Origin: Maribacter orientalis
GTDB lineage: Bacteria > Bacteroidota > Bacteroidia > Flavobacteriales > Flavobacteriaceae
NCBI RefSeq assembly: GCF_900109345.1
Contig: NZ_FNZN01000002.1
Span: forward strand, 434,001-498,000
Length of the DNA stretch: 64,000 nucleotides
Reading direction: 5' to 3'
Below the pieces are notes generated by a model that worked only from the letters and a program-made list of their open reading frames with translations, did no database searches and was not told the DNA's origin. Both the position numbers and the translations under genes were made by a program. Numbering within the stretch: the first letter of the stretch is position 1; the number at the start of each line of letters is the position of its first letter. Below, in pieces: positions 1 to 64,000 of the stretch.

Positions 1-708
1 ATGTTATGGTCCTCAAAGAGTAGTACGGGAGATGGAATCGTTTATTGTGTGGCGAAGGATATTACCGAAAAGAAAAAGGCCCAACATTATTTAGAACAAA
101 GTGAACGTCGTTTTAAAACTTTAGTACAGGAAGGAAGTGATCTTATTGGTATTTTAGATTTAGAAGCTAATTACAATTATGTAAGTCCCACTTCTTTAAA
201 AGTGCTACAAATTGCTCCAGAGGAGTTTATTGGCACCAATGCTTTTGATTATATCCATCCAGAAGACCAAGAATCGGTTTTTAAGCAGTTTAAGGATGCT
301 ATAGAAAAGTCGCAGGTCATTATAGAACCCTTCAGGTTTAAAAATAAGGAAGGTAATTGGAGATGGATAGAAACAATTGCCACCAATCAAATAAAAGAAC
401 CTTCCATTAACGGTATTGTTACCAATTCAAGAGATGTAACAGATCGTGTATTATACCTTAAAGCAATAAAGAAACAGAATTCAAAACTTAAAGAAATTGC
501 TTGGACCCAATCGCACATTGTTAGAGCACCTGTAGCGCGACTTATGGGGTTAATTGATTTAATAAGGAATGAAAAGAATATATTGGATTCTGAAGAAAAA
601 GAACAAGTATTGAATTTTATATTTCAGTCGGCAGACGAAATAGACACAGTCATAAAACAAACGGTTCAGAAAACCGCAAATGCTATAGATCCAAAAGAAA
701 TTAAATGA
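1..708 (+). CDS. PAS-domain sensor kinase, 3' part, no ATPase domain
   Basis: This is the 3' end of a sensor protein whose start lies left of the window: the first ~25 residues are the closing strand of a PAS/PAC domain (DGIVYCVAKDITEKKK). A complete PAS domain follows at about 33-150. A His-containing helix at 165-190 (QSHIVRAPVARLMGL, H172) resembles a HisKA H-box. The protein then ends after a short helix with no HATPase domain, so it cannot phosphorylate itself in cis. The next gene, a receiver, overlaps its stop codon (ATGA), which implies translational coupling. It could take phosphate from another kinase or act as a dimeric sensory scaffold. The family is clear; the role is inferred. 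Confidence 0.8.
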   Translation: MLWSSKSSTGDGIVYCVAKDITEKKKAQHYLEQSERRFKTLVQEGSDLIGILDLEANYNYVSPTSLKVLQIAPEEFIGTNAFDYIHPEDQESVFKQFKDAIEKSQVIIEPFRFKNKEGNWRWIETIATNQIKEPSINGIVTNSRDVTDRVLYLKAIKKQNSKLKEIAWTQSHIVRAPVARLMGLIDLIRNEKNILDSEEKEQVLNFIFQSADEIDTVIKQTVQKTANAIDPKEIK

Positions 709-1103
709 ATTACCAACTACTATTAATTGAAGACGATCCTATATTCACTTTTTTATTAGAAAAAGGAATTGAGGCCACAGCATTAGAAGGTGATATATGT
801 AATTTTCTAAATGGCCTAACCGCTATCGAATATCTAAAGAGAGAATATTCAAAGGAAACCAATTATATTATTTTTCTAGATTTAAATATGCCTGTAATGG
901 ATGGTTGGCAGTTTATGGAGCAATTTGAAAAATTTGCCGCCCCAGATAATTGTATGATTTTTGTTTTAACATCTTCTGCCTATCAACAAGATATAGATAA
1001 ATTATTGGAAAATCCTTTGGTAGAGGACGTTGTAACCAAACCTATTACAGACTATATTTTAAAAGAAATCAAAAAAACTGTTGTAGCAAAGTTTGAAAAT
1101 TAA
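705..1103 (+). CDS. Single-domain response regulator (receiver)
   Basis: A 132-residue CheY-like receiver with no output domain. The acidic pocket is EDD at 9-11, the phospho-acceptor is Asp59 in FLDLNMP, the switch Thr/Ser lies in VLTSS, and the conserved Lys is in TKP near the C terminus. Its ATG overlaps the stop codon of the upstream PAS protein, so the two are probably made together and interact. Receivers of this kind in Flavobacteriaceae usually act as phosphorelay intermediates or bind partner proteins. Two similar receivers sit at 34094 and 34702. No promoter or terminator is evident after it. Confidence 0.9.
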   Translation: MNYQLLLIEDDPIFTFLLEKGIEATALEGDICNFLNGLTAIEYLKREYSKETNYIIFLDLNMPVMDGWQFMEQFEKFAAPDNCMIFVLTSSAYQQDIDKLLENPLVEDVVTKPITDYILKEIKKTVVAKFEN

Positions 1104-1195
1104 TACGCTACCGAACTCACATACTTAGTATTTTACAACAAAAAAAAGTTTAAAATACATGAATTAGCTTCATTATCTTAGCCAAAAATCATTGT

Positions 1196-2992
1196 ATGCG
1201 ATTCTTACTCCTAATTCTTCTATTTTGTTTTCAGTCAATTCAACTATCTGCACAGACCAACAATTATTCTATTTCTTTTGATAATGCAGTTCATCATGAG
1301 GCAGTAATTTCTGCCACTTTTAAGGATATATCTACTGACACCTTAACGTTAAGAATGAGCAGAACTTCACCTGGTCGTTATGCATTGCATGAGTTTGCTA
1401 AAAATGTTTATAATTTTACTGCGTTCGACAGTAAAGGAAATTCTTTGAAAATAACAAGAGAGAATCCATATGAATGGAAGGTTTCAGGTCATGATGGACA
1501 GGTAAATATAAAGTACACTTTATTTGCAAATAGAGGTGATGGCACCTATTCGCAGATTGATGAAACCCATGCTCATTTAAATATACCGGCAACCTTTATG
1601 TATGCTCCCACTTTAAATGAACGACCAATCGATGTCAATTTTTCAATAAGAGAAGATTTAGGATGGAAAGTTGCTACACAACTACCTCATGTAAAAGGTA
1701 ACACGTACAGTGCACCAAATCTTTATTATTTTATGGATAGCCCAACAGAATTGAGTAATCATAAAGTAAGAGAAATCAATATCGATGGACAAACGGTAAA
1801 GTTTGCACTACACGACCCAGGAACCGAAGATGAGGCAGACACCTATTTTGAAAAAGTTAAAAAAGTAGTAATCGCTGAAAAGGAAGTTTTCGGAGCACTT
1901 CCTAAATTTGATTATGGCTTATATACTTTTTTAGCTTGCTACATACCAAATGCCTCTGGTGATGGTATGGAGCATAGAAATTCTACTATATTAACTAGTA
2001 CCAGAACCTTGGCAAACGGCGGTATGGAAGGAAATATTGGAACGGTCTCTCATGAATTTTTTCATAGTTGGAATGTTGAACGTATCCGCCCAAAGACATT
2101 AGAACCTTTTAATTTTGAAGAAGCCAATATGAGCGGTGAACTCTGGTTCGCCGAAGGTTTCACTAGCTACTATACTAATCTAATACTCTGCAGGGTAGGA
2201 CTAATTTCACCTGAAAAATATGTTGAAGGATTAACAGGCACTTTTAATTATGTTTGGAATTCCCCAGCAAGACAGTTTTTCAATCCTATAGAAATGAGTT
2301 ATCAAGCTCCGTTTGTAGATGCAGCAACTTCAGTAGACCCTGTAAATAGGGAGAATACCTTTATCTCTTATTATTCCTACGGTAGTGTATTGGGGTTGGC
2401 CCTTGACCTTTCTTTAAGGGAGAAAGGATTGAATTTAGATGACTATATGAAACATGTGTGGAAAACGTACGGGAAAACTGAAAAGCCCTATACCATAGAA
2501 AATTTGAACCAATCTTTAAATCAATATGCTGGTGAGGAATTCGGACATAATTTCTTCAATAACTATATTCATAAAAGTGATATGCCTAAGTATAACGAAC
2601 TATTTAGCTCTGTTGGTATTGTTTTGTCTCAAGATGACAATGCTGCTTATTTTGGCGCCGCAGTATCCATAACGGATGATTTAAATGGTAAGATTCAAAG
2701 TAACACCAAAATTGGGAGTCCTGCATACAAAGCAGGCTTAGATAAAGATGATGTAATCACCTCTATTAACGGTAAACCATTTCCAAATGGAATTCAATTT
2801 GAAGCGTTCGTTAAAAAGTTTAAACCAAATGATATGCTTTCGGTTACATATTTAAGCGATGGTCAAGAAAAAAATACAGAAGTGATTCTTGAGTCAGACC
2901 CAAGCTATGCCATTAGTTTACAAGAGAAAAATGGCGATAAGCTTTCGAAAAAGGTTTTAAAGGAACGCAAAGATTGGTTAAAAATTGAATAA
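1196..2992 (+). CDS. M61 family metallopeptidase with PDZ domain
   Basis: A 598-residue secreted peptidase of the M61 (glycyl aminopeptidase-like) family. A Sec signal peptide covers about residues 1-20 and ends in SAQ. An N-terminal beta domain is followed by the zinc motif HEFFH (HExxH) within SHEFFHSWNVERIRP at about 285-298. The downstream ligand Glu is in LWFAEGFTSYY. A C-terminal PDZ domain at about 485-575 includes the ligand loop GSPAYKAGL. It probably cleaves peptides in the periplasm or at the surface. The next gene starts on the base after its stop codon. The start at 1196 is set by the signal peptide. Confidence 0.92.
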   Translation: MRFLLLILLFCFQSIQLSAQTNNYSISFDNAVHHEAVISATFKDISTDTLTLRMSRTSPGRYALHEFAKNVYNFTAFDSKGNSLKITRENPYEWKVSGHDGQVNIKYTLFANRGDGTYSQIDETHAHLNIPATFMYAPTLNERPIDVNFSIREDLGWKVATQLPHVKGNTYSAPNLYYFMDSPTELSNHKVREINIDGQTVKFALHDPGTEDEADTYFEKVKKVVIAEKEVFGALPKFDYGLYTFLACYIPNASGDGMEHRNSTILTSTRTLANGGMEGNIGTVSHEFFHSWNVERIRPKTLEPFNFEEANMSGELWFAEGFTSYYTNLILCRVGLISPEKYVEGLTGTFNYVWNSPARQFFNPIEMSYQAPFVDAATSVDPVNRENTFISYYSYGSVLGLALDLSLREKGLNLDDYMKHVWKTYGKTEKPYTIENLNQSLNQYAGEEFGHNFFNNYIHKSDMPKYNELFSSVGIVLSQDDNAAYFGAAVSITDDLNGKIQSNTKIGSPAYKAGLDKDDVITSINGKPFPNGIQFEAFVKKFKPNDMLSVTYLSDGQEKNTEVILESDPSYAISLQEKNGDKLSKKVLKERKDWLKIE

Positions 2993-3526
2993 ATGAATAT
3001 CCAATACACTACAGCTAAAACAATAGATGAGATGTTGCAAATTCTATCCTTACAGGAAATGAATTTAAAATCCACGGTAACCGCTATAGAAATAGCACAA
3101 GAAGGTTTCGTTACCGTTCATCATAATCTAGATATACTTACCAGAATGAACAATGCTTGCCCACACATTATAGCTAAAGATAATGACCTAGTAGTTGGCT
3201 ACGCACTTTCCATGACCGAAGATTTTAAAGATGAAATCTCAGTTTTGAGACCAATGTTTACAGAACTTGAAGGTAATAACATTAATAACTATATAACCAT
3301 GGGGCAAATTTGCGTGGCAAAAACCCATAGAAAACAAGGAATATTCAGAGGTCTATATGAAGCAATGAAGAAAGCTTCTTACCCTACTTATGATGCTATT
3401 ATTACTGAGGTCGATGCTACGAATATCCGCTCATTAGGGGCTCATTATTCCGTTGGATTTGAAAAAATATGTACCTACCATTCTTTGGGGCAAGACTGGG
3501 AGTTAATCTCTTTAAAGACTTCCTAA
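2993..3526 (+). CDS. GNAT family N-acetyltransferase
   Basis: A 177-residue GNAT-fold acetyltransferase. The acetyl-CoA binding motif A appears as AKTHRKQGIFRGLY at about 114-127, a variant of R/Q-x-x-G-x-G/A, after a strand containing ITMGQICV. The C-terminal strand/helix pair (ITEVDATNIRSLGAHYSVGF) is typical of the family. The acceptor substrate cannot be told from sequence. The ATG starts immediately after the M61 stop codon with no gap, so the two genes are surely cotranscribed and probably translationally coupled. Confidence 0.88.
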   Translation: MNIQYTTAKTIDEMLQILSLQEMNLKSTVTAIEIAQEGFVTVHHNLDILTRMNNACPHIIAKDNDLVVGYALSMTEDFKDEISVLRPMFTELEGNNINNYITMGQICVAKTHRKQGIFRGLYEAMKKASYPTYDAIITEVDATNIRSLGAHYSVGFEKICTYHSLGQDWELISLKTS

Positions 3527-3547
3527 TTCATATATTTTTTAAAAATA

Positions 3548-3595
3548 TTATTGTTTTTCGATAATTTTTATATATTTGTTATCGTTAAACGATAA
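3548..3595. promoter_or_regulatory. Two palindromic operator candidates around the promoter
   Basis: TTATCGTTAAACGATAA at 3579-3595 is a perfect 8-bp inverted repeat around one central base. It lies just 3' of the -7 box, over the predicted transcription start. A degenerate copy, TTATTGTTTTTCGATAA at 3548-3564, covers the TTG element and matches 13 of 17 positions. The centres are 31 bp apart, close to three helical turns. That fits cooperative binding by the downstream Xre-type regulator and autorepression. The sites are seen directly; the binding protein is inferred. Confidence 0.6.
3551..3578 (+). promoter_or_regulatory. Bacteroidota-type promoter for the DUF2975/Xre pair
   Basis: A TTG (-33 element) at 3551-3553 and a perfect TAnnTTTG -7 box (TATATTTG) at 3571-3578 are separated by 17 nt, as expected for the primary sigma factor of Bacteroidota. 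Transcription would start near 3584, about 23 nt before the ATG at 3607. Both elements are overlapped or flanked by palindromic sequence (see the operator entry). Confidence 0.75.
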
Positions 3596-3606
3596 TTTAT
3601 TAAATT

Positions 3607-4131
3607 ATGATAAATAAGTTCCCATTTTCAATCTTAATAAATTTTTTATATATCCTAGTGCTCCTTTCTATATTCAGTTTAGTAATATCGATAATAGATA
3701 AAACATATACATTAGGCACAAATCTCTTATATTTAGAGAATTCACTGGGTACTTTAAATAATAATGATAATAATATTTTCTATAGATTATTTCCATTAAC
3801 TGAAATTCTTTTAAAAGTATATATGCTTTGTATACTATTTAATGTAAACAAAATAAAATGTGGAACTAAATCAAATCTTTTCTTTACAAAAAAAAATGGT
3901 AAAATTTTTGAATTACTTGGAAGTGGCCTCATCTACTACTCTATCGGTTTTATTTTAATAAATATTATTAGCAGTGGTTTGGTTAAGTTTGGTATATTTG
4001 AGGAAGTTAACCTAAATGTTAACTTAAGTGAGTTAATTTATTTGATTGTGATTGCCATTTTCATGCTAATTATTTCAAAAATCTTAAAAAATGGATATGA
4101 GTTGAAAAAAGAAAACGATCTAACCATTTAA
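3607..4131 (+). CDS. DUF2975 membrane protein
   Basis: A 174-residue protein with four predicted transmembrane helices (about 8-30, 62-82, 105-130 and 143-162) in the arrangement typical of DUF2975. It is Asn/Ile-rich and has lower GC than its neighbours. DUF2975 genes are nearly always followed by a small Xre-type regulator, as here, where only 2 nt separate stop and start. The biochemical role of the family is unknown; a membrane sensor or anti-regulator for the adjacent repressor is a reasonable guess. Expression is probably controlled by the palindromes at 3548-3595. Confidence 0.85.
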   Translation: MINKFPFSILINFLYILVLLSIFSLVISIIDKTYTLGTNLLYLENSLGTLNNNDNNIFYRLFPLTEILLKVYMLCILFNVNKIKCGTKSNLFFTKKNGKIFELLGSGLIYYSIGFILINIISSGLVKFGIFEEVNLNVNLSELIYLIVIAIFMLIISKILKNGYELKKENDLTI

Positions 4132-4133
4132 GC

Positions 4134-4340
4134 ATGAGCATTGTCGTAAACTTAGATATTGTTTTAGCGGAACATAATATGAAGAGCAAGGAGCTGGCGG
4201 AACTCATAGGTATTACCGAGGCGAATCTATCTATACTTAAATCAGGAAAAGCTAAAGCTATACGCTTCTCTACACTAGAAGCAATTTGTAAAGTACTAGA
4301 ATGTCAACCAGCTGATATTTTAGAATATAGAGCAGAATAA
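4134..4340 (+). CDS. Small Xre/Cro-type transcriptional regulator
   Basis: A 68-residue protein that is almost entirely one HTH domain of the YozG type (HTH_26). The recognition region is KELAELIGITEANLSILK at about 19-36, followed by the typical CQPADILEY ending. It is the standard partner of DUF2975 proteins and starts 2 nt after that gene. The paired palindromes upstream of the operon are its most likely targets, giving negative autoregulation. A strong hairpin terminator follows the stop codon. Confidence 0.9.
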   Translation: MSIVVNLDIVLAEHNMKSKELAELIGITEANLSILKSGKAKAIRFSTLEAICKVLECQPADILEYRAE

Positions 4341-4342
4341 AT

Positions 4343-4370
4343 AAAGGCCATACTTTACAGTATGGCCTTT
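4343..4370. terminator. Bidirectional intrinsic terminator
   Basis: Perfect 12-bp arms AAAGGCCATACT and AGTATGGCCTTT around a TTAC loop lie between the Xre gene (+) and atpC (-). The two transcription units converge here. A/T-rich flanks on both sides allow it to end both transcripts. Confidence 0.85.
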
Positions 4371-4390
4371 AAAATTATTAAAATTGTGCA

Positions 4391-4669
4391 CTAATCTGCT
4401 AGTACAATAACTTTATTGTTCTTCAATTCAATTGTACCGCTAGAAATCGGTAATACCGTATTTCCATTAGCATCTTTACTGAACTTTGAGGCATAGTCCT
4501 TATCCAAAATAACACTCCCTTCAAACTTTACCTTACCTTCTTGCAATAAGGAAACAATTGGTGCGTGATCTTTCAACATTTGAAACTCTCCATTAATACC
4601 TGGTACGGTTACTGAAGTAACTTCCCCTGCAAATAATGTAGCTTCTGGTGATACAATTTCTAAATACAT
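4391..4669 (-). CDS. atpC: F1 ATP synthase epsilon subunit (short form)
   Basis: A 92-residue epsilon subunit of the F1 sector, linking the rotor to the catalytic head. Only the N-terminal beta-sandwich is present (LEIVSPEATLFAGEVTSVTVPG at the start, then the DHAPIVSLLQEG motif). The C-terminal helical hairpin of the ~135-residue E. coli protein, which carries ATP-dependent autoinhibition, is absent. Short forms are usual in Bacteroidota. It follows atpD in the same operon, separated by 72 nt containing a 7-bp tandem repeat. Confidence 0.96.
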   Translation of the reverse strand: MYLEIVSPEATLFAGEVTSVTVPGINGEFQMLKDHAPIVSLLQEGKVKFEGSVILDKDYASKFSKDANGNTVLPISSGTIELKNNKVIVLAD

Positions 4670-4674
4670 AATTT

Positions 4675-4708
4675 TTCAGTATTCAGTATTCAGTATTCAG
4701 TACTCAGT
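4675..4708. repeat. 7-bp tandem repeat between atpD and atpC
   Basis: About five head-to-tail copies of ATTCAGT occur (one truncated, one with a C for T), read as ACTGAAT on the transcribed strand. Each copy contains TGA. Because 7 is not a multiple of 3, the array places stop codons in all three frames between the two ATP synthase genes. Copy number could vary by slippage. Confidence 0.9.
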
Positions 4709-4741
4709 AGTAAAACTAGCACCGCAAACCGTTTACTAGTT

Positions 4742-6268
<1,527 letters not shown>

Positions 6269-6311
6269 TTACGTTTAATATAACCTTAAAAATGCTCTCA
6301 TTTTCAGGCTG

Positions 6312-6339
6312 CAAAGATATAGTATTCAGTTTTAAACAA
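6312..6339 (-). promoter_or_regulatory. Promoter of atpDC
   Basis: On the minus strand a TTG (6339-6337) is followed after 17 nt by TATCTTTG (6319-6312), a full match to the Bacteroidota consensus TAnnTTTG, continuing into GCA. The predicted transcription start is near 6305, giving a leader of about 55 nt to the atpD ATG. Confidence 0.75.
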
Positions 6340-6369
6340 AAACTGTTTTTTGCCTTTTTTACAAAAGTT

Positions 6370-6394
6370 AAAAGGTGCCTATTAGGCACCTTTT
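6370..6394 (-). terminator. Terminator after the SGNH hydrolase gene
   Basis: AAAAGGTGCC and GGCACCTTTT form a 10-bp stem with a 5-nt loop, 24 nt beyond the stop codon of the minus-strand hydrolase gene. It is followed by a T-rich tract in that direction and separates the gene from the atpDC promoter. Confidence 0.75.
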
Positions 6395-6417
6395 AAATAT
6401 TACTATTCTATATTTTT

Positions 6418-8064
6418 CTATTGAAGCATAGGAGAGAAGTTGGTAGGATAATCCCCAACGTTTAATAGATTACCTGATGCTTCAAAATTTGAGCCATAAG
6501 TTACATCAATAGCTTTCATAAATTCATTTGCAATTAAGGCATAACCCCTAGCGGTAGGATGTATCCCATCTAAAGAAAAAGCACTACCGGTAACTAAACT
6601 GGAAGTAAGTGTAAACTGCCCACTAGTAATTCCTCCATTCGCTAATTGATTCAATAGTGAGTATGTATCAACAAAAGCAAGGCCAGCTTGACTAGCCGTG
6701 GCTGCAATTATTTGATTAAATGCTTCGGTCGCAACCGCTATTTCCTCTTGTTCACTTGGCAATAGCACCCACTTATCAGCGAGCGGAAGTGATATTCCCT
6801 CAACAGAAAACTGGCCTGCTAATGCTGGCGGTAAGCCTGCCAAAACTAATGCTGCCGCAGATTCTGTATTAACCGTTCCTATGACTGAAGCACTTGGCAA
6901 TACAAATAAATCTTCTGCAGTTGCTTCTCTTGTTTGACCATAGGTGGACCCCAACAAACCTGCAACAAGAGGGGCCGCCTGGGCTGGTAGACCAAAAGAT
7001 TCTACAAATACAGGAAAGGTTGGGCTTTGTAAAAGCACACCCGCTATTTGAGTAGATAAATCTGGTAATGTTTCGTCTCTTATAACCACTTCACTTGCAG
7101 CCGTTGAAGAAAAAACAATGGAACGTTCTGGAACACCTAAAAAAGCATACACCTGATTTAATTGTCCAAAAATTCCATTTAAAACAGGAATTTGAGGGCC
7201 AAAATCTGGATTTGTAGGGTCTAAAGGGTTATGAGGTACCGTCGTAAAATGGGGGATATTAAGAACATTAGGAATGTTGGCAACCACTCCTTGGGCTCCT
7301 CCCGCAGTCAAAGTTGCAATCAATGCTCCATAACTACCATCAAAACCGACACCAGGGACTCCTGAAACCGGGGTAATAGGATTCGAGCCATCTCCACCGG
7401 TGGTGGCATAACCAAGAACATCATTTTCACCGCCCCAAAGGGAGAAAAAACTAGGTGACTGCGCTACTGCCAACTCCAAAACACTTGCATTTGGAGTAGC
7501 ACCGGTCATTCTAACGAAATATGGATTTGCAAGACCCGCTTCTAAATTGGCCAAATTACCATATCCTGGCGCTAAAAGGTGAAAACTTTTTGCCCCGGGC
7601 ACACCCAAATTATTAAAGGGCCCTGTTGGAGTGTTCAATACAACATCCGTTGTAACCGTTACGGGACCAATTAAAGTTTCTAAACCTACTGGACCAGCGC
7701 CACCAAAAACCAATCTTGGATTTTGTATTCTAGCACCACCAGCTGCAAGTCCTCCTAGATTATCATTTGTAAGCGGTTGAACAAAACTACCACCACCTAC
7801 TAAACTAAATTTTTGTGATAACAAATTAGGCAAAGACAAAGTCTGACTTGCTTGAAATAAGGCACCATCGGTAAAACCAGCCGTTAACGAATTACCTAAT
7901 GCAACATAATTTGAAAAATCAGCGGAACCAGCAGTTAATGTAGCGCTCACCTCAACCATATCCTCCGGGGTGATGTCTACGTCTTCTGGGTCATTACAAG
8001 CCGTAAAAGCTAAAATCCCAACAGTTATATATATAAATTTTAATTTTTTCATTTCAACTTTCAT
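6418..8064 (-). CDS. SGNH/GDSL-like hydrolase lipoprotein
   Basis: A 548-residue lipoprotein with a lipobox ending at Cys23 (AFTAC), placing it in the outer membrane. Esterase/lipase block I is GNSLTAG at 57-63 (nucleophile Ser59). Block III is GGEND at about 217, and block V near the C terminus is SLDGIHPTARGY with the Asp/His pair. A long Gly/Ala/Pro-rich insert lies between blocks III and V. It starts 6 nt after a TonB-dependent receptor gene, so it probably releases or captures an acylated substrate for that receptor. An in-frame ATG at 8052 is an equally good start. Confidence 0.82.
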   Translation of the reverse strand: MKVEMKKLKFIYITVGILAFTACNDPEDVDITPEDMVEVSATLTAGSADFSNYVALGNSLTAGFTDGALFQASQTLSLPNLLSQKFSLVGGGSFVQPLTNDNLGGLAAGGARIQNPRLVFGGAGPVGLETLIGPVTVTTDVVLNTPTGPFNNLGVPGAKSFHLLAPGYGNLANLEAGLANPYFVRMTGATPNASVLELAVAQSPSFFSLWGGENDVLGYATTGGDGSNPITPVSGVPGVGFDGSYGALIATLTAGGAQGVVANIPNVLNIPHFTTVPHNPLDPTNPDFGPQIPVLNGIFGQLNQVYAFLGVPERSIVFSSTAASEVVIRDETLPDLSTQIAGVLLQSPTFPVFVESFGLPAQAAPLVAGLLGSTYGQTREATAEDLFVLPSASVIGTVNTESAAALVLAGLPPALAGQFSVEGISLPLADKWVLLPSEQEEIAVATEAFNQIIAATASQAGLAFVDTYSLLNQLANGGITSGQFTLTSSLVTGSAFSLDGIHPTARGYALIANEFMKAIDVTYGSNFEASGNLLNVGDYPTNFSPMLQ

Positions 8065-8070
8065 TTAAAA

Positions 8071-10875
8071 TTAGTTGTTAATAGTCCAAGATAGGTAGTA
8101 CATAGAGCCAATAAAACCTGTTCCAACGGCTGTAAAGTACTCATCGCCTAAGATGTTTGTACCCCCTGCCTTAAATGTAGATTTTATACTTGGAACGGAA
8201 TAGTTTATTTGCGCATCGACGTTATGAAATTCAGGTACTACGCCTTGAGCAAATGTTGCTTCCCAAAAATAGTCATCACTAAATCTGTAAGAAACATTAA
8301 AACCAAAATTCTTAAACAATTCTTGATTTCCAAAAGAAGCCTTGAATTTATGTTCTGGTGTGTTAAAATTTAATTGTAAGTCTGGATTCGCTTCGCGATC
8401 AAAGTCCAATTTCGTATAGGTGTAACTCCCCTCTAAATCATAATTACCTAATACTTTCATGCTCAAACCTAATGAGGCACCATATGAATTTACGTCAGCA
8501 TCGCTATTCGTATAAGCGCTGAATTCTTGTTCATCCCCATTTACAATTGCATCTACCGAAAGTGAACCATCACCAACAGTACCGTAATAAGGCGTGATTA
8601 CGACTTCTTGAGAAATGAAATCTGAATAACTGTTATAATAGGTGCTAAAATCAACTACTAATTTATCTATCTTTCCTCTATACCCAATTTCAAATGAGGC
8701 TACTTGTTCTGGTTTTATGATATCTGGGTTTCCTATCTCTAAATCAGCAACGTTTCCAGTTTCATTAAATCTATTTACTGAACTTCTAGTATACGAGTTT
8801 TCGTAAGCGGCTCTTCCTGATTGTGCAATGGTTGCTGGTTGTCCTAAAAGTTGACCTGCAGCGCTTATGTTATCTGGACGTGCAGTATATCTATCTAAAT
8901 TATCTGGAGCTGAACCTACCAAATTAGGTCCTCCGGTAGCTAAACCAATAAAAAGGTCTTGGGTTGTGGGGTTTCTAAACCCAGTTTGTGCCGATGCCCT
9001 AATATTATGGTTTCTATTTAAGGTTAAACCAGCAGAAACTCTTGGGGAAAAGAAACCATCAAAAAATTCAGATTTGTCATAACGTACTGATCCAGTCAAC
9101 TTTAAACTTTTTTCACCAGCCAAAGGCAAATTCTTTTGAACCTGTGAATAAATCCCAAATTCTGAATAATTAATTGGTCCGTCAGCATCTGTATAAATAG
9201 TTCCTGAAGAATTTAAACTGTATTCCCTAAAGGAACCTCCCAGTTGAATTTCTGCCCAATCAATCAAATGGCTAAAATTATAATTAGCATCCGCATGATA
9301 ATATTTTGACGCATCTTGAAATTTTGAACCTGTAAGCAAATTAGGGTCGTTGACGCTTCTATCAAAAGCTGCTTGAAATTCAGGAGTTCCGGGAAGAAAA
9401 CGCCCAGTTTCTGCTGTTGCACGAGCCGCCGCATGAGCAGCTTCATCTGTAGCGCCACCTAGAGTCGCTTGAAGGTAAGCTCCCGTATATTCGCCAAACC
9501 ACGTATTATCATCTTTCCAAGCTCTATTGATTTGGATACCTGTAAAACCCATATCATAGGAATCACCTGATTTATCTCCAACTAAATACCCACGAACAAA
9601 GAAATTGTCATTCCTGACCTCTAGTTTGTGTTGCTCTTGAAAGAAACCTTTTATATTATATCTATTGGTACCTTGATAAATAGTATTCCCTGTACCCACC
9701 TTACCTACATAAGAAATTTCTAAACTATTATCTTCAATAGGTCTATAGTATAAACCCCAATCCGCTTTAATACTTTCAGCATTATAATTGGTTAAATCAC
9801 TTTCGTTATATCCTGTTCTACTAACTTCTACTGAAGGAATTAGAGCATTTGCACCCGCGGGTATAAGACCACGGGCTTCTAGCAAGAGTGCTACATTTTT
9901 GATATTACCCGCATAATCATCCCCATATACATTGACTCCATTATAGTTTAAATCATTAGCTCGGGTTCTATCGGTAGTGATAAAATTATTATCATCCTTT
10001 CCAGCTATATTATTTGCCGCCCAATCAGTTCCTTTTAAGTACCCAAAATTAACTTTCGCAGCAAATTTGTCGCTAAATTTATGGGCCGCCCTAATACCAA
10101 AATCAGTATAAGCATTGTCTCCTGCAGCTTTCTGAGAAGTAATACCACGCTTGATAGATACACTTATACCTTCATAATCAAATGGATTTTTACTGCGCAT
10201 AAACAAAATTCCGTTAAAGGCATTTGCACCATATAATGCAGATGAAGCACCAGGTAATAACTCCACACTTAAAACGTCAGTTTCTACCATACCTACCAAG
10301 TTTCCGATAGGGAAGTTCAAGGCCGGCGTAGAATTATCCATACCATCAACCAACTGCATAAAACGTGTATTCGCAAATGATGCAAAACCCCTAGTATTTA
10401 CAGATTTAAATGTTAAGCTGTTTGTATTGACATCTACACCCTTTAAATTTTCGAGCCCGCCATAAAAGTCCGCAGCTGTAGTACTCTTTATAGTCTCGAG
10501 CCCCATACGTTCAACGGTTACAGGTGATTCAAAAATACGTTCAGGTGTTCTAGATGCTGATATTACTACTTCATCTAAAAAAGTTTGTGACTCATTTAAA
10601 ACAACGGTTATCGTTTGGGAATTACTCGTAATGGTTTGCGTAGAACTTGTATAACCAATACTCGAAACCTCTATTTTAAAAGGTGGGATTTCGGAAGTAG
10701 CCAAATTGAAATTGCCGTCAAAATCAGTTACAGTCCCTATGGTTTTACCAACAATTACAATATTGGCCCCGGGGATAGGATCGTTGTTTTGATCAACAAC
10801 ATTACCATTAATATTGGTCTGGGCAAACCCAATAGTCCCTATACCAATCAATGCTAAAAGTAGTATTGCTCTCAT
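8071..10875 (-). CDS. TonB-dependent receptor with carboxypeptidase-like N domain
   Basis: A 934-residue outer-membrane receptor. It has a signal peptide (about 1-18, ending GFAQ), a CarboxypepD_reg-like beta domain (about 20-95), a plug (about 115-230, with the SRTPERIFESPVTVERM TonB-box region before it) and a large barrel. It imports an unidentified ligand using TonB energy. The downstream SGNH lipoprotein, 6 nt away, suggests a lipid or ester-linked substrate. The final residues (SWTINN) lack the terminal Phe usual in outer-membrane barrels. Palindromes, one Fur-like, lie upstream at 10953-10987. Confidence 0.93.
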   Translation of the reverse strand: MRAILLLALIGIGTIGFAQTNINGNVVDQNNDPIPGANIVIVGKTIGTVTDFDGNFNLATSEIPPFKIEVSSIGYTSSTQTITSNSQTITVVLNESQTFLDEVVISASRTPERIFESPVTVERMGLETIKSTTAADFYGGLENLKGVDVNTNSLTFKSVNTRGFASFANTRFMQLVDGMDNSTPALNFPIGNLVGMVETDVLSVELLPGASSALYGANAFNGILFMRSKNPFDYEGISVSIKRGITSQKAAGDNAYTDFGIRAAHKFSDKFAAKVNFGYLKGTDWAANNIAGKDDNNFITTDRTRANDLNYNGVNVYGDDYAGNIKNVALLLEARGLIPAGANALIPSVEVSRTGYNESDLTNYNAESIKADWGLYYRPIEDNSLEISYVGKVGTGNTIYQGTNRYNIKGFFQEQHKLEVRNDNFFVRGYLVGDKSGDSYDMGFTGIQINRAWKDDNTWFGEYTGAYLQATLGGATDEAAHAAARATAETGRFLPGTPEFQAAFDRSVNDPNLLTGSKFQDASKYYHADANYNFSHLIDWAEIQLGGSFREYSLNSSGTIYTDADGPINYSEFGIYSQVQKNLPLAGEKSLKLTGSVRYDKSEFFDGFFSPRVSAGLTLNRNHNIRASAQTGFRNPTTQDLFIGLATGGPNLVGSAPDNLDRYTARPDNISAAGQLLGQPATIAQSGRAAYENSYTRSSVNRFNETGNVADLEIGNPDIIKPEQVASFEIGYRGKIDKLVVDFSTYYNSYSDFISQEVVITPYYGTVGDGSLSVDAIVNGDEQEFSAYTNSDADVNSYGASLGLSMKVLGNYDLEGSYTYTKLDFDREANPDLQLNFNTPEHKFKASFGNQELFKNFGFNVSYRFSDDYFWEATFAQGVVPEFHNVDAQINYSVPSIKSTFKAGGTNILGDEYFTAVGTGFIGSMYYLSWTINN

Positions 10876-10952
10876 TCTTAATTAAAGTTTAAAATTAGTT
10901 GGGGCTCAAGATACAGATTATTTCATATGGATTATAGTAATTTGAAAAAAAT

Positions 10953-10987
10953 TATGCATGCATAGTATTATTATGATAATCATATGC
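10953..10987. promoter_or_regulatory. Palindromes upstream of the TonB receptor, one Fur-box-like
   Basis: TATGCATGCATA at 10953-10964 is a perfect 12-bp palindrome. TATGAT-A-ATCATA at 10972-10984 is a second perfect one. The 19-mer centred on the second (10969-10987) matches the classical Fur box at 14 of 19 positions by eye. They lie about 80-110 nt upstream of the receptor start codon. AT-rich sequence produces such matches by chance, so operator function is only suggested. Confidence 0.35.
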
Positions 10988-11012
10988 CTGTTTAATTCAC
11001 AAATATGCAATA

Positions 11013-11046
11013 AAAAAGGGGCATGAAATATTTCATACCCCTTTTT
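11013..11046 (-). terminator. Terminator of glmS
   Basis: AAAAAGGGG and CCCCTTTTT form the base of a long hairpin whose upper part (ATGAAATATTTCAT) is also self-complementary, with one C/A mismatch between them. It lies 18 nt after the glmS stop codon and ends in a T run on the minus strand. Confidence 0.88.
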
Positions 11047-11063
11047 AAATAATTAGTTAAAGC

Positions 11064-12908
11064 TTATTCTACCGTTACCGATTTTGCAAGGTTTCTTGGT
11101 TGATCTACATTACAACCTCTCATTACCGCAATATGGTAAGAAAGTAATTGTAATGGTATAGTAGTCAGCAATGGGGTTAAACTTTCTAAAGTTTCTGGCA
11201 CCTCAATTACGTGATCTGCCAAATCTCTTACCTGTTCATCACCTTCAGTAACAATAGCTATAATTTTACCTTTTCTTGATTTGATTTCCTGTATGTTGCT
11301 TACTACCTTTTCATAATGACCTTTTTTGGTAGCAATTACGAAAACCGGCATATGCTCATCAATCAATGCTATTGGACCATGCTTCATTTCTGCCGCTGGA
11401 TATCCTTCTGCATGTATATAACTTATCTCTTTTAACTTAAGAGCTCCTTCTAATGCAACCGGAAAATTATATCCTCTTCCTAAATAAAGACAATTTGTCG
11501 AATCCTTATATACATCGGCAATAATTTCAATTAATGTATTTGACTGTAATGCCTTTTCCACTTTACTAGGAATAGTCTCTAATTCAGTTAAATACTCATG
11601 ATATCTAGATTCTGAAAAAACACCTTTTGCTTTTGCCAGTTTTAAGGCAATTAATGTAAGTACCGTTATTTGCGTTGTAAAAGCTTTTGTAGAAGCTACT
11701 CCTATCTCTGGTCCAGCATGTGTATATGCTCCTGCATCGGTTTCTCTAGCAATTGACGACCCAACCACATTACAAACTCCGAAAACAAAAGCACCTTTTT
11801 CTTTAGCCAGTTTAATTGCCGCTAAAGTATCTGCTGTTTCTCCCGATTGAGAAATAGCAATCAACACATCCTTATCAGTAATAACAGGATTTCTATATCT
11901 AAATTCAGAAGCATATTCTACTTCAACTGATATTCTCGCTAAATCTTCAAATATATATTCAGCAACTAAACCTGCATGCCATGAAGTACCACATGCAACA
12001 ATAATTATTCTATTAGCATTAAGAAATTTTTCCATATTCTGGTCAATTCCTGCCATTCTAATTATACCTTGATCCGCTAACAAACGACCTCTATATGTAT
12101 CCTTTATTGCCCTTGGTTGTTCGTAAATCTCTTTCAACATAAAGTGGTCATAACCACCTTTTTCAATTTCCTCTAAATTCATTTGCAATTCTAAAATCCT
12201 AGGATATGCAACTGAATCATCTTTTATTTTTCTTAATTTAATTTCTTTACCCAACCTAATAATAGCCATTTCCTCATCTTCAAGATAAACAGCATTATTT
12301 GTGAACTCTATAAAAGGGGAAGCATCTGAAGCTATGAAAAATTCATTTTCACCAATGCCAATTGCTAATGGACTACCTAATTTGGCAACTACGATTTCAT
12401 CTGGCTTTTGCTTATCAAATACTGCTATAGCGTAAGCCCCGACAACTTGATTTAAAGCGATTTGTACAGCCTTACCTAATTTTACGTTTTCTGTTTTCTT
12501 AACCTCTTCAATAAGATTAACCAAAACCTCAGTATCAGTATCAGACTGAAACGTATATCCTCTTTTAGTCAACTCTTGCTTAATAGCCTCATAGTTTTCT
12601 ATGATTCCATTATGGATAATTACTAGTTCGCCAGAATTCGAATAATGTGGATGAGAATTTACATCATTTGGAACACCATGTGTAGCCCAACGTGTATGAC
12701 CAATTCCAATACTCCCTTTTTGGGAAATATCCTTAGCCTTCTTCTTTAAATCTTCTACTTTACCCTTAGTTTTAGCAAGGTTAATTTGATTACCATCGAA
12801 CAACGCAATCCCAGCACTATCGTAACCACGATATTCTAAACGCTGAAGACCTTTTATTATAATAGGAAAAGCATCCCTATAACCTATATAACCTACAATT
12901 CCACACAT
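11064..12908 (-). CDS. glmS: Glutamine--fructose-6-phosphate aminotransferase
   Basis: A 614-residue GlmS that makes glucosamine-6-phosphate from fructose-6-phosphate and glutamine, the first step to UDP-GlcNAc for peptidoglycan and LPS. The N-terminal glutaminase domain begins MCGIVGYIG with nucleophile Cys2 after Met removal. Two SIS domains follow (CGTSWHAGL and SQSGETADT in the first), and the C-terminal DQPRNLAKSVTVE is the isomerase lid. Length is normal. It has its own terminator. A minus-strand -7 match (TAATTTTG, 12941-12934) lies about 26 nt before the ATG. No glmS-ribozyme-like leader is apparent. Confidence 0.98.
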   Translation of the reverse strand: MCGIVGYIGYRDAFPIIIKGLQRLEYRGYDSAGIALFDGNQINLAKTKGKVEDLKKKAKDISQKGSIGIGHTRWATHGVPNDVNSHPHYSNSGELVIIHNGIIENYEAIKQELTKRGYTFQSDTDTEVLVNLIEEVKKTENVKLGKAVQIALNQVVGAYAIAVFDKQKPDEIVVAKLGSPLAIGIGENEFFIASDASPFIEFTNNAVYLEDEEMAIIRLGKEIKLRKIKDDSVAYPRILELQMNLEEIEKGGYDHFMLKEIYEQPRAIKDTYRGRLLADQGIIRMAGIDQNMEKFLNANRIIIVACGTSWHAGLVAEYIFEDLARISVEVEYASEFRYRNPVITDKDVLIAISQSGETADTLAAIKLAKEKGAFVFGVCNVVGSSIARETDAGAYTHAGPEIGVASTKAFTTQITVLTLIALKLAKAKGVFSESRYHEYLTELETIPSKVEKALQSNTLIEIIADVYKDSTNCLYLGRGYNFPVALEGALKLKEISYIHAEGYPAAEMKHGPIALIDEHMPVFVIATKKGHYEKVVSNIQEIKSRKGKIIAIVTEGDEQVRDLADHVIEVPETLESLTPLLTTIPLQLLSYHIAVMRGCNVDQPRNLAKSVTVE

Positions 12909-12933
12909 AATACTTTTGTTTGATGATTTTAAG

Positions 12934-12941
12934 CAAAATTA
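12934..12941 (-). promoter_or_regulatory. Possible -7 element for glmS
   Basis: TAATTTTG on the minus strand matches TAnnTTTG and sits about 26 nt before the glmS start codon. I found no TTG at the expected distance upstream, so only half of the promoter signature is present. Confidence 0.35.
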
Positions 12942-13061
12942 ATTACCACGAAATTATGCTAACGTGATTAAAAATTAACCTATTTAAGATGTATAACGCG
13001 AATATTCTTTAAAATGATATGTTTAGCTGAAAATACACAAAAATCCATGATAAAGTTTTAC

Positions 13062-14975
<1,914 letters not shown>

Positions 14976-14977
14976 GA

Positions 14978-15787
14978 TTATTTTAAAACTTCTGTGTTAT
15001 AAAAATTAGCATACGCCTCCTCAAATTCTTGAACGGGTACATATGGTAACACTGGTTTTTCTTGGTTGGAAATGTGGTTTTCTAATTCTTCTGGAATGTC
15101 TTCCGATGCTAAAATAATAGCATCAGAATAATCTACAGCTATCTTTAACAAATTATTATAGGTAGGATCTGCTAAAGATGCAATTGCCTCATCTGGTATA
15201 CCATCAAACGCAATTTTTTTAATCATATCCTTATCTAAAGAACCTTCAAAGGTTTTGCCATAAACAGACAATACAATTTTACTATCAGCAAAAAGTGGCT
15301 CATCTGCATAGAATTTTTTCAAATACAACGGCAACAAGCTAGCCATCCATCCATGTACATGAATAATATCAGGCGACCAATTCAATTTCTTCACAGTTTC
15401 CATAACACCTTTGGCAAAGAAAATTGCACGTTGATCATTATCTGGAAAAAGATTTCCTTGCTTATCAGTAAATGTTGCTTTACGCTTAAAGTACTCTTCG
15501 TTATCTATAAAGTAAACTTGTATTCTTTCTTTTGGGATAGATGCTACCTTAATGATTAATGGCATGTCCATATCATTAATTACCAAATTCATTCCGGAAA
15601 GCCGAATTACCTCATGTAATTGATGCCTTCTTTCATTGATGTTTCCATATCTTGGCATGAATATCCTGATTTGACCACCATTGCTGTTGACCATTCTAGG
15701 CGCTTCATAAGACATTAGAGAAACTTCGTTTTCGGGTAAGTAAGGAACTAATTCAGAAGATACAAACAATATCTTTTTACCATTCAT
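14978..15787 (-). CDS. Half-length glycogen/starch synthase-like protein (GT5 N domain)
   Basis: A 269-residue protein equal to only the N-terminal Rossmann-like domain of GT5 glycogen synthase. The start KILFVSSELVPYL resembles the usual KxxFVxxEVxPF, and PDIIHVHGWMASLLPLYLK (about 138-156) matches the second conserved block. The KxGG loop that binds ADP-glucose is replaced (VSLMSYEAPRM), and the whole C-terminal GT-B domain is missing. Catalysis is therefore doubtful. It may bind a sugar or nucleotide or regulate. It is cotranscribed with the DUF4270 gene and divergent from panC. Confidence 0.8.
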   Translation of the reverse strand: MNGKKILFVSSELVPYLPENEVSLMSYEAPRMVNSNGGQIRIFMPRYGNINERRHQLHEVIRLSGMNLVINDMDMPLIIKVASIPKERIQVYFIDNEEYFKRKATFTDKQGNLFPDNDQRAIFFAKGVMETVKKLNWSPDIIHVHGWMASLLPLYLKKFYADEPLFADSKIVLSVYGKTFEGSLDKDMIKKIAFDGIPDEAIASLADPTYNNLLKIAVDYSDAIILASEDIPEELENHISNQEKPVLPYVPVQEFEEAYANFYNTEVLK

Positions 15788-15823
15788 AAAGGTTATATTT
15801 TATTTTTCACTTGAACGTAACTG

Positions 15824-15870
15824 CAAAATTACAAAAAATATAGAGATTAGCCGTAATTATAGTAAGTTTG
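15824..15870. promoter_or_regulatory. Divergent promoter region (glgA-like / panC)
   Basis: TAATTTTG on the minus strand (15831-15824) points toward the glycogen-synthase-like gene. TAAGTTTG on the plus strand (15863-15870) points toward panC. Both match TAnnTTTG, but neither has a clear TTG at 17-23 nt. The panC box implies a transcript starting near 15877, which bears on the start codon choice for panC. Confidence 0.5.
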
Positions 15871-15889
15871 CTCGCTAATGAACTTTTCA

Positions 15890-16735
15890 ATGCTGGTAGT
15901 TAAGACCATAAATGAGCTTAGGAGCGAACTAAATAAAATTGATGACTCTTCAGATGTTGGCTTAGTACCGACAATGGGAGCACTGCATCAAGGACACATG
16001 TCTCTATTAGAAAAGGCCTTGTCAGAAAATAAAAAAGTAGTTGTTAGCATTTTCGTTAACCCAACCCAGTTCAATAATACCGAGGATCTTGAAAAATATC
16101 CAAAAACTTTAGACAATGATGTTGATTTAATTTCTTCTATTTCAAAAAATATTATTGTCTTCGCACCTGCAGTAGCTGAAATATATCATGACAAGGTTAA
16201 AACCAAAATTTATGATTTTGCTGGTCTTGATAAAGTTATGGAAGGTGAATTTAGAGATAATCACTTCAACGGAGTCGGTACAATTGTTGAAACACTATTT
16301 AGTCTTGTTAAACCAAAAAGAGCCTATTTCGGTGAAAAAGATTTTCAACAATTACGTATCATTCAAAAGCTAGTAGAGATACAAAAAATACCTGTTGAAA
16401 TTATTGGCTGCGAAATAGTACGTGAAAATCATGGGTTAGCCATGAGTTCTAGAAATGAAAGGTTAAGCAAAACAATACGACAAAATGCCGCTTTCATTTA
16501 CGAAACCTTGAAAATCGCCAAATATAAATTTGGCATGGAAAGTGTTTTAAAAGTTAAAGATTGGGTAGCAAAGCAATTTGATAACAGTGCAGATTTTAAA
16601 CTAGAATATTTTGAAATTACCGATGTTGAAACTTTGACCCCAGCAAAGAATAAAAATATTGATATAAAATATAGGGCCTTTATTGCTGTTTATGTAGAGG
16701 GTGTAAGACTTATAGATAATATTGCCATCAATTAA
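15890..16735 (+). CDS. panC: Pantothenate synthetase
   Basis: PanC joins pantoate and beta-alanine using ATP to form pantothenate, the precursor of coenzyme A. Conserved segments are VPTMGALHQGHMSLL (ATP-binding HxGH motif), FVNPTQFN, GEKDFQQL and MSSRNERL. The start at 15890 (MLVVKTINEL) fits the usual N terminus. An in-frame ATG at 15878 exists, but it would coincide with the predicted transcription start. panD follows 13 nt later, giving a pantothenate operon. Confidence 0.97.
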   Translation: MLVVKTINELRSELNKIDDSSDVGLVPTMGALHQGHMSLLEKALSENKKVVVSIFVNPTQFNNTEDLEKYPKTLDNDVDLISSISKNIIVFAPAVAEIYHDKVKTKIYDFAGLDKVMEGEFRDNHFNGVGTIVETLFSLVKPKRAYFGEKDFQQLRIIQKLVEIQKIPVEIIGCEIVRENHGLAMSSRNERLSKTIRQNAAFIYETLKIAKYKFGMESVLKVKDWVAKQFDNSADFKLEYFEITDVETLTPAKNKNIDIKYRAFIAVYVEGVRLIDNIAIN

Positions 16736-16748
16736 TTAATTTTGCATT

Positions 16749-17099
16749 ATGCAAGTAGAAGTAGTAAAATCAAAAATACATCGAGTAAAAGTTACTGGCG
16801 CAGACCTTAATTACGTAGGAAGCATCACTATTGATGAAGATCTTATGGATGCCGCAAATTTTATACGTGGAGAAAAAGTACAGATCGTAAACAATAATAA
16901 CGGAGAGCGCCTTGAAACCTATATTATTCCAGGGCCAAGAAAAAGTGGAGAAATCACTTTAAACGGCGCTGCTGCAAGAAAAGTTTCGGTAGGTGATGTG
17001 CTTATTTTAATTTCGTATACTTGGATGGATATTGAAGAAGCTAAAAAATTCAATCCGTCATTGGTTTTTCCAAATGAAGAAAATAATTTATTGACTTAA
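16749..17099 (+). CDS. panD: Aspartate 1-decarboxylase proenzyme
   Basis: A 116-residue pyruvoyl-dependent enzyme that makes beta-alanine from aspartate for PanC. The self-cleavage site is Gly24-Ser25 in YVGSITID; Ser25 becomes the pyruvoyl group. [12 protein letters not shown] at the N terminus and [15 protein letters not shown] match the family. It sits directly after panC, so both halves of the pathway are made together. The next gene begins 2 nt after its stop codon. Confidence 0.97.
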
Positions 17100-17101
17100 T
17101 C

Positions 17102-18067
17102 TTGACGAGTATTCTAAAAAAAAATCTAAAGATTATACTCCCAATGGCATTGGGAGTTTTTTTAGTTTGGTATTCTTATAATTCTACCACACCAGAAAAT
17201 AGAAAAGAAATAATCTTTTATATTAAAGAAGCAGACCCTCTTTATGTTTTGCTTTCTGTATTTTTAGGTGTTTTAGGTCATATTTCTAGAGCAGTTCGAT
17301 GGAATTATCTCTTAGAACCTTTAGGTTACAATCCTCGTATTATCAATAATATCTTAATAATATTAATTTCCTATTTTGCAAATCTTGGCATTCCAAGAAC
17401 AGGTGAGGTTTTAAGAGCTACAGCACTCACCACCTATGAAAATGTGCCTTTTGAAAAAGGATTTGGTACTATAGTTACCGAAAGGGTCATAGATGTTATA
17501 ATGCTGCTTTCAATTATTCTAATAACATTTTTATTACAGACAGATGTAATAATGAACATGCTTCAAGAACGTGGCTTTAATTTAAATGGCCTTCTTATAC
17601 TTGCTGGGGCAGGAATTATATTATTCATTTTATTCGTTGCACTGATTAAAAAATCAAAAAATGCATTTGCTCAGAAAATCAAAACTTTTGTAAAGGGATT
17701 ACTTGATGGTGTTTTCAGTATTTTTAAAATGAAGCATAAGTGGCTTTTCATTTTTCATACTTTATTCATTTGGGGATGCTATATAGGTATGCTTTGGATC
17801 ATAAAATTTACAGTACCCGAAACTATTTCTCTTACACTTAGTCAATTGCTTGTAGCCTTTGTAGCTGGCGCTTTCGCTATGGCAACCACGAATGGAGGCA
17901 TAGGCCTTTACCCAATCGCCGTTAGTAGTGCTTTAACTATTTTTGGCATCAGTACCGTCTCTGGTGATGCCTTCGGATGGATAATTTGGATTGCCCAGAC
18001 ATTAATGATAGTTGTTTTCGGTGCAATATCTTTTATTTTATTACCGTTATTGAACAGAATCAAATAG
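17102..18067 (+). CDS. Lysylphosphatidylglycerol-synthase-type TM (UPF0104) protein
   Basis: A 321-residue inner-membrane protein with about eight helices of the UPF0104 / LPG_synthase_TM family. It carries the family signatures NLGIPRTGEVLRA at about 95-107 and ATTNGGIGLYPIA at about 260-272. It lacks the soluble aminoacyl-transferase domain of MprF, so lysine transfer to lipid is not implied; a flippase-like or polyprenyl-linked role is possible. The start is TTG, 2 nt after panD, preserving a Lys-rich segment before the first helix. The next ATG (residue 15) would cut into that segment. Confidence 0.82.
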   Translation: MTSILKKNLKIILPMALGVFLVWYSYNSTTPENRKEIIFYIKEADPLYVLLSVFLGVLGHISRAVRWNYLLEPLGYNPRIINNILIILISYFANLGIPRTGEVLRATALTTYENVPFEKGFGTIVTERVIDVIMLLSIILITFLLQTDVIMNMLQERGFNLNGLLILAGAGIILFILFVALIKKSKNAFAQKIKTFVKGLLDGVFSIFKMKHKWLFIFHTLFIWGCYIGMLWIIKFTVPETISLTLSQLLVAFVAGAFAMATTNGGIGLYPIAVSSALTIFGISTVSGDAFGWIIWIAQTLMIVVFGAISFILLPLLNRIK

Positions 18068-18094
18068 TATTCTTACTATTTACAATTACCATAT

Positions 18095-19237
18095 ATGCGT
18101 TATGTATCCATAATATTCGCACTTTTATTTGGCGCAATATCCTATTCTCAAACAACTCAAGAGATTTTTGAGTCGTTTAAACTTCAAGAAAGACGAGACG
18201 TACATTACTATTTTCCTGAAAATATGGATGTGGACAAAAAGTATCCTCTCATTATAGTGCTTGATGGAGAATATCTTTTTGAACAAGTTGTAGCCTCATC
18301 AAAATTCTATAGTCGCTTTCATGGTATGCCTCAAAGTATTATTGTTGGCATAGATCAAAGCAAGGATGATTTAAGATATGAAGATTGTGCATTTGATGCT
18401 GAAAGCGGTTTACCTTCTGAAAAAGGCAAAAGCTTTTATGAGTTTATTGGCATGGAACTTATTCCATATTTAGATTTAAACTTTAGTACGGCTCCTTTCA
18501 AAATGATTGTTGGTTACGACATCACTGGTAATTTTATGAATTACTGGTTATTTAAGGATAATTCAATCTTTGATGCCTATATAAGTATTTCACCTACTCT
18601 TGCTCCTGAAATGGAAAAAAGAGTACCAATAAGACTTAATACATTTGAAAATCAAATATTCTATCAAGTTATAGTAGAAGGTGAACAAAACAAGGATACT
18701 CAACGAATAGCAGCTATGAACCAAGGCATTAAAGCTTTGGAAAAAGAATCATTACATTACTATTTTGATGAATACAAAAATGCCGACCACATTTCAGTAG
18801 CTACATATGGTATAGGCAAAGCTTTTGATAATATTTTCGGCATGTTTAAACCTATAAGTCCTAAAGAATATAAAACACAGATACTTATAAGCGAAGAACC
18901 GGTATTCAATTATTTAGAAAGCAAATACCAAGGCATTGTTGACATATTTGGATTTAGCAAGCCTGTAGAACTTAATGATATCATGGCAATTTACGCAGCG
19001 TCAAGAAAAAAAGAAGATTTTGAGTCATTAAAACCACTTTCTGATCTTTGTAAAAAAGAATATCCTGAAACTATGCTCGGCTTTTATTTTGAAGCTGAAT
19101 ATTATGAGCAATTAGGAGAACCTAAAAAAGCGCTTAAAACATTTGAAAAAGCTTTTCAAATGGAAGAAATAGATTTTTTAACTAAAGAAATGGCCCTTGA
19201 AAAAATGGACGCATTAAAAGCCGATTTCGGATTTTAA
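18095..19237 (+). CDS. Secreted esterase-fold (putative esterase D family) protein, nucleophile missing
   Basis: A 380-residue protein with a signal peptide (about 1-18) and an alpha/beta-hydrolase domain like Fes/esterase D proteins: YPLIIVLDGEYLF at 50-62, the oxyanion region, and a His in ADHISVATYG. The nucleophile elbow, usually GHSxGG, reads GYDITG at 140-145, so Asp142 replaces Ser and Tyr141 replaces His. A C-terminal segment (about 320-380) looks like TPR helices (EQLGEPKKALKTFEKAFQ). Catalysis by the usual mechanism is unlikely. A binding or scaffolding role is possible. It follows the membrane protein by 27 nt. Confidence 0.78.
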   Translation: MRYVSIIFALLFGAISYSQTTQEIFESFKLQERRDVHYYFPENMDVDKKYPLIIVLDGEYLFEQVVASSKFYSRFHGMPQSIIVGIDQSKDDLRYEDCAFDAESGLPSEKGKSFYEFIGMELIPYLDLNFSTAPFKMIVGYDITGNFMNYWLFKDNSIFDAYISISPTLAPEMEKRVPIRLNTFENQIFYQVIVEGEQNKDTQRIAAMNQGIKALEKESLHYYFDEYKNADHISVATYGIGKAFDNIFGMFKPISPKEYKTQILISEEPVFNYLESKYQGIVDIFGFSKPVELNDIMAIYAASRKKEDFESLKPLSDLCKKEYPETMLGFYFEAEYYEQLGEPKKALKTFEKAFQMEEIDFLTKEMALEKMDALKADFGF

Positions 19238-19281
19238 TGTATTTAAACAGCTAGTTCCCAAATTAGCCCAACCTACTTATT

Positions 19282-19452
19282 ATGATAAAAATTAACGCAA
19301 TGTATTTCGTCTTTTCTGGAGTACTGTTTACCTATTTCGGATTGAAAGGAGATTTTATAATTCCATACAGTGGTATTGCCCTATTCATGGCTTGGGCATC
19401 CTTTTTCTTAGCGTTTAGTGCTCATAAAAAGGAAAATTCACAAGATTATTAA
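19282..19452 (+). CDS. Small two-helix membrane protein
   Basis: A 56-residue reading frame starting MIKINAMYFVFSG and ending HKKENSQDY. It has two hydrophobic stretches (about 7-20 and 28-46) separated by a short LKGDF loop, with charged residues at the C terminus, so it is a plausible small inner-membrane protein. It lies 44 nt after the esterase-fold gene, in the same direction, before radA. I do not recognise the family. A 6-bp stem (CGCTTA / TAAGCG) follows the stop codon directly. Confidence 0.6.
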   Translation: MIKINAMYFVFSGVLFTYFGLKGDFIIPYSGIALFMAWASFFLAFSAHKKENSQDY

Positions 19453-19498
19453 CGCTTAATCACTAAGCGATATCCGCTCATTTCAAACTTCTTGTTAC

Positions 19499-19525
19499 CT
19501 TTAGCTCTTTCAGTAAAAGCTAAAG
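19499..19525 (+). repeat. Inverted repeat abutting the radA start codon
   Basis: CTTTAGCT (19499-19506) and AGCTAAAG (19518-19525) are perfect 8-bp arms around an 11-nt loop. The second arm ends on the base before the radA ATG. In RNA this stem would occupy the ribosome-binding region. Confidence 0.55.
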
Positions 19526-20887
19526 ATGGCCAAAACAAAAACTGCATTTTTTTGTCAAAATTGCGGAACACAGTATGCTAAATGGGTAGGGCAATGTTCT
19601 GCCTGTAAACAATGGAATACCGTTGTAGAAGAAGTTGTACAAAAGGAGGAAAAGGTAAATTGGAAATTACCTTCACAAACTTCAAAAAGAGTCTCTAAAC
19701 CTCTTTTGGTCAATGAAATTAGCATTGAAAAAGAGATTCGCTTAAATACCTTCGACCTTGAGTTCAATAGGGTTTTAGGTGGTGGACTAGTGCCTGGCGC
19801 TTTAGTGTTGTTGGGTGGAGAACCTGGGGTAGGAAAAAGCACCCTTTTACTTCAGATTGCCCTAAAACTTCCTTATAAAACATTATACGTTTCTGGTGAG
19901 GAAAGTCAGAAGCAGATTAAAATGCGGGCCGATAGAATTCACCCAAATAGTGAAACCTGTCTCATTCTAACAGAGACTAAGACTCAAAATATCTTTAAAC
20001 AGATTGAGGCCACAGAACCGGATATTGTGGTTATAGATTCAATTCAAACTCTACATTCTGAATATATCGAATCTGCTGCAGGTAGTATTTCACAAATACG
20101 TGAGTGCACTGCTGAACTTATTAAATTTGCCAAAGAAACAAATACACCTGTAATTCTCATTGGTCATATTACCAAAGATGGCTCTATTGCAGGACCAAAA
20201 ATTTTGGAACATATGGTAGACACCGTGTTGCAGTTTGAGGGTGACAGAAATTACGTCTATCGCATACTAAGGTCTTTAAAAAATAGATTTGGCTCTACAG
20301 CAGAACTTGGTATTTATGAAATGCAAGGCAGTGGCTTAAGGGAAGTTAATAACCCATCTGAAGTATTAATTTCTAAAAATGATGATGGATTAAGTGGTAC
20401 TGCAATCGCTTCAACGGTAGAAGGTATGCGTCCTCTCCTTATTGAAATACAAGCACTGGTTAGTACTGCGGTATACGGCACACCTCAACGATCCACTACA
20501 GGCTACAATGCCAAACGGTTAAATATGTTGTTGGCAGTTTTAGAAAAACGTGCTGGTTTTAAATTAGGCGCAAAAGATGTATTCTTAAATATTACTGGTG
20601 GAATATCTGTTGATGACCCAGCTATTGATTTAGCGGTAGTTGCGGCGATACTATCGAGCAATGAAGACATACCGATAGACAAAGGAACCTGTTTTGCCGC
20701 AGAGGTTGGCCTAGCTGGCGAAATTAGACCAGTTCAGCGCATCGAGCAACGTATTTTAGAAGCAGAAAAATTAGGCTACAACACAATTATAGTGTCCAAA
20801 AACAACAAGATAGGTCTCAAATCAACAAAGATAAAAATACTATTGGCCTCTAAAATTGAAGAAGTTGCCCGCAACCTATTCGGTTAA
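19526..20887 (+). CDS. radA: DNA repair protein RadA
   Basis: A 453-residue RadA/Sms, a RecA-like ATPase that drives branch migration in recombination. It has an N-terminal zinc finger (Cys10, Cys13, Cys24, Cys27), Walker A GGEPGVGKST at 97-106, the RadA-specific KNRFGS motif at 252-257, and a C-terminal Lon-like domain (about 275-453) with GGISVDDPAIDLAV. All parts are present and length is normal. Its stop codon interlocks with that of a small gene on the other strand at 20884-20887. Confidence 0.98.
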   Translation: MAKTKTAFFCQNCGTQYAKWVGQCSACKQWNTVVEEVVQKEEKVNWKLPSQTSKRVSKPLLVNEISIEKEIRLNTFDLEFNRVLGGGLVPGALVLLGGEPGVGKSTLLLQIALKLPYKTLYVSGEESQKQIKMRADRIHPNSETCLILTETKTQNIFKQIEATEPDIVVIDSIQTLHSEYIESAAGSISQIRECTAELIKFAKETNTPVILIGHITKDGSIAGPKILEHMVDTVLQFEGDRNYVYRILRSLKNRFGSTAELGIYEMQGSGLREVNNPSEVLISKNDDGLSGTAIASTVEGMRPLLIEIQALVSTAVYGTPQRSTTGYNAKRLNMLLAVLEKRAGFKLGAKDVFLNITGGISVDDPAIDLAVVAAILSSNEDIPIDKGTCFAAEVGLAGEIRPVQRIEQRILEAEKLGYNTIIVSKNNKIGLKSTKIKILLASKIEEVARNLFG

Positions 20888-20991
20888 CGTTTATCCCGCA
20901 TTATCCTTGCAAATACCATAATAACTATTACCACGACTAGTATAACTACTATTTGCCAAAAACCAATCTTTAAAAGAACAAGACTTTCCAT
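20884..20991 (-). CDS. Small single-helix membrane protein
   Basis: A 35-residue frame, MESLVLLKIGFWQIVVIL then a Val/Ile-rich stretch ending FARIMRDKR. There is one transmembrane helix with a positively charged C-terminal tail. The ATG lies one base after the stop codon of the aldo/keto reductase gene (TAATATG), suggesting translational coupling. Its stop codon shares a TTAA with the radA stop on the opposite strand. I do not recognise the family. The fit between two genes supports reality, but length limits confidence. Confidence 0.5.
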   Translation of the reverse strand: MESLVLLKIGFWQIVVILVVVIVIMVFARIMRDKR

Positions 20992-20992
20992 A

Positions 20993-22033
20993 TTACGGTG
21001 CAGGGTTAGGTATTAAATTCTGTATTGCTTCAATTTCTTTTAGAATATCATCAGATAAGTTAACATCTATACTTCCTATATTCTCTTCCAATTGACGTAA
21101 TGTTGTAGCTCCAATAATAGTGCTAGTCACAAAAGACCTAGAATTTACAAACGCCAATGACATTTGTGCCAAAGTAAGGCCATTTGCCTGTGCCAGTTCA
21201 TAATACTTTTTTGTTGCCTCTATGGCAGTGGCACCAATATACCTACTATAATTGGGAAAAAGAGCTAAACGTGAGCCCTCTGGCATACGATTACCTAAAT
21301 ATTTACCACTTAAAGCACCGAAGCCTAATGGAGAATATGCCAACAAGCCAACTTGCTCCCTAGCTGATATTTCTGACATACCAACTTCAAACAATCTGTT
21401 TAAAAGACTATATGGATTTTGAACTGTTATCGTTCGTGGTAATGTACTATGAACTTTACTTTCCTCCAAAAAACGCATCATCCCCCAAGGGGTTTCATTA
21501 GATACACCTACATTCCTAATTTTACCCTCTCGAATTAAATCTCTTAATGTCTCTAAAACCTGATGAATGTTATCTTCCCAATAATCTGATATATCATTTG
21601 TAAAACCTCTTTGTCCGAAATAATTGGTACTACGATCTGGCCAATGTAATTGGTACAAATCAATATAATCCGTTTGTAATCTTTCCAAACTACCCTCAAC
21701 AGCCTCAATAATAGATTCCCGTGTAAAACCGGTTGTGCGAATGAATTTAGACATCTCAGCCTTTCCCGCTATTTTTGATGCCAGAACAATATCTTCCCTA
21801 TTCCCATTCTTCTTGAACCAATTACCGATAATCTTCTCTGTTGCTGCATATCTATCTTTATGCGCAGGTATTGGATATAATTCTGCTGTATCTAAGAAAT
21901 TTATCCCTTTATCCACTGCAAAATTGATTTGCTCATGACCTTCGGCTTCCGTGTTTTGGTTTCCCCAGGTCATTGTTCCCAAACATATTTTACTTACTTC
22001 AATATCGGTATGTGGTAAATTGGTATAAATCAT
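20993..22033 (-). CDS. NADP(H)-dependent aldo/keto reductase (Tas-like)
   Basis: A 346-residue TIM-barrel oxidoreductase. The N-terminal LGTMTWGNQNTEAEGHEQI segment is characteristic of the Tas group. The catalytic Asp/Tyr pair is in FLDTAELYP (about 46-54), Lys in ASKIAGK (about 85), and His in LYQLHWPDRS (about 124). The C-terminal GATTLRQLEENIGS binds the cofactor phosphate. It reduces an unknown carbonyl substrate. It is followed after 1 nt by a 35-residue membrane protein gene. Confidence 0.92.
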   Translation of the reverse strand: MIYTNLPHTDIEVSKICLGTMTWGNQNTEAEGHEQINFAVDKGINFLDTAELYPIPAHKDRYAATEKIIGNWFKKNGNREDIVLASKIAGKAEMSKFIRTTGFTRESIIEAVEGSLERLQTDYIDLYQLHWPDRSTNYFGQRGFTNDISDYWEDNIHQVLETLRDLIREGKIRNVGVSNETPWGMMRFLEESKVHSTLPRTITVQNPYSLLNRLFEVGMSEISAREQVGLLAYSPLGFGALSGKYLGNRMPEGSRLALFPNYSRYIGATAIEATKKYYELAQANGLTLAQMSLAFVNSRSFVTSTIIGATTLRQLEENIGSIDVNLSDDILKEIEAIQNLIPNPAP

Positions 22034-22106
22034 TAATCTTTAATTTTTTTGCATAATTAAAACGTAAAACTACTAAATATATTGAGGTCAACCGTGACTC
22101 ATACGC

Positions 22107-22871
22107 CTAACTATCTATCTCTATCAAAATAGGGCAATGGTCACTATGCTTCGCGCCAGATAAAATTACCGAACGAGACAATCGATTTTTTAAGGATTTT
22201 GCCACCATACCATAATCTAATCGCCATCCTTTATTATTATTTCTTGCATTTGCCCTATAACTCCACCATGTATAATTATCTGGCTCAGAATTGAATTCCC
22301 TAAAACTATCGATAAAACCACTTTCGATAAAATCACCAATCCATTTACGTTCTACAGGTAAAAACCCTGATACATTCTTTAAACCAACCGGGTTATGAAT
22401 ATCTATTGCCTCATGACAAATATTATAATCACCAAGAATAATAAGGTTGGGATTTGTTTTGCGCAATTCATTTGTATACTCTTGAAAATCTGACATATAC
22501 ATGAGTTTATGGTCAAGTCGTTGAATATTTGTTCCAGAAGGCAAATACATACTCATGATTGACACATCCCCAAAATCTGCCCTAATATTTCTACCCTCAA
22601 AATCCATATATTCAATACCAGTACCAAATACCACAGCATCGGGCTTAGATTTAGAAAGTATTGCAACACCACTATAGCCCTTCTTTTGAGCACTATACCA
22701 ATAATTATACTTGTACCCAGCCTCTTCGAACAAAGAAAGATCTAATTGTTCCTCATTGGCTTTTATTTCCTGTAGACAAACAACGTCGGGTGAAACGGCA
22801 CCCAACCAATCTAAAAATCCTTTTCTCAGCGCTGCCCTAATTCCATTTACATTATAGGATATGATTTTCAT
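22107..22871 (-). CDS. xth: Exodeoxyribonuclease III
   Basis: A 254-residue AP endonuclease/exonuclease III for base excision repair. Catalytic signatures are NVNGIRAALRKGFLDWL at the start, CLQEIKANEEQLD (metal-binding Glu), ILGDYNICH (Asp/Asn) and the terminal SDHCPILIEI (Asp/His pair). WWSYRANARNNNKGWRLDY is the conserved segment before the C terminus. Length is normal. It stands alone, 73 nt beyond the aldo/keto reductase start and divergent from the small barrel gene. Confidence 0.96.
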   Translation of the reverse strand: MKIISYNVNGIRAALRKGFLDWLGAVSPDVVCLQEIKANEEQLDLSLFEEAGYKYNYWYSAQKKGYSGVAILSKSKPDAVVFGTGIEYMDFEGRNIRADFGDVSIMSMYLPSGTNIQRLDHKLMYMSDFQEYTNELRKTNPNLIILGDYNICHEAIDIHNPVGLKNVSGFLPVERKWIGDFIESGFIDSFREFNSEPDNYTWWSYRANARNNNKGWRLDYGMVAKSLKNRLSRSVILSGAKHSDHCPILIEIDS

Positions 22872-22997
22872 CGATATGCATTTTGGTCTAAAAATAAAAA
22901 AGACTTGTAAATTAAAGGTGTATACTTTCCATTAAAATCATAATTTCACAGCTTTAAATTATTTTTTATCCCAATTATTATTACACAATAACTTCAC

Positions 22998-23519
22998 ATG
23001 AACAAGTTTATATTTTCCGTTCTATTAGTTTTTATAACTACTTCTTCATTTTCACAGGCTTATTATAATAATGAAAATAGCCATGAGGTAAAGTTGAACA
23101 TTGGTCAATTTCTGGTAACAACTTCGTTAGAATTCGGTTATGAATATTATATCAATGAAGACACCAGTATCGGCGGAACACTGTATTTTGATGGTAAAGC
23201 TACAGATTACAATGGCAATTTTGGCATTGGCCCCAATTTAAGAGCTTATTTTGGATATGGACCTAAAAGCGGTATTTTTGCTGAAGTATTCGGGCTATAC
23301 TACACAGGGGAAGATGACGTAGATTCTGAAAACTTAGGCGACAGAAATTATGATTATTCTACCATTGCCCTTGGTCTTGGAGGTGGTTACAAATGGGCCA
23401 CGAGAAGTCAAAAATTCACCATTGAATTAAATGGCGGACTGGGCAGAAATATTAATCCCGAAGATTTTCAAAATGACTTGATGTTCAGGGCTGGTCTTTC
23501 ATTAGGTTTCCGTTTTTAA
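22998..23519 (+). CDS. Small outer-membrane beta-barrel protein
   Basis: A 173-residue protein with a signal peptide (about 1-19, ending SFSQA) and alternating strands rich in Gly and aromatics (GYEYYINEDTSIGGTLYF, GLGGGYKWATRSQKF). It ends in LGFRF with the C-terminal Phe of a barrel inserted by BAM. The size suits an 8-stranded OmpA/OmpX-like barrel. It is followed after 27 nt by a TonB-dependent receptor and is probably cotranscribed with it. Its function is unknown. Confidence 0.8.
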   Translation: MNKFIFSVLLVFITTSSFSQAYYNNENSHEVKLNIGQFLVTTSLEFGYEYYINEDTSIGGTLYFDGKATDYNGNFGIGPNLRAYFGYGPKSGIFAEVFGLYYTGEDDVDSENLGDRNYDYSTIALGLGGGYKWATRSQKFTIELNGGLGRNINPEDFQNDLMFRAGLSLGFRF

Positions 23520-23546
23520 TAGGTATTTTTAAGGTTTTAATTTTCT

Positions 23547-25634
23547 ATGAAAAAATCGCTTTTTTTTATTCCTCTATTAATATTCTATTTCAGTGCAAGT
23601 GCACAAACTAAATCTGTAAAAGATAGCATTACCGAATTAGATGAAGTTATATTAATTGACACACTTACCGCAAAAAACGCGATAGGTATTATTCCATCAC
23701 AAATAATTGGAGCAAACGTTTTTAAAAATTATAGCCCTGTTGATTTTATAAGCTCCATCAATCAAATTTCTGGAGTATATGCATTATCTGGCGCCCTGAA
23801 TACCAATAGAATTACCATTCGAGGGGTAGGTTCAAGAACAGCATTTGGCACCGACAAACTTAGACTTTACTATAATAACATACCCGTAACAAATGGAACG
23901 GGATTTTCTACTATTGAAGCTTATGATTTAGAAAACTTAACCTCAGTGGAAATCATTAAAGGTCCCAAGGGAACTGGCTTCGGCACAAATTTAGGCGGTT
24001 CGATAATTTTAAACACCAAACAACTCAGCAGCCAACCTACAAAACTTACTAATAGTTCTACCCTTGGCTCTTATGGCTTATTTAAAAATAGTTTAGGATT
24101 TACACATTCTCAAGATGATTTTTATATGACCTTACAATACGGACATATGGAAATTGATGGATACCGCGAAAACAATAGATTTGAACGTGACGGATTTCTT
24201 TTAAACTCAATTTTTAAACTATCCGAAAAAAGCGAGTTAGGTCTTTTAGTAAACCATATTGACTACTCAGCTCAAATAGCTAGCTCAATTAGTCAAGCAG
24301 ATTTTGATGAAGACCCAACACAAGCTGCATTCACATGGAAATCATCACAGGGTTATGAAGACAATAACTATAGCCTTATTGGCCTATCACACACCTATAA
24401 AGCTAGCACAAAACTAAAAAATACTACAAGTTTATTCTACACGTATTTAGACCATTATGAACCTCGACCTTTTAATATTTTAGATGAATATACAAACGGA
24501 TATGGTCTACGAACCTTGTTTTCTGGGAATTTAAATATTTCTGAAAACTTACTTTCTTATACCATCGGGGGCGAATTATATAAAGATGAATATGCATGGG
24601 GAACCTTTCAAAATCTTTATGAAGAAAATAATGGTAACGGTAGTTTACAAGGTGATAGATTATCTAAAAACAAAGAATTTCGAAGCCAAGTAAATAGTTT
24701 CGCTACCATCTCATATCCCTTTACAACAAAACTTACTGCGCAGTTGGGCTTAAACGTTAATAAAACACAATATGACTTTAGAGACTTGTTTAATTCAGGA
24801 GGCACAAACACTAGTGCAAATAGAAACTTTAAAGCACTTTTCTTACCTAGTTTAGATGTCAACTATTCAATTACAGCAACAAGTCAATTGTATGCGAATA
24901 TTAGTCGTGGTTTTTCAAATCCTAGTTTGGAAGAAACCTTAACTCCCGATGGAATTATAAATCCTGATATAGTTCAGGAAACAGGTACTAATTATGAACT
25001 CGGTATTGAACATAAAAGCAAAGATGATAGAATGAAACTAGATATTGCTTTCTATTTAATGCCCATAAAGAATCTACTTGTTGCGAAAAGGGTTGGTGAT
25101 GACCAGTATATTGGTCGTAATGCCGGTAAGACAAAGCATCAAGGAATTGATTTAGATTGGAATTATAAATTTAATATTTCAAATAAAATACTGCTTACCC
25201 CATTTATAAGCTACACATTCAACAATCATTCTTTTGTTGAATTTATTGATGAAGAAGCTAATGAAGATTATAGTGGAAATTCATTAACGGGTGTTCCAAA
25301 ACATAAATTAAATACCGGACTACAGACTACATTCGGTAACGGCCTTTATGCCAATATTACCCATCAATTTATAGATGAGATTCCGTTGACAGATGGCAAC
25401 ACTCTTTATAGTAAATCGTTTAATTTACTCAACGCAAAATTAGGGTACAAGAAACAAATTTTAGAGAAACTATTGCTCGGATTAGATTTTGGTGTCAACA
25501 ATTTAACAGATACCAAGTACGCACAATCCGTGTTGATAAACGCTAGTAGCTTTGGGGGAAATGCCCCAAGGTATTTCTACCCTGGGAACAATATAAATTA
25601 TTATGGAAGTTTAAAACTAAGTTATACGCTTTAG
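23547..25634 (+). CDS. TonB-dependent receptor (FecA/BtuB-like)
   Basis: A 695-residue outer-membrane receptor with a signal peptide (1-19), then directly a TonB-box-like segment and plug (about 55-165: ITIRGVGSRTAFGTDKLRLY, VEIIKGPKGTGFGTNLGG) and a 22-stranded barrel. There is no CarboxypepD_reg domain, unlike the receptors at 8071, 36499 and 41544. That and the length resemble siderophore or metal-complex receptors, but the ligand is not evident. It ends LKLSYTL. It converges on glyS with a 1-nt gap between stop codons. Confidence 0.93.
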   Translation: MKKSLFFIPLLIFYFSASAQTKSVKDSITELDEVILIDTLTAKNAIGIIPSQIIGANVFKNYSPVDFISSINQISGVYALSGALNTNRITIRGVGSRTAFGTDKLRLYYNNIPVTNGTGFSTIEAYDLENLTSVEIIKGPKGTGFGTNLGGSIILNTKQLSSQPTKLTNSSTLGSYGLFKNSLGFTHSQDDFYMTLQYGHMEIDGYRENNRFERDGFLLNSIFKLSEKSELGLLVNHIDYSAQIASSISQADFDEDPTQAAFTWKSSQGYEDNNYSLIGLSHTYKASTKLKNTTSLFYTYLDHYEPRPFNILDEYTNGYGLRTLFSGNLNISENLLSYTIGGELYKDEYAWGTFQNLYEENNGNGSLQGDRLSKNKEFRSQVNSFATISYPFTTKLTAQLGLNVNKTQYDFRDLFNSGGTNTSANRNFKALFLPSLDVNYSITATSQLYANISRGFSNPSLEETLTPDGIINPDIVQETGTNYELGIEHKSKDDRMKLDIAFYLMPIKNLLVAKRVGDDQYIGRNAGKTKHQGIDLDWNYKFNISNKILLTPFISYTFNNHSFVEFIDEEANEDYSGNSLTGVPKHKLNTGLQTTFGNGLYANITHQFIDEIPLTDGNTLYSKSFNLLNAKLGYKKQILEKLLLGLDFGVNNLTDTKYAQSVLINASSFGGNAPRYFYPGNNINYYGSLKLSYTL

Positions 25635-25635
25635 C

Positions 25636-27180
25636 TTATTCCATTTTTTTCAACCAAGTCTTCATGTCAACAGCAGCATGTATGATACCGTTTAAATCAG
25701 AAATTGCTACACGCTCCTGCTCCATCGAGTCTCTATGTCTAATGGTTACTGTTTGATCCTCTAAAGTTTGATGATCTACTGTAATACAAAATGGTGTGCC
25801 ATTGGCGTCCTGCCTCCTATAACGTCTACCCACAGCATCTTTTTCGTCGTAAGTGACGTTAAAATCCCATTTAAGCTCATCTACGATGCTTTGCGCTACC
25901 TCTGGCAAACCATCTTTCTTAAGTAATGGTAAAATAGCTGCTTTAATAGGAGCTAAAACCGCTGGCAACTTAAGAACAGTTCTGGTGGTATTATTTTCCA
26001 ATTCTTCTTCCTTAAGAGAATTTGAGAATACCGCCAAAAACATTCTATCTAAACCTATTGAAGTTTCAAGTACGTATGGAACATAATTTTTATTTACTTC
26101 ATGATCGAAGTATTGTAATTTTTTTCCTGAAAATTTCTCGTGACTACTTAAGTCAAAATCGGTACGTGAATGTATCCCTTCCAATTCTTTAAAACCAAAG
26201 GGAAAACGAAATTCTATATCAGCAGCCGCATCAGCATAATGTGCTAATTTTTCATGATCATGAAAACGGTAATTATCTTGTCCTAAACCTAAAGATAAAT
26301 GCCATTTCATTCGCTTCTCTTTCCAGATTTCATACCATTCTTTTTGCGTGCCAGGCTGAATAAAGAATTGCATTTCCATTTGTTCAAATTCACGCATCCT
26401 AAAAATAAATTGTCTAGCAACAATTTCATTTCTAAAAGCCTTACCGGTCTGTGCAATTCCGAAAGGAATCTTCATACGACCAGATTTTTGAACGTTTAGA
26501 AAGTTAACAAAAATACCTTGAGCAGTTTCTGGCCTAAGAAATAAGTCCATAGCACTTTCTGCATTGGCACCTAATTTTGTGCCAAACATAAGGTTGAATT
26601 GCTTAACATCTGTCCAGTTTTTAGAACCAGACATTGGACATGCAATATCCAATTCTTCAATTAGTGCTTTTACATCTGCCAAATCTTCGTTCTGCAAAGA
26701 TTTACCTAATCTTGTTAAAATGATTTTCCCTTGTTCTTGATATTCAACTACACGTTGATTCGTTTCCAAAAATGTCTTCTTATCAAAAGCATCACCAAAA
26801 CGTTTTTGAGCTTTGCTAACCTCTTTTTCAATTTTAGCATCTATTTTGGCTACGTAATCTTCTACCAAAACATCTGCTCTATATCTTTTTTTAGAATCCT
26901 TATTATCTATTAATGGATCATTAAAGGCATCAATATGACCAGAGGCTTGCCATGTAGTTGGATGCATAAAAATCGCTGCATCTAACCCAACAATATTGTC
27001 ATTAAGCTGTACCATGGCTTTCCACCAATATTCGCGAATATTCTTTTTTAGCTCAACACCATTCTGACCATAGTCATACACAGCACTTAAACCATCGTAA
27101 ATTTCACTTGATTGAAATACGTAACCATATTCCTTTGCGTGAGATATTACACGCTTAAAATCATCTTCTTGCTTTGCCAT
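25636..27180 (-). CDS. glyS: Glycine--tRNA ligase (single-chain type)
   Basis: A 514-residue class II glycyl-tRNA synthetase of the alpha2 type (also called GlyQS). Motif 2 is in AFRNEIVARQFIFRMREFEQME at about 255-276, and motif 3 near GLDRMFLAVFSNS at about 378-390. The C-terminal anticodon-binding domain includes DEKDAVGRRYRRQDANGTPF. A minus-strand TATTTTTG lies immediately before the ATG, which would leave almost no leader. I do not rely on it as a promoter. Confidence 0.97.
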   Translation of the reverse strand: MAKQEDDFKRVISHAKEYGYVFQSSEIYDGLSAVYDYGQNGVELKKNIREYWWKAMVQLNDNIVGLDAAIFMHPTTWQASGHIDAFNDPLIDNKDSKKRYRADVLVEDYVAKIDAKIEKEVSKAQKRFGDAFDKKTFLETNQRVVEYQEQGKIILTRLGKSLQNEDLADVKALIEELDIACPMSGSKNWTDVKQFNLMFGTKLGANAESAMDLFLRPETAQGIFVNFLNVQKSGRMKIPFGIAQTGKAFRNEIVARQFIFRMREFEQMEMQFFIQPGTQKEWYEIWKEKRMKWHLSLGLGQDNYRFHDHEKLAHYADAAADIEFRFPFGFKELEGIHSRTDFDLSSHEKFSGKKLQYFDHEVNKNYVPYVLETSIGLDRMFLAVFSNSLKEEELENNTTRTVLKLPAVLAPIKAAILPLLKKDGLPEVAQSIVDELKWDFNVTYDEKDAVGRRYRRQDANGTPFCITVDHQTLEDQTVTIRHRDSMEQERVAISDLNGIIHAAVDMKTWLKKME

Positions 27181-27217
27181 GCGGCAAAAATAGAATATTA
27201 GCCCAAAAAAAGAATAA

Positions 27218-28117
27218 TTATTTCAATTGAAATTCTGAAGAAGTAATCAATCGTTCGTCTTCAAAGACATTTAAGGTGTAGTTACCTTCCATTAATGAGC
27301 CTTCTGGTATGGTAATAGACTCACATACATAGGTATCTATACCTGTAAAAATAAACTCTACTCTTTTGCTATATACATTTCCGTTTACGGTAATTGTATT
27401 CGCATTATCCTCTATAATTTGTTTGTTAGGATCTAAAAACTGTAGATAAATAATTTTCTCATTATTTGCCTCGCTTTCATCGGCCAAAATAGTGACACAT
27501 CCTCTTAATTTTTCAATGATAGAAGCTTTGTTGGTCTTAGTAGGTTTTGTGTTTCGAATAAGTCTAAAACCACTGCCTTCTGCATTGGCCATCTTTAGGT
27601 AGCTCTTCGTTTTTAACCTTTGGTTTAATTCAAGAATTTTTCTTCTTTGTAAGGCCTCTGCCTCAGCCAAAGAATTTGAGTTAGCCCTCAATTGCTCTAT
27701 TTGCTTTCGCGACTCATCGTATTTATCGGTAAGAAGCATGTTATTATATCGTAAAAAGTTATTTTTTAATAGTAAACTATCGTTCTTAGATTCTAATCTG
27801 CGAAGTTCAGTTTTATATTCTCTCAGTTTCTGAACGGTAAAATTTAATCTTCCTACTGAATCTAAAAGCTCTTGAACCCTATATTTAGAATCTTGAAGTT
27901 CAATTTCATTCATTTCGCTTTTAGCAGCCAAACGATCTACATCAGCTTTCATAATGGTAAGGTCCTTTATCAAAATCGCTTTCTCATCTTCTAAAAAACT
28001 TATTTGAGCGTTTGATTGAGCGTAACTGTAGTAGAATGCAATCAATAGTGCTATAATAACCGCCACAAATGCAGCGAGTATTATTTTATAATTGAATTTG
28101 TTATCTTGACTGTCCAT
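27218..28117 (-). CDS. Membrane-anchored coiled-coil protein
   Basis: A 299-residue protein with a short cytoplasmic N terminus, one transmembrane helix (about 12-32), a long coiled coil (about 40-165, rich in Leu/Glu/Lys heptads) and a C-terminal beta-rich domain (about 205-299) containing a Cys pair (GCVTIL and YVCESI). It resembles envelope proteins of unknown function found in Flavobacteriaceae. It is divergent from comF with 38 nt between the starts. The domain layout is clear; the function is not. Confidence 0.72.
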   Translation of the reverse strand: MDSQDNKFNYKIILAAFVAVIIALLIAFYYSYAQSNAQISFLEDEKAILIKDLTIMKADVDRLAAKSEMNEIELQDSKYRVQELLDSVGRLNFTVQKLREYKTELRRLESKNDSLLLKNNFLRYNNMLLTDKYDESRKQIEQLRANSNSLAEAEALQRRKILELNQRLKTKSYLKMANAEGSGFRLIRNTKPTKTNKASIIEKLRGCVTILADESEANNEKIIYLQFLDPNKQIIEDNANTITVNGNVYSKRVEFIFTGIDTYVCESITIPEGSLMEGNYTLNVFEDERLITSSEFQLK

Positions 28118-28155
28118 TTAATTGGTGGGCTGTAGGTTAATTTAATCTGTAAGAT

Positions 28156-28866
28156 TTGATACAAAACAGAATTTCAAATATACTAAAGGATGTTACCAAC
28201 ATACTGTTGCCCATATCATGTTTTGGATGTAATGCACGATTATATAGAGGAGAGGTCTTTCTATGCACATCTTGCCGACATCAATTACCTCTCACCGAGT
28301 ATAACTTTAACGAAGAAAATGCCGTTGACCGTATTTTTTACGGTCGAATTAACATAAAAAAGGCAAATTCATTCTTATTCTTTACCGAAATTGGAATCGT
28401 AAAAAACCTGATTCACTTCTTAAAATATAAGAATCAAGAAAGTATTGGACAATTTTTAGGTGATTGGTATGGACAGATTTTGAAGGAACAAGGTCATTTA
28501 ACAAAAATTGATTTTGTAATTCCTGTTCCTTTACATAGAAAAAAATTAAGGCAACGCGGCTATAACCAAGTGGCACTTTTTGCTAAACAAATTGCATTAC
28601 ACATTAACGCCAATTACACCGATGATATACTTATAAAAACAGCTAATACGAAAACGCAGACCAAAAAGAACAGACTAAGCAGATGGCATGATAACCGTTC
28701 TCTGTATGAGATAAAAAATAAACAAATACTTAAAAACAAAAACATATTATTACTCGATGATGTAATTACTACAGGTGCTACAATGGAGATTTGTGCCAAC
28801 ACCTTCAAAGACATAGAAGGTATTACTATTTATATTTCGAGTATGGCCGTTGTACCAAAGGCTTAG
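28156..28866 (+). CDS. ComF family phosphoribosyltransferase-like protein
   Basis: A 236-residue ComF-type protein linked in other bacteria to DNA uptake and to ssDNA handling. The N-terminal zinc-finger Cys pairs are CFGC (about 22-25) and CTSC (about 37-40). The PRPP-binding motif is ILLLDDVITTGAT at about 196-208. FVIPVPLHRKKLRQRGYNQ is the conserved mid-region. The start is TTG: an in-frame stop lies 3 nt upstream of the preceding codon, and no ATG occurs before the zinc finger. The next gene starts 45 nt later. Confidence 0.93.
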   Translation: MIQNRISNILKDVTNILLPISCFGCNARLYRGEVFLCTSCRHQLPLTEYNFNEENAVDRIFYGRINIKKANSFLFFTEIGIVKNLIHFLKYKNQESIGQFLGDWYGQILKEQGHLTKIDFVIPVPLHRKKLRQRGYNQVALFAKQIALHINANYTDDILIKTANTKTQTKKNRLSRWHDNRSLYEIKNKQILKNKNILLLDDVITTGATMEICANTFKDIEGITIYISSMAVVPKA

Positions 28867-28911
28867 TTTTCTATAAAATATGTTGTTTCTTTGTGATTGA
28901 TAATCGCACTT

Positions 28912-30528
28912 ATGAGCAGAAAAATTCTTGGATTTATATTTGTTTTTATCATTGTATTGGTCTCATACCAATGCGCTCAAAGAGGCACTCCTACTGGCGG
29001 CCCAAAAGATATTGCACCACCAGAATTGATACGGGCAGAACCACCCAATATGTCCATTAATTTTAAAGACCAAAAAATTAGGCTATATTTTAATGAATTG
29101 GTGAAATTAAAAGATATTCAAAAGCAACTTATTGTATCTCCACCTTTAAAATACACACCTGTTCTCTCCCCGCAGGGCAATGCCAATAAATACGTTGAAA
29201 TTACCATAAAGGATACTTTAGCTGCCAATACTACTTACACATTAAATTTTGGCCAGGGTATTGTAGACAACAATGAAGAAAATCCTCTTCCATTCTTTAC
29301 CTACGTGTTTTCAACTGGTGATTATATAGATTCTTTGGAATTAACAGGAGTCATAACAGATGCCTTTAATAAAAAGGTTGATGAGTTTGTAAGCGTTATG
29401 CTTTATAAAATAGACTCGAGCTATACCGATTCTACCCTTTATCAAAAACCACCGAACTATATAACCAATACACTTGACAGTGCCGTAATATTTAAGCTTA
29501 GAAATTTAAAAGAAGGTAAATATGCATTATTTGCCATTAAAGATATTGCCGGAAATAATATATTTGACCAGAAGACAGATAAAATTGGCTTTGTAGAAGA
29601 CACCATAAATTTACCTACTGATTCTATTTACCTTTTAAATCTCTTTAAGGAAATTCCTGATTATGGAGTTGCTGTTCCTAGTATGGAAGCCAGTAATAAA
29701 ATTAGTTTTGGATATTATGGCGATGGCTCCACAATAGACATTGAAACCCTTACTAAATTACCCGATAGCGTAAGATCGATAATCACTAAAGAAAGGGAAA
29801 AGGATACCTTAAATTTCTGGTTTACTCCATATGCAATGGATTCTATCCTTTTTTCCATTACCAATGAAAATTTAAAGATTTCTGATACCTTTAATGTAAA
29901 AAGCCGCAAAGTTCAATTTGATTCGTTACGATTATCATTAAACCAACAGGGCAATATTGAATTTGAAAAGCCTATTAAAGTTTTAGTCAATACGCCATTG
30001 GTAAGTTTTGATTCTACTAAAATTAAACTTACTGACAAAGACACGCTACTTGTAGCCAATAATTTAAAGTTGGACACTCTCGAAAATCAGTTAAATTTTG
30101 ATTTTAAAATTCTACCTAATCAGAGCTATAAAATTGAACTTTTACCTGGGGCAATTACAGATTTTTTTGATAATACGAATGATACCGTAGTATATAATCT
30201 AAGAACAAAAAGCATTGCAGATTATGGCAATCTTAGTTTAGAACTAAATGGCAATAACATCAAATACCCAATCATCGTTCAACTTACCAATGAAAAAGGT
30301 GACTTACAAAGAGAAATTTACGCCAACCAACCGCAAACCTATACGTTCAATAATTTAAACCCTGGCAAATATTTGGCTAGAGTCATATTTGATTCCAATA
30401 AAAATAGAAAATGGGATACCGGTAATTTTTTAAAGAAAATACAACCAGAAAAAATAAGTTACTACCCTAACTTAATAGAGTTGCGAGCCAATTGGGAAAA
30501 AATAGAAACCTTTAATCTAATAGATTAA
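28912..30528 (+). CDS. Ig-like domain lipoprotein
   Basis: A ~538-residue lipoprotein. The signal ends at a lipobox Cys (SYQC, about residue 21 from the ATG at 28912); a TTG 15 nt upstream is less likely as start. A Big_5/SbsA-type Ig-like domain follows (about 35-135; NMSINFKDQKIRLYFNELV, YTLNFGQGIVDNNEENPL). Further beta domains include a C-terminal SdrD/CNA-like module (FNNLNPGKYLARVIFDSN). It is probably an outer-membrane or surface protein of unknown function. Its 3' end overlaps the convergent omega-amidase gene by 17 nt. Confidence 0.82.
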   Translation: MSRKILGFIFVFIIVLVSYQCAQRGTPTGGPKDIAPPELIRAEPPNMSINFKDQKIRLYFNELVKLKDIQKQLIVSPPLKYTPVLSPQGNANKYVEITIKDTLAANTTYTLNFGQGIVDNNEENPLPFFTYVFSTGDYIDSLELTGVITDAFNKKVDEFVSVMLYKIDSSYTDSTLYQKPPNYITNTLDSAVIFKLRNLKEGKYALFAIKDIAGNNIFDQKTDKIGFVEDTINLPTDSIYLLNLFKEIPDYGVAVPSMEASNKISFGYYGDGSTIDIETLTKLPDSVRSIITKEREKDTLNFWFTPYAMDSILFSITNENLKISDTFNVKSRKVQFDSLRLSLNQQGNIEFEKPIKVLVNTPLVSFDSTKIKLTDKDTLLVANNLKLDTLENQLNFDFKILPNQSYKIELLPGAITDFFDNTNDTVVYNLRTKSIADYGNLSLELNGNNIKYPIIVQLTNEKGDLQREIYANQPQTYTFNNLNPGKYLARVIFDSNKNRKWDTGNFLKKIQPEKISYYPNLIELRANWEKIETFNLID

Positions 30529-31297
30529 ATTGATCTCGGTCTTCTAAAAATGTAAGTTTATTTCGCAGTTTTTCAATCTCATTTTTAGTTACCTCAACGA
30601 TTAATATTTCTTCTTTTTTGGAGAGTGCCAATTCATTTCCGAGCGGAGAGTACATACTGGTATGACCAGGGTATTCATGCCCTTCATTATCCTCTCCAAT
30701 TCTATTGACCCCAATACAAAATACCATATTTTCAATAGCACGCGCTTTCAATAGAGCATCCCAAGCATTAATTCTTGGCGCTGGCCAATTTGCTGAATAA
30801 AGTAAAATATCAATATTCTCGGTATTTCTACTCCAAACAGGAAACCGGAGATCGTAACAAATCAATGGACAAAAATTAAAGCCTTTATAGCCCACCACCA
30901 ATCTTTGTTTACCAGATTGATATTTTTTATGTTCCCCTGCCAACGTAAACGTATGTCTCTTATCGTATGTAAAGGTTTCGCCATTAGGTTTTACAAAAAA
31001 AAGACGATTAAAATAAGTCTGTTTTTCATTATAAACTATACTGCCAATAATTGCACTGTTTTTTCTAGCAGCTATATCTTTCATCCAATTTAAAGTTATA
31101 GAACCTTCTTCACTTGCTATGTTTTGTGGCGACATGGTAAAACCAGTCGTAAACATTTCTGGCAAAACAATAACATCAACATCTTCTTCAATTTGTTCAA
31201 TTTTGCCGTTGAACATTGCTCTATTGGCAATTGGATTTTCCCAATGTAAAACAGATTGAACAAGAGCTATTTTTAAGGCATTATTCTTATTTTTCAT
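30512..31297 (-). CDS. Omega-amidase / nitrilase-family amidohydrolase (YafV/Nit2-like)
   Basis: A 261-residue carbon-nitrogen hydrolase. The Glu-Lys-Cys triad is visible: Glu in VIVLPEMFTTGF (about 47), Lys in TYDKRHTF (about 113) and Cys in CPLICYDLRFPVW (about 147). This is the omega-amidase subgroup that hydrolyses 2-oxoglutaramate and 2-oxosuccinamate in glutamine/methionine salvage. It lies 8 nt after an ankyrin-repeat gene in the same direction, and its end overlaps the convergent Ig-like lipoprotein gene. Confidence 0.92.
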   Translation of the reverse strand: MKNKNNALKIALVQSVLHWENPIANRAMFNGKIEQIEEDVDVIVLPEMFTTGFTMSPQNIASEEGSITLNWMKDIAARKNSAIIGSIVYNEKQTYFNRLFFVKPNGETFTYDKRHTFTLAGEHKKYQSGKQRLVVGYKGFNFCPLICYDLRFPVWSRNTENIDILLYSANWPAPRINAWDALLKARAIENMVFCIGVNRIGEDNEGHEYPGHTSMYSPLGNELALSKKEEILIVEVTKNEIEKLRNKLTFLEDRDQFNLLD

Positions 31298-31305
31298 AAA
31301 AGTTC

Positions 31306-31770
31306 TTATTCAAGCAAATCAATAAAAGCATTTAAACCTTGGGTTTTGGCGTGATCTAAGGCTGTATTACCTCTATTATCTTTAATAGATTTATCAGCCC
31401 CATTGGCAATCAATAATTTAGCAATCTCAAAACGATTAAACTGAGCAGCATAGATAAGGCATGTTGCACCCATCGCATTTCTCTCATTTAATTGTGCCTT
31501 TTTCTCAATCAGAAGTTTAGCTATATCGGTAAATCCTTTGAAACATACACCCATTAGGGCCGTATTTCCCGAAGCATCTACTGCATCTATTTTAGCTCCT
31601 TGATCTAACAATAAGGCCGCTATCTCCATTTCATCATAATACGTAGCGAGAATTAATGGTGTAGATCCTCGAACATCTTTACTATTAATAAGTACCGGGT
31701 TCTTTTCTAACATAGGTTTAACCTCGTTTAAATTACCCTCTCTAATTGCTTTAAAAAAGAATTCGTTCAT
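31306..31770 (-). CDS. Ankyrin repeat protein
   Basis: A 154-residue protein made almost entirely of four to five ankyrin repeats (units such as GSTPLILATYYDEMEIAALL, GNTALMGVCFKGFTDIAKLL and GATCLIYAAQFNRFEIAKLL). It has no signal peptide, so it is probably cytosolic and binds a protein partner. It is the first gene of a two-gene operon with the omega-amidase. Confidence 0.92.
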   Translation of the reverse strand: MNEFFFKAIREGNLNEVKPMLEKNPVLINSKDVRGSTPLILATYYDEMEIAALLLDQGAKIDAVDASGNTALMGVCFKGFTDIAKLLIEKKAQLNERNAMGATCLIYAAQFNRFEIAKLLIANGADKSIKDNRGNTALDHAKTQGLNAFIDLLE

Positions 31771-31905
31771 AGTTGTAATTATTATTAAACCTCATGAAAC
31801 TATTAAAATACCAACAAGAATTTAAGTTAACGTATTTTCTTACTTACTAAGTATTTTTCCTACTTTATAAGAAATATGTACCTTTAATTTATAAACAGAA
31901 CCATA

Positions 31906-34092
31906 TTGAAAACATTAGCCACTGATTTTCTCTTAAAGGAGTCTCCAAATGCAATTGCTATAGTGGACACTAAGTTAAACTTTATTAACTACTCAAACCA
32001 ATGGCAAAGCGATTTTACACCAAACAAAACAGACATAATTGGTAAGCATCTTTTTGATGTCATTTCAGAAATGCCAATTTTATTCAATAACGCAATCAAA
32101 GTAGGATTAACTGACAAGGAAAACATCAATGCTGGGCAAAAATTCATTTTACCAAGCGGAAAAGTACAGTGGTTGAAATGGAAGATTTCTCCAATTAGAA
32201 ACGATATTAATATTTTAGAAGGATTAGTTATTTATTTAGAAGACATTACCGCTGATAAAAGAGAGCTCGAACTACTGCAAACGGCAGAAACTGTAGCAAA
32301 AATAGGAGGCTGGGAGGTTGACCTACAAAAAAATTCGCTTTATTGGACCAAAACCACCAAGGACATACACGAGGTGCCAGAAGATTTTATACCTGATTTA
32401 GCACAGGGTATTAATTTCTATAAAGAAGGAATTCACAGAGAAAAAATAACCGAATTGGTCAGTGCTGCAATTGAAGAAGGTAAGCCTTGGGACACCGAAT
32501 TAATTATTATTACAGCCAAAGGAAACGAAATTTGGGTAAGGGCCAAAGGTGAAGTTGAAGCGGTCAATGATAAACCAATTCGAATTATAGGAACTTTTCA
32601 AGATATTGATGAAAGAAAAAAAATCGAATTAGCGCATGAGGAAATTTCTGAACGTTTAAAGCTTGCTACACAAACCTCCCAAATTGGTATTTGGGAGTAT
32701 GACCTTATAGCGAATGAATTAATTTGGGATAATGCGATGTATAACATCTTTGGAGTTGATGAAAATCAATTTGCTGGAGTATTCGAGGCTTGGGAATCTA
32801 CCATACACCCTGATGACAAAGAAAAAGCCTTAAAAGCCACAAATGATGCCATAATAGGAGTAAAAGATTTTGACGAAGAGTTTAGAATCAAATTACAGAA
32901 CGGCGAAGTAAAATATATAAAAGGTCTTTCTAAAACTATAAGAGATTTAAAAGGCAAACCTATTAAAATGACTGGGGCCAATTGGGATATTACTATGTTA
33001 CGCAGTACAGAATTGAAATTGGAACGAAGTACTGAATCATTTACAGAGACTTTCGACAATGCAGCAATCGGTATGGCATTGATAAGTCCTGAGCTCAAAT
33101 GGTTAAAAGTGAATAAAAGTTTACTGACTAGCTTAGGGTATTCAGAAAAAGAGTTATTAGGAATGAGGACCACAGATATCACGCATCCTGATGATTTAGA
33201 AAGCAGTACAAAAACAGTGTTTAACGGTGTAAAAGATACCTATCAATTACAAAAAAGATATTTTCATAAAAATGGACATATAGTTTATGCAATTATTGGC
33301 GTAACTCCGGTTAAGGATTTAGATGGAAACCCTAGCCATGCCATAGCCCAATTTCTAGACATTACCGATAGAATTGAAGGTGAAAAGAGACTTGAAACTT
33401 TAGTAGAAGTTACAAAAAGCCAAAATGATAGTCTATTGAACTTTGCACATATCGTTTCTCATAATCTACGTTCACATTCAACGAATATGACAATGCTTGC
33501 AAAATTTTTGTCACAAGAAGAAGATGAAAAAGAGCTGAAAAATATTAATCGAATGATTACAGATGCTGCCGAAAGCCTATCTGAAACCATTGCGCATTTA
33601 AATGATGTTGTTCAAGTTAAAACAGGGGCTTTGAAGAATCTTCAAAGTATTAGCGTATTAAATACAATTGAGCAAATTAAAAAGAGCATAGGTGGCTTAT
33701 TAGAGAAGCAAGAGGCCATTATAAAAATAGATATTAAAAATTCTCATTTTGTAAATGCCGTTCCTGCATATTTAGAAAGTATATTTTTAAATATTCTAAC
33801 CAATGCATTAAAATATAGTTCTCCAGACCGTACCCCTTTAATTGAAATAAAATCACAGCTTAAAAAAGAAACTGTGCTTATCAGCTTTAAAGATAATGGA
33901 CAAGGAATCGATTTGAAACGACATGGCGATAAAATATTTGGCATGTACAAAACCTTCCATAAACATAAAGACGCGAAAGGTATCGGTTTATTCATTACAA
34001 AAAATCAAATAGAAGCTATGGGTGGGAGCATTAAAATAGAAAGCGTCGTAGACCAAGGCACCACCATTTTCATAGAACTTAATAAAATTTAA
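31906..34092 (+). CDS. Four-PAS sensor histidine kinase
   Basis: A 728-residue cytosolic kinase with no transmembrane segment. Four PAS domains lie at about 10-120, 125-240, 250-368 and 375-490, then an H-box at about 512-530 (NFAHIVSHNLRSHS, probable H519), and a HATPase_c domain at about 590-728 with N box NILTNALKYSS, DNGQGI and KGIGLF. The start is TTG, because an in-frame stop lies close upstream and the first ATG would remove half of PAS1. A receiver gene follows after 1 nt. It resembles the PAS protein at the window's left edge, but has the ATPase domain which that one lacks. Confidence 0.92.
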   Translation: MKTLATDFLLKESPNAIAIVDTKLNFINYSNQWQSDFTPNKTDIIGKHLFDVISEMPILFNNAIKVGLTDKENINAGQKFILPSGKVQWLKWKISPIRNDINILEGLVIYLEDITADKRELELLQTAETVAKIGGWEVDLQKNSLYWTKTTKDIHEVPEDFIPDLAQGINFYKEGIHREKITELVSAAIEEGKPWDTELIIITAKGNEIWVRAKGEVEAVNDKPIRIIGTFQDIDERKKIELAHEEISERLKLATQTSQIGIWEYDLIANELIWDNAMYNIFGVDENQFAGVFEAWESTIHPDDKEKALKATNDAIIGVKDFDEEFRIKLQNGEVKYIKGLSKTIRDLKGKPIKMTGANWDITMLRSTELKLERSTESFTETFDNAAIGMALISPELKWLKVNKSLLTSLGYSEKELLGMRTTDITHPDDLESSTKTVFNGVKDTYQLQKRYFHKNGHIVYAIIGVTPVKDLDGNPSHAIAQFLDITDRIEGEKRLETLVEVTKSQNDSLLNFAHIVSHNLRSHSTNMTMLAKFLSQEEDEKELKNINRMITDAAESLSETIAHLNDVVQVKTGALKNLQSISVLNTIEQIKKSIGGLLEKQEAIIKIDIKNSHFVNAVPAYLESIFLNILTNALKYSSPDRTPLIEIKSQLKKETVLISFKDNGQGIDLKRHGDKIFGMYKTFHKHKDAKGIGLFITKNQIEAMGGSIKIESVVDQGTTIFIELNKI

Positions 34093-34093
34093 T

Positions 34094-34498
34094 ATGAAGA
34101 AAGTACAAGTATGCTGTATTATAGATGACGACCCCATTTTCATATACGGAACCAAAAGAATCATTAAAGAAGTTGATTTTGCAGAAAATATAATCGTTTA
34201 TAATAACGGACAAGAGGCAGTAGACGGGCTTAAAGAAATCATTAATGAGGGAGGCTTTCTGCCTGAAGTGATATTTTTAGATTTAAACATGCCTATCATG
34301 AATGGATGGGAGTTTTTAGAGGAATATAAAAATTGTCAATATGACATCTCTAAAAAGACCACCATTTATATCATTAGCTCCTCGGTAGACCCTAGAGATT
34401 TAGAACGTGTTAAGCACTATAATGAAGTTGACATGTATATTTTAAAACCAATTACACCAGATGACTTAGGCAAAATTTTAAGCTCGACAACAGTATAG
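34094..34498 (+). CDS. Single-domain response regulator
   Basis: A 134-residue receiver starting 1 nt after the histidine kinase gene, so it is the probable cognate partner. DDD at 11-13 forms the acidic pocket, Asp63 in FLDLNMP accepts phosphate, ISSS is the switch region and LKPIT carries the Lys. There is no output domain. It shares its N-terminal pattern (CCIIDDD) and length with the receiver at 34702, so the two look like paralogues. Confidence 0.93.
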   Translation: MKKVQVCCIIDDDPIFIYGTKRIIKEVDFAENIIVYNNGQEAVDGLKEIINEGGFLPEVIFLDLNMPIMNGWEFLEEYKNCQYDISKKTTIYIISSSVDPRDLERVKHYNEVDMYILKPITPDDLGKILSSTTV

Positions 34499-34505
34499 CT
34501 TATAC

Positions 34506-34522
34506 TGCCATCTTGGCATTTT
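34506..34522 (+). terminator. Weak hairpin after the first receiver gene
   Basis: TGCCA (34506-34510) and TGGCA (34514-34518) form a short stem with a 3-nt loop followed by TTTTAGTTTT, 8 nt after the stop codon. It may attenuate transcription before the second receiver gene. Confidence 0.4.
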
Positions 34523-34701
34523 AGTTTTATTAAATACAGGTCTAAAACCTTAAAGATGTTAGAATTACATTAATTTATATGTTAATAAAAGGTATTGTAA
34601 ATAATACTATTAATTACTACCACACCTTACTATTTCCCTATCTTCACGATTTATTATTTGCCCTATTAACACAGAAAGATTTAATTAAGAATTAATCACA
34701 A

Positions 34702-35109
34702 ATGAGCAAATTTCATAGCTGTTGTATCATTGATGATGACGAGTTTTTTTCTATAAGCAGTAAAAGAGTTTTAAAACAATTTGACTTTTCTGACAACATC
34801 TTATATTACACCGGGGGTCAAGAAGCACTTGATGGTTTAATTGGCCTAGTAGTTGAAAATATACCATTACCAACAATAATTTTTCTTGATTTAAATATGC
34901 CCAGAAGAGATGGATGGTCATTTCTAGAGGAGTTTCAAGACCTGCCTGGAGAAAAAATTGAACATGTTCAAATTTATATTACCAGTTCTTTCATTAGCCC
35001 AGAGCTTATGGAAAAGTCGAAAAATTACAGTTTGGTAAAAGATTATATCGTTAAACCCTTAACGGAAAATGCTGTTAGAAAGATAATTGATTCACAAGAA
35101 TTGGAGTAG
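34702..35109 (+). CDS. Single-domain response regulator (paralogue)
   Basis: A 135-residue receiver similar to the one at 34094: CCIIDDD start, Asp63 in FLDLNMP, ITSS switch, VKPLT Lys. It is separated from that gene by 203 nt that contain a weak hairpin and no open frame, so it probably has its own promoter. It may compete for, or receive phosphate from, the same kinase. It converges on the lamin-tail lipoprotein gene with 2 nt between stop codons. Confidence 0.92.
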   Translation: MSKFHSCCIIDDDEFFSISSKRVLKQFDFSDNILYYTGGQEALDGLIGLVVENIPLPTIIFLDLNMPRRDGWSFLEEFQDLPGEKIEHVQIYITSSFISPELMEKSKNYSLVKDYIVKPLTENAVRKIIDSQELE

Positions 35110-35111
35110 TT

Positions 35112-36491
35112 CTATCTTACTCCGGGCGTAAAGTTAAAAGGAGCATTTTGTGGTATATTTATAGTACCATTATTACCCGTGTCATTATATATAATCCATT
35201 CACTTTCTGTGAAAACCGAGTTTCCTGATATCACCTCTATTATTCTTTCTGCTTTCCCATCTTCAAATTCATGGTTTGTATTACTACCATCTTCCCCAAT
35301 AACACCAAACATATCTATTACAGTACCGAAAGGGTCTACTAAGGCAATATTATCATCGCCATTAGAATCTGCTGGTGAATTTGTACCCACAGTAATTGTT
35401 GGCAAAAACCCATAGACCGTTTCAAATTCTAAAGCATTTGGCGAAATTACTATAAGTCCGTTGGCGTTTATACTATACTCAGATAAGTCTATAGATGAAC
35501 TCACTTCTGTGCTTGAATTCGTATATCGCACCAAGGTCCAGCCATTTAATGATAAAGGTTCATTTGAAGAATTATATAATTCTAAAAATCTAGCTCCGGC
35601 ATTATTGTCAGGATCAGCGATTTCAGAAATAAAAATAAAGTTCGATGTAAACTCATCGATTAACTCTACACAGCGTACTTTATTAAAATCTACATCATCT
35701 ACCGTTCTAATAATTAATTGAAACTCATTTTTATCCATCGTTAAAACACCAGTAGCAGTTCCCATTTTATCAGGGATAATTTGCGCTTGAAAATCAGAAT
35801 AGCCACTATTTAAAAGCATTAACTCATTATCATCACAATCAACTAAAGTTCTTTGTGTCTCTTCTTTTTCAACTGCAAAAGATTTACCTAATTCATCTTC
35901 TTTAAACTCAACATTAGCTACACGCACCAACGTATTCACCATACTTTCGTTTAATTCTAAAATAGAAACAGACGTAGGAGAAATGTTTTCAACTGGATCA
36001 CAGGACAATAAAATATGATTAAAAACAACACTGTTGGGCAACCTACCTACACTACGATTGCCGAAAGAGGTAAATACGCCTCCTATTTTGAATAAACCGT
36101 TAGATTGACCTAAATACAGTCCTTTTAACTTTATAAAAACTGTCTGGCCTAAATCAAAAAATAAATGTGAATCCCTTAATTCCAATTCTATCTGTAAACC
36201 CTCTGTAGGATTACTCGACGCGTTTTGAAAATGAAGTGTATTGAAAAAATTACCTGACTTGTCAGAAGAAACAATATACCCTTTAACAACCCAATCTTCT
36301 TGAATTTGAAAAGTCTCGCCAGCGTATAATTTTTTTAGTTCTGATATACTTACAATACTGAAATCTTCATCAGAACAAACTAATTTAGGTTCATAAAAGT
36401 CCCTATTTTTTACACATGCGTTAAACACTAGCATAATGCTTAAAACATAGATTTTAAATAAATAATTGTTTTTAAAAATCATCTTAATCAC
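35112..36491 (-). CDS. DUF5689 / lamin-tail domain lipoprotein
   Basis: A 459-residue lipoprotein (lipobox FNAC, Cys at about 26). A DUF5689 OB-fold-like region covers about 45-270 (WVVKGYIVSSDKSGNFFNTL, then VDDVDF). A lamin-tail domain follows at about 285-440 (FIFISEIADPDNNAGARFLE, LNGWTLVRYTN, NALEFETVYG). Lamin-tail plus OB-fold modules accompany nuclease domains in secreted nucleases such as ExeM. It lies 7 nt after the frameshifted receptor gene and near a divergent secreted nuclease, so surface binding of DNA is a reasonable inference. Confidence 0.85.
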   Translation of the reverse strand: MIKMIFKNNYLFKIYVLSIMLVFNACVKNRDFYEPKLVCSDEDFSIVSISELKKLYAGETFQIQEDWVVKGYIVSSDKSGNFFNTLHFQNASSNPTEGLQIELELRDSHLFFDLGQTVFIKLKGLYLGQSNGLFKIGGVFTSFGNRSVGRLPNSVVFNHILLSCDPVENISPTSVSILELNESMVNTLVRVANVEFKEDELGKSFAVEKEETQRTLVDCDDNELMLLNSGYSDFQAQIIPDKMGTATGVLTMDKNEFQLIIRTVDDVDFNKVRCVELIDEFTSNFIFISEIADPDNNAGARFLELYNSSNEPLSLNGWTLVRYTNSSTEVSSSIDLSEYSINANGLIVISPNALEFETVYGFLPTITVGTNSPADSNGDDNIALVDPFGTVIDMFGVIGEDGSNTNHEFEDGKAERIIEVISGNSVFTESEWIIYNDTGNNGTINIPQNAPFNFTPGVR

Positions 36492-36498
36492 ATCATAT

Positions 36499-39238
36499 TT
36501 AGAAACTAAAGGCCATATTTAAAAAGTAGGTTCTACCGAAACCATACCAATATTTTGGACCAAAAGATGGGTTACCGCTAAAATTATCTTGCTTCAGTTG
36601 ACCATAATTGCCATTTCTACTTTGTTCATACCCCCCAGTTCTAAAGGTGGTGTCAAAGACATTGTTGACACTTGCAAAGACACTAAAATATTTTCCCTTC
36701 TTTAGCCAAGACTTACCTCCTACTAGGTAATAGATAGAAATTATCTAACCTATTTTGTTTTAAAAGTTTTTGAACATTTTCATCAGTAGCATCTGGGAAT
36801 CTTTGTCCCGTTTCTGGATCTACTAAAAAACTTTTAGTTCTGGTTATTGTAGAAATATTTGCATAATTATTGGCCAAATAATTTGCAGTCATGCTTACCC
36901 ACCAATATTTTGGGTCTCTATATTCAATTCCTACAGCAATTGCCTTCTGTGGGCCTTGCGCCAATTTATATCCTTTAATAGCAGACTGGCCCAAAAACTT
37001 TGAGCCAGAAACGTCAATTAATTCTTCGGTCGCCCCAGCAGTATCAAAGTTAATTGTTACGAAAGGGTCACTAGCATATAGATACTTCGAAACCGATGTT
37101 ACTAAAGATAATTTTACCGCGCTCGATAATTGATACTCTAAACCTAGTTCTGTACCTAAATGCAACTTATCTAAATCGGTTAATACCTCTTGCACAAAAT
37201 CTGAACCTATACCAGAATCAACGAAAAAGAAATTAACATCTGTACCATCTTGAAATCGCGTATAGAAACCTGTTAGTCTACCGGTAAGTTTTGGCATTCT
37301 AAGAAAATAATTTAAATCTATACTAGTAATTTTTTCACTTTGCAAATTAGGCACAACCGTATTATTCTCTCTTGGATTTATAAAGACATTTTGAAGCAAC
37401 GGCGCCTTATTTACATAAGCGGCATTAGCTGTAGCCCAATGTCTTCCTGTAATATTATAAGTTAACCCAGACTTACCTGACCAATTTGAAAATTGTATTG
37501 GTTCACTTTCTCCAAGCGAAGCATCCGGAAAGCGTTCATTTTGAAACAATCCAATTCTTTGATAATCTACTTTGCTGTATTTACCAGATATAAATGCATT
37601 TACTTTATCGTAGTTTAAATTTAGTTGGGCATACATGTCAGTCATATTCCCTTCAAAATCATACTTGTAATTAAAAATATCGCCATTCTGTTTATTAACA
37701 TTCCCAACAACATCGTTGAGTGTTTCAGAAAATGTGTCGATATCTCTGTGATATTTAGCACCAATCAAATCATCGATTAGAGCATAATTTTTAGACGTTA
37801 AATGTTTATAGGTTAGTCCAAAATCTAACCTTAAATGACTATTCATATCTATGTTAGTACTTACCCTAGCTGTAAACTGATTATCTTTTGTCGTATCATC
37901 ATACAACACATATGCGGCTTCACCTTCTTGGCCTAAACTAGTATTAGCCTTAAATATATTGCCCCAATTCATTTGCGGATTTTGAATAAAACCTTCCTCA
38001 GCCAAAACCGCACTTTCAAAATTTGCCCCAATTGGACTATTCAGATAAAAACTCGGTAAATATCTATAGTAGGTAGGGTCAGGATTTGGAGCATTAAAAT
38101 AACCCAACCTACTTCTTTTATAAATACCGGTTTGGTAAGCTAAACCTGCATTTATTACTAATCCGTTAGATTCATGATTATAATTCAATAAAAATAGTGG
38201 CTCCCGTATATTTCGCTCTCTAGAATTTCTAATCTTACCGTTCTGAAAACCCCAGTATGGATTGTATCTATTTCCTTGAATTTGAAACACTTCTTCGGTA
38301 ATTGCAGAAGAACGACCTCTTCTGTTCGAAGCTACAATAGCAGTCGCAGATAGTGTATTTTGCTTATTTAGTAAATATTCAACAGAGCCATATAAAGAAT
38401 ATGAATCATATAAAGTTCCAGCAATATAACCTTCCTTAGCCCATCTTCTAGAAGCCGAAAGTATATAGGCATATTTGCCCTTTTTAAGTCCAGAATTGTA
38501 TGTTGCCATAAGCCTACCACTATATGTTCTGTTCGATACAGATGATGATAGTCTAGTGCCAGGTCGTAACCCTGATGGCCGTAAATCTATATTAGTATTT
38601 CCTAGAATACCACCAAAAGTGAAATCTGAAGCACTTAACCCATTAGCATATTGTTGATTTCTGATTACATCATTCAGCCCTCCCCAATTATTCCATTGAG
38701 GTCTGCCGTCGAACATTTTGTTCATGGGTATACCGTTTAGATGCACCTCTCCAAATTGAGAATCATATCCTCTTACCCTAAAAAATGCTTGTCCGAAATC
38801 AAAAGCAGCTCTATTAAGAAAAATATCTTTAGTAGATTGAAGCAATGCCAATGCATTAGAGTTAACCTCATCATCAAGCAACTCATCATCAGTAATGTTT
38901 ACCAGATTTATAGTTTTCTCAAAGGTTATATCACGCTCTAAATGTATTGTTCCTAAGTCTAAATCAACACCATCAAGAAAAATAGGTATTCGCTTAATAA
39001 CATAATCTGGTGCAGTAATATTTAAAATAAATTGCCCTTTCTTCGAAGTAGCTATACTAAACTCTCCCATATCATTGGTGCCAATTGATAAGACGCTTCC
39101 CTCAACCATTACTACTGCATTCGTAATTTTCTCCCCATTGGTCGTCTCTTCAACAACTCCTGTAATAGTAGAAGTGGCCTGAGATTGTAGGGTGCAAATT
39201 TTAAACACTACTAATAAAAACAGTAAATGTTTTATCAT
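36499..39238 (-). pseudogene. TonB-dependent receptor interrupted by a frameshift
   Basis: The main frame (39238 to 36713) encodes 841 residues: signal peptide, CarboxypepD_reg-like domain (about 20-105), plug (about 130-230) and most of a barrel, ending abnormally in NFYLLPSRR. The next frame (36726 to 36499) continues with 75 residues starting LVGGKSWLKKGKYFSVFA and ending FLNMAFSF, which is the typical end of this receptor family, with the terminal Phe. A net loss of 2 nt (or gain of 1) near 36725 explains this. It may be an inactivated gene or a sequence error. It is followed by the DUF5689/lamin-tail gene. Confidence 0.85.
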
Positions 39239-39334
39239 TTAAAAACTCAACGTATTGTTACTAAGCCATTAAGATACATTTTTAAGAAATAATTAACGTG
39301 AAAATTCCGTATACTAGCTAATAATTAAGACACA

Positions 39335-40384
39335 ATGCCCTCGATGAAGCTATATCTATTCTATTTTTTACTTTTTTCTCAAATGGGTTTAATTGCACAA
39401 GAGGCAGCCAGTTATCAAATCAGAACCGTTGCTTTTTACAATTTGGAAAATCTTTTTGACACGAAAAATGACACATTAATTTTTGACGATGACCGAACAC
39501 CAACAGGAAAAGATCACTGGACGGAAGAACGCTATATAGAAAAAATTACTCAGATGTCTAAAGTGATTTCTGAAATTGGTTCTTCAGAAAACAAAACTGC
39601 TCCTGATATTATTGGTGTTTGTGAAGTTGAAAACTTAAGTGTCTTACAAGATTTGGTACACCATAGTAATCTATTACAGACCAATTATGGTATTATACAT
39701 TTCGATTCGCCGGATGAACGCGGTATTGATGTAGCACTGCTATATAAAAAGGATGCATTTATTCCCGTAAATTTTAATAGTCATCGGCTTTTGCTTTTCG
39801 ATTTAGCTGGAAAACGCAACTACACTAGAGATCAACTTATCGTTGAAGGATTATTAGATAACGAAAAGATATATTTTCTAGTAAATCACTGGCCTTCTAG
39901 AAGTGGTGGTGAGGCCAGAAGCAGGCCTTATAGGTTAGAGGCCGCTAAACTTAACAAACGCATTATTGACTCAGTAAGAAGACAAGATATCAATGCTAAA
40001 ATAATTAGTATGGGCGATTTTAATGATGACCCTATAGATCCTAGTTTTAAAAAAATCTTAAACGTACAGAAGAACTATAAAAATCTAGATTCACTTAGTC
40101 TCTATGGCCCTATGGAAAAACTATTTAGAAAGGGAAAAGGTTCTTTGGCATATAGAGATAAATGGAATCTTTTTGACCAATTATATATGACCTATAGCCT
40201 TTTAGATAAGCAAAAACAAACGTATAGTTATTGGAAAGTAGGTATATTTACACCCAGTTATTTAATGGATCCAAAAGGAAAATATAAAGGCTACCCATTA
40301 CGCACCTATGCGGGAGGTAGCTATATTGGTGGATATAGCGACCATTTTCCCGTTTTTCTTCATTTAATTAAAAAAGTAAATTAA
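39335..40384 (+). CDS. Secreted endonuclease/exonuclease/phosphatase-family protein
   Basis: A 349-residue EEP-fold hydrolase with a signal peptide (about 1-21, ending LIAQ). The catalytic set is complete: Asn/Glu in FYNLENLFD and GVCEVENL, the HWPSRSGGEARSRPYR loop, Asp/Asn in MGDFNDDP, and Asp/His in GYSDHFPVF. EEP enzymes cleave phosphodiesters; secreted members often degrade DNA. It is divergent from the TonB receptor / lamin-tail lipoprotein pair, with 96 nt between starts. The ATG at 39344 is an alternative start. Its stop codon interlocks with that of the DUF1080 gene. Confidence 0.9.
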   Translation: MPSMKLYLFYFLLFSQMGLIAQEAASYQIRTVAFYNLENLFDTKNDTLIFDDDRTPTGKDHWTEERYIEKITQMSKVISEIGSSENKTAPDIIGVCEVENLSVLQDLVHHSNLLQTNYGIIHFDSPDERGIDVALLYKKDAFIPVNFNSHRLLLFDLAGKRNYTRDQLIVEGLLDNEKIYFLVNHWPSRSGGEARSRPYRLEAAKLNKRIIDSVRRQDINAKIISMGDFNDDPIDPSFKKILNVQKNYKNLDSLSLYGPMEKLFRKGKGSLAYRDKWNLFDQLYMTYSLLDKQKQTYSYWKVGIFTPSYLMDPKGKYKGYPLRTYAGGSYIGGYSDHFPVFLHLIKKVN

Positions 40385-40977
40385 TCTAATTCCTCAATTT
40401 CGATATTTTTCCACTTTACTTTAATACCACCACCAGAATGAATTTGCAATAAAATAGACCCTTTTCCTTTACCAATAATTCTATCTTTTATGGAAACCAT
40501 TTCTACGCCATTCACCCAAGAGGTTACTTCTTTGCCGTCCACTTTAATTTTCATATGATTCCATTCACCAAACTTTAATGCCTTGTCTTTATCTAGCGTT
40601 GGTTTAATCAACCATTGTCTACCATAAGATTCATAAATGCCTCCTGTGAATGCACCAGGTGGAGCAACTTCTACCTGCCAGCCACTAACAGTCGTACCTT
40701 CTACTGTTGACCTAATAAAAACTCCGCTATTACCGTCTGCTTCTTGTTTAAAATCTAGATCAAGAATGAAGTTTTTATAATGCTTGTCTGTACCCAAATA
40801 TCCATATTCTGCGTCAGGACCGCTTTCACAAATTAAAAGCCCATCTTCAACATACCACTTTTCAGTGCCATAAACAGACCAGCCTTCTAAGCTTTCACCA
40901 TTAAACAATTCTTGTTTTTGAGCTAATAATGAGGCACTAAATAATAGCACCAATAATGTAGATGTAATTTTATTCAT
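40381..40977 (-). CDS. DUF1080 (3-keto-disaccharide hydrolase-like) secreted protein
   Basis: A 198-residue protein with a signal peptide (1-19, ending LLAQ) and a single DUF1080 concanavalin-like domain (LFNGESLEGWSVYGTEKWYVEDGLL, DFKQEADGNSGVFIRS, GEWNHMKIKVDG). Members bind or hydrolyse glycans, including 3-keto-glycosides. No sugar-utilisation cluster surrounds it here, so the substrate is open. It overlaps the nuclease stop codon on the other strand and follows a small membrane protein gene by 16 nt. Confidence 0.88.
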   Translation of the reverse strand: MNKITSTLLVLLFSASLLAQKQELFNGESLEGWSVYGTEKWYVEDGLLICESGPDAEYGYLGTDKHYKNFILDLDFKQEADGNSGVFIRSTVEGTTVSGWQVEVAPPGAFTGGIYESYGRQWLIKPTLDKDKALKFGEWNHMKIKVDGKEVTSWVNGVEMVSIKDRIIGKGKGSILLQIHSGGGIKVKWKNIEIEELD

Positions 40978-40993
40978 TGATAAATTTTATTGA

Positions 40994-41452
40994 TTAATTA
41001 AACCATTGTCCCCAAGGTATTCTGCTTAATATAAGCACCAAGCCAATTCCGTAGAAAGTAGCGATACTTTTAAATTTTTTATCTCCTTCAACAAACTTTT
41101 TGTGTCTAGACCAACCAATAGTTATTGAAACGATGGCCAAAATATTAATAAATGGATGCTCTACTGCAAGTAAGCGAGCTGCAGAGGTTAAACCTCCCAT
41201 TCCGAATTCTTGAATAGCACTTAAACCACTTGGCGAAACAAAATAAAGCAACAGACCAACCAACAATTGTATATGGCACAAAATCAAGGCGAAGAGACTT
41301 AGCCTTAAATCTTTACCCATATTAAAAATTCTTTTTCCTATTAAACCAGTTATCGCATTTGCAACAGCTAAAATCAATACCGCTAATGCGATATAGGCCA
41401 AATAAGAGTGTAAAGAATGTACCCAAGTATACGCTAATCCTGTTTCTTCCAT
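40994..41452 (-). CDS. Four-helix membrane protein
   Basis: A 152-residue protein with four predicted transmembrane helices (about 15-35, 48-70, 95-112, 128-145). Several His residues lie near helix ends (WVHSLHSY, LCHIQLL, VEHPF, RHKKF), a pattern that recalls small b-type cytochromes. Similar Bacteroidota proteins are, to my recollection, sometimes labelled cytochrome b-like. Heme binding is not shown by sequence alone. It is the upstream gene of a pair with the DUF1080 protein. Confidence 0.7.
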   Translation of the reverse strand: MEETGLAYTWVHSLHSYLAYIALAVLILAVANAITGLIGKRIFNMGKDLRLSLFALILCHIQLLVGLLLYFVSPSGLSAIQEFGMGGLTSAARLLAVEHPFINILAIVSITIGWSRHKKFVEGDKKFKSIATFYGIGLVLILSRIPWGQWFN

Positions 41453-41498
41453 AATTTCATTTATTAAGATTTAAAAGTACTGAATTTTGAGCATAAAA

Positions 41499-41522
41499 AA
41501 CCCCGACCTTGAAGTCGGGGTT
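41499..41522 (-). terminator. Terminator of the TonB receptor gene at 41544
   Basis: AACCCCGAC and GTCGGGGTT form a perfect 9-bp GC-rich stem with a 6-nt loop, followed by six T on the minus strand, 21 nt after the stop codon. Confidence 0.92.
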
Positions 41523-41543
41523 ATATTTATTCTACTTCTATTA

Positions 41544-44225
41544 TTAGAATTCGTAACGCAAGGTAACGTTCCAAGTTCTACCCCAACCAAAGTAACCTTG
41601 GTTAGAAACGGCAATACCATCATAAGTTTCATCACCAGCTTCTGCAAAATTAGCAGTAGTTAAACTTGATAAATACTCGGTATCAAAAACGTTATTAATA
41701 TTACCTCTAATTTTCAATTGCTTCAATTTATCAACTCCTAAAGGAACTTTAAAAGTAACACCTGCATCTAATAAATTAAAAGAAGGTAGTTTAAGGTTTT
41801 CTTTTACTGCGCCTACATCAGAATATAAGTTGTCATAATATCTCCAGTCAGAATCAACTGAAAATTTTTGGCTTATTTTGTAAACAACACCTAACCCACC
41901 TGATAATTGTGCAGCACCACCAACTTTACCGCCATCAAAATCTTCATTTTCAAAGCTAATAACATTTCTATTTTCATCTGTTATTTGTTGTACGGCTTCA
42001 CCTTTATATTGCCAATCTCCTACAGATAGAAACCCGTTAAAAGAAAGATCAGTTGCCGGTCTTAATTTAAAATCTAATTCAACACCAGAGTGTAATTGCT
42101 CTGTACCAAAGTTAGTAGTAAATTGAACCACATCATCAACTATATTCGAGCTAGATACCACTCTATCTTTCCAAGAGGTTCTATATAAGTTTAAGTTTGC
42201 TGAGAAAATTGAACTTTTAAAACCGTAACCTGCCTCTAAACCAAATATCTTTTCATTTTCAGTTAATGGGTTTACTTGGTTTGTAAAATTCAAGTAAATA
42301 TTATCATGGTACGGTTGACGGTTGTAGTATCCAGTGTTTACATAAAAAGCGTGAGCTTCAGAAGCTTTGTAGCTAAACCCTGCTTTAGCATTGTAACCAA
42401 AATTATCTACTTTTTCAGAATCTGTACCAGGAGTTATACCTGCAGGTAAGGCTACACCAGTTGATTGGCTAGAAGTACCGTCAATTAATGATTGATCCGC
42501 ATACTGGTAATAATCAAATCTTTGATGGTATTGATTAGAAACCGAACCTTGGAAAAAGGCAGACAAATTATCATTTGCATATTCTAACTGAGTAAATAAA
42601 CCACCATATGAAATACGCTCTTCGTTATTATAGCCAATTTTTTGATCTAATGGATAAGAAGCAAATGCAGCTTCCCAACCAGAAGGTTTAAATGTTTCTG
42701 TTGCCGTAGCAAACTTGTATGTACCAAAACTACCGTAAGTTTGGTGATCATTGTTTTGGTCTCTTAAACGAATATTATCGGTAAACGAATTTAAACCATG
42801 TAGATTAGAAGCAACTCTAAAGTGCTTACCATAATAAGTTCTTAAATCGAAACCTACGTTCCAAGAAAGTTCGTCGGTAATTTTAGTTTCATAGTTGGTA
42901 ATTAAACCATACCAACTATGCAAGTTCATTGATGATCTTGTAATGTAAGCTGGTTCAGAACCAAAATTAACACCAGCACCATCAGTTACTACAGCATTTT
43001 GAGCATAAATTGCATCGTAATCTATACGACCATCTTCAGTTCTTATGCGGTTACCTAGGTTACCCGTACCACCACCGTTACCCCATGAGGCATATAATAC
43101 TGTAGAAAGGTTAGACTTTTCACTGATAGTCCAATCCCAGTTTAAGTTAGCTACTGGCTTGTGATAGAAGTTTCTTCTTTCAGTCAAATACTGTCCCTTG
43201 TAAGTACCCCAGTTGTTGTTGTAACGTAAACCATTTTCTAAGTAGCTAGAAATAGATTTTGTAAAGTTTTGATCGTGAAATTGTGGAGCGCCAGTAATTA
43301 AAAAGTTAAATCCATGCTTTTCGTTTGGTTTATAACCAGCAGAAATAAAGTACGTTTGACCTTCACCAAAGTTACCTTCGTTATAACCATCTCCTTGCCA
43401 GTGCGAAAGCATTACACTTAATCCCCAACCTTTATCAGAAACACCAGTGTTATAACCTGCAGTTGTTTTAATGTAATTATTGTTAGCAACTGTTGCGTAA
43501 GCAAAACCACCTGCATTCATCTCTGTTGCTTTGGTTACAAAGTTAACCGTACCACCAACAGAAGAAATTGCTAATTTAGAAGAACCTAAACCACGTTGTA
43601 TTTGAACTCCACTGGAAATATCATTTAAACCAGACCAGTTAGACCAGTACATTTTACCGTCTTCCATACCGTTAATCGGCTGACCGTTTAAAAGAAATGC
43701 TGTGTTGTCTTGCTCAAAACCACGAACTCTAATGTCAGAATCACCATAACCACCTGCTTGTCCTGAAACATAAACCGATGGAGTGTTTACCATTGTCATA
43801 GTAATATCTTGTGTACCAATCTTCTCTTGTATAATTTCAACAGGTATAGAAGAAACGGCGATTGGCGTTTGTCTATCACTAGCAAGATCAATAATACCCC
43901 TACCAACTACAACAACACCCTCTAACTCTTCAGCATTAGGCTCTAAAACAATTGAACCGATATTACCTGAAGCAGTAAAAGAAATTTGTTTAGAATCAAA
44001 TCCAATGTAAGATATTACTAAAGTTCCAGTTGCTGAACTTACGTTAATTGTGAAATTCCCATCAAAATCAGATGAAGTACCATTCGTGGTACCTTTTACC
44101 ATTACGGTTGCACCAGGTAAAGGTGAGTTAGAATCACCATCTAGCACAGTACCAGTAATAGTTCCTTGTGAAAAAGCAGATACGGTCATTAAAAATACCG
44201 CAATCGCAAAGTACATTTTTTTCAT
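41544..44225 (-). CDS. TonB-dependent receptor with carboxypeptidase-like N domain
   Basis: An 893-residue receptor. It has a signal peptide (about 1-19), a CarboxypepD_reg-like domain (about 20-105, GTVLDGDSNSPLPGATV) and a plug (about 120-235, with VRGFEQDNTAFLLNGQPING, MYWSNWSGLNDI and SVGGTVNFVTKAT). The barrel ends RTWNVTLRYEF with terminal Phe. The plug resembles that of the frameshifted receptor at 36499, so the two are related. It is monocistronic with a strong terminator. The ligand is unknown. An inverted repeat and paired AACGTTAA sites precede it. Confidence 0.94.
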   Translation of the reverse strand: MKKMYFAIAVFLMTVSAFSQGTITGTVLDGDSNSPLPGATVMVKGTTNGTSSDFDGNFTINVSSATGTLVISYIGFDSKQISFTASGNIGSIVLEPNAEELEGVVVVGRGIIDLASDRQTPIAVSSIPVEIIQEKIGTQDITMTMVNTPSVYVSGQAGGYGDSDIRVRGFEQDNTAFLLNGQPINGMEDGKMYWSNWSGLNDISSGVQIQRGLGSSKLAISSVGGTVNFVTKATEMNAGGFAYATVANNNYIKTTAGYNTGVSDKGWGLSVMLSHWQGDGYNEGNFGEGQTYFISAGYKPNEKHGFNFLITGAPQFHDQNFTKSISSYLENGLRYNNNWGTYKGQYLTERRNFYHKPVANLNWDWTISEKSNLSTVLYASWGNGGGTGNLGNRIRTEDGRIDYDAIYAQNAVVTDGAGVNFGSEPAYITRSSMNLHSWYGLITNYETKITDELSWNVGFDLRTYYGKHFRVASNLHGLNSFTDNIRLRDQNNDHQTYGSFGTYKFATATETFKPSGWEAAFASYPLDQKIGYNNEERISYGGLFTQLEYANDNLSAFFQGSVSNQYHQRFDYYQYADQSLIDGTSSQSTGVALPAGITPGTDSEKVDNFGYNAKAGFSYKASEAHAFYVNTGYYNRQPYHDNIYLNFTNQVNPLTENEKIFGLEAGYGFKSSIFSANLNLYRTSWKDRVVSSSNIVDDVVQFTTNFGTEQLHSGVELDFKLRPATDLSFNGFLSVGDWQYKGEAVQQITDENRNVISFENEDFDGGKVGGAAQLSGGLGVVYKISQKFSVDSDWRYYDNLYSDVGAVKENLKLPSFNLLDAGVTFKVPLGVDKLKQLKIRGNINNVFDTEYLSSLTTANFAEAGDETYDGIAVSNQGYFGWGRTWNVTLRYEF

Positions 44226-44331
44226 TTTTTCAAGTATTTGTTAGTTTTTAACTTGCTGCAAAAGTCTTCTAATTTTTGTCCTCTAACGTTAAGACAACGT
44301 TAAATCAGCATTGCAAAAATACTTGAAAAAA
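44225..44331 (-). promoter_or_regulatory. Upstream region of the TonB receptor: inverted repeat and paired sites
   Basis: A perfect 15-bp inverted repeat joins TTTTTTCAAGTATTT (44225-44239, touching the start codon) and AAATACTTGAAAAAA (44317-44331), 77 nt apart. Inside it are two AACGTTAA sites (44285-44292 and 44296-44303) with an 11-bp period. The outer arm overlaps a minus-strand TAnnTTTG match (TATTTTTG, 44321-44314), with a TTG only 15 nt further upstream. DNA-level control of the promoter, or masking of the start codon if transcription begins further upstream, are both possible. Confidence 0.5.
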
Positions 44332-44395
44332 TAACACAATTGAACTGTAAATGAAATAGTTACCCCCCTTCTAAAGATCTTATCAAAACTCTAAA

Positions 44396-46033
44396 TTATT
44401 TCTTAAAATATTGAAGAAGTCTCAATGTAGAGCTATCGTGCTTTGAAATTTCTGTATTTTCAATATCATTAAGAATAGTGCCCGCTAATTGCTTACCTAA
44501 CTCTACCCCCCATTGATCATAACTAAAAATATTCCAAATTACACCTTGCACAAAGATTTTATGCTCATAAAAGGCAATCAATGAACCTAAACTTCTTGGT
44601 GTTAATTTATCAATTAGTATTGTATTTGTTGGCTTATTACCCGCAAAAACCTTAAACGGTGCAAGTTTATCAATTTCTTTTTTCGCCACGTTTTTAGCTT
44701 CAAGTTCGGAAATCACTTCTACCTTAGTTTTACCGTTCATTAAAGCTTCTGTCTGTGCAAAATAATTTGCCATCAATTTATTATGATGGTCCTTATTGCC
44801 ATACAATGAGTGCTTGTACCCAATAAAGTCAGTAGGTATTAATTTGGTGCCTTGATGTATTAGTTGAAAAAATGCATGTTGTGAATTTGTACCTGGCTCA
44901 CCCCATATAATGGTACCCGTTTCATAACCAACAACATTACCAGCGCGGTCAACACTTTTACCATTACTTTCCATTATACCCTGTTGTAAATAGGCAGAAA
45001 ATCTACTTAAGTATTGTGCATAAGGAATTATTGCTTCGGTCTCTGCACCATGAAAATTATTATACCATACACTTAACAGTGCCATAACAACGGGAATGTT
45101 ATCAGAAAACTCCGTTTCCTTAAAATGTACATCAGCCTCATTCGCACCTTTTAACAGGGCATCAAAATTATCATAGCCCACTGCCAAAGCAATCGTTAGA
45201 CCCACAGCACTCCATAATGAAAATCTACCTCCAACCCAATCCCACATAGGAAAAACGTTTGCTGCATCTATTCCAAATTCAGCAATTTTTTCACTATTAG
45301 TTGATACCGCCGCAAAATGTTTGGCAATATCATCTTGAGTCGCGTACTTTAAAAACCATTTTTTAATAGTGGTAGCATTACTTAAAGTTTCTTGTGTAGT
45401 GAACGTTTTAGATACTACAACAAATAAGGTTGTTTCTGGATCTAAGGTTTTTAGAACTTCATGAACATGATCACCATCTACATTACTTACAAAATGAATT
45501 GATAGATGATTTTTATAAAATTTTAAAGCTTCGGTCACCATAGCCGGTCCAAGATCCGAACCACCAATACCTATATTTACAACATCGGTAAATGTTTTAC
45601 CCGTGTATCCTTTCAATTCACCATGAATAACTTTATCGGTGAATTCTTTTATATGTTGCTTAACCTCATATACCTCTGGCATAACATTGACTCCATCTAC
45701 TAAAATCTTGTCAGTTTTTTTAGCCCGTAATGCCGTATGTAATACAGCCCTACCTTCTGTTTCATTTATGATGTCACCATCATAATACGCTTTAATAGCA
45801 CCTTTTAAATTCACCTCTTCTGCCAATTGAAGTAGCAACTGCATAGTTTCTGTAGAGATTCTATTCTTAGAATAATCAAAAAGAAAATCTTTCCATTGCA
45901 ACGTAAACTTTTCCGCCCTATTTGTATCCGAAGAAAAAAGATCTCTTAAATGCGCATCTTTTGTTTCCTTATAATGAGTAGTTAGCTTTTTCCAAACCTC
46001 AGTTTTTGTTGGATTAGTTTTGTTTAATGCCAT
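44396..46033 (-). CDS. pgi: Glucose-6-phosphate isomerase
   Basis: A 545-residue phosphoglucose isomerase of glycolysis/gluconeogenesis. The first signature is [19 protein letters not shown] (about 270-288). The second region includes [20 protein letters not shown] with the catalytic His. The C-terminal [11 protein letters not shown] carries the catalytic Lys. Length is normal. Its start overlaps the end of the upstream M23 peptidase gene by 20 nt. Confidence 0.98.
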
Positions 46034-47315
46034 CTTCTTGATTAAGTGTTAGTAAATCTTCTTCCTCTTCTAATAAAACCTTAGGGTATATAATACAATC
46101 TAACTGTTCTTTTAAAGGGGATATATAAGCGAAATATTCTTCTCTTAAAGTTTCATGCAAAGGTTCTGCCTGTGGTAGTTCTTCTCTTAATGGATCTACT
46201 TGTTTTCCATTTTTCCAAAAACGATAACAAACATGAGGACCTGCAGTACTGCCAGTCATTCCAATCCAACCAATAACATCACCTTGGCGAACAAACTCAC
46301 CTTTTTTGACTTTTTGGGCTTTCATGTGCAAGTATTGTGTTGCGTAAGTTCCATTATGCCTAATCTTAACATACTTTCCATTACCCCCTCTGCGAGTTGA
46401 TTCTACAACCGTACCGTCTGCGGTAGCCATAATAGGTGTACCTATAGGTGCTGCATAATCTGTTCCTTTATGTGGTCTTATTTTAAAACCGTAATGCTTT
46501 ATTCTTCTTTTTAGATTATATCTAGAGGATAGTCTACCATATTCAACAGGCATTCTTAAGAATGTTCTTCTTAAATTATTTGCATCTTCATCAAAATAAT
46601 CTACAATACTTTTTAGTGAATCATTCTCATACGCAAATGCATAAATCGGTTTTCCGTTATGTTCAAAAAACGCCGCTTCTATTGGTTCTGCTCCTGCATA
46701 AATTGAATCGTTAATGTATTTTTCATTGTAGATTACCTTGAATTTATCTTTCTTTTGTAATCTTGAAAAATCTATTGTCCAAGCATATACATTGGCTAGA
46801 TTATGGGTTACGTTATAATCTATACCTTGATCTAAAATTGCTTCTGACAAACTAGTTTCAATAATACCAGAAACTTCTCGGCGTACGTATTTAACCTTTC
46901 TTTTATCTGTATAAACTTTTACGCTATCTCTCATATCTATGACCGTATAGTTTATAGGGTCGTTTTCATAGATGAATATTTGAGCCTGCGCAATAGTATC
47001 CTTAGATTTTAAAATGACATATGGTTTACCCACTCGAATTTTACGAACATCGAACGTGTCTCTATAATTCGCTGAAATAGCTGCTATTTTTGGGTAAGCA
47101 ACTTTGTTTTGCATCATTAATTCTCCAAAACTGTCTCCATATTTTATCGTATCTAACTGAACATTAAATTCATTTAGATTAAAGCCAAATTGTTCATTAA
47201 CAATATCAACTTTTGGCACGCTAATTTCTTGTACAATGTCATTTTTCTGCTCTACTTCATCTTTACATGATGCCAAAACAGTTAATGCCAATATTATGCC
47301 CCAATATTTCTGCAT
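46014..47315 (-). CDS. M23 family metallopeptidase lipoprotein
   Basis: A 433-residue lipoprotein (lipobox LASC, Cys17) with an N-terminal OapA/LysM-like region (about 35-230) and a LytM peptidase domain (about 275-385) for peptidoglycan cross-bridges. Zinc ligands H282 and D286 sit in HKGTD. The last motif, usually HxH, reads H361-V-C363, so the third ligand position is Cys. I recall this HxC form from other Bacteroidota. Its ATG overlaps the previous stop codon (TAATG), and its end overlaps pgi by 20 nt. Confidence 0.9.
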
Positions 47316-48286
47316 TACTTCATCTTTGATTTATCTGGATTTAGCATATGATCAACCCACTGCTTACCCCAATTATTTAATTCTTTTTCTGAATATAATT
47401 CTGGAAAGAATATAATTTTCTGAAAACTAGGTGGCAAATATTCTTTCCAGTTTGTGCCTCCAGTTGCTTCAATATCACCTGACTCTCTTCTTAAATATCG
47501 ATGAGCAGAACCCATATGCATTAATTGCCAATTGATATTAGCATTAACATCTAAAGTTTTTAGCGCTTCAACCAATGATTCATTTTGTTGTAAGTCATTT
47601 GGCAAACTTAAATATTTATGATAGATAGTTGAATTTTTTACTTGCTTTGCTATTCTAATCAATCTAGGTGTATATCTATATTCAAATTGTTTTAAGGTAA
47701 GGGTCTTTTCTCCGGTACTAATATCGGTAGCTCCTTTTTTCCAGTATATATGCTCGTACAATTCTTCTACTGTACTTTCTGAAGAGTATTGAGCTCGTTC
47801 AGACACATGAACCAAATTTTCTAAAGGTGTAGCGTAAATTTCAATCATTCTAAATTGTGCTGATTGAAAGCCGCTTGCAGGAAGCAAAGCCATGCGATAT
47901 TGTAAAAACTGCTCACGCTCCATTCCTTTAATCATAACACTGAAGGAGGAAATCAGAACGGTGTAGTAACTGTTTATTCTTCTAACTTTTTCAATAAAAA
48001 AGTCAAGATTACCAGTTTTTTCATCTACCAACTGCTTTTGCTCATGGAGAATCAATTTAAAGTAGAGTTCGGTAATTTGGTGGTACATGATGAAGATCTC
48101 TTCATCTGGAAAATGTGTTCGGGGTACTTGTAAGCTTAAAAGGGTATCTAAATGAATGTAGTCCCAATATGTTAAATAACGTTGATGTAATAAGCCGTCT
48201 AAATAAGAGCTAAGATCTTGCCCAGAATTTTTATATTTTTCTTCAAGTTTAGATATTTGGGATTGAATCTTCTCTTTGTCTTCCAT
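47315..48286 (-). CDS. Tryptophan 2,3-dioxygenase family protein
   Basis: A 323-residue heme protein related to tryptophan 2,3-dioxygenase (first step of the kynurenine route). Conserved blocks are EIFIMYHQITELYFKLILHE at about 65-84 (with the substrate-side His), PASGFQSAQFRMIE at about 138-151, and a C-terminal HMGSAHRYLRR with the ATGGTNW element (proximal heme His region). The blocks diverge somewhat from the classical enzyme, so the substrate may differ. No other kynurenine gene is nearby; the neighbours are envelope genes and pgi. Confidence 0.85.
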   Translation of the reverse strand: MEDKEKIQSQISKLEEKYKNSGQDLSSYLDGLLHQRYLTYWDYIHLDTLLSLQVPRTHFPDEEIFIMYHQITELYFKLILHEQKQLVDEKTGNLDFFIEKVRRINSYYTVLISSFSVMIKGMEREQFLQYRMALLPASGFQSAQFRMIEIYATPLENLVHVSERAQYSSESTVEELYEHIYWKKGATDISTGEKTLTLKQFEYRYTPRLIRIAKQVKNSTIYHKYLSLPNDLQQNESLVEALKTLDVNANINWQLMHMGSAHRYLRRESGDIEATGGTNWKEYLPPSFQKIIFFPELYSEKELNNWGKQWVDHMLNPDKSKMK

Positions 48287-48293
48287 TTATCGG

Positions 48294-49073
48294 CTAATCC
48301 ATTATAATTTTAAACTGATGCTTTAGTCCGTTATACCCATCTAAATCAGCTTTTATCGCCCCTACCGCTAAATCTGCCTTAATCCTTATAGGTATTCTAT
48401 TTTCGTCATTTGAAACCCATAATGACAAACTTTCTTGTTCTTTGAATACACGACCAGATTGAACCAAAGGCCTAAATTTTAAACATTCTACCTTACCGTA
48501 TTTTGTATTGACAACTTCCTTACCTAAATATTTAAGTTTAAAGTTAAATACACCATCATCGTCATAAAGCATTTTCAGGGTAATTGCCTTCCCCACTTCA
48601 AGGTCTTCCGTTTTATAGTTATTCCTTAAGTAGTAAAAAGCAGATATTAAATCTTGTATATTGTCCTGTAATGTAAAATTAAGCTTTTTCTTGTTTTTTC
48701 TATCATTAAGTTCAGCTTTCGACTCCTTATAATCAAAGTTTATTTCAACATCTTTGGTATAACCTCCTTCGTTGATTTTTCGAACAAATCTATATGGTTT
48801 GCCGTCATTTTTATCAAAATAACTTTCATACGTATCATCGACATTAAAAAACCAACTAGCAACTCCGGTTGTTTCACCATGCCCAACAACATGATAAACA
48901 GGCTTATCATTAATAGTCGCTGAATTAACCTGTAATGTCGCATAACTAGCATTCAAAAACCCATAATGCATTCTAAATTTTAACCACTCTCCAACGCTGA
49001 AAGCCGAATTTTCATTTTGACTTTGAGCAATGAAAAAAGAAAAAAGAAAGATTAGTATAATCGATTTTCGCAT
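48294..49073 (-). CDS. DUF3108 secreted protein
   Basis: A ~259-residue protein of the DUF3108 family. From the ATG at 49073 it begins with a standard signal peptide (MRKSIILIFLFSFFIAQSQ). A TTG 42 nt upstream would extend it but place extra residues before the signal, so I reject it. The mature part is beta-rich (FRMHYGFLNASYATLQV, then LKYLGKEVVNTKYGKVECLK). DUF3108 proteins are exported and of unknown function, perhaps lipid- or polysaccharide-binding. It heads the DUF3108, dioxygenase-family, M23, pgi operon; the gap to the next gene is 7 nt. Confidence 0.85.
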   Translation of the reverse strand: MRKSIILIFLFSFFIAQSQNENSAFSVGEWLKFRMHYGFLNASYATLQVNSATINDKPVYHVVGHGETTGVASWFFNVDDTYESYFDKNDGKPYRFVRKINEGGYTKDVEINFDYKESKAELNDRKNKKKLNFTLQDNIQDLISAFYYLRNNYKTEDLEVGKAITLKMLYDDDGVFNFKLKYLGKEVVNTKYGKVECLKFRPLVQSGRVFKEQESLSLWVSNDENRIPIRIKADLAVGAIKADLDGYNGLKHQFKIIMD

Positions 49074-49162
49074 AGCCTTCCATTTAAAGTAAAAGTAGTA
49101 ATTGATAATTTTCAAATACTATTGTTACAATATCTTAAACAAAATTTATTCCAAAGTATTGC

Positions 49163-49267
49163 ACAAAAAAAGCCCAGTGTAAAAACTGGGCTTTTCCTAA
49201 ATAACCAACCAAACTTTAAATTATGAAAAACCACTACTTAAAGTTGTAAGGGAACCACCCCTTAACT
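49163..49267 (-). ncRNA. Candidate small structured RNA
   Basis: On the minus strand a TTG (49299-49297) and TAAATTTA (49279-49272, 7 of 8 match to TAnnTTTG) are 17 nt apart, predicting a start near 49267. The ~105-nt transcript would contain three stem-loops: 49264-49247 (TAAGGG/CCCTTA), 49245-49212 (AACTTTAA/TTAAAGTT, 8 bp) and the intrinsic terminator at 49195-49168. No open frame of note lies inside. It could instead be the 3' tail of the patatin gene transcript, 140 nt upstream. Confidence 0.4.
49168..49195 (-). terminator. Strong intrinsic terminator
   Basis: ACTGGGCTTTT and AAAAGCCCAGT give an 11-bp stem with a 6-nt loop, followed by a T run on the minus strand. It ends either the candidate small RNA or the patatin gene transcript, whose stop codon is 214 nt upstream. 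Confidence 0.9.
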
Positions 49268-49408
49268 GATGTAAATTTAAGACACAATATCATACCCAAC
49301 GTACGGTTTAACTTACTTTAATGATAACCTTAACAATTATTCACACTTCACTTTAATATTTGGGAAATTATTAAGAATAATGGGGAGTTTAAAAATCTTT
49401 TATTCAGC

Positions 49409-51709
49409 CTAGAACCAATAGCCTACACTCACAAAAAATTGTGATCTTTCCGTTTCTGGCGACCAAGAATACAAAAGATTAACTGGGCCCAAAAACGATT
49501 CCCAACCATACCCAACTCCATAGCCCGAATATGTTGGTGCTTTGAACCAATCTCCTGTTCTAAAAAGGTCGTCATCTACATTAGCAAAATTAGCTGAGAA
49601 CAATGCGTGATTTTTTTTAGCGAACTCAAAATCTAATCTTGCATAAGCTTTAACAAAACTATTACCTGGCAGGCTTAAAAAATCATACCCAACAAATTGA
49701 GTGAAATTATTTATAAAATCTGTACCGTAGCCTCCAAGAACAAAATCATATGTTGTTACATTAGAGGTTCCCAATTTAAACCCCCCTTCAGTTTCTAGAT
49801 TTAAGGATAGGTTTTTTGCGAAAGGAAAAGCCGCGCCCATTCTAGCTTTGGATACAGAGAAATCTTTAAAGTTATTATTGAAATCTGAGGATAAAACATA
49901 ATAATGCATGTCACCGTTAAAATACAAGCCTCTTGATGGAAAATACTTATCATTATAAGTATCTAACTTTAAAGCCCCATATGCACTTACATAATTACTT
50001 TTTTCAAAATACGTTCGCCCATTGTCTATGGTAGTATTTATAGTTAGGTTAGCATCAGGTATATCACCAAATGTTCTAGTACTGTATTGCAAATATTTGA
50101 ACTCAGCACCTAAAGTAAAAGCAAACTCTTCTCTTATAACTGTTTGAATATATAACTGATTCGTAAAATCAGATACAGCAAGATTAATTGTATTAATTCT
50201 CGAACTTGGTGTAACATCGAAATTGTCTCCTATAAGGTCAAAATCTATCTCCTGTTCAAAATCATTAAATCTTGAATTAAATCCAAAACTCCAATACGAC
50301 CCCTTATCTACATAATATTCAAAATTGTACCTAATATTATCCCCCAAAATCAAATCAAAAGATGCTACATCATCCTTTGACAATATTCTACGTTTTGTAA
50401 GATTAATTATCGCAGCACTTTTATACAAATCATCAAAATGAGCTCCTAATCTTAAAAAAGAGGTGTTGGGAGTTTCATCTAAGGGTAAAATTAAATCCTC
50501 TCCATCATTTATATTTTTTAATAATTTATACTTAATGGTCTTAAAGTTACCTGTTGCTGCCAAATTACCAATACCTTGCTGTAATCTCTTAAAGCTTATA
50601 GGTTCATCCAAATTAAACCTTAGCTTCCCTTTTACATATCCTCTAGTATGACTTGTGTTGCCATCAATCAACAATCTGTTGACAGTTAACTCCTGATTCG
50701 AATCGACGGCAGGTATTGGACTTTTATCTTTTTTAAATTTTGTTCCGAATTTTCTAAGCTCATCTATTTTTAAATTTGCAGCATCTACTCCTGTTTGAAT
50801 AATTGCATTTAATTTATTGAATTCAATTACAGAATATTTTTCTATTTGTGGCTTTATATAGACATCGGTTTTTGCAGATTTTATTTTCATATCTGCCACT
50901 GTTCTATAATTATTAATTTGCAATAAGATTTCTGTCGCAGACAAAAGCGCCTCCCTTTCAGATAAATCATGCTGCACATCTACACCTATAATAATATCTG
51001 CACCCATAGCCAGAACCTCATCGATTGGATAGTTATTGACCACGCCACCATCTATTAAGACCTTATCGTTTATTACTGAAGGCTCAAACAGTGAAGGTAA
51101 TGTTCCACTGGCCAAAATTGCTTCTGGCAAATAACCAGAATCTAAAACAACCTGTTTACCTGTTTCTATATCTGTAGCCACACAAACAAACGGGGTAGGT
51201 AATTTACCAAAGTCTTCAATATCTTTCACGTGATACAAAAGTCTAACCAATTCATTATATATATTTTGTCCACCTGAGTATGCAGGTGGAACGGAAACCT
51301 TAAAATTATTGAAAGGCAAGGTTAACGAATACCGCTCAGAGTCATCTTTTTCATAAAATGTTTTAGCACTTCTTGGAAGGTTATCTTGAATAAGTGTACC
51401 AAAATTAGTTGCATTAAACATGGAATCTAACTCTGTCGCTGTGTAACCGGCAGCATACAAAGCACCAACAATTGCCCCCATACTTGACCCTCCTATATAA
51501 TCTAATTCTATACCCGCCTCCTCAATTACTTTTAAAGCACCAATGTGCGCCATTCCTTTTGCTCCACCTCCGCTTAGCACTAAACCTATCTTTGGCCTTT
51601 CTTTATATGAATCTGTCTGCGCGATTATGCACAAAGAGTTAAGTAACAATACTGTCACTACCATCATCACTTTGTTCAAATCGAAACTATTCTTTACGAA
51701 AAGACTCAT
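49409..51709 (-). CDS. Patatin-like phospholipase with POTRA and outer-membrane barrel
   Basis: A ~766-residue protein of the PlpD/RssA-related group. A signal peptide is followed by a patatin domain with oxyanion loop GGGAKG, nucleophile motif GSSMG and the DGG of the Ser-Asp dyad. A POTRA-like domain (about 340-410) and a 16-stranded BamA-type barrel ending in SVGYWF follow. It resembles type Vd secretion proteins, where the barrel carries the lipase. The frame opens at 51736, inside uvrC; I chose the ATG at 51709 (MSLFVKNSFDLNK), which leaves a 23-nt overlap with uvrC. Confidence 0.9.
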   Translation of the reverse strand: MSLFVKNSFDLNKVMMVVTVLLLNSLCIIAQTDSYKERPKIGLVLSGGGAKGMAHIGALKVIEEAGIELDYIGGSSMGAIVGALYAAGYTATELDSMFNATNFGTLIQDNLPRSAKTFYEKDDSERYSLTLPFNNFKVSVPPAYSGGQNIYNELVRLLYHVKDIEDFGKLPTPFVCVATDIETGKQVVLDSGYLPEAILASGTLPSLFEPSVINDKVLIDGGVVNNYPIDEVLAMGADIIIGVDVQHDLSEREALLSATEILLQINNYRTVADMKIKSAKTDVYIKPQIEKYSVIEFNKLNAIIQTGVDAANLKIDELRKFGTKFKKDKSPIPAVDSNQELTVNRLLIDGNTSHTRGYVKGKLRFNLDEPISFKRLQQGIGNLAATGNFKTIKYKLLKNINDGEDLILPLDETPNTSFLRLGAHFDDLYKSAAIINLTKRRILSKDDVASFDLILGDNIRYNFEYYVDKGSYWSFGFNSRFNDFEQEIDFDLIGDNFDVTPSSRINTINLAVSDFTNQLYIQTVIREEFAFTLGAEFKYLQYSTRTFGDIPDANLTINTTIDNGRTYFEKSNYVSAYGALKLDTYNDKYFPSRGLYFNGDMHYYVLSSDFNNNFKDFSVSKARMGAAFPFAKNLSLNLETEGGFKLGTSNVTTYDFVLGGYGTDFINNFTQFVGYDFLSLPGNSFVKAYARLDFEFAKKNHALFSANFANVDDDLFRTGDWFKAPTYSGYGVGYGWESFLGPVNLLYSWSPETERSQFFVSVGYWF

Positions 51710-53480
51710 ATATTTTCTTTGCTTTTGAGACTCCAACTTCTTGGCTTAGGTTTTCTATAGTAGCCTCTTTTATACGTTTAACGGATTTAAATTTTTTTAA
51801 TAATTGTTGTGCTGTTTTTTCACCTACCCCATCTATTCCCTCTAATTGAGAATTAATAGCCCCCTTACTTCTTTTATTTCTATGAAATGTTATACCAAAT
51901 CTATGCGCTTCATTCCTTAAAAATTGTATAATCTTTAAACTTTCAGACTTTTTATCTAAATAAAGCGGAATCGGATCTTCTGGAAAATAAATTTCCTCTA
52001 ATCGTTTCGCAATACCTATAATAGCAATTTTTCCTCTTAGCCCTAAAATATCAAGACTTTTTAACGCTGATGACAATTGCCCTTTTCCACCGTCGATTAC
52101 AATAAGCTGTGGAAGTGGCTGCATTTCTTCTTGTAACCTTTTATACCTGCGATAGACAACTTCTTCCATTGAAGCGAAGTCGTCTGGCCCGGTTACCGTT
52201 TTTATATTATAATGTCTATACTCTTTTTTAGAAGGCTTACCATCTTTAAATACAACACAGGCCGCTACCGGATTGCTCCCCTGTATATTACTGTTATCAA
52301 AACATTCTATATGCCTTGGCTCTGCAGATAACCTTATATCCTTCTTCATTTGAGCCATAATCCTATTCGTATGACGATCAGGATCAATTATCTTAATCTG
52401 ATTAAAACGTTCTTGCCTAAAGAATTTGGCATTACGTTCAGACAAATCTAGTATACGTTTTTTATCTCCTAATTTCGGCACAGTAACTTTCAAGCCCGCA
52501 GGCACAGCTAATTTAAAAGGAACATATAATTCTTTAGAATCTGATTTAAAACGCTCTCTAATTTCAACTATAGCAAGCTCTAGTAAATCTTCATCTAGCT
52601 CTTCAAGTTTCTTTTTTATTTCCATCGTATGCGACCTAATAATAGAACCATGGGCCAATTGCAAAAAGTTTACATAAGCGAAAGAATTATCTGAAATTAT
52701 ACTGAATACGTCAACATTACTAATCTTAGGGTTAACTATGGTTGACTTTACCTGATAGTTTTCCAGTACATCTATTTTATCCTTTATTTTTTGTGCCTCC
52801 TCAAATCTCATTTCGGCAGCCAACATCTTCATCTGCCCTTTAAAGTAGGTAATGGACGACTTAAAATTTCCTTTCACAATTTGACGTATGTCTTCTATTT
52901 GTCGGTCATATTCTGCAATGGTTTGATGGCCTTCACATGGGCCTTTACAATTACCTAAATGATATTCTAAGCAAACTTTATACTTCCCCGCGTTTATTTT
53001 CTCTCCAGACAAATCATAATTACACGTTCGCAAAGGGTAAACACTTTTTATTAAATCTAAAAGAATTCTAACCGTTTTCATGCTAGTATACGGACCATAA
53101 TATTCTGACCCATCTTTTATAACTCGTCTGGTAGGAAAAAATCTTGGGAAACGCTCATTCTTCAAACAAAGCCAAGGGTACGATTTGTCATCCTTTAGTA
53201 AAACATTATACCGAGGCCTTAATTCTTTAATCAAATTATTCTCTAGCAATAGGGCATCTGACTCTGTTGGAACAACAATATGCTTGATAGACCTAATTTT
53301 TTTAACTAATACCCGAGTCTTTCCATACTCATGGTTTTTATTAAAATAAGAGGAAACCCTTTTCTTTAAATTCTTTGCCTTGCCAACATATAGAATACCG
53401 TCATTTCTATCATAGAATTGATAGACCCCTGGGCTAGAGGGCAATGAACTTAATTGTATATTTAAGGGGATTTCAGACAT
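51687..53480 (-). CDS. uvrC: Excinuclease ABC subunit C
   Basis: A 597-residue UvrC, the dual-incision nuclease of nucleotide excision repair. The N-terminal GIY-YIG domain shows GVYQFYDRNDGILYVGKAKN (about 18-37). A UVR motif lies at about 200-235 (EMRFEEAQKIKDKIDVLENY). The RNase H-like C-terminal nuclease includes IECFDNSNIQGSNPVAA and LIVIDGGKGQLSSA. A tandem HhH (about 545-597, LEGIDGVGEKTAQQLLKKF) ends the protein. All domains are intact. The patatin gene follows with overlap. Confidence 0.97.
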   Translation of the reverse strand: MSEIPLNIQLSSLPSSPGVYQFYDRNDGILYVGKAKNLKKRVSSYFNKNHEYGKTRVLVKKIRSIKHIVVPTESDALLLENNLIKELRPRYNVLLKDDKSYPWLCLKNERFPRFFPTRRVIKDGSEYYGPYTSMKTVRILLDLIKSVYPLRTCNYDLSGEKINAGKYKVCLEYHLGNCKGPCEGHQTIAEYDRQIEDIRQIVKGNFKSSITYFKGQMKMLAAEMRFEEAQKIKDKIDVLENYQVKSTIVNPKISNVDVFSIISDNSFAYVNFLQLAHGSIIRSHTMEIKKKLEELDEDLLELAIVEIRERFKSDSKELYVPFKLAVPAGLKVTVPKLGDKKRILDLSERNAKFFRQERFNQIKIIDPDRHTNRIMAQMKKDIRLSAEPRHIECFDNSNIQGSNPVAACVVFKDGKPSKKEYRHYNIKTVTGPDDFASMEEVVYRRYKRLQEEMQPLPQLIVIDGGKGQLSSALKSLDILGLRGKIAIIGIAKRLEEIYFPEDPIPLYLDKKSESLKIIQFLRNEAHRFGITFHRNKRSKGAINSQLEGIDGVGEKTAQQLLKKFKSVKRIKEATIENLSQEVGVSKAKKIYESFRKE

Positions 53481-53983
53481 AATTTTACACTACTAATTTA
53501 GTCTATAAAAATCAGTTTAAATTACACTACAGTACTATAATCAACAAACAAAACTCTGTAAAACATACTTGTCACCAAAATTGTGAATATGCCATTATTT
53601 TAATTAAATACTACTACATCTTAAAATTATTAACCCTTATTTTATTGTATTGTCAATATGTATATGGAGTTAAAATTTTATTTAATTGAATATCAATGTT
53701 TTATATAAAAATTGTTATCCTAATATTTACCAGTATGTTAATTTTTACTAAAATATGTGCACTTTAACGATAAAAAAGTACTTTTCATAGATTGTTATTA
53801 ATTATTTTACTTATTTTTAACTCGATAACAACGCAGGTTAGTTCAATTCAATACTAGAATATTATGGAAAGCTATATAATCACCTTAGGAACATATCTTA
53901 TTTTAATGTTATTCTTTAAAGTATTTTTTGCTGTTGCAGGTAAGGAATAAATTAGTACATACTAGAGCCAAAATTACTTCACT
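53481..53983. other. AT-rich intergenic region between uvrC and the cyclo-ligase gene
   Basis: About 500 bp with very low GC lie between divergent genes. TTACACTAC occurs twice (53485-53493 and 53522-53530), near the uvrC start. One 28-codon frame at 53864-53950 is listed separately. I found no TAnnTTTG box with a TTG partner, no strong hairpin and no long frame. It may hold promoters for both flanking genes. Confidence 0.6.
53864..53950 (+). CDS. Possible very small membrane peptide
   Basis: A 28-codon frame, MESYIITLGTYLILMLFF then KVFFAVAGKE, would make one hydrophobic helix with a charged end. It lies 33 nt before the 5-formyltetrahydrofolate cyclo-ligase gene in the same direction. There is no recognised family or promoter. 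AT-rich DNA often gives such frames by chance. Confidence 0.25.
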   Translation: MESYIITLGTYLILMLFFKVFFAVAGKE

Positions 53984-54544
53984 ATGCTGAAGAAAGATTT
54001 ACGCTTAAAATATTTAAGATTACGCAATTTAATTACCCCCATCCTTTTAGACCAGCAAAGTATAGCTATTGCAAATTCTGTTTTGCAATTACCCATATGG
54101 GAAAATCAATATTTCCATATATTTCTTCCTATTGAAAAAAACATAGAAATAGATACAGAAGGTATTATTTCTATTCTTCTTGGTTTTGATAAAAATGTTA
54201 TTGTACCAAAAGTTATTTCGAATACCGAATTAGAACATTACTTACTTACCGATAACACAAAATTCAAAACCAATTCATTAAATATACCAGAACCCGTTGA
54301 TGGTATTACGGTACCTCCTAATAAAATTGACGTTGTTTTTATACCGCTATTAGCATTCGATAAGCTTGGTAATAGAATTGGATATGGCAAAGGTTACTAT
54401 GACCGTTTTCTAAGTCAGTGTAAGACTAATGTGATAAAGATAGGCTTATCTCTTTTTGAGGCAGAAGATTTAATTGAAGATATCGCACCAACTGATATTC
54501 CACTAGATTACTGTGTTACCCCGAAAAAAACCTACACCTTTTAA
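53984..54544 (+). CDS. 5-formyltetrahydrofolate cyclo-ligase
   Basis: A 186-residue enzyme converting 5-formyl-THF to 5,10-methenyl-THF using ATP. The N-terminal KKDLRLKYLRLRN, the IFLPIEKNIEIDT region and the C-terminal signature DVVFIPLLAFDKLGNRIGYGKGYYDRFL (about 118-145; includes GYGKGYYDR) are diagnostic. Length is normal. Its stop codon shares TTAA with the convergent lspA stop codon. Confidence 0.95.
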   Translation: MLKKDLRLKYLRLRNLITPILLDQQSIAIANSVLQLPIWENQYFHIFLPIEKNIEIDTEGIISILLGFDKNVIVPKVISNTELEHYLLTDNTKFKTNSLNIPEPVDGITVPPNKIDVVFIPLLAFDKLGNRIGYGKGYYDRFLSQCKTNVIKIGLSLFEAEDLIEDIAPTDIPLDYCVTPKKTYTF

Positions 54545-55206
54545 TATTCTTGATTCCTTAATGAATCATTTTCCAATTCGGTTGAAGTTTCCTCTTCTTT
54601 GTGAAAGGCCTTTTTGTTAAAAACTAGTAGAATCCCAACCCCAGTACTTATTGCAGTATCTGCAATATTGAACACTGGCTCAAAAAATCTAAAGTTTTGT
54701 CCTCCAACTCCCGGCACCCAACTAGGCCATGTGGTATCTACCATAGGAAAATATAGCATATCTACCACCTTACCATAAAATAATTCACCATAAGGCTCCT
54801 CAGAAAAAAGAGTGGCAACCTGATTGTAGCTATCATTAAAAATGATCCCATAAAATAAAGAATCTAAAATGTTACCTAATGCGCCAGCAAAAATCAAAGA
54901 CACGGCCCAAATTAATGTTGAAGAAGCTTTTTTCTTGATTACATCAAAAAGCCAATACCCTATTCCAAAAATTGCAAATAATCTGAAAATTGTAAGCACT
55001 AATTTTCCCACATTATCGGAAATTGGTAAAATGTCACTCAACTTGGCTCCCCAAGCAGCGCCTTCATTTTCAATGAAAAGGATTTTAAACCAGTTAAATA
55101 CATCTACTGATTCGCCCAACACAAAATGGGTCTTTATATATATTTTACTCCATTGATCAATTATAAGAATCAATAAAATAAATAGTACAGATTTTTTAAT
55201 ATTCAT
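54541..55206 (-). CDS. lspA: Lipoprotein signal peptidase II
   Basis: A 221-residue LspA that removes signal peptides from prolipoproteins, of which this window encodes several. There are four transmembrane helices. The catalytic aspartates are in GNILDSLFYG (about 100-109) and FNIADTAIS (about 188-196). An insert of about 60 residues separates the two Asp motifs, making it longer than the ~165-residue enterobacterial form but usual for Bacteroidota. It is downstream of ileS and the DksA-like gene, the classic ileS-dksA-lspA neighbourhood, with one adhesin-like gene in between. Confidence 0.96.
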   Translation of the reverse strand: MNIKKSVLFILLILIIDQWSKIYIKTHFVLGESVDVFNWFKILFIENEGAAWGAKLSDILPISDNVGKLVLTIFRLFAIFGIGYWLFDVIKKKASSTLIWAVSLIFAGALGNILDSLFYGIIFNDSYNQVATLFSEEPYGELFYGKVVDMLYFPMVDTTWPSWVPGVGGQNFRFFEPVFNIADTAISTGVGILLVFNKKAFHKEEETSTELENDSLRNQEY

Positions 55207-55239
55207 AGGAGTAAATCAACGAGGGCAAAAATATAAATA

Positions 55240-55860
55240 TTATTCGGTTTTACTTAATTCTATATTTCCAGTCACCGTTTGTAGTTTATAAATGAATAAT
55301 CCTTCTGGAATTGGATTAAATGAGACCTTACCATATTTGCTGTTCGCATTTATTTGTGCAGATTTTGCGAATACATTGATAGTTCCACTTTGCGTCTTTA
55401 CATTCGCATTACCCAAAATATTATGCAACTCACATTCGCCGTCGGATAAGGAAACATCTAATTCTTTATATTTTCCTTCTAATATAACTCTTGAATTAGT
55501 ACCGTATACTTCTACCTCCTTGAAGGATGGAATTGTAAGCTTCAATAGAATTGAAACAACTTTATGAGCGCTTAATTTATCATTAGGGTATTCAAAACTT
55601 GGTGCAAACCCAGCCTCAATTAAAACAGTGGTACCACTAGTATTAACTTCTAAATCTAAATCTTGACTATACTCACCTTCTATTTCAGCTTCAATTGTAA
55701 TTTCATTGCTGTCACCTGTGTGAAATTCAACCTTAAAACAATTAGCGGCATTCACTTGAATTAAGCTAATGTCATTTGCACTTATCGTTCTATATAAATT
55801 CTTTTGTCCCTTTAAAGTAAAGGAAAGCAAGAGCAAACAACAAACAATACAAGTCTTCAA
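55240..55860 (-). CDS. Putative auto-transporter adhesin head GIN domain (DUF2807-like) protein
   Basis: A 206-residue secreted protein: signal peptide (about 1-18, ending LKGQ), then a right-handed beta-helix-like domain with alternating short strands (VEVYGTNSRVILEGKYKELD, ANVKTQSGTINVFAKSAQIN). DUF2807/DUF4097-type proteins are common in Bacteroidota and have no established role. It sits between the DksA-like gene terminator and lspA, with 33 nt to lspA, so it may be cotranscribed with lspA. Confidence 0.75.
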   Translation of the reverse strand: MKTCIVCCLLLLSFTLKGQKNLYRTISANDISLIQVNAANCFKVEFHTGDSNEITIEAEIEGEYSQDLDLEVNTSGTTVLIEAGFAPSFEYPNDKLSAHKVVSILLKLTIPSFKEVEVYGTNSRVILEGKYKELDVSLSDGECELHNILGNANVKTQSGTINVFAKSAQINANSKYGKVSFNPIPEGLFIYKLQTVTGNIELSKTE

Positions 55861-55874
55861 AGTCTAGCTATTAA

Positions 55875-55896
55875 AAAACGCCCCTAAAGGCGTTTT
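55875..55896 (-). terminator. Terminator after the DksA-like gene
   Basis: AAAACGCC and GGCGTTTT form an 8-bp stem with a 6-nt loop, followed by T-rich sequence on the minus strand, 3 nt after the stop codon. It separates ileS-dksA from the GIN-domain gene and lspA. Confidence 0.85.
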
Positions 55897-55898
55897 AA

Positions 55899-56282
55899 TT
55901 ATGATTGCATGTTTTTAGCTTCAATGCTTAGCGTAGCGTGCGGCACCAGTTTTAACCGCTCTTTATTGATAAGTTTACCGGTAACACGGCATATACCGTA
56001 AGTTTTGTTCTCTATACGCAATAATGCATTTTTTAAATCACGAATAAATTTCTCTTGTCTAATCGCCAATTGTGTATTCGCTTCTTTGCTCATTGTCTCC
56101 GACCCTTCTTCGAAGGCTTTAAAAGTAGGTGAAGTATCATCCGTACCATTATTACCATCGTTCATATAGGCGCTTTTCAAAAGTTCTAAATGACTTTTAG
56201 CCTTTACAATTTTATCCTCGATCAATACTTTGAATTCTGCCAAATCTTTGTCAGAATACCTTACTTTTAAATCTTCTGCCAT
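55899..56282 (-). CDS. TraR/DksA-family protein with degenerate zinc finger
   Basis: A 127-residue DksA-like protein: an N-terminal coiled coil (about 8-90, with DGNNGTDDTSP near its tip) and a C-terminal finger region TYGICRVTGKLINKERLKLV (about 93-112). The usual four-Cys finger is reduced to one Cys; other positions are Val/Thr/His. This degenerate form is, to my recollection, widespread in Bacteroidota. It probably binds the RNA polymerase secondary channel. It lies 3 nt after ileS. Confidence 0.92.
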   Translation of the reverse strand: MAEDLKVRYSDKDLAEFKVLIEDKIVKAKSHLELLKSAYMNDGNNGTDDTSPTFKAFEEGSETMSKEANTQLAIRQEKFIRDLKNALLRIENKTYGICRVTGKLINKERLKLVPHATLSIEAKNMQS

Positions 56283-56285
56283 ATT

Positions 56286-59200
56286 TTAATATTTTTCAAT
56301 ATACAATTTAGTGTTCACCTCGTCAAAGGCAATTTCGACGCCTTTGTTCAATTCTTTTTCAAAACTTAATTCAGCCGTTAAAGTCTCCGTTTTAATATAA
56401 TCTAAATTATCCTTAACAGCAACTTCAACAAAACCGTCTTTTAATATTTTAATCGCAATTTTATCAGTCACTTCAAAACCTGAATCTTTTCTCATATTTT
56501 GAATTCTGTTGACCAATTCTCTAGCGACACCTTCGTTTCTCAATTCTTCGTTAATAGTTACATCTAACGCAACTGTCAATTTACCAGAGGATGCCACCAT
56601 CCATCCCTCAATATCTTGAGAAGTGATTTCTACATCCTGTAACTGTAAATTAATACTTTTATTTCCTAATTGGATTGTTAATTCGCCATCCTGCTCAATT
56701 TTTTGGATATCATTCTGAGTAAAGGCACCTACTTTCTGAGCGATTTCTTTCATTTCTTTACCAAATTTAGGACCTAACGTCTTGAAATTAGGCTTTATAC
56801 GTTTCACAAGAATACCAGAAGCATCATCAAGTAATTGAATCTCCTTTACATTCACTTCAGATTTAATTAATTCTGAAACTGCTTCTATTTCTTCTCTATC
56901 CTTATTGTCCAATACAGGAATCATTATTTTCTGTAATGGTTGACGCACTTTTATTTTCTCTTTTTGACGGATAGATAATACTAAAGAAGAAATAATCTGC
57001 GCTTTCTGCATTTTCACCTCCAAGCTTTTATCTATTAGTGATTCGTCAGCAACCGGAAAATCTGCCAAATGAACACTTTCAAAACCTTTCTTAACAGTAG
57101 CTTTATTTAAATCTAAATACAAACGATCCATGAAAAAAGGAGCGATTGGAGCAGATAATTTGGCCACAACATCTAAACATGTATATAAAGTTTGATATGC
57201 AGCAATTTTATCTTGAGCATATTCGCCTTTCCAAAAGCGTCTTCTACATAAGCGAACATACCAGTTACTTAAGTTCTCTTGTACAAAATCTGATATTGCT
57301 CTCGCTGCACGTGTTGGCTCATATTCATCATATGCAGTATCCACTACTTTTATCAATGAATTCAATTCAGATAATATCCAACGATCTATCTCTGTACGGT
57401 CAGCCATAGGTATATCGTCTTCGGCATATGTAAAATTATCTAAATTAGCATATAGGCCGAAAAAGGAATACGTATTATAAAGTGTGCCAAAAAATTTACG
57501 CTTAACTTCTGCTATACCTTCGGTATCAAACTTTAAATTATCCCAAGGGTTGGCATTGCTAATCATATACCACCTTGTAGCATCTGCTCCATGCTCGTTC
57601 ATAGTCTCGAAAGGATCAACCGCATTGCCCAATCGTTTAGACATCTTTTTACCTTCCTTGTCTAAAACCAATCCGTTAGAAACTACATTTTTATAAGCAA
57701 CAGAGTCAAATACCATAGTTGCAATAGCATGTAACGTATAAAACCAACCACGAGTTTGATCAACACCTTCTGCTATAAAATCTGCCGGAAATGTCTTTCC
57801 TTCGTCTATTAAATCTTTGTTTTCAAATGGATAATGCCATTGTGCATAAGGCATAGAACCACTATCGAACCAAACATCTATTAAATCGCTTTCTCGCTTC
57901 ATTGGCTTACCTGAAGCGGAAACCAATGTAATCTGATCTACTATATTTTTATGTAAGTCTATTTTATCATAGTTCTCTTCAGACATATCGTCCACAATGA
58001 AATCTGCATAGATATCTTTTTCTAAAACCCCCGCTGCTACAGCTTTTGTCATTTCAGATTTCAACTCCGCTACGGAACCTATGATTATTTCTTCCTTCCC
58101 ATCTTCTGTTCGCCAAATTGGCAATGGAATACCCCAATATCTAGAACGAGACAAATTCCAATCATTGGCATTGGCCAACCAATTACCAAATCTACCTTCT
58201 CCGGTAGCTTTTGGTTTCCAATTAATGGTTTGGTTCAACTCGAACATACGATCCTTTACATCGGTTACCTTTATGAACCAAGAATCTAATGGATAATATA
58301 AAATCGGTTTATCAGTACGCCAACAGTTAGGATAACTGTGCACGTACTTTTCAACCTTAAATGCCTTATTCTCTTCTTTTAATCGTATCGCTATCTCTAC
58401 ATCAACAGAGCGTTCTGGAGCTTCACCATCCTCATAATATTCATTCTTGACGTATTTGCCACCCAACTCCTTTAATTCAGGTCTGAATCTACCTTGTAAA
58501 TCAACAACAGGCACCAAGTTTCCATTTTCATCCAATACTAACATTGGTGGAATTTCAGGCACTGCTTGTTTGGCAACAAAAGCATCATCAGCACCAAAGG
58601 TCGGTGCCGTATGCACTATACCTGTACCATCTTCAGTAGTAACGAAATCTCCAGCAATTATTCTAAACGCATTTTCCGCATTTTCATACGGAAGCACATA
58701 ATCTAACAACTGTTCGTATCTGATTCCCAATAAATCTTCACCCTTAAATTCTTTTACAACATAAAAAGGGATTTTCTTGTCACCAACGGTATATTCTAAT
58801 AATTCTGACTTTTCAGAAACTTGCTTAAACTTTCCTACGAATTGCTTTCCTACCAAATTTTTGGCAAGTATAACGTTCATTGGCTCAAAAGTATATTGGT
58901 TATATGATTCAACCAATACATAGTCTATTTTAGAACCAACGGTCAATGCCGTATTCGATGGTAAAGTCCAAGGTGTGGTCGTCCAAGCTAAGAAATAAAT
59001 AGTGCCTTCATTCTGTAAAAATTCTGGCAATGTTTCTTCTACCGCTTTAAACTGTGCCGTTACTGTTGTATCCGTTACATCTTGATAGGTGCCTGGCTGG
59101 TTTAACTCATGCGAGCTAAGTCCTGTTCCTGCTTTTGGAGAATAAGGCTGTATGGTGTAACCCTTGTAAATTAATCCTTTTGAATAGATTTGTTTTAGCA

Positions 59201-59684
59201 ACCACCAAACGGTTTCCATGTATTTGGATTTGTAGGTGATATATGGATCTTCCATATCTACCCAATACCCTACTTTTTCAGTCATGGAATTCCAAACATC
59301 GGTATATCTCATTACCGCTTTCTTACAAGCAGCATTATACTCCTCAACCGATATCTTAACCCCAATATCCTCTTTTGTAATACCCAACTCCTTTTCAACC
59401 CCTAACTCAATTGGTAGTCCGTGTGTATCCCAACCGGCTTTTCGCTTAACCTGAAAACCTTTCATGGTTTTGTACCTAGGAAATATATCTTTTATGGTAC
59501 GAGCCATTACGTGATGTATACCAGGCATACCGTTTGCTGATGGTGGACCTTCATAGAATACATAACTATCCTTACCCTCACGGGTAGAAATACTTTTTTC
59601 AAATATGTCATGCACTGACCAGTAGTCAAGTATCTCTTCTGCGACCTTTGGTAAATTCAAACCTTTATATTCTGCGAACTTCAT
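56286..59684 (-). CDS. ileS: Isoleucine--tRNA ligase
   Basis: An 1132-residue class I synthetase. The HIGH-type motif is GMPGIHHVMART (about 53-64), the KMSKS-type motif is GKKMSKRLGN (about 675), and an editing domain lies between them (LAWTTTPWTLPSNTAL). The long C terminus and lack of terminal zinc Cys clusters suit the eukaryote-like IleS type common in Bacteroidota, which can confer mupirocin tolerance in other species. It is the first gene of the ileS-dksA operon. Confidence 0.98.
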   Translation of the reverse strand: MKFAEYKGLNLPKVAEEILDYWSVHDIFEKSISTREGKDSYVFYEGPPSANGMPGIHHVMARTIKDIFPRYKTMKGFQVKRKAGWDTHGLPIELGVEKELGITKEDIGVKISVEEYNAACKKAVMRYTDVWNSMTEKVGYWVDMEDPYITYKSKYMETVWWLLKQIYSKGLIYKGYTIQPYSPKAGTGLSSHELNQPGTYQDVTDTTVTAQFKAVEETLPEFLQNEGTIYFLAWTTTPWTLPSNTALTVGSKIDYVLVESYNQYTFEPMNVILAKNLVGKQFVGKFKQVSEKSELLEYTVGDKKIPFYVVKEFKGEDLLGIRYEQLLDYVLPYENAENAFRIIAGDFVTTEDGTGIVHTAPTFGADDAFVAKQAVPEIPPMLVLDENGNLVPVVDLQGRFRPELKELGGKYVKNEYYEDGEAPERSVDVEIAIRLKEENKAFKVEKYVHSYPNCWRTDKPILYYPLDSWFIKVTDVKDRMFELNQTINWKPKATGEGRFGNWLANANDWNLSRSRYWGIPLPIWRTEDGKEEIIIGSVAELKSEMTKAVAAGVLEKDIYADFIVDDMSEENYDKIDLHKNIVDQITLVSASGKPMKRESDLIDVWFDSGSMPYAQWHYPFENKDLIDEGKTFPADFIAEGVDQTRGWFYTLHAIATMVFDSVAYKNVVSNGLVLDKEGKKMSKRLGNAVDPFETMNEHGADATRWYMISNANPWDNLKFDTEGIAEVKRKFFGTLYNTYSFFGLYANLDNFTYAEDDIPMADRTEIDRWILSELNSLIKVVDTAYDEYEPTRAARAISDFVQENLSNWYVRLCRRRFWKGEYAQDKIAAYQTLYTCLDVVAKLSAPIAPFFMDRLYLDLNKATVKKGFESVHLADFPVADESLIDKSLEVKMQKAQIISSLVLSIRQKEKIKVRQPLQKIMIPVLDNKDREEIEAVSELIKSEVNVKEIQLLDDASGILVKRIKPNFKTLGPKFGKEMKEIAQKVGAFTQNDIQKIEQDGELTIQLGNKSINLQLQDVEITSQDIEGWMVASSGKLTVALDVTINEELRNEGVARELVNRIQNMRKDSGFEVTDKIAIKILKDGFVEVAVKDNLDYIKTETLTAELSFEKELNKGVEIAFDEVNTKLYIEKY

Positions 59685-59718
59685 ACGAAATGCTTATGGT
59701 ACTGGATTTTTAAGGCTG

Positions 59719-59726
59719 CAAAATTA
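59719..59726 (-). promoter_or_regulatory. Possible -7 element for ileS
   Basis: TAATTTTG followed by CA on the minus strand matches TAnnTTTG and sits 34 nt before the ileS start codon. No TTG lies at the usual distance, so support is partial. Confidence 0.4.
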
Positions 59727-59870
59727 TAAAATTTAGATTTAATTTGAGTAAAATGACGACACTGATATACCTCTAACTAACTGATTAGATTAAATAAGAG
59801 CAAGTTTAACGACTAAAATACCCTTTGAACCGTATATAACTTCGAACAATAACCATTTTAACGTAACACA

Positions 59871-60242
59871 ATGAAAAAAGTAATTTTAGGATCATTAACT
59901 ATTTTAGCATTAAGTATGTCATTTTCTTGTAGAGATACTGTTGACAAAGCTAAATCTGCAACTGAAGAAGCTGGTGCTGCGCTAGAAGAGGCTGGTGAAG
60001 ATTTGAAAGAAGCAGGAAAAGATTTAGAAGAGGCTGGCGAAGATGCAATGGATGCTGCTAAAGAAGCAAGCGAAAATGCAATGGAAGCTGCTGAAGATGC
60101 TGCAGAATCAGTAAAAGAAGCTGGTGAAAACACAATGGATGCCGCTAAAAAAGCTGGTGACGATGTAAAAAAGGCAGCTAACGATGCAGCTGATAAAGCG
60201 GCAAAAAAAGCTAACGAAATAGAAAAGGTAGTTAAAAACTAA
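59871..60242 (+). CDS. Ala/Glu/Lys-rich repetitive lipoprotein
   Basis: A 123-residue lipoprotein with lipobox SFSC (Cys20). The remainder is a single low-complexity amphipathic helix of about 100 residues built from imperfect units such as EEAGEDLKEAGKDL and DAAKEASENAMEAAE, with no Trp or Pro. This composition resembles LEA-like or YtxH/apolipoprotein-like helices and suggests a peripheral helix at the outer membrane. The function is unknown. It has its own terminator. The opposite-strand frame here is a by-product of the repeats. Confidence 0.85.
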   Translation: MKKVILGSLTILALSMSFSCRDTVDKAKSATEEAGAALEEAGEDLKEAGKDLEEAGEDAMDAAKEASENAMEAAEDAAESVKEAGENTMDAAKKAGDDVKKAANDAADKAAKKANEIEKVVKN

Positions 60243-60263
60243 ATTTAACTACCCTATAATTTT

Positions 60264-60293
60264 AAAAGACCCGTATAAAACGGGTCTTTTTTT
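60264..60293 (+). terminator. Terminator between convergent genes
   Basis: AAAAGACCCGT and ACGGGTCTTTT form a perfect 11-bp stem with a 5-nt loop and seven T on the plus strand. It ends the small lipoprotein gene transcript and may also act on the convergent TonB receptor transcript, whose stop codon is 3 nt away. Confidence 0.92.
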
Positions 60294-60295
60294 AT

Positions 60296-62707
60296 TTAAA
60301 AATGATACCCTATTCCTAATATTAAATTTTGTCCTGGGGCTACAATACCCGATGAATATGTTCTATACCGCTGGTCTGTTATGTTCTCTAAACTAGCAGT
60401 AGCTTTTAGGCGATTGGTAATATCGTATTGTGATCGAAAGTTTACGGTGTACCAAGAAGGAGCATACGGGTCACCGTTTTCATCTAAAGCATAGATATAT
60501 TCTTTAGATTGTTCTGACATTGCGAGATCGTTATACTCAATTTCGCCATTATAATTCACAAATAAATCTGTTCGCAGTCTTTGGTTTTTCCATACAATAT
60601 GAAAATCTCCAAAAGTCGGTGCTGCATGGCGAGCAGGTGTTTCAGTGCCATCATCTTCCTCTTCTACACCTTCAGTTATGGTAAGGTTAGACGATAAAGA
60701 CCATTGCTCATTAAGATATACCTCTAATCCAAATTCAAAGCCATACACATAAGCCTTTGCTGCATTCTGTATTGCTTGTACATTACTTAGCTCACCTCCA
60801 TATTCAATTTCAGAGACACCATTATAACTAAAATCTCGACGTACCAAAGCATCTACTAAATACGTGTAGTAAGCCGTTCCTTTCAAAATAAACTTATCGT
60901 TAATATTTCGTTGGATTCCAATTTCAGCATTATACGCATATTCAGGCTCTAAATCTGGATTAGGAACTACTACCGACCCTGGCTCAGAATCAAATATCTT
61001 GCCTACATCATCTATATTTGGAGCTCTAAAACCAGTAGAACCATTTAAAGTGATTTGAAGATTTGCTCTTGGAAACCAGCTGAAACCTAAACTACCTGTT
61101 AATGCTCCCGTACTTAAATCTGCGGTCTCAAAAGGAAAATCATAAAAGGTGTCATCAAAAACGGCATCGACCCATACATGACTATACCGTAAGCCAGTCA
61201 TAATTGTGAAATTAGGTTTTGCTTTATATTCCCCATTTACATAACCTGCCAAGCTTTGCCAAGCAGAACCATCTGGATATCTAGATGCAGCATCGGTTTT
61301 ATTATCAGTATCGATATTTAAATCGAATCCATTAGACCTTACTTTGTTATATATATACTCTGTACCATAATAGAGTCTAAAATTACCCATCTTCTTATTT
61401 TCAAGATCAATATTCATATTCAAAGCATCAACTTTTTCCATCGTTGTATTCAATACCGCATCTTGAAAATCTCGATTGCTTCTACTTTCTTCAAAATGTT
61501 GGTAAGCAAGTCCTAATTTTAAACCATCATAAAACTTTCCATTCCCTTTTTTTTGAAGTTGTGCATTGCCCATAAACCATTTTTGAGGTCCATAATACCA
61601 TTCAGCTGAACGCAGCCCTAATCCATCACTTGTTGGCCTAATCAATCTGTCGTATCTAGAATAATCTGAAGTTTCTGAATAGTACGCGCCAAGGTTTAAA
61701 TCCCATTTCGAATTGGGTTTATACAGAAACTTTTGCATTAGGTTTATTTGATCGTAGCCTGTAGGAATTTGTTTTGCAGGTGAGTCATTATTCACTAACT
61801 CATCTACGCCATTCACTGTTCGAACATATGTATTTCGCAAATATGAATCAGGGCCATGTGAACCCATTCTTAAATCTTGAAAATTATTGTAGGTAATACT
61901 TGTCATAGAGGACCAATCCTTTTTACCAATATTAACATCAGCGTGCACCGTGTTTTCCATATTTACAGACGCAAACCTATAATTGACATTACCGTGTACC
62001 AAAAGAGTATCGTTCTGACTTAAAATAGGCTTCTTGGTATAAAAATTCATTACTCCACCAATGGCATCACTCCCATAAATAACCGAACCAGGGCCAAATA
62101 TCACCTCAGTATTTTTTATTGTAAAAGGATCTATCGATATTACATTTTGAATATTTCCTCCTCTAAAAATTGCATTATTCATTCGAACACCATCTACAGA
62201 AAGTAATAGCCTATTGGTTGCAAAACCCCTAATCATTGGGCTTCCACCTCCTAATTGACTTTTTTGCACAAAAACTTTACCACTATTTTGAAGTAAATCT
62301 GCAGAAGTTTGTGGCGATGAAAAGGCAATCGACCTAGCATCTATAGAAATAATTCTATTAGGAATATCTCTTTTCTGTTGCTCCCATTTAGAAACTGACA
62401 TTACAACTTCATCTAATTGCTGAGCCTTCATAATCAAATACACCTTTTGACCCTGCCTCCTAATTTGCTGTATGGTTGATTTATACTCTTCGTAGCCTAA
62501 GTGTCTTAAAATAAGACGCTCTTTATCAGTGAAAATTGAGCCATCGATTACTCCGTCAAAATTTGATAATGCTATTTTCGACTTATCTCTATTAAATACG
62601 GCTACGTTTGAGATTACCTCACCACTATCCGCATCTAAAACAGTTATCTCTTGGGCATAACTAAACATTGTCATCAAAAAAAATACGGCAAACAGAAATT
62701 TATACAT
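60296..62707 (-). CDS. TonB-dependent receptor (HmuR/BtuB-like)
   Basis: A ~803-residue receptor. It has a signal peptide, a short CarboxypepD_reg-like domain (about 20-95), and a plug with SPMIRGFATNRLLLSVDG, VRMNNAIFRGGNIQNVISID and FGPGSVIYGSDAIGG, a pattern like heme/hemoglobin receptors of Bacteroidota. The barrel ends ILGIGYHF with terminal Phe. Heme is therefore a candidate ligand, not proven. Two starts are possible: 62725 or 62707 (MYKFLFAVFF). I prefer the latter since it gives a cleaner signal peptide and only an 8-nt overlap with recO. Confidence 0.92.
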   Translation of the reverse strand: MYKFLFAVFFLMTMFSYAQEITVLDADSGEVISNVAVFNRDKSKIALSNFDGVIDGSIFTDKERLILRHLGYEEYKSTIQQIRRQGQKVYLIMKAQQLDEVVMSVSKWEQQKRDIPNRIISIDARSIAFSSPQTSADLLQNSGKVFVQKSQLGGGSPMIRGFATNRLLLSVDGVRMNNAIFRGGNIQNVISIDPFTIKNTEVIFGPGSVIYGSDAIGGVMNFYTKKPILSQNDTLLVHGNVNYRFASVNMENTVHADVNIGKKDWSSMTSITYNNFQDLRMGSHGPDSYLRNTYVRTVNGVDELVNNDSPAKQIPTGYDQINLMQKFLYKPNSKWDLNLGAYYSETSDYSRYDRLIRPTSDGLGLRSAEWYYGPQKWFMGNAQLQKKGNGKFYDGLKLGLAYQHFEESRSNRDFQDAVLNTTMEKVDALNMNIDLENKKMGNFRLYYGTEYIYNKVRSNGFDLNIDTDNKTDAASRYPDGSAWQSLAGYVNGEYKAKPNFTIMTGLRYSHVWVDAVFDDTFYDFPFETADLSTGALTGSLGFSWFPRANLQITLNGSTGFRAPNIDDVGKIFDSEPGSVVVPNPDLEPEYAYNAEIGIQRNINDKFILKGTAYYTYLVDALVRRDFSYNGVSEIEYGGELSNVQAIQNAAKAYVYGFEFGLEVYLNEQWSLSSNLTITEGVEEEDDGTETPARHAAPTFGDFHIVWKNQRLRTDLFVNYNGEIEYNDLAMSEQSKEYIYALDENGDPYAPSWYTVNFRSQYDITNRLKATASLENITDQRYRTYSSGIVAPGQNLILGIGYHF

Positions 62708-63428
62708 ATGTATTGAAAACTTCATTTAACACGGCAAGTGATTTTGGTTTCCTGAAACCTTGTAAGTGTAATTCAAAATAAAGTATCAGGGATTTCAACA
62801 ATTCTTGGCGGTTGGTTTTTTTCATCTTTACGTTGTGTATAGCATCAAAATTTATGCCCAAGAAGGTCTTGAAATAATAAATATTTTCACCTCTCAACAT
62901 CGGATTTAATGATTCTACCGAAACAAATTCACCTTCTAACAAATCAAAATATGGCTTATCTATCTGATACACATCAGGATAAAACCCTAAAAATTTCGTG
63001 ATTGATAACATAAAAAATAAATGAAAATTAGCAATATCCTTATGTATATCCAACCACTGTAACGAAGCTTCTAAAAATTCGAATAATTCTTCGTTTCGTT
63101 CTTCTTCCCGAATACTATTCACCAAAAGTTCTGCTAAAAATAGGGTCATAGCATTTTTGGCCATATCTGCGTAAAGGGATTGATAATGATAGTACACTTT
63201 AGCTTCGCGTAGTGTTTCTAATGTACCTTTATTTCTATGGTTTGCGACAATTTCTAATTGTGTTAAAGGTTGAAAATAAGCGGTCTTTAATTTCCCCTTT
63301 TTAGATGATAACACACCTCGTAACAAATAGGATTTTATACCGTCTGAGGCTGTAAATGCTTTAATGATAAGACTCGTGTCGCCATATTTTAATGCAGAAA
63401 ATACTATCGCTTTTGTTGTTACCTGCAT
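62700..63428 (-). CDS. recO: DNA repair protein RecO
   Basis: A 242-residue RecO for RecFOR-dependent loading of RecA. The N-terminal OB-fold starts MQVTTKAIVFSALKYGDTSL, followed by SYLLRGV and PLTQLEIV, then a helical domain. The C-terminal zinc Cys residues of some RecO proteins are absent. Its 3' end overlaps the TonB receptor start, an unusual partner. A minus-strand TATATTTG lies 19 nt before the ATG. Confidence 0.94.
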   Translation of the reverse strand: MQVTTKAIVFSALKYGDTSLIIKAFTASDGIKSYLLRGVLSSKKGKLKTAYFQPLTQLEIVANHRNKGTLETLREAKVYYHYQSLYADMAKNAMTLFLAELLVNSIREEERNEELFEFLEASLQWLDIHKDIANFHLFFMLSITKFLGFYPDVYQIDKPYFDLLEGEFVSVESLNPMLRGENIYYFKTFLGINFDAIHNVKMKKTNRQELLKSLILYFELHLQGFRKPKSLAVLNEVFNTYV

Positions 63429-63447
63429 AATAAACCATCTATTTCAA

Positions 63448-63455
63448 CAAATATA
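63448..63455 (-). promoter_or_regulatory. Probable -7 element for recO
   Basis: TATATTTG on the minus strand is a perfect TAnnTTTG match, ending 19 nt before the recO ATG. The terminator of the preceding gene lies just upstream, as expected for a new transcription unit. No clear TTG partner is seen. Confidence 0.5.
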
Positions 63456-63491
63456 ATAGTTTGCATATTGGTGACGATATAACGCACGAAA

Positions 63492-63522
63492 AATGCGAGG
63501 CTCTAAAATAGAACCTCGCATT
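63492..63522 (-). terminator. Terminator of gdhA
   Basis: AATGCGAGG and CCTCGCATT form a 9-bp stem, with TCTA/TAGA pairing possible in the loop, followed by five T on the minus strand, 38 nt after the gdhA stop codon. Confidence 0.9.
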
Positions 63523-63560
63523 ACAAATTATACCCTAAATTATTAGGTATGTGTTAAGAA

Positions 63561-64000
<440 letters not shown>

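What the first reader, a model, noticed from the sequence alone, without database searches (positions are those of the whole stretch)
35112..40384. Split extracellular-DNA scavenging locus: receptor, OB-fold/lamin-tail lipoprotein, secreted nuclease
Seen: a TonB receptor gene, a lipoprotein gene (DUF5689 OB-like plus lamin-tail domain) 7 nt after it, and a divergent secreted EEP-fold hydrolase with complete catalytic residues. Known: in secreted nucleases such as ExeM, lamin-tail, OB-fold and EEP nuclease domains occur in one chain. Inference: here the same modules are divided between a surface lipoprotein and a free nuclease and tied to a TonB receptor, which would give bind, cut and import functions for DNA, nucleotides or phosphate.
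Basis: partly seen in the sequence, partly recalled or inferred. Interest (0 to 1): 0.72.

Follow-up and report, generated by a model that had tools for sequence, protein, structure and literature searches.

The report
Bacteroidota DNA-uptake locus with nuclease
A gene trio shared by many Flavobacteria-like bacteria (an outer-membrane receptor, a surface lipoprotein with a DNA-binding-like fold, and an exported nuclease-like enzyme) most likely takes outside DNA into the cell for natural transformation, and the enzyme is an untested candidate for the nuclease of that pathway.

Summary
The three genes are real and form a conserved unit: receptor, DUF5689 lipoprotein and divergent EEP hydrolase stand together in 52 of 60 loci of the window's family, 72 of 74 named and 10 of 12 unnamed Weeksellaceae loci, and 6 of 10 loci from more distant families. 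Correction: the window's receptor is not one open frame. It breaks near 36727, and its conserved last 75 residues lie in another frame, so the '7 nt' spacing holds only across that break. DNA binding and import are supported, but the best-supported purpose is natural transformation. The receptor and lipoprotein are orthologues of RA0C_RS04915/04920, both essential for transformation of Riemerella anatipestifer (PMC8459023). ComEC is missing in 4 of 7 good genomes without the pair, against 0 of 93 others. DUF5689 models as tandem OB folds. By gene order the EEP gene corresponds to RA0C_RS04910, for which that paper reports no deletion; it is a candidate for the pathway's unidentified nuclease. 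Its substrate is unproven. If the receptor break is real, uptake may be dead in this strain. 'Split ExeM' is only an analogy: 21 of 59 lipoproteins carry the lamin-tail domain.

The parts
35112..36491 (-). Lipoprotein gene, orthologue of RA0C_RS04920
   Evidence: Only DUF5689 match in the genome; lipobox Cys26 present in 59 of 59 aligned lipoproteins, window included; such a gene directly downstream of the receptor in 56 of 60 loci of the window's family
35691..36353 (-). DUF5689 domain; model is two OB-like folds
35301..35636 (-). Lamin-tail domain; stands where DUF5017 stands in other relatives
   Evidence: Pfam E 1.4e-13; LTD in 21 and DUF5017 in 23 of 59 lipoproteins
36713..39238 (-). TonB-type outer-membrane receptor, main open frame (841 aa), orthologue of RA0C_RS04915
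   Evidence: Relatives in 111 of 120 genomes of the family at E <= 1e-20, 108 of them at E < 1e-60; best hit in this genome of the Riemerella-like receptor, 402.9 bits against 75.4 for the next gene
36499..36726 (-). Receptor C-terminus in a different frame (75 residues plus stop)
   Evidence: 34 synonymous against 9 non-synonymous codon differences from the same-genus relative; the segment is present in 28 of 28 other receptors aligned
39239..39334 (.). Divergent intergenic region between receptor and EEP gene
   Evidence: The promoter-like element TAnnTTTG seen in 22 of 51 such regions is absent from the window's own on both strands
39335..40384 (+). EEP-fold hydrolase (PF19580) with an N-terminal hydrophobic stretch (seen by eye), candidate exported nuclease; counterpart by position of RA0C_RS04910

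Best explanation
The locus is the outer-membrane stage of the DNA-uptake system that Flavobacteriales use for natural transformation. Step 1: the surface lipoprotein binds incoming DNA through its tandem OB folds (inferred from the fold). Step 2: the TonB-type receptor carries the DNA across the outer membrane with TonB energy (inferred; in R. anatipestifer its orthologue and TonB are shown to be needed for transformation). Step 3: the EEP enzyme, encoded back to back with the receptor, cuts or trims DNA at the surface or in the periplasm (inferred, untested). Step 4: ComEC passes a single strand into the cytoplasm, where DprA and RecA act (genes shown to be needed in R. anatipestifer; ComEC and DprA genes are present elsewhere in this genome). 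In this assembly the receptor frame is broken, so in this strain the system is either recently inactivated or misread by sequencing.
For: (1) Deletion of RA0C_RS04915 or RA0C_RS04920 abolishes transformation; RS04920 has DUF5689 + DUF5017, RS04915 a carboxypeptidase-regulatory domain in a predicted outer-membrane protein (PMC8459023). (2) Locus L209, from an unnamed Weeksellaceae genome (G310, 2,164,087 bases), has the order ComEC - 145 aa - carboxylase - EEP - receptor - DUF5689 lipoprotein, fitting tags RS04895 to RS04920 gene for gene. Its receptor and lipoprotein carry just the domains that the paper names, and DprA lies about 45 kb further on, which fits RS05130. (3) In the window's genome that receptor's best hit is the window receptor, 402.9 against 75.4 bits; for the EEP protein 282.9 against 186.9; the lipoprotein is the only DUF5689 match. 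(4) tonBA and tonBB mutants transform poorly, and tonBA has no iron-uptake defect (PMC8383284). (5) Among 100 high-quality genomes of the family, ComEC is absent in 4 of 7 without receptor and DUF5689 and in 0 of 93 others (p = 8.9e-6). DprA is absent in 3 of the 7 and partial in a fourth (not counted in the 93). (6) The trio is kept while its surroundings change. (7) DUF5689 models as tandem OB folds; Foldseek's top matches are DNA-binding HIN-200 and Teb1.
Against: The structural resemblance is at domain level (TM-score 0.16-0.26 by query length, rmsd 8-15 A for the matches named), and OB folds also bind RNA and proteins. The DUF5689 domain is acidic (pI 4.55; median 4.4). F. johnsoniae carries the homologues but was not transformable under the conditions tried (PMC8459023, PMC7965970); authors of the latter think its type IV pilus homologues may suffice for uptake. 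The locus is far commoner than demonstrated competence. G032 has ComEC (679 aa) and DprA without the pair; G293 has ComEC without the receptor. The EEP gene survives in 2 of the 7 genomes without the pair and the Riemerella screen did not hit it, so its tie is looser. Five of the seven genomes without the pair are under 2.3 Mb, so genome reduction may explain part of the co-loss. The receptor frame is broken in this strain. No experiment has been done on the window's own genes.
Confidence: 0.72

Rival explanations
1. Nutrient scavenging: the trio binds extracellular DNA, cuts it and imports oligonucleotides or phosphate as food.
For: An EEP hydrolase is adjacent. Conservation is very wide: 111 of 120 genomes of the window's family, 95 of 100 Weeksellaceae genomes. 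F. johnsoniae has the homologues but was not transformable (PMC8459023 discussion; PMC7965970 abstract). R. columbina transformation rises without phosphate or peptone (abstract).
Against: Deletions abolish transformation (PMC8459023). ComEC absence coincides with absence of the pair, and a degrade-and-import system would not need ComEC. In R. anatipestifer removing phosphate lowers transformation (PMC8383284 abstract). No shared phosphate-type repeat was seen by eye in the regions. The two purposes do not exclude each other.
Confidence: 0.2
2. The receptor and lipoprotein import something other than DNA (for example a phosphorylated or lipid-derived nutrient), and their loss blocks transformation only indirectly.
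For: Structural neighbours of the EEP model include a mannosyl-6-phosphatase, nocturnin and a sphingomyelinase as well as nucleases. The DUF5689 domain is acidic. The authors of PMC8383284 put the tonBB effect down to iron and guess a nutrient effect for tonBA.
Against: Loss of transformation is complete (below detection) for both genes (PMC8459023). Co-absence with ComEC points to DNA. The lipoprotein's closest folds are nucleic-acid binders.
Confidence: 0.1
3. In this strain the locus is a recent pseudogene: the receptor break is real and the cell has lost DNA uptake. (This can be true together with the best explanation.)
For: Two-frame receptor with no long single-base run at the break (longest 4). 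Split receptors are also seen in at least 2 more of the 111 genomes with a hit (G108, G021) and in Chryseobacterium angstadtii L201.
Against: The C-terminal piece shows no decay (34 synonymous against 9 non-synonymous differences). The lipoprotein and EEP frames are intact. A sequencing or assembly error in a 26-contig draft is possible; one of the other breaks (G108) lies at a 7-base run.
Confidence: 0.45

Closest known systems
RA0C_RS04915/RA0C_RS04920 natural-transformation pair of Riemerella anatipestifer (PMC8459023)
   Same: Orthologous receptor plus DUF5689 lipoprotein in the same order. A divergent EEP neighbour is inferred from gene order in L209, where ComEC lies about 3.7 kb from the receptor.
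   Different: The window lipoprotein has a lamin-tail domain instead of DUF5017, its receptor frame is broken, and ComEC lies about 0.26 Mb away on the same contig (G000:C15:206936).
ExeM/NucH extracellular nucleases (NCBIfam NF033680, NF033681)
   Same: The lamin-tail region matches the ExeM model (48.2 bits) and the EEP protein weakly matches the NucH model (27.5 bits).
   Different: Far below both cut-offs (1300 and 300); separate chains.
EndA/NucA nucleases of Gram-positive competence (PMC12236230, passages)
   Same: Proposed role: an exported nuclease that processes DNA during uptake.
   Different: EEP fold, Gram-negative organism. I recall EndA/NucA as having a different (beta-beta-alpha metal) fold; not tested here.
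SusC/SusD-type nutrient uptake pairs
   Same: Receptor followed by a lipoprotein gene.
   Different: No SusC/RagA match for the receptor and no SusD match in the lipoprotein.
M949_1556 family lipoprotein (NCBIfam NF052645)
   Same: Shared stretch, residues 10-292, 175.3 bits.
   Different: Below the family cut-off of 475 bits.

Membership tests
Riemerella-type natural-transformation receptor/lipoprotein pair | Receptor orthologous to RA0C_RS04915 | tested here: met
   Best hit of the L209 receptor in G000 is the window gene, 402.9 against 75.4 bits.
Riemerella-type natural-transformation receptor/lipoprotein pair | DUF5689 lipoprotein directly downstream, same strand | tested here: met
   only DUF5689 match in the genome.
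Riemerella-type natural-transformation receptor/lipoprotein pair | Second domain DUF5017 in the lipoprotein (accessory, found in 23 of 59) | tested here: not met
   LTD instead; LTD in 21 of 59, so not treated as defining.
Riemerella-type natural-transformation receptor/lipoprotein pair | Intact receptor frame in this strain (needed for function) | tested here: not met
   Frame break near 36727.
Riemerella-type natural-transformation receptor/lipoprotein pair | Deletion abolishes natural transformation | not testable with these tools
   Shown for the Riemerella genes only (PMC8459023).
TonB-dependent receptors | Plug and barrel profiles | tested here: inconclusive
   Plug below cut-off in the window, Plug in 12 of 29 relatives, barrel in none: a divergent group.
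EEP hydrolase family PF19580 | Full-length profile match and invariant active-site residues | tested here: met
   E 2.4e-115, profile 1-311 of 311; residues recalled as catalytic invariant in 40 of 40.
EEP nucleases that cut DNA | DNA hydrolysis | not testable with these tools
   Fold neighbours mix DNA nucleases and phosphatases.
ExeM/NucH nucleases | NCBIfam cut-off reached; LTD, OB and EEP in one chain | tested here: not met
   48.2 against 1300 and 27.5 against 300 bits; separate genes.
SusC/SusD pair | SusC/RagA profile and a SusD partner | tested here: not met
   No TIGR04056 hit for the receptor; no SusD hit in the lipoprotein.
Type IV pilus DNA uptake | Competence pilus genes | not tested
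   This genome was not searched for pilus genes. The 16 genes in Table 1 of PMC8459023 include none named as pilus genes; PMC7965970 finds partial pilus homologues in F. johnsoniae.

The most novel reading that the evidence does not exclude
The EEP enzyme is the unidentified nuclease of the Bacteroidota transformation pathway: an exported EEP nuclease that works with a TonB-driven receptor and an OB-fold surface lipoprotein to cut and strip double-stranded DNA, so that one strand can pass through ComEC. That would be a Gram-negative counterpart of EndA/NucA in an outer-membrane uptake machine driven by TonB instead of a pilus.
Probability: 0.35. Interest if true: 0.78.

Novelty: new variant of a known kind. 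Interest (0 to 1): 0.55.

Why it matters
How DNA crosses the outer membrane of Bacteroidota is open. Two genes were linked to it in one duck pathogen in 2021, and a 2025 review of transformation has no occurrence of Riemerella, Bacteroid-, Flavobacteri- or TonB in its main text (term search). Here the pair is shown to stand with one extra gene in most loci examined in two families and in six of ten loci from more distant ones. Its lipoprotein gets a nucleic-acid-binding-like fold, and its absence coincides with absence of ComEC. That names a specific candidate for the missing nuclease and makes 'which Bacteroidota can take up DNA' a question that gene content can address.

Tried and rejected
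Split-ExeM idea: rejected as homology (sub-cut-off scores) and as the general design (LTD in 21 of 59).

Phosphate-starvation promoter: the window intergenic region has TTAAG/TTAAC-like repeats, but I saw no shared set by eye in the regions printed. A TAnnTTTG element stood out in 22 of 51 regions on the receptor strand (mean 5.1, maximum 13 in 200 single-base shuffles) and in 22 of 51 on the other strand, but not in the window's own region. No formal motif search was run.

Programmed frameshift in the receptor: not pursued. 28 of 28 other receptors in the alignment carry the C-terminus in one frame; L077 and L078, broken elsewhere, and L046, an assembly split, were not put into that alignment.

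Solved structures by sequence: no hit for the EEP profile; one hit, outside DUF5689, for the lipoprotein. The LTD half of the lipoprotein modelled at pLDDT below 50, probably because the permitted alignment held Weeksellaceae relatives, in which no LTD was detected; nothing is claimed about its fold. No EEP subfamily could be excluded by fold.

Receptor-absent genomes: eight high-quality genomes had no hit at E < 1e-60. G064 was moved to 'present but diverged', because DUF5689 and EEP flank a 28%-identical receptor there. With all eight, ComEC absence is 4 of 8 against 0 of 92, p = 1.8e-5. Counting ComEC frames under 550 aa as lost gives 6 of 7 against 2 of 93. DUF5689 and DprA were searched only in selected genomes, so they have no control rate over the 93.

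Dropped rows: L208 (a more distant locus) was left out of the named Weeksellaceae count. The phylum search scored only four candidates per genome, so its 30 of 198 is a lower bound.
Full report
What is in the window. Weeksellaceae relatives are 'same order', so it belongs to Flavobacteriales; its family (f1) is most likely Flavobacteriaceae, which is my inference. The lipoprotein gene (35112-36491, minus strand) and the EEP gene (39335-40384, plus strand) are intact and at the stated coordinates. Pfam gives DUF5689 plus lamin-tail for the first and Exo_endo_phos_3 (PF19580) over the full profile for the second. The receptor is not intact in this assembly. Its open frame runs 36713-39238, and the remaining C-terminus lies in another frame at 36502-36726 with a stop at 36499-36501. 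28 of 28 other receptors aligned end with this segment. In the window it is 88% identical to the same-genus relative, with 34 synonymous and 9 non-synonymous codon differences and 39 of 46 base differences at third positions. So the break is either very recent or a sequencing or assembly error. The 7-nt spacing to the lipoprotein gene is true only when counted from this second frame.

Conservation. The receptor has a relative in 111 of 120 genomes of the family at E <= 1e-20 (window genome included); 108 of these are at E < 1e-60. It is in 95 of 100 Weeksellaceae genomes (E <= 1e-60) and, at phylum level, in 30 of 198 genomes (E <= 1e-60), 10 of them outside the order. I fetched flanks for 60 genomes of the family: the 40 best-scoring hits other than the window, and 20 that I picked from the lower ranks, the two split receptors included. 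Counting a same-strand DUF5689 gene within 300 nt and a divergent EEP gene within 600 nt gives 56, 54 and both in 52 of 60. For 74 named Weeksellaceae loci (mostly Chryseobacterium and Epilithonimonas, close relatives of one query, so not independent) the counts are 74, 72 and 72; for 12 unnamed Weeksellaceae that I chose, mostly small genomes, 11, 10 and 10; for 10 loci of other families 7, 6 and 6. Some misses are artefacts: L046 is split over contigs (an EEP gene lies beside the receptor's N-terminal part on another contig), L077 and L078 have broken receptors, and L197 lies at contig ends. Genes beyond the trio change between families (compare), so the trio is kept for itself. In 14 of the 60 loci a second EEP gene lies within about 10 kb downstream of the receptor, beyond the lipoprotein and on the opposite strand.

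Function by orthology. DUF5689 occurs in one paper of the library searched: a transposon screen for natural-transformation genes of Riemerella anatipestifer (PMC8459023; abstract, sections 19-21 and passages seen). There, clean deletions of RA0C_RS04915 (carboxypeptidase-regulatory domain, predicted outer membrane) and RA0C_RS04920 (DUF5689 + DUF5017) abolish transformation, as do insertions in ComEC (RS04895), DprA (RS05130) and RecA (RS04870). The unnamed single-contig genome G310 (2,164,087 bases; I recall this as the length of R. anatipestifer ATCC 11845) has the order ComEC, 145-aa gene, carboxylase, EEP, receptor, lipoprotein, with CarboxypepD_reg in the receptor and DUF5689 plus a sub-threshold DUF5017 in the lipoprotein. 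That fits tags 04895 to 04920 in steps of five. Its DprA gene lies about 45 kb past the lipoprotein, which suits tag 05130. Hence RA0C_RS04910 should be the EEP gene. The paper names RS04910 once, as the upstream gene whose transcription was checked in a transposon mutant; its main text gives no deletion of it. In the window's genome the G310 receptor finds the window receptor (402.9 bits; next gene 75.4) and the G310 EEP protein finds the window EEP gene (282.9; next 186.9). The lipoprotein is the only DUF5689 match. ComEC and DprA genes are present.

Energy. In the same Riemerella strain tonBA and tonBB mutants transform poorly, and only tonBB lowers iron uptake (PMC8383284; abstract, section 20 and passages). 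That is what a TonB-driven DNA receptor predicts. The authors themselves guess at an effect through nutrients.

Co-absence. In the 100 high-quality genomes of the 120, seven lack both the receptor (no hit at E < 1e-60) and DUF5689: G004, G030, G032, G046, G052, G092, G099. ComEC is absent in four of them (G004, G030, G052, G099) and in none of the 93 others (Fisher p = 8.9e-6). Two more (G046, G092) have short ComEC frames (544 and 459 aa). DprA is absent in G004, G052 and G099 and partial in G030. In Weeksellaceae, G283 lacks receptor, DUF5689, DprA and ComEC. Its genus-mate G303 keeps the receptor but lacks ComEC and has no lipoprotein gene in the 9 kb downstream; its EEP side runs off the contig and could not be judged. 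It looks like an intermediate of decay. Counter-examples are G032 (ComEC and DprA without the pair) and G293 (ComEC without the receptor). Genomes were treated as independent and five of the seven are under 2.3 Mb, so the p-value is optimistic. A likely EEP orthologue is kept at 52-63% identity in G004 and G032, so that gene is less tightly tied than the lipoprotein.

Mechanism proposed. Shown in Riemerella: receptor, lipoprotein, TonB, ComEC, DprA and RecA are needed for transformation. Inferred here: capture by OB folds, TonB-powered passage through the receptor, trimming by the EEP enzyme. The Riemerella authors leave the step from double to single strand to 'an unidentified protein'. The EEP gene is a natural candidate because of its position, its family and its likely export. 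A role at the surface (making ends), in the periplasm (removing one strand) or as a phosphatase that recycles the degraded strand are all compatible with the data. Whether a pilus takes part was not tested: Table 1 of PMC8459023 names no pilus gene, while PMC7965970 suggests that pilus homologues in F. johnsoniae may suffice for uptake (section 14).

What is known and what is not. The receptor-lipoprotein pair and its wide presence in Flavobacteriaceae were published (PMC8459023). In my paper searches I saw no title or abstract start that describes the EEP gene as part of this locus, the OB-fold nature of DUF5689, or co-absence with ComEC; four papers were opened (PMC8459023, PMC8383284, PMC7965970, PMC12236230), none read whole. 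PMC8459023 also states that the receptor's homologue was only found in Flavobacteriaceae; here trios occur in two families outside the order. Most subscription journals and all preprints are missing from that library, so absence from it is weak evidence.

Verdict. A real, conserved and probably important DNA-uptake locus. The window's copy carries a broken receptor frame that needs re-sequencing.

Noticed in passing
window 41544-44225 (-): A second TonB-type receptor of the SusC/RagA kind (TIGR04056, 95.6 bits, below its cut-off) stands close by; it is the next-best hit of the Riemerella-like receptor in this genome (75.4 bits).
   Followed up: partly
L209 4404-6212: In the Riemerella-like genome and two others of its genus (L211, L213) ComEC lies about 3.7 kb upstream of the receptor start, beyond the EEP gene and on the same strand as it; in the three other genus members fetched it does not.
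   Followed up: partly
L209 15490-19854: Cas2, Cas1 and Cas9-type genes start about 1.4 kb after the lipoprotein gene in the Riemerella-like genome, next to the DNA-uptake locus.
   Followed up: no
L047, L052, L081, L085: Two or three DUF5689 stretches (tandem or enlarged lipoproteins) downstream of the receptor; L052 also has a second receptor copy.
   Followed up: no
L077, L078, L201: Receptor frames broken in other genomes too (unnamed G108 and G021, Chryseobacterium angstadtii); the G108 break lies at a 7-base run. Sequencing errors or repeated loss of competence.
   Followed up: partly
14 of 60 loci, e.g. L051, L055, L061: A second, paralogous EEP gene beyond the lipoprotein on the opposite strand, so the locus is flanked by EEP genes on both sides.
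   Followed up: no
window 31906-35109 (+): PAS-rich histidine kinase followed by two single-domain response regulators, convergent with the lipoprotein gene; relatives of the kinase and of at least one regulator are also next to the locus in L032-L037.
   Followed up: no
control genomes: The DUF5689 model also rings in Bacillus subtilis and Bacteroides ihuae. I recall a wall-bound nuclease with OB folds (YhcR) in B. subtilis as a possible match; not checked.
   Followed up: no
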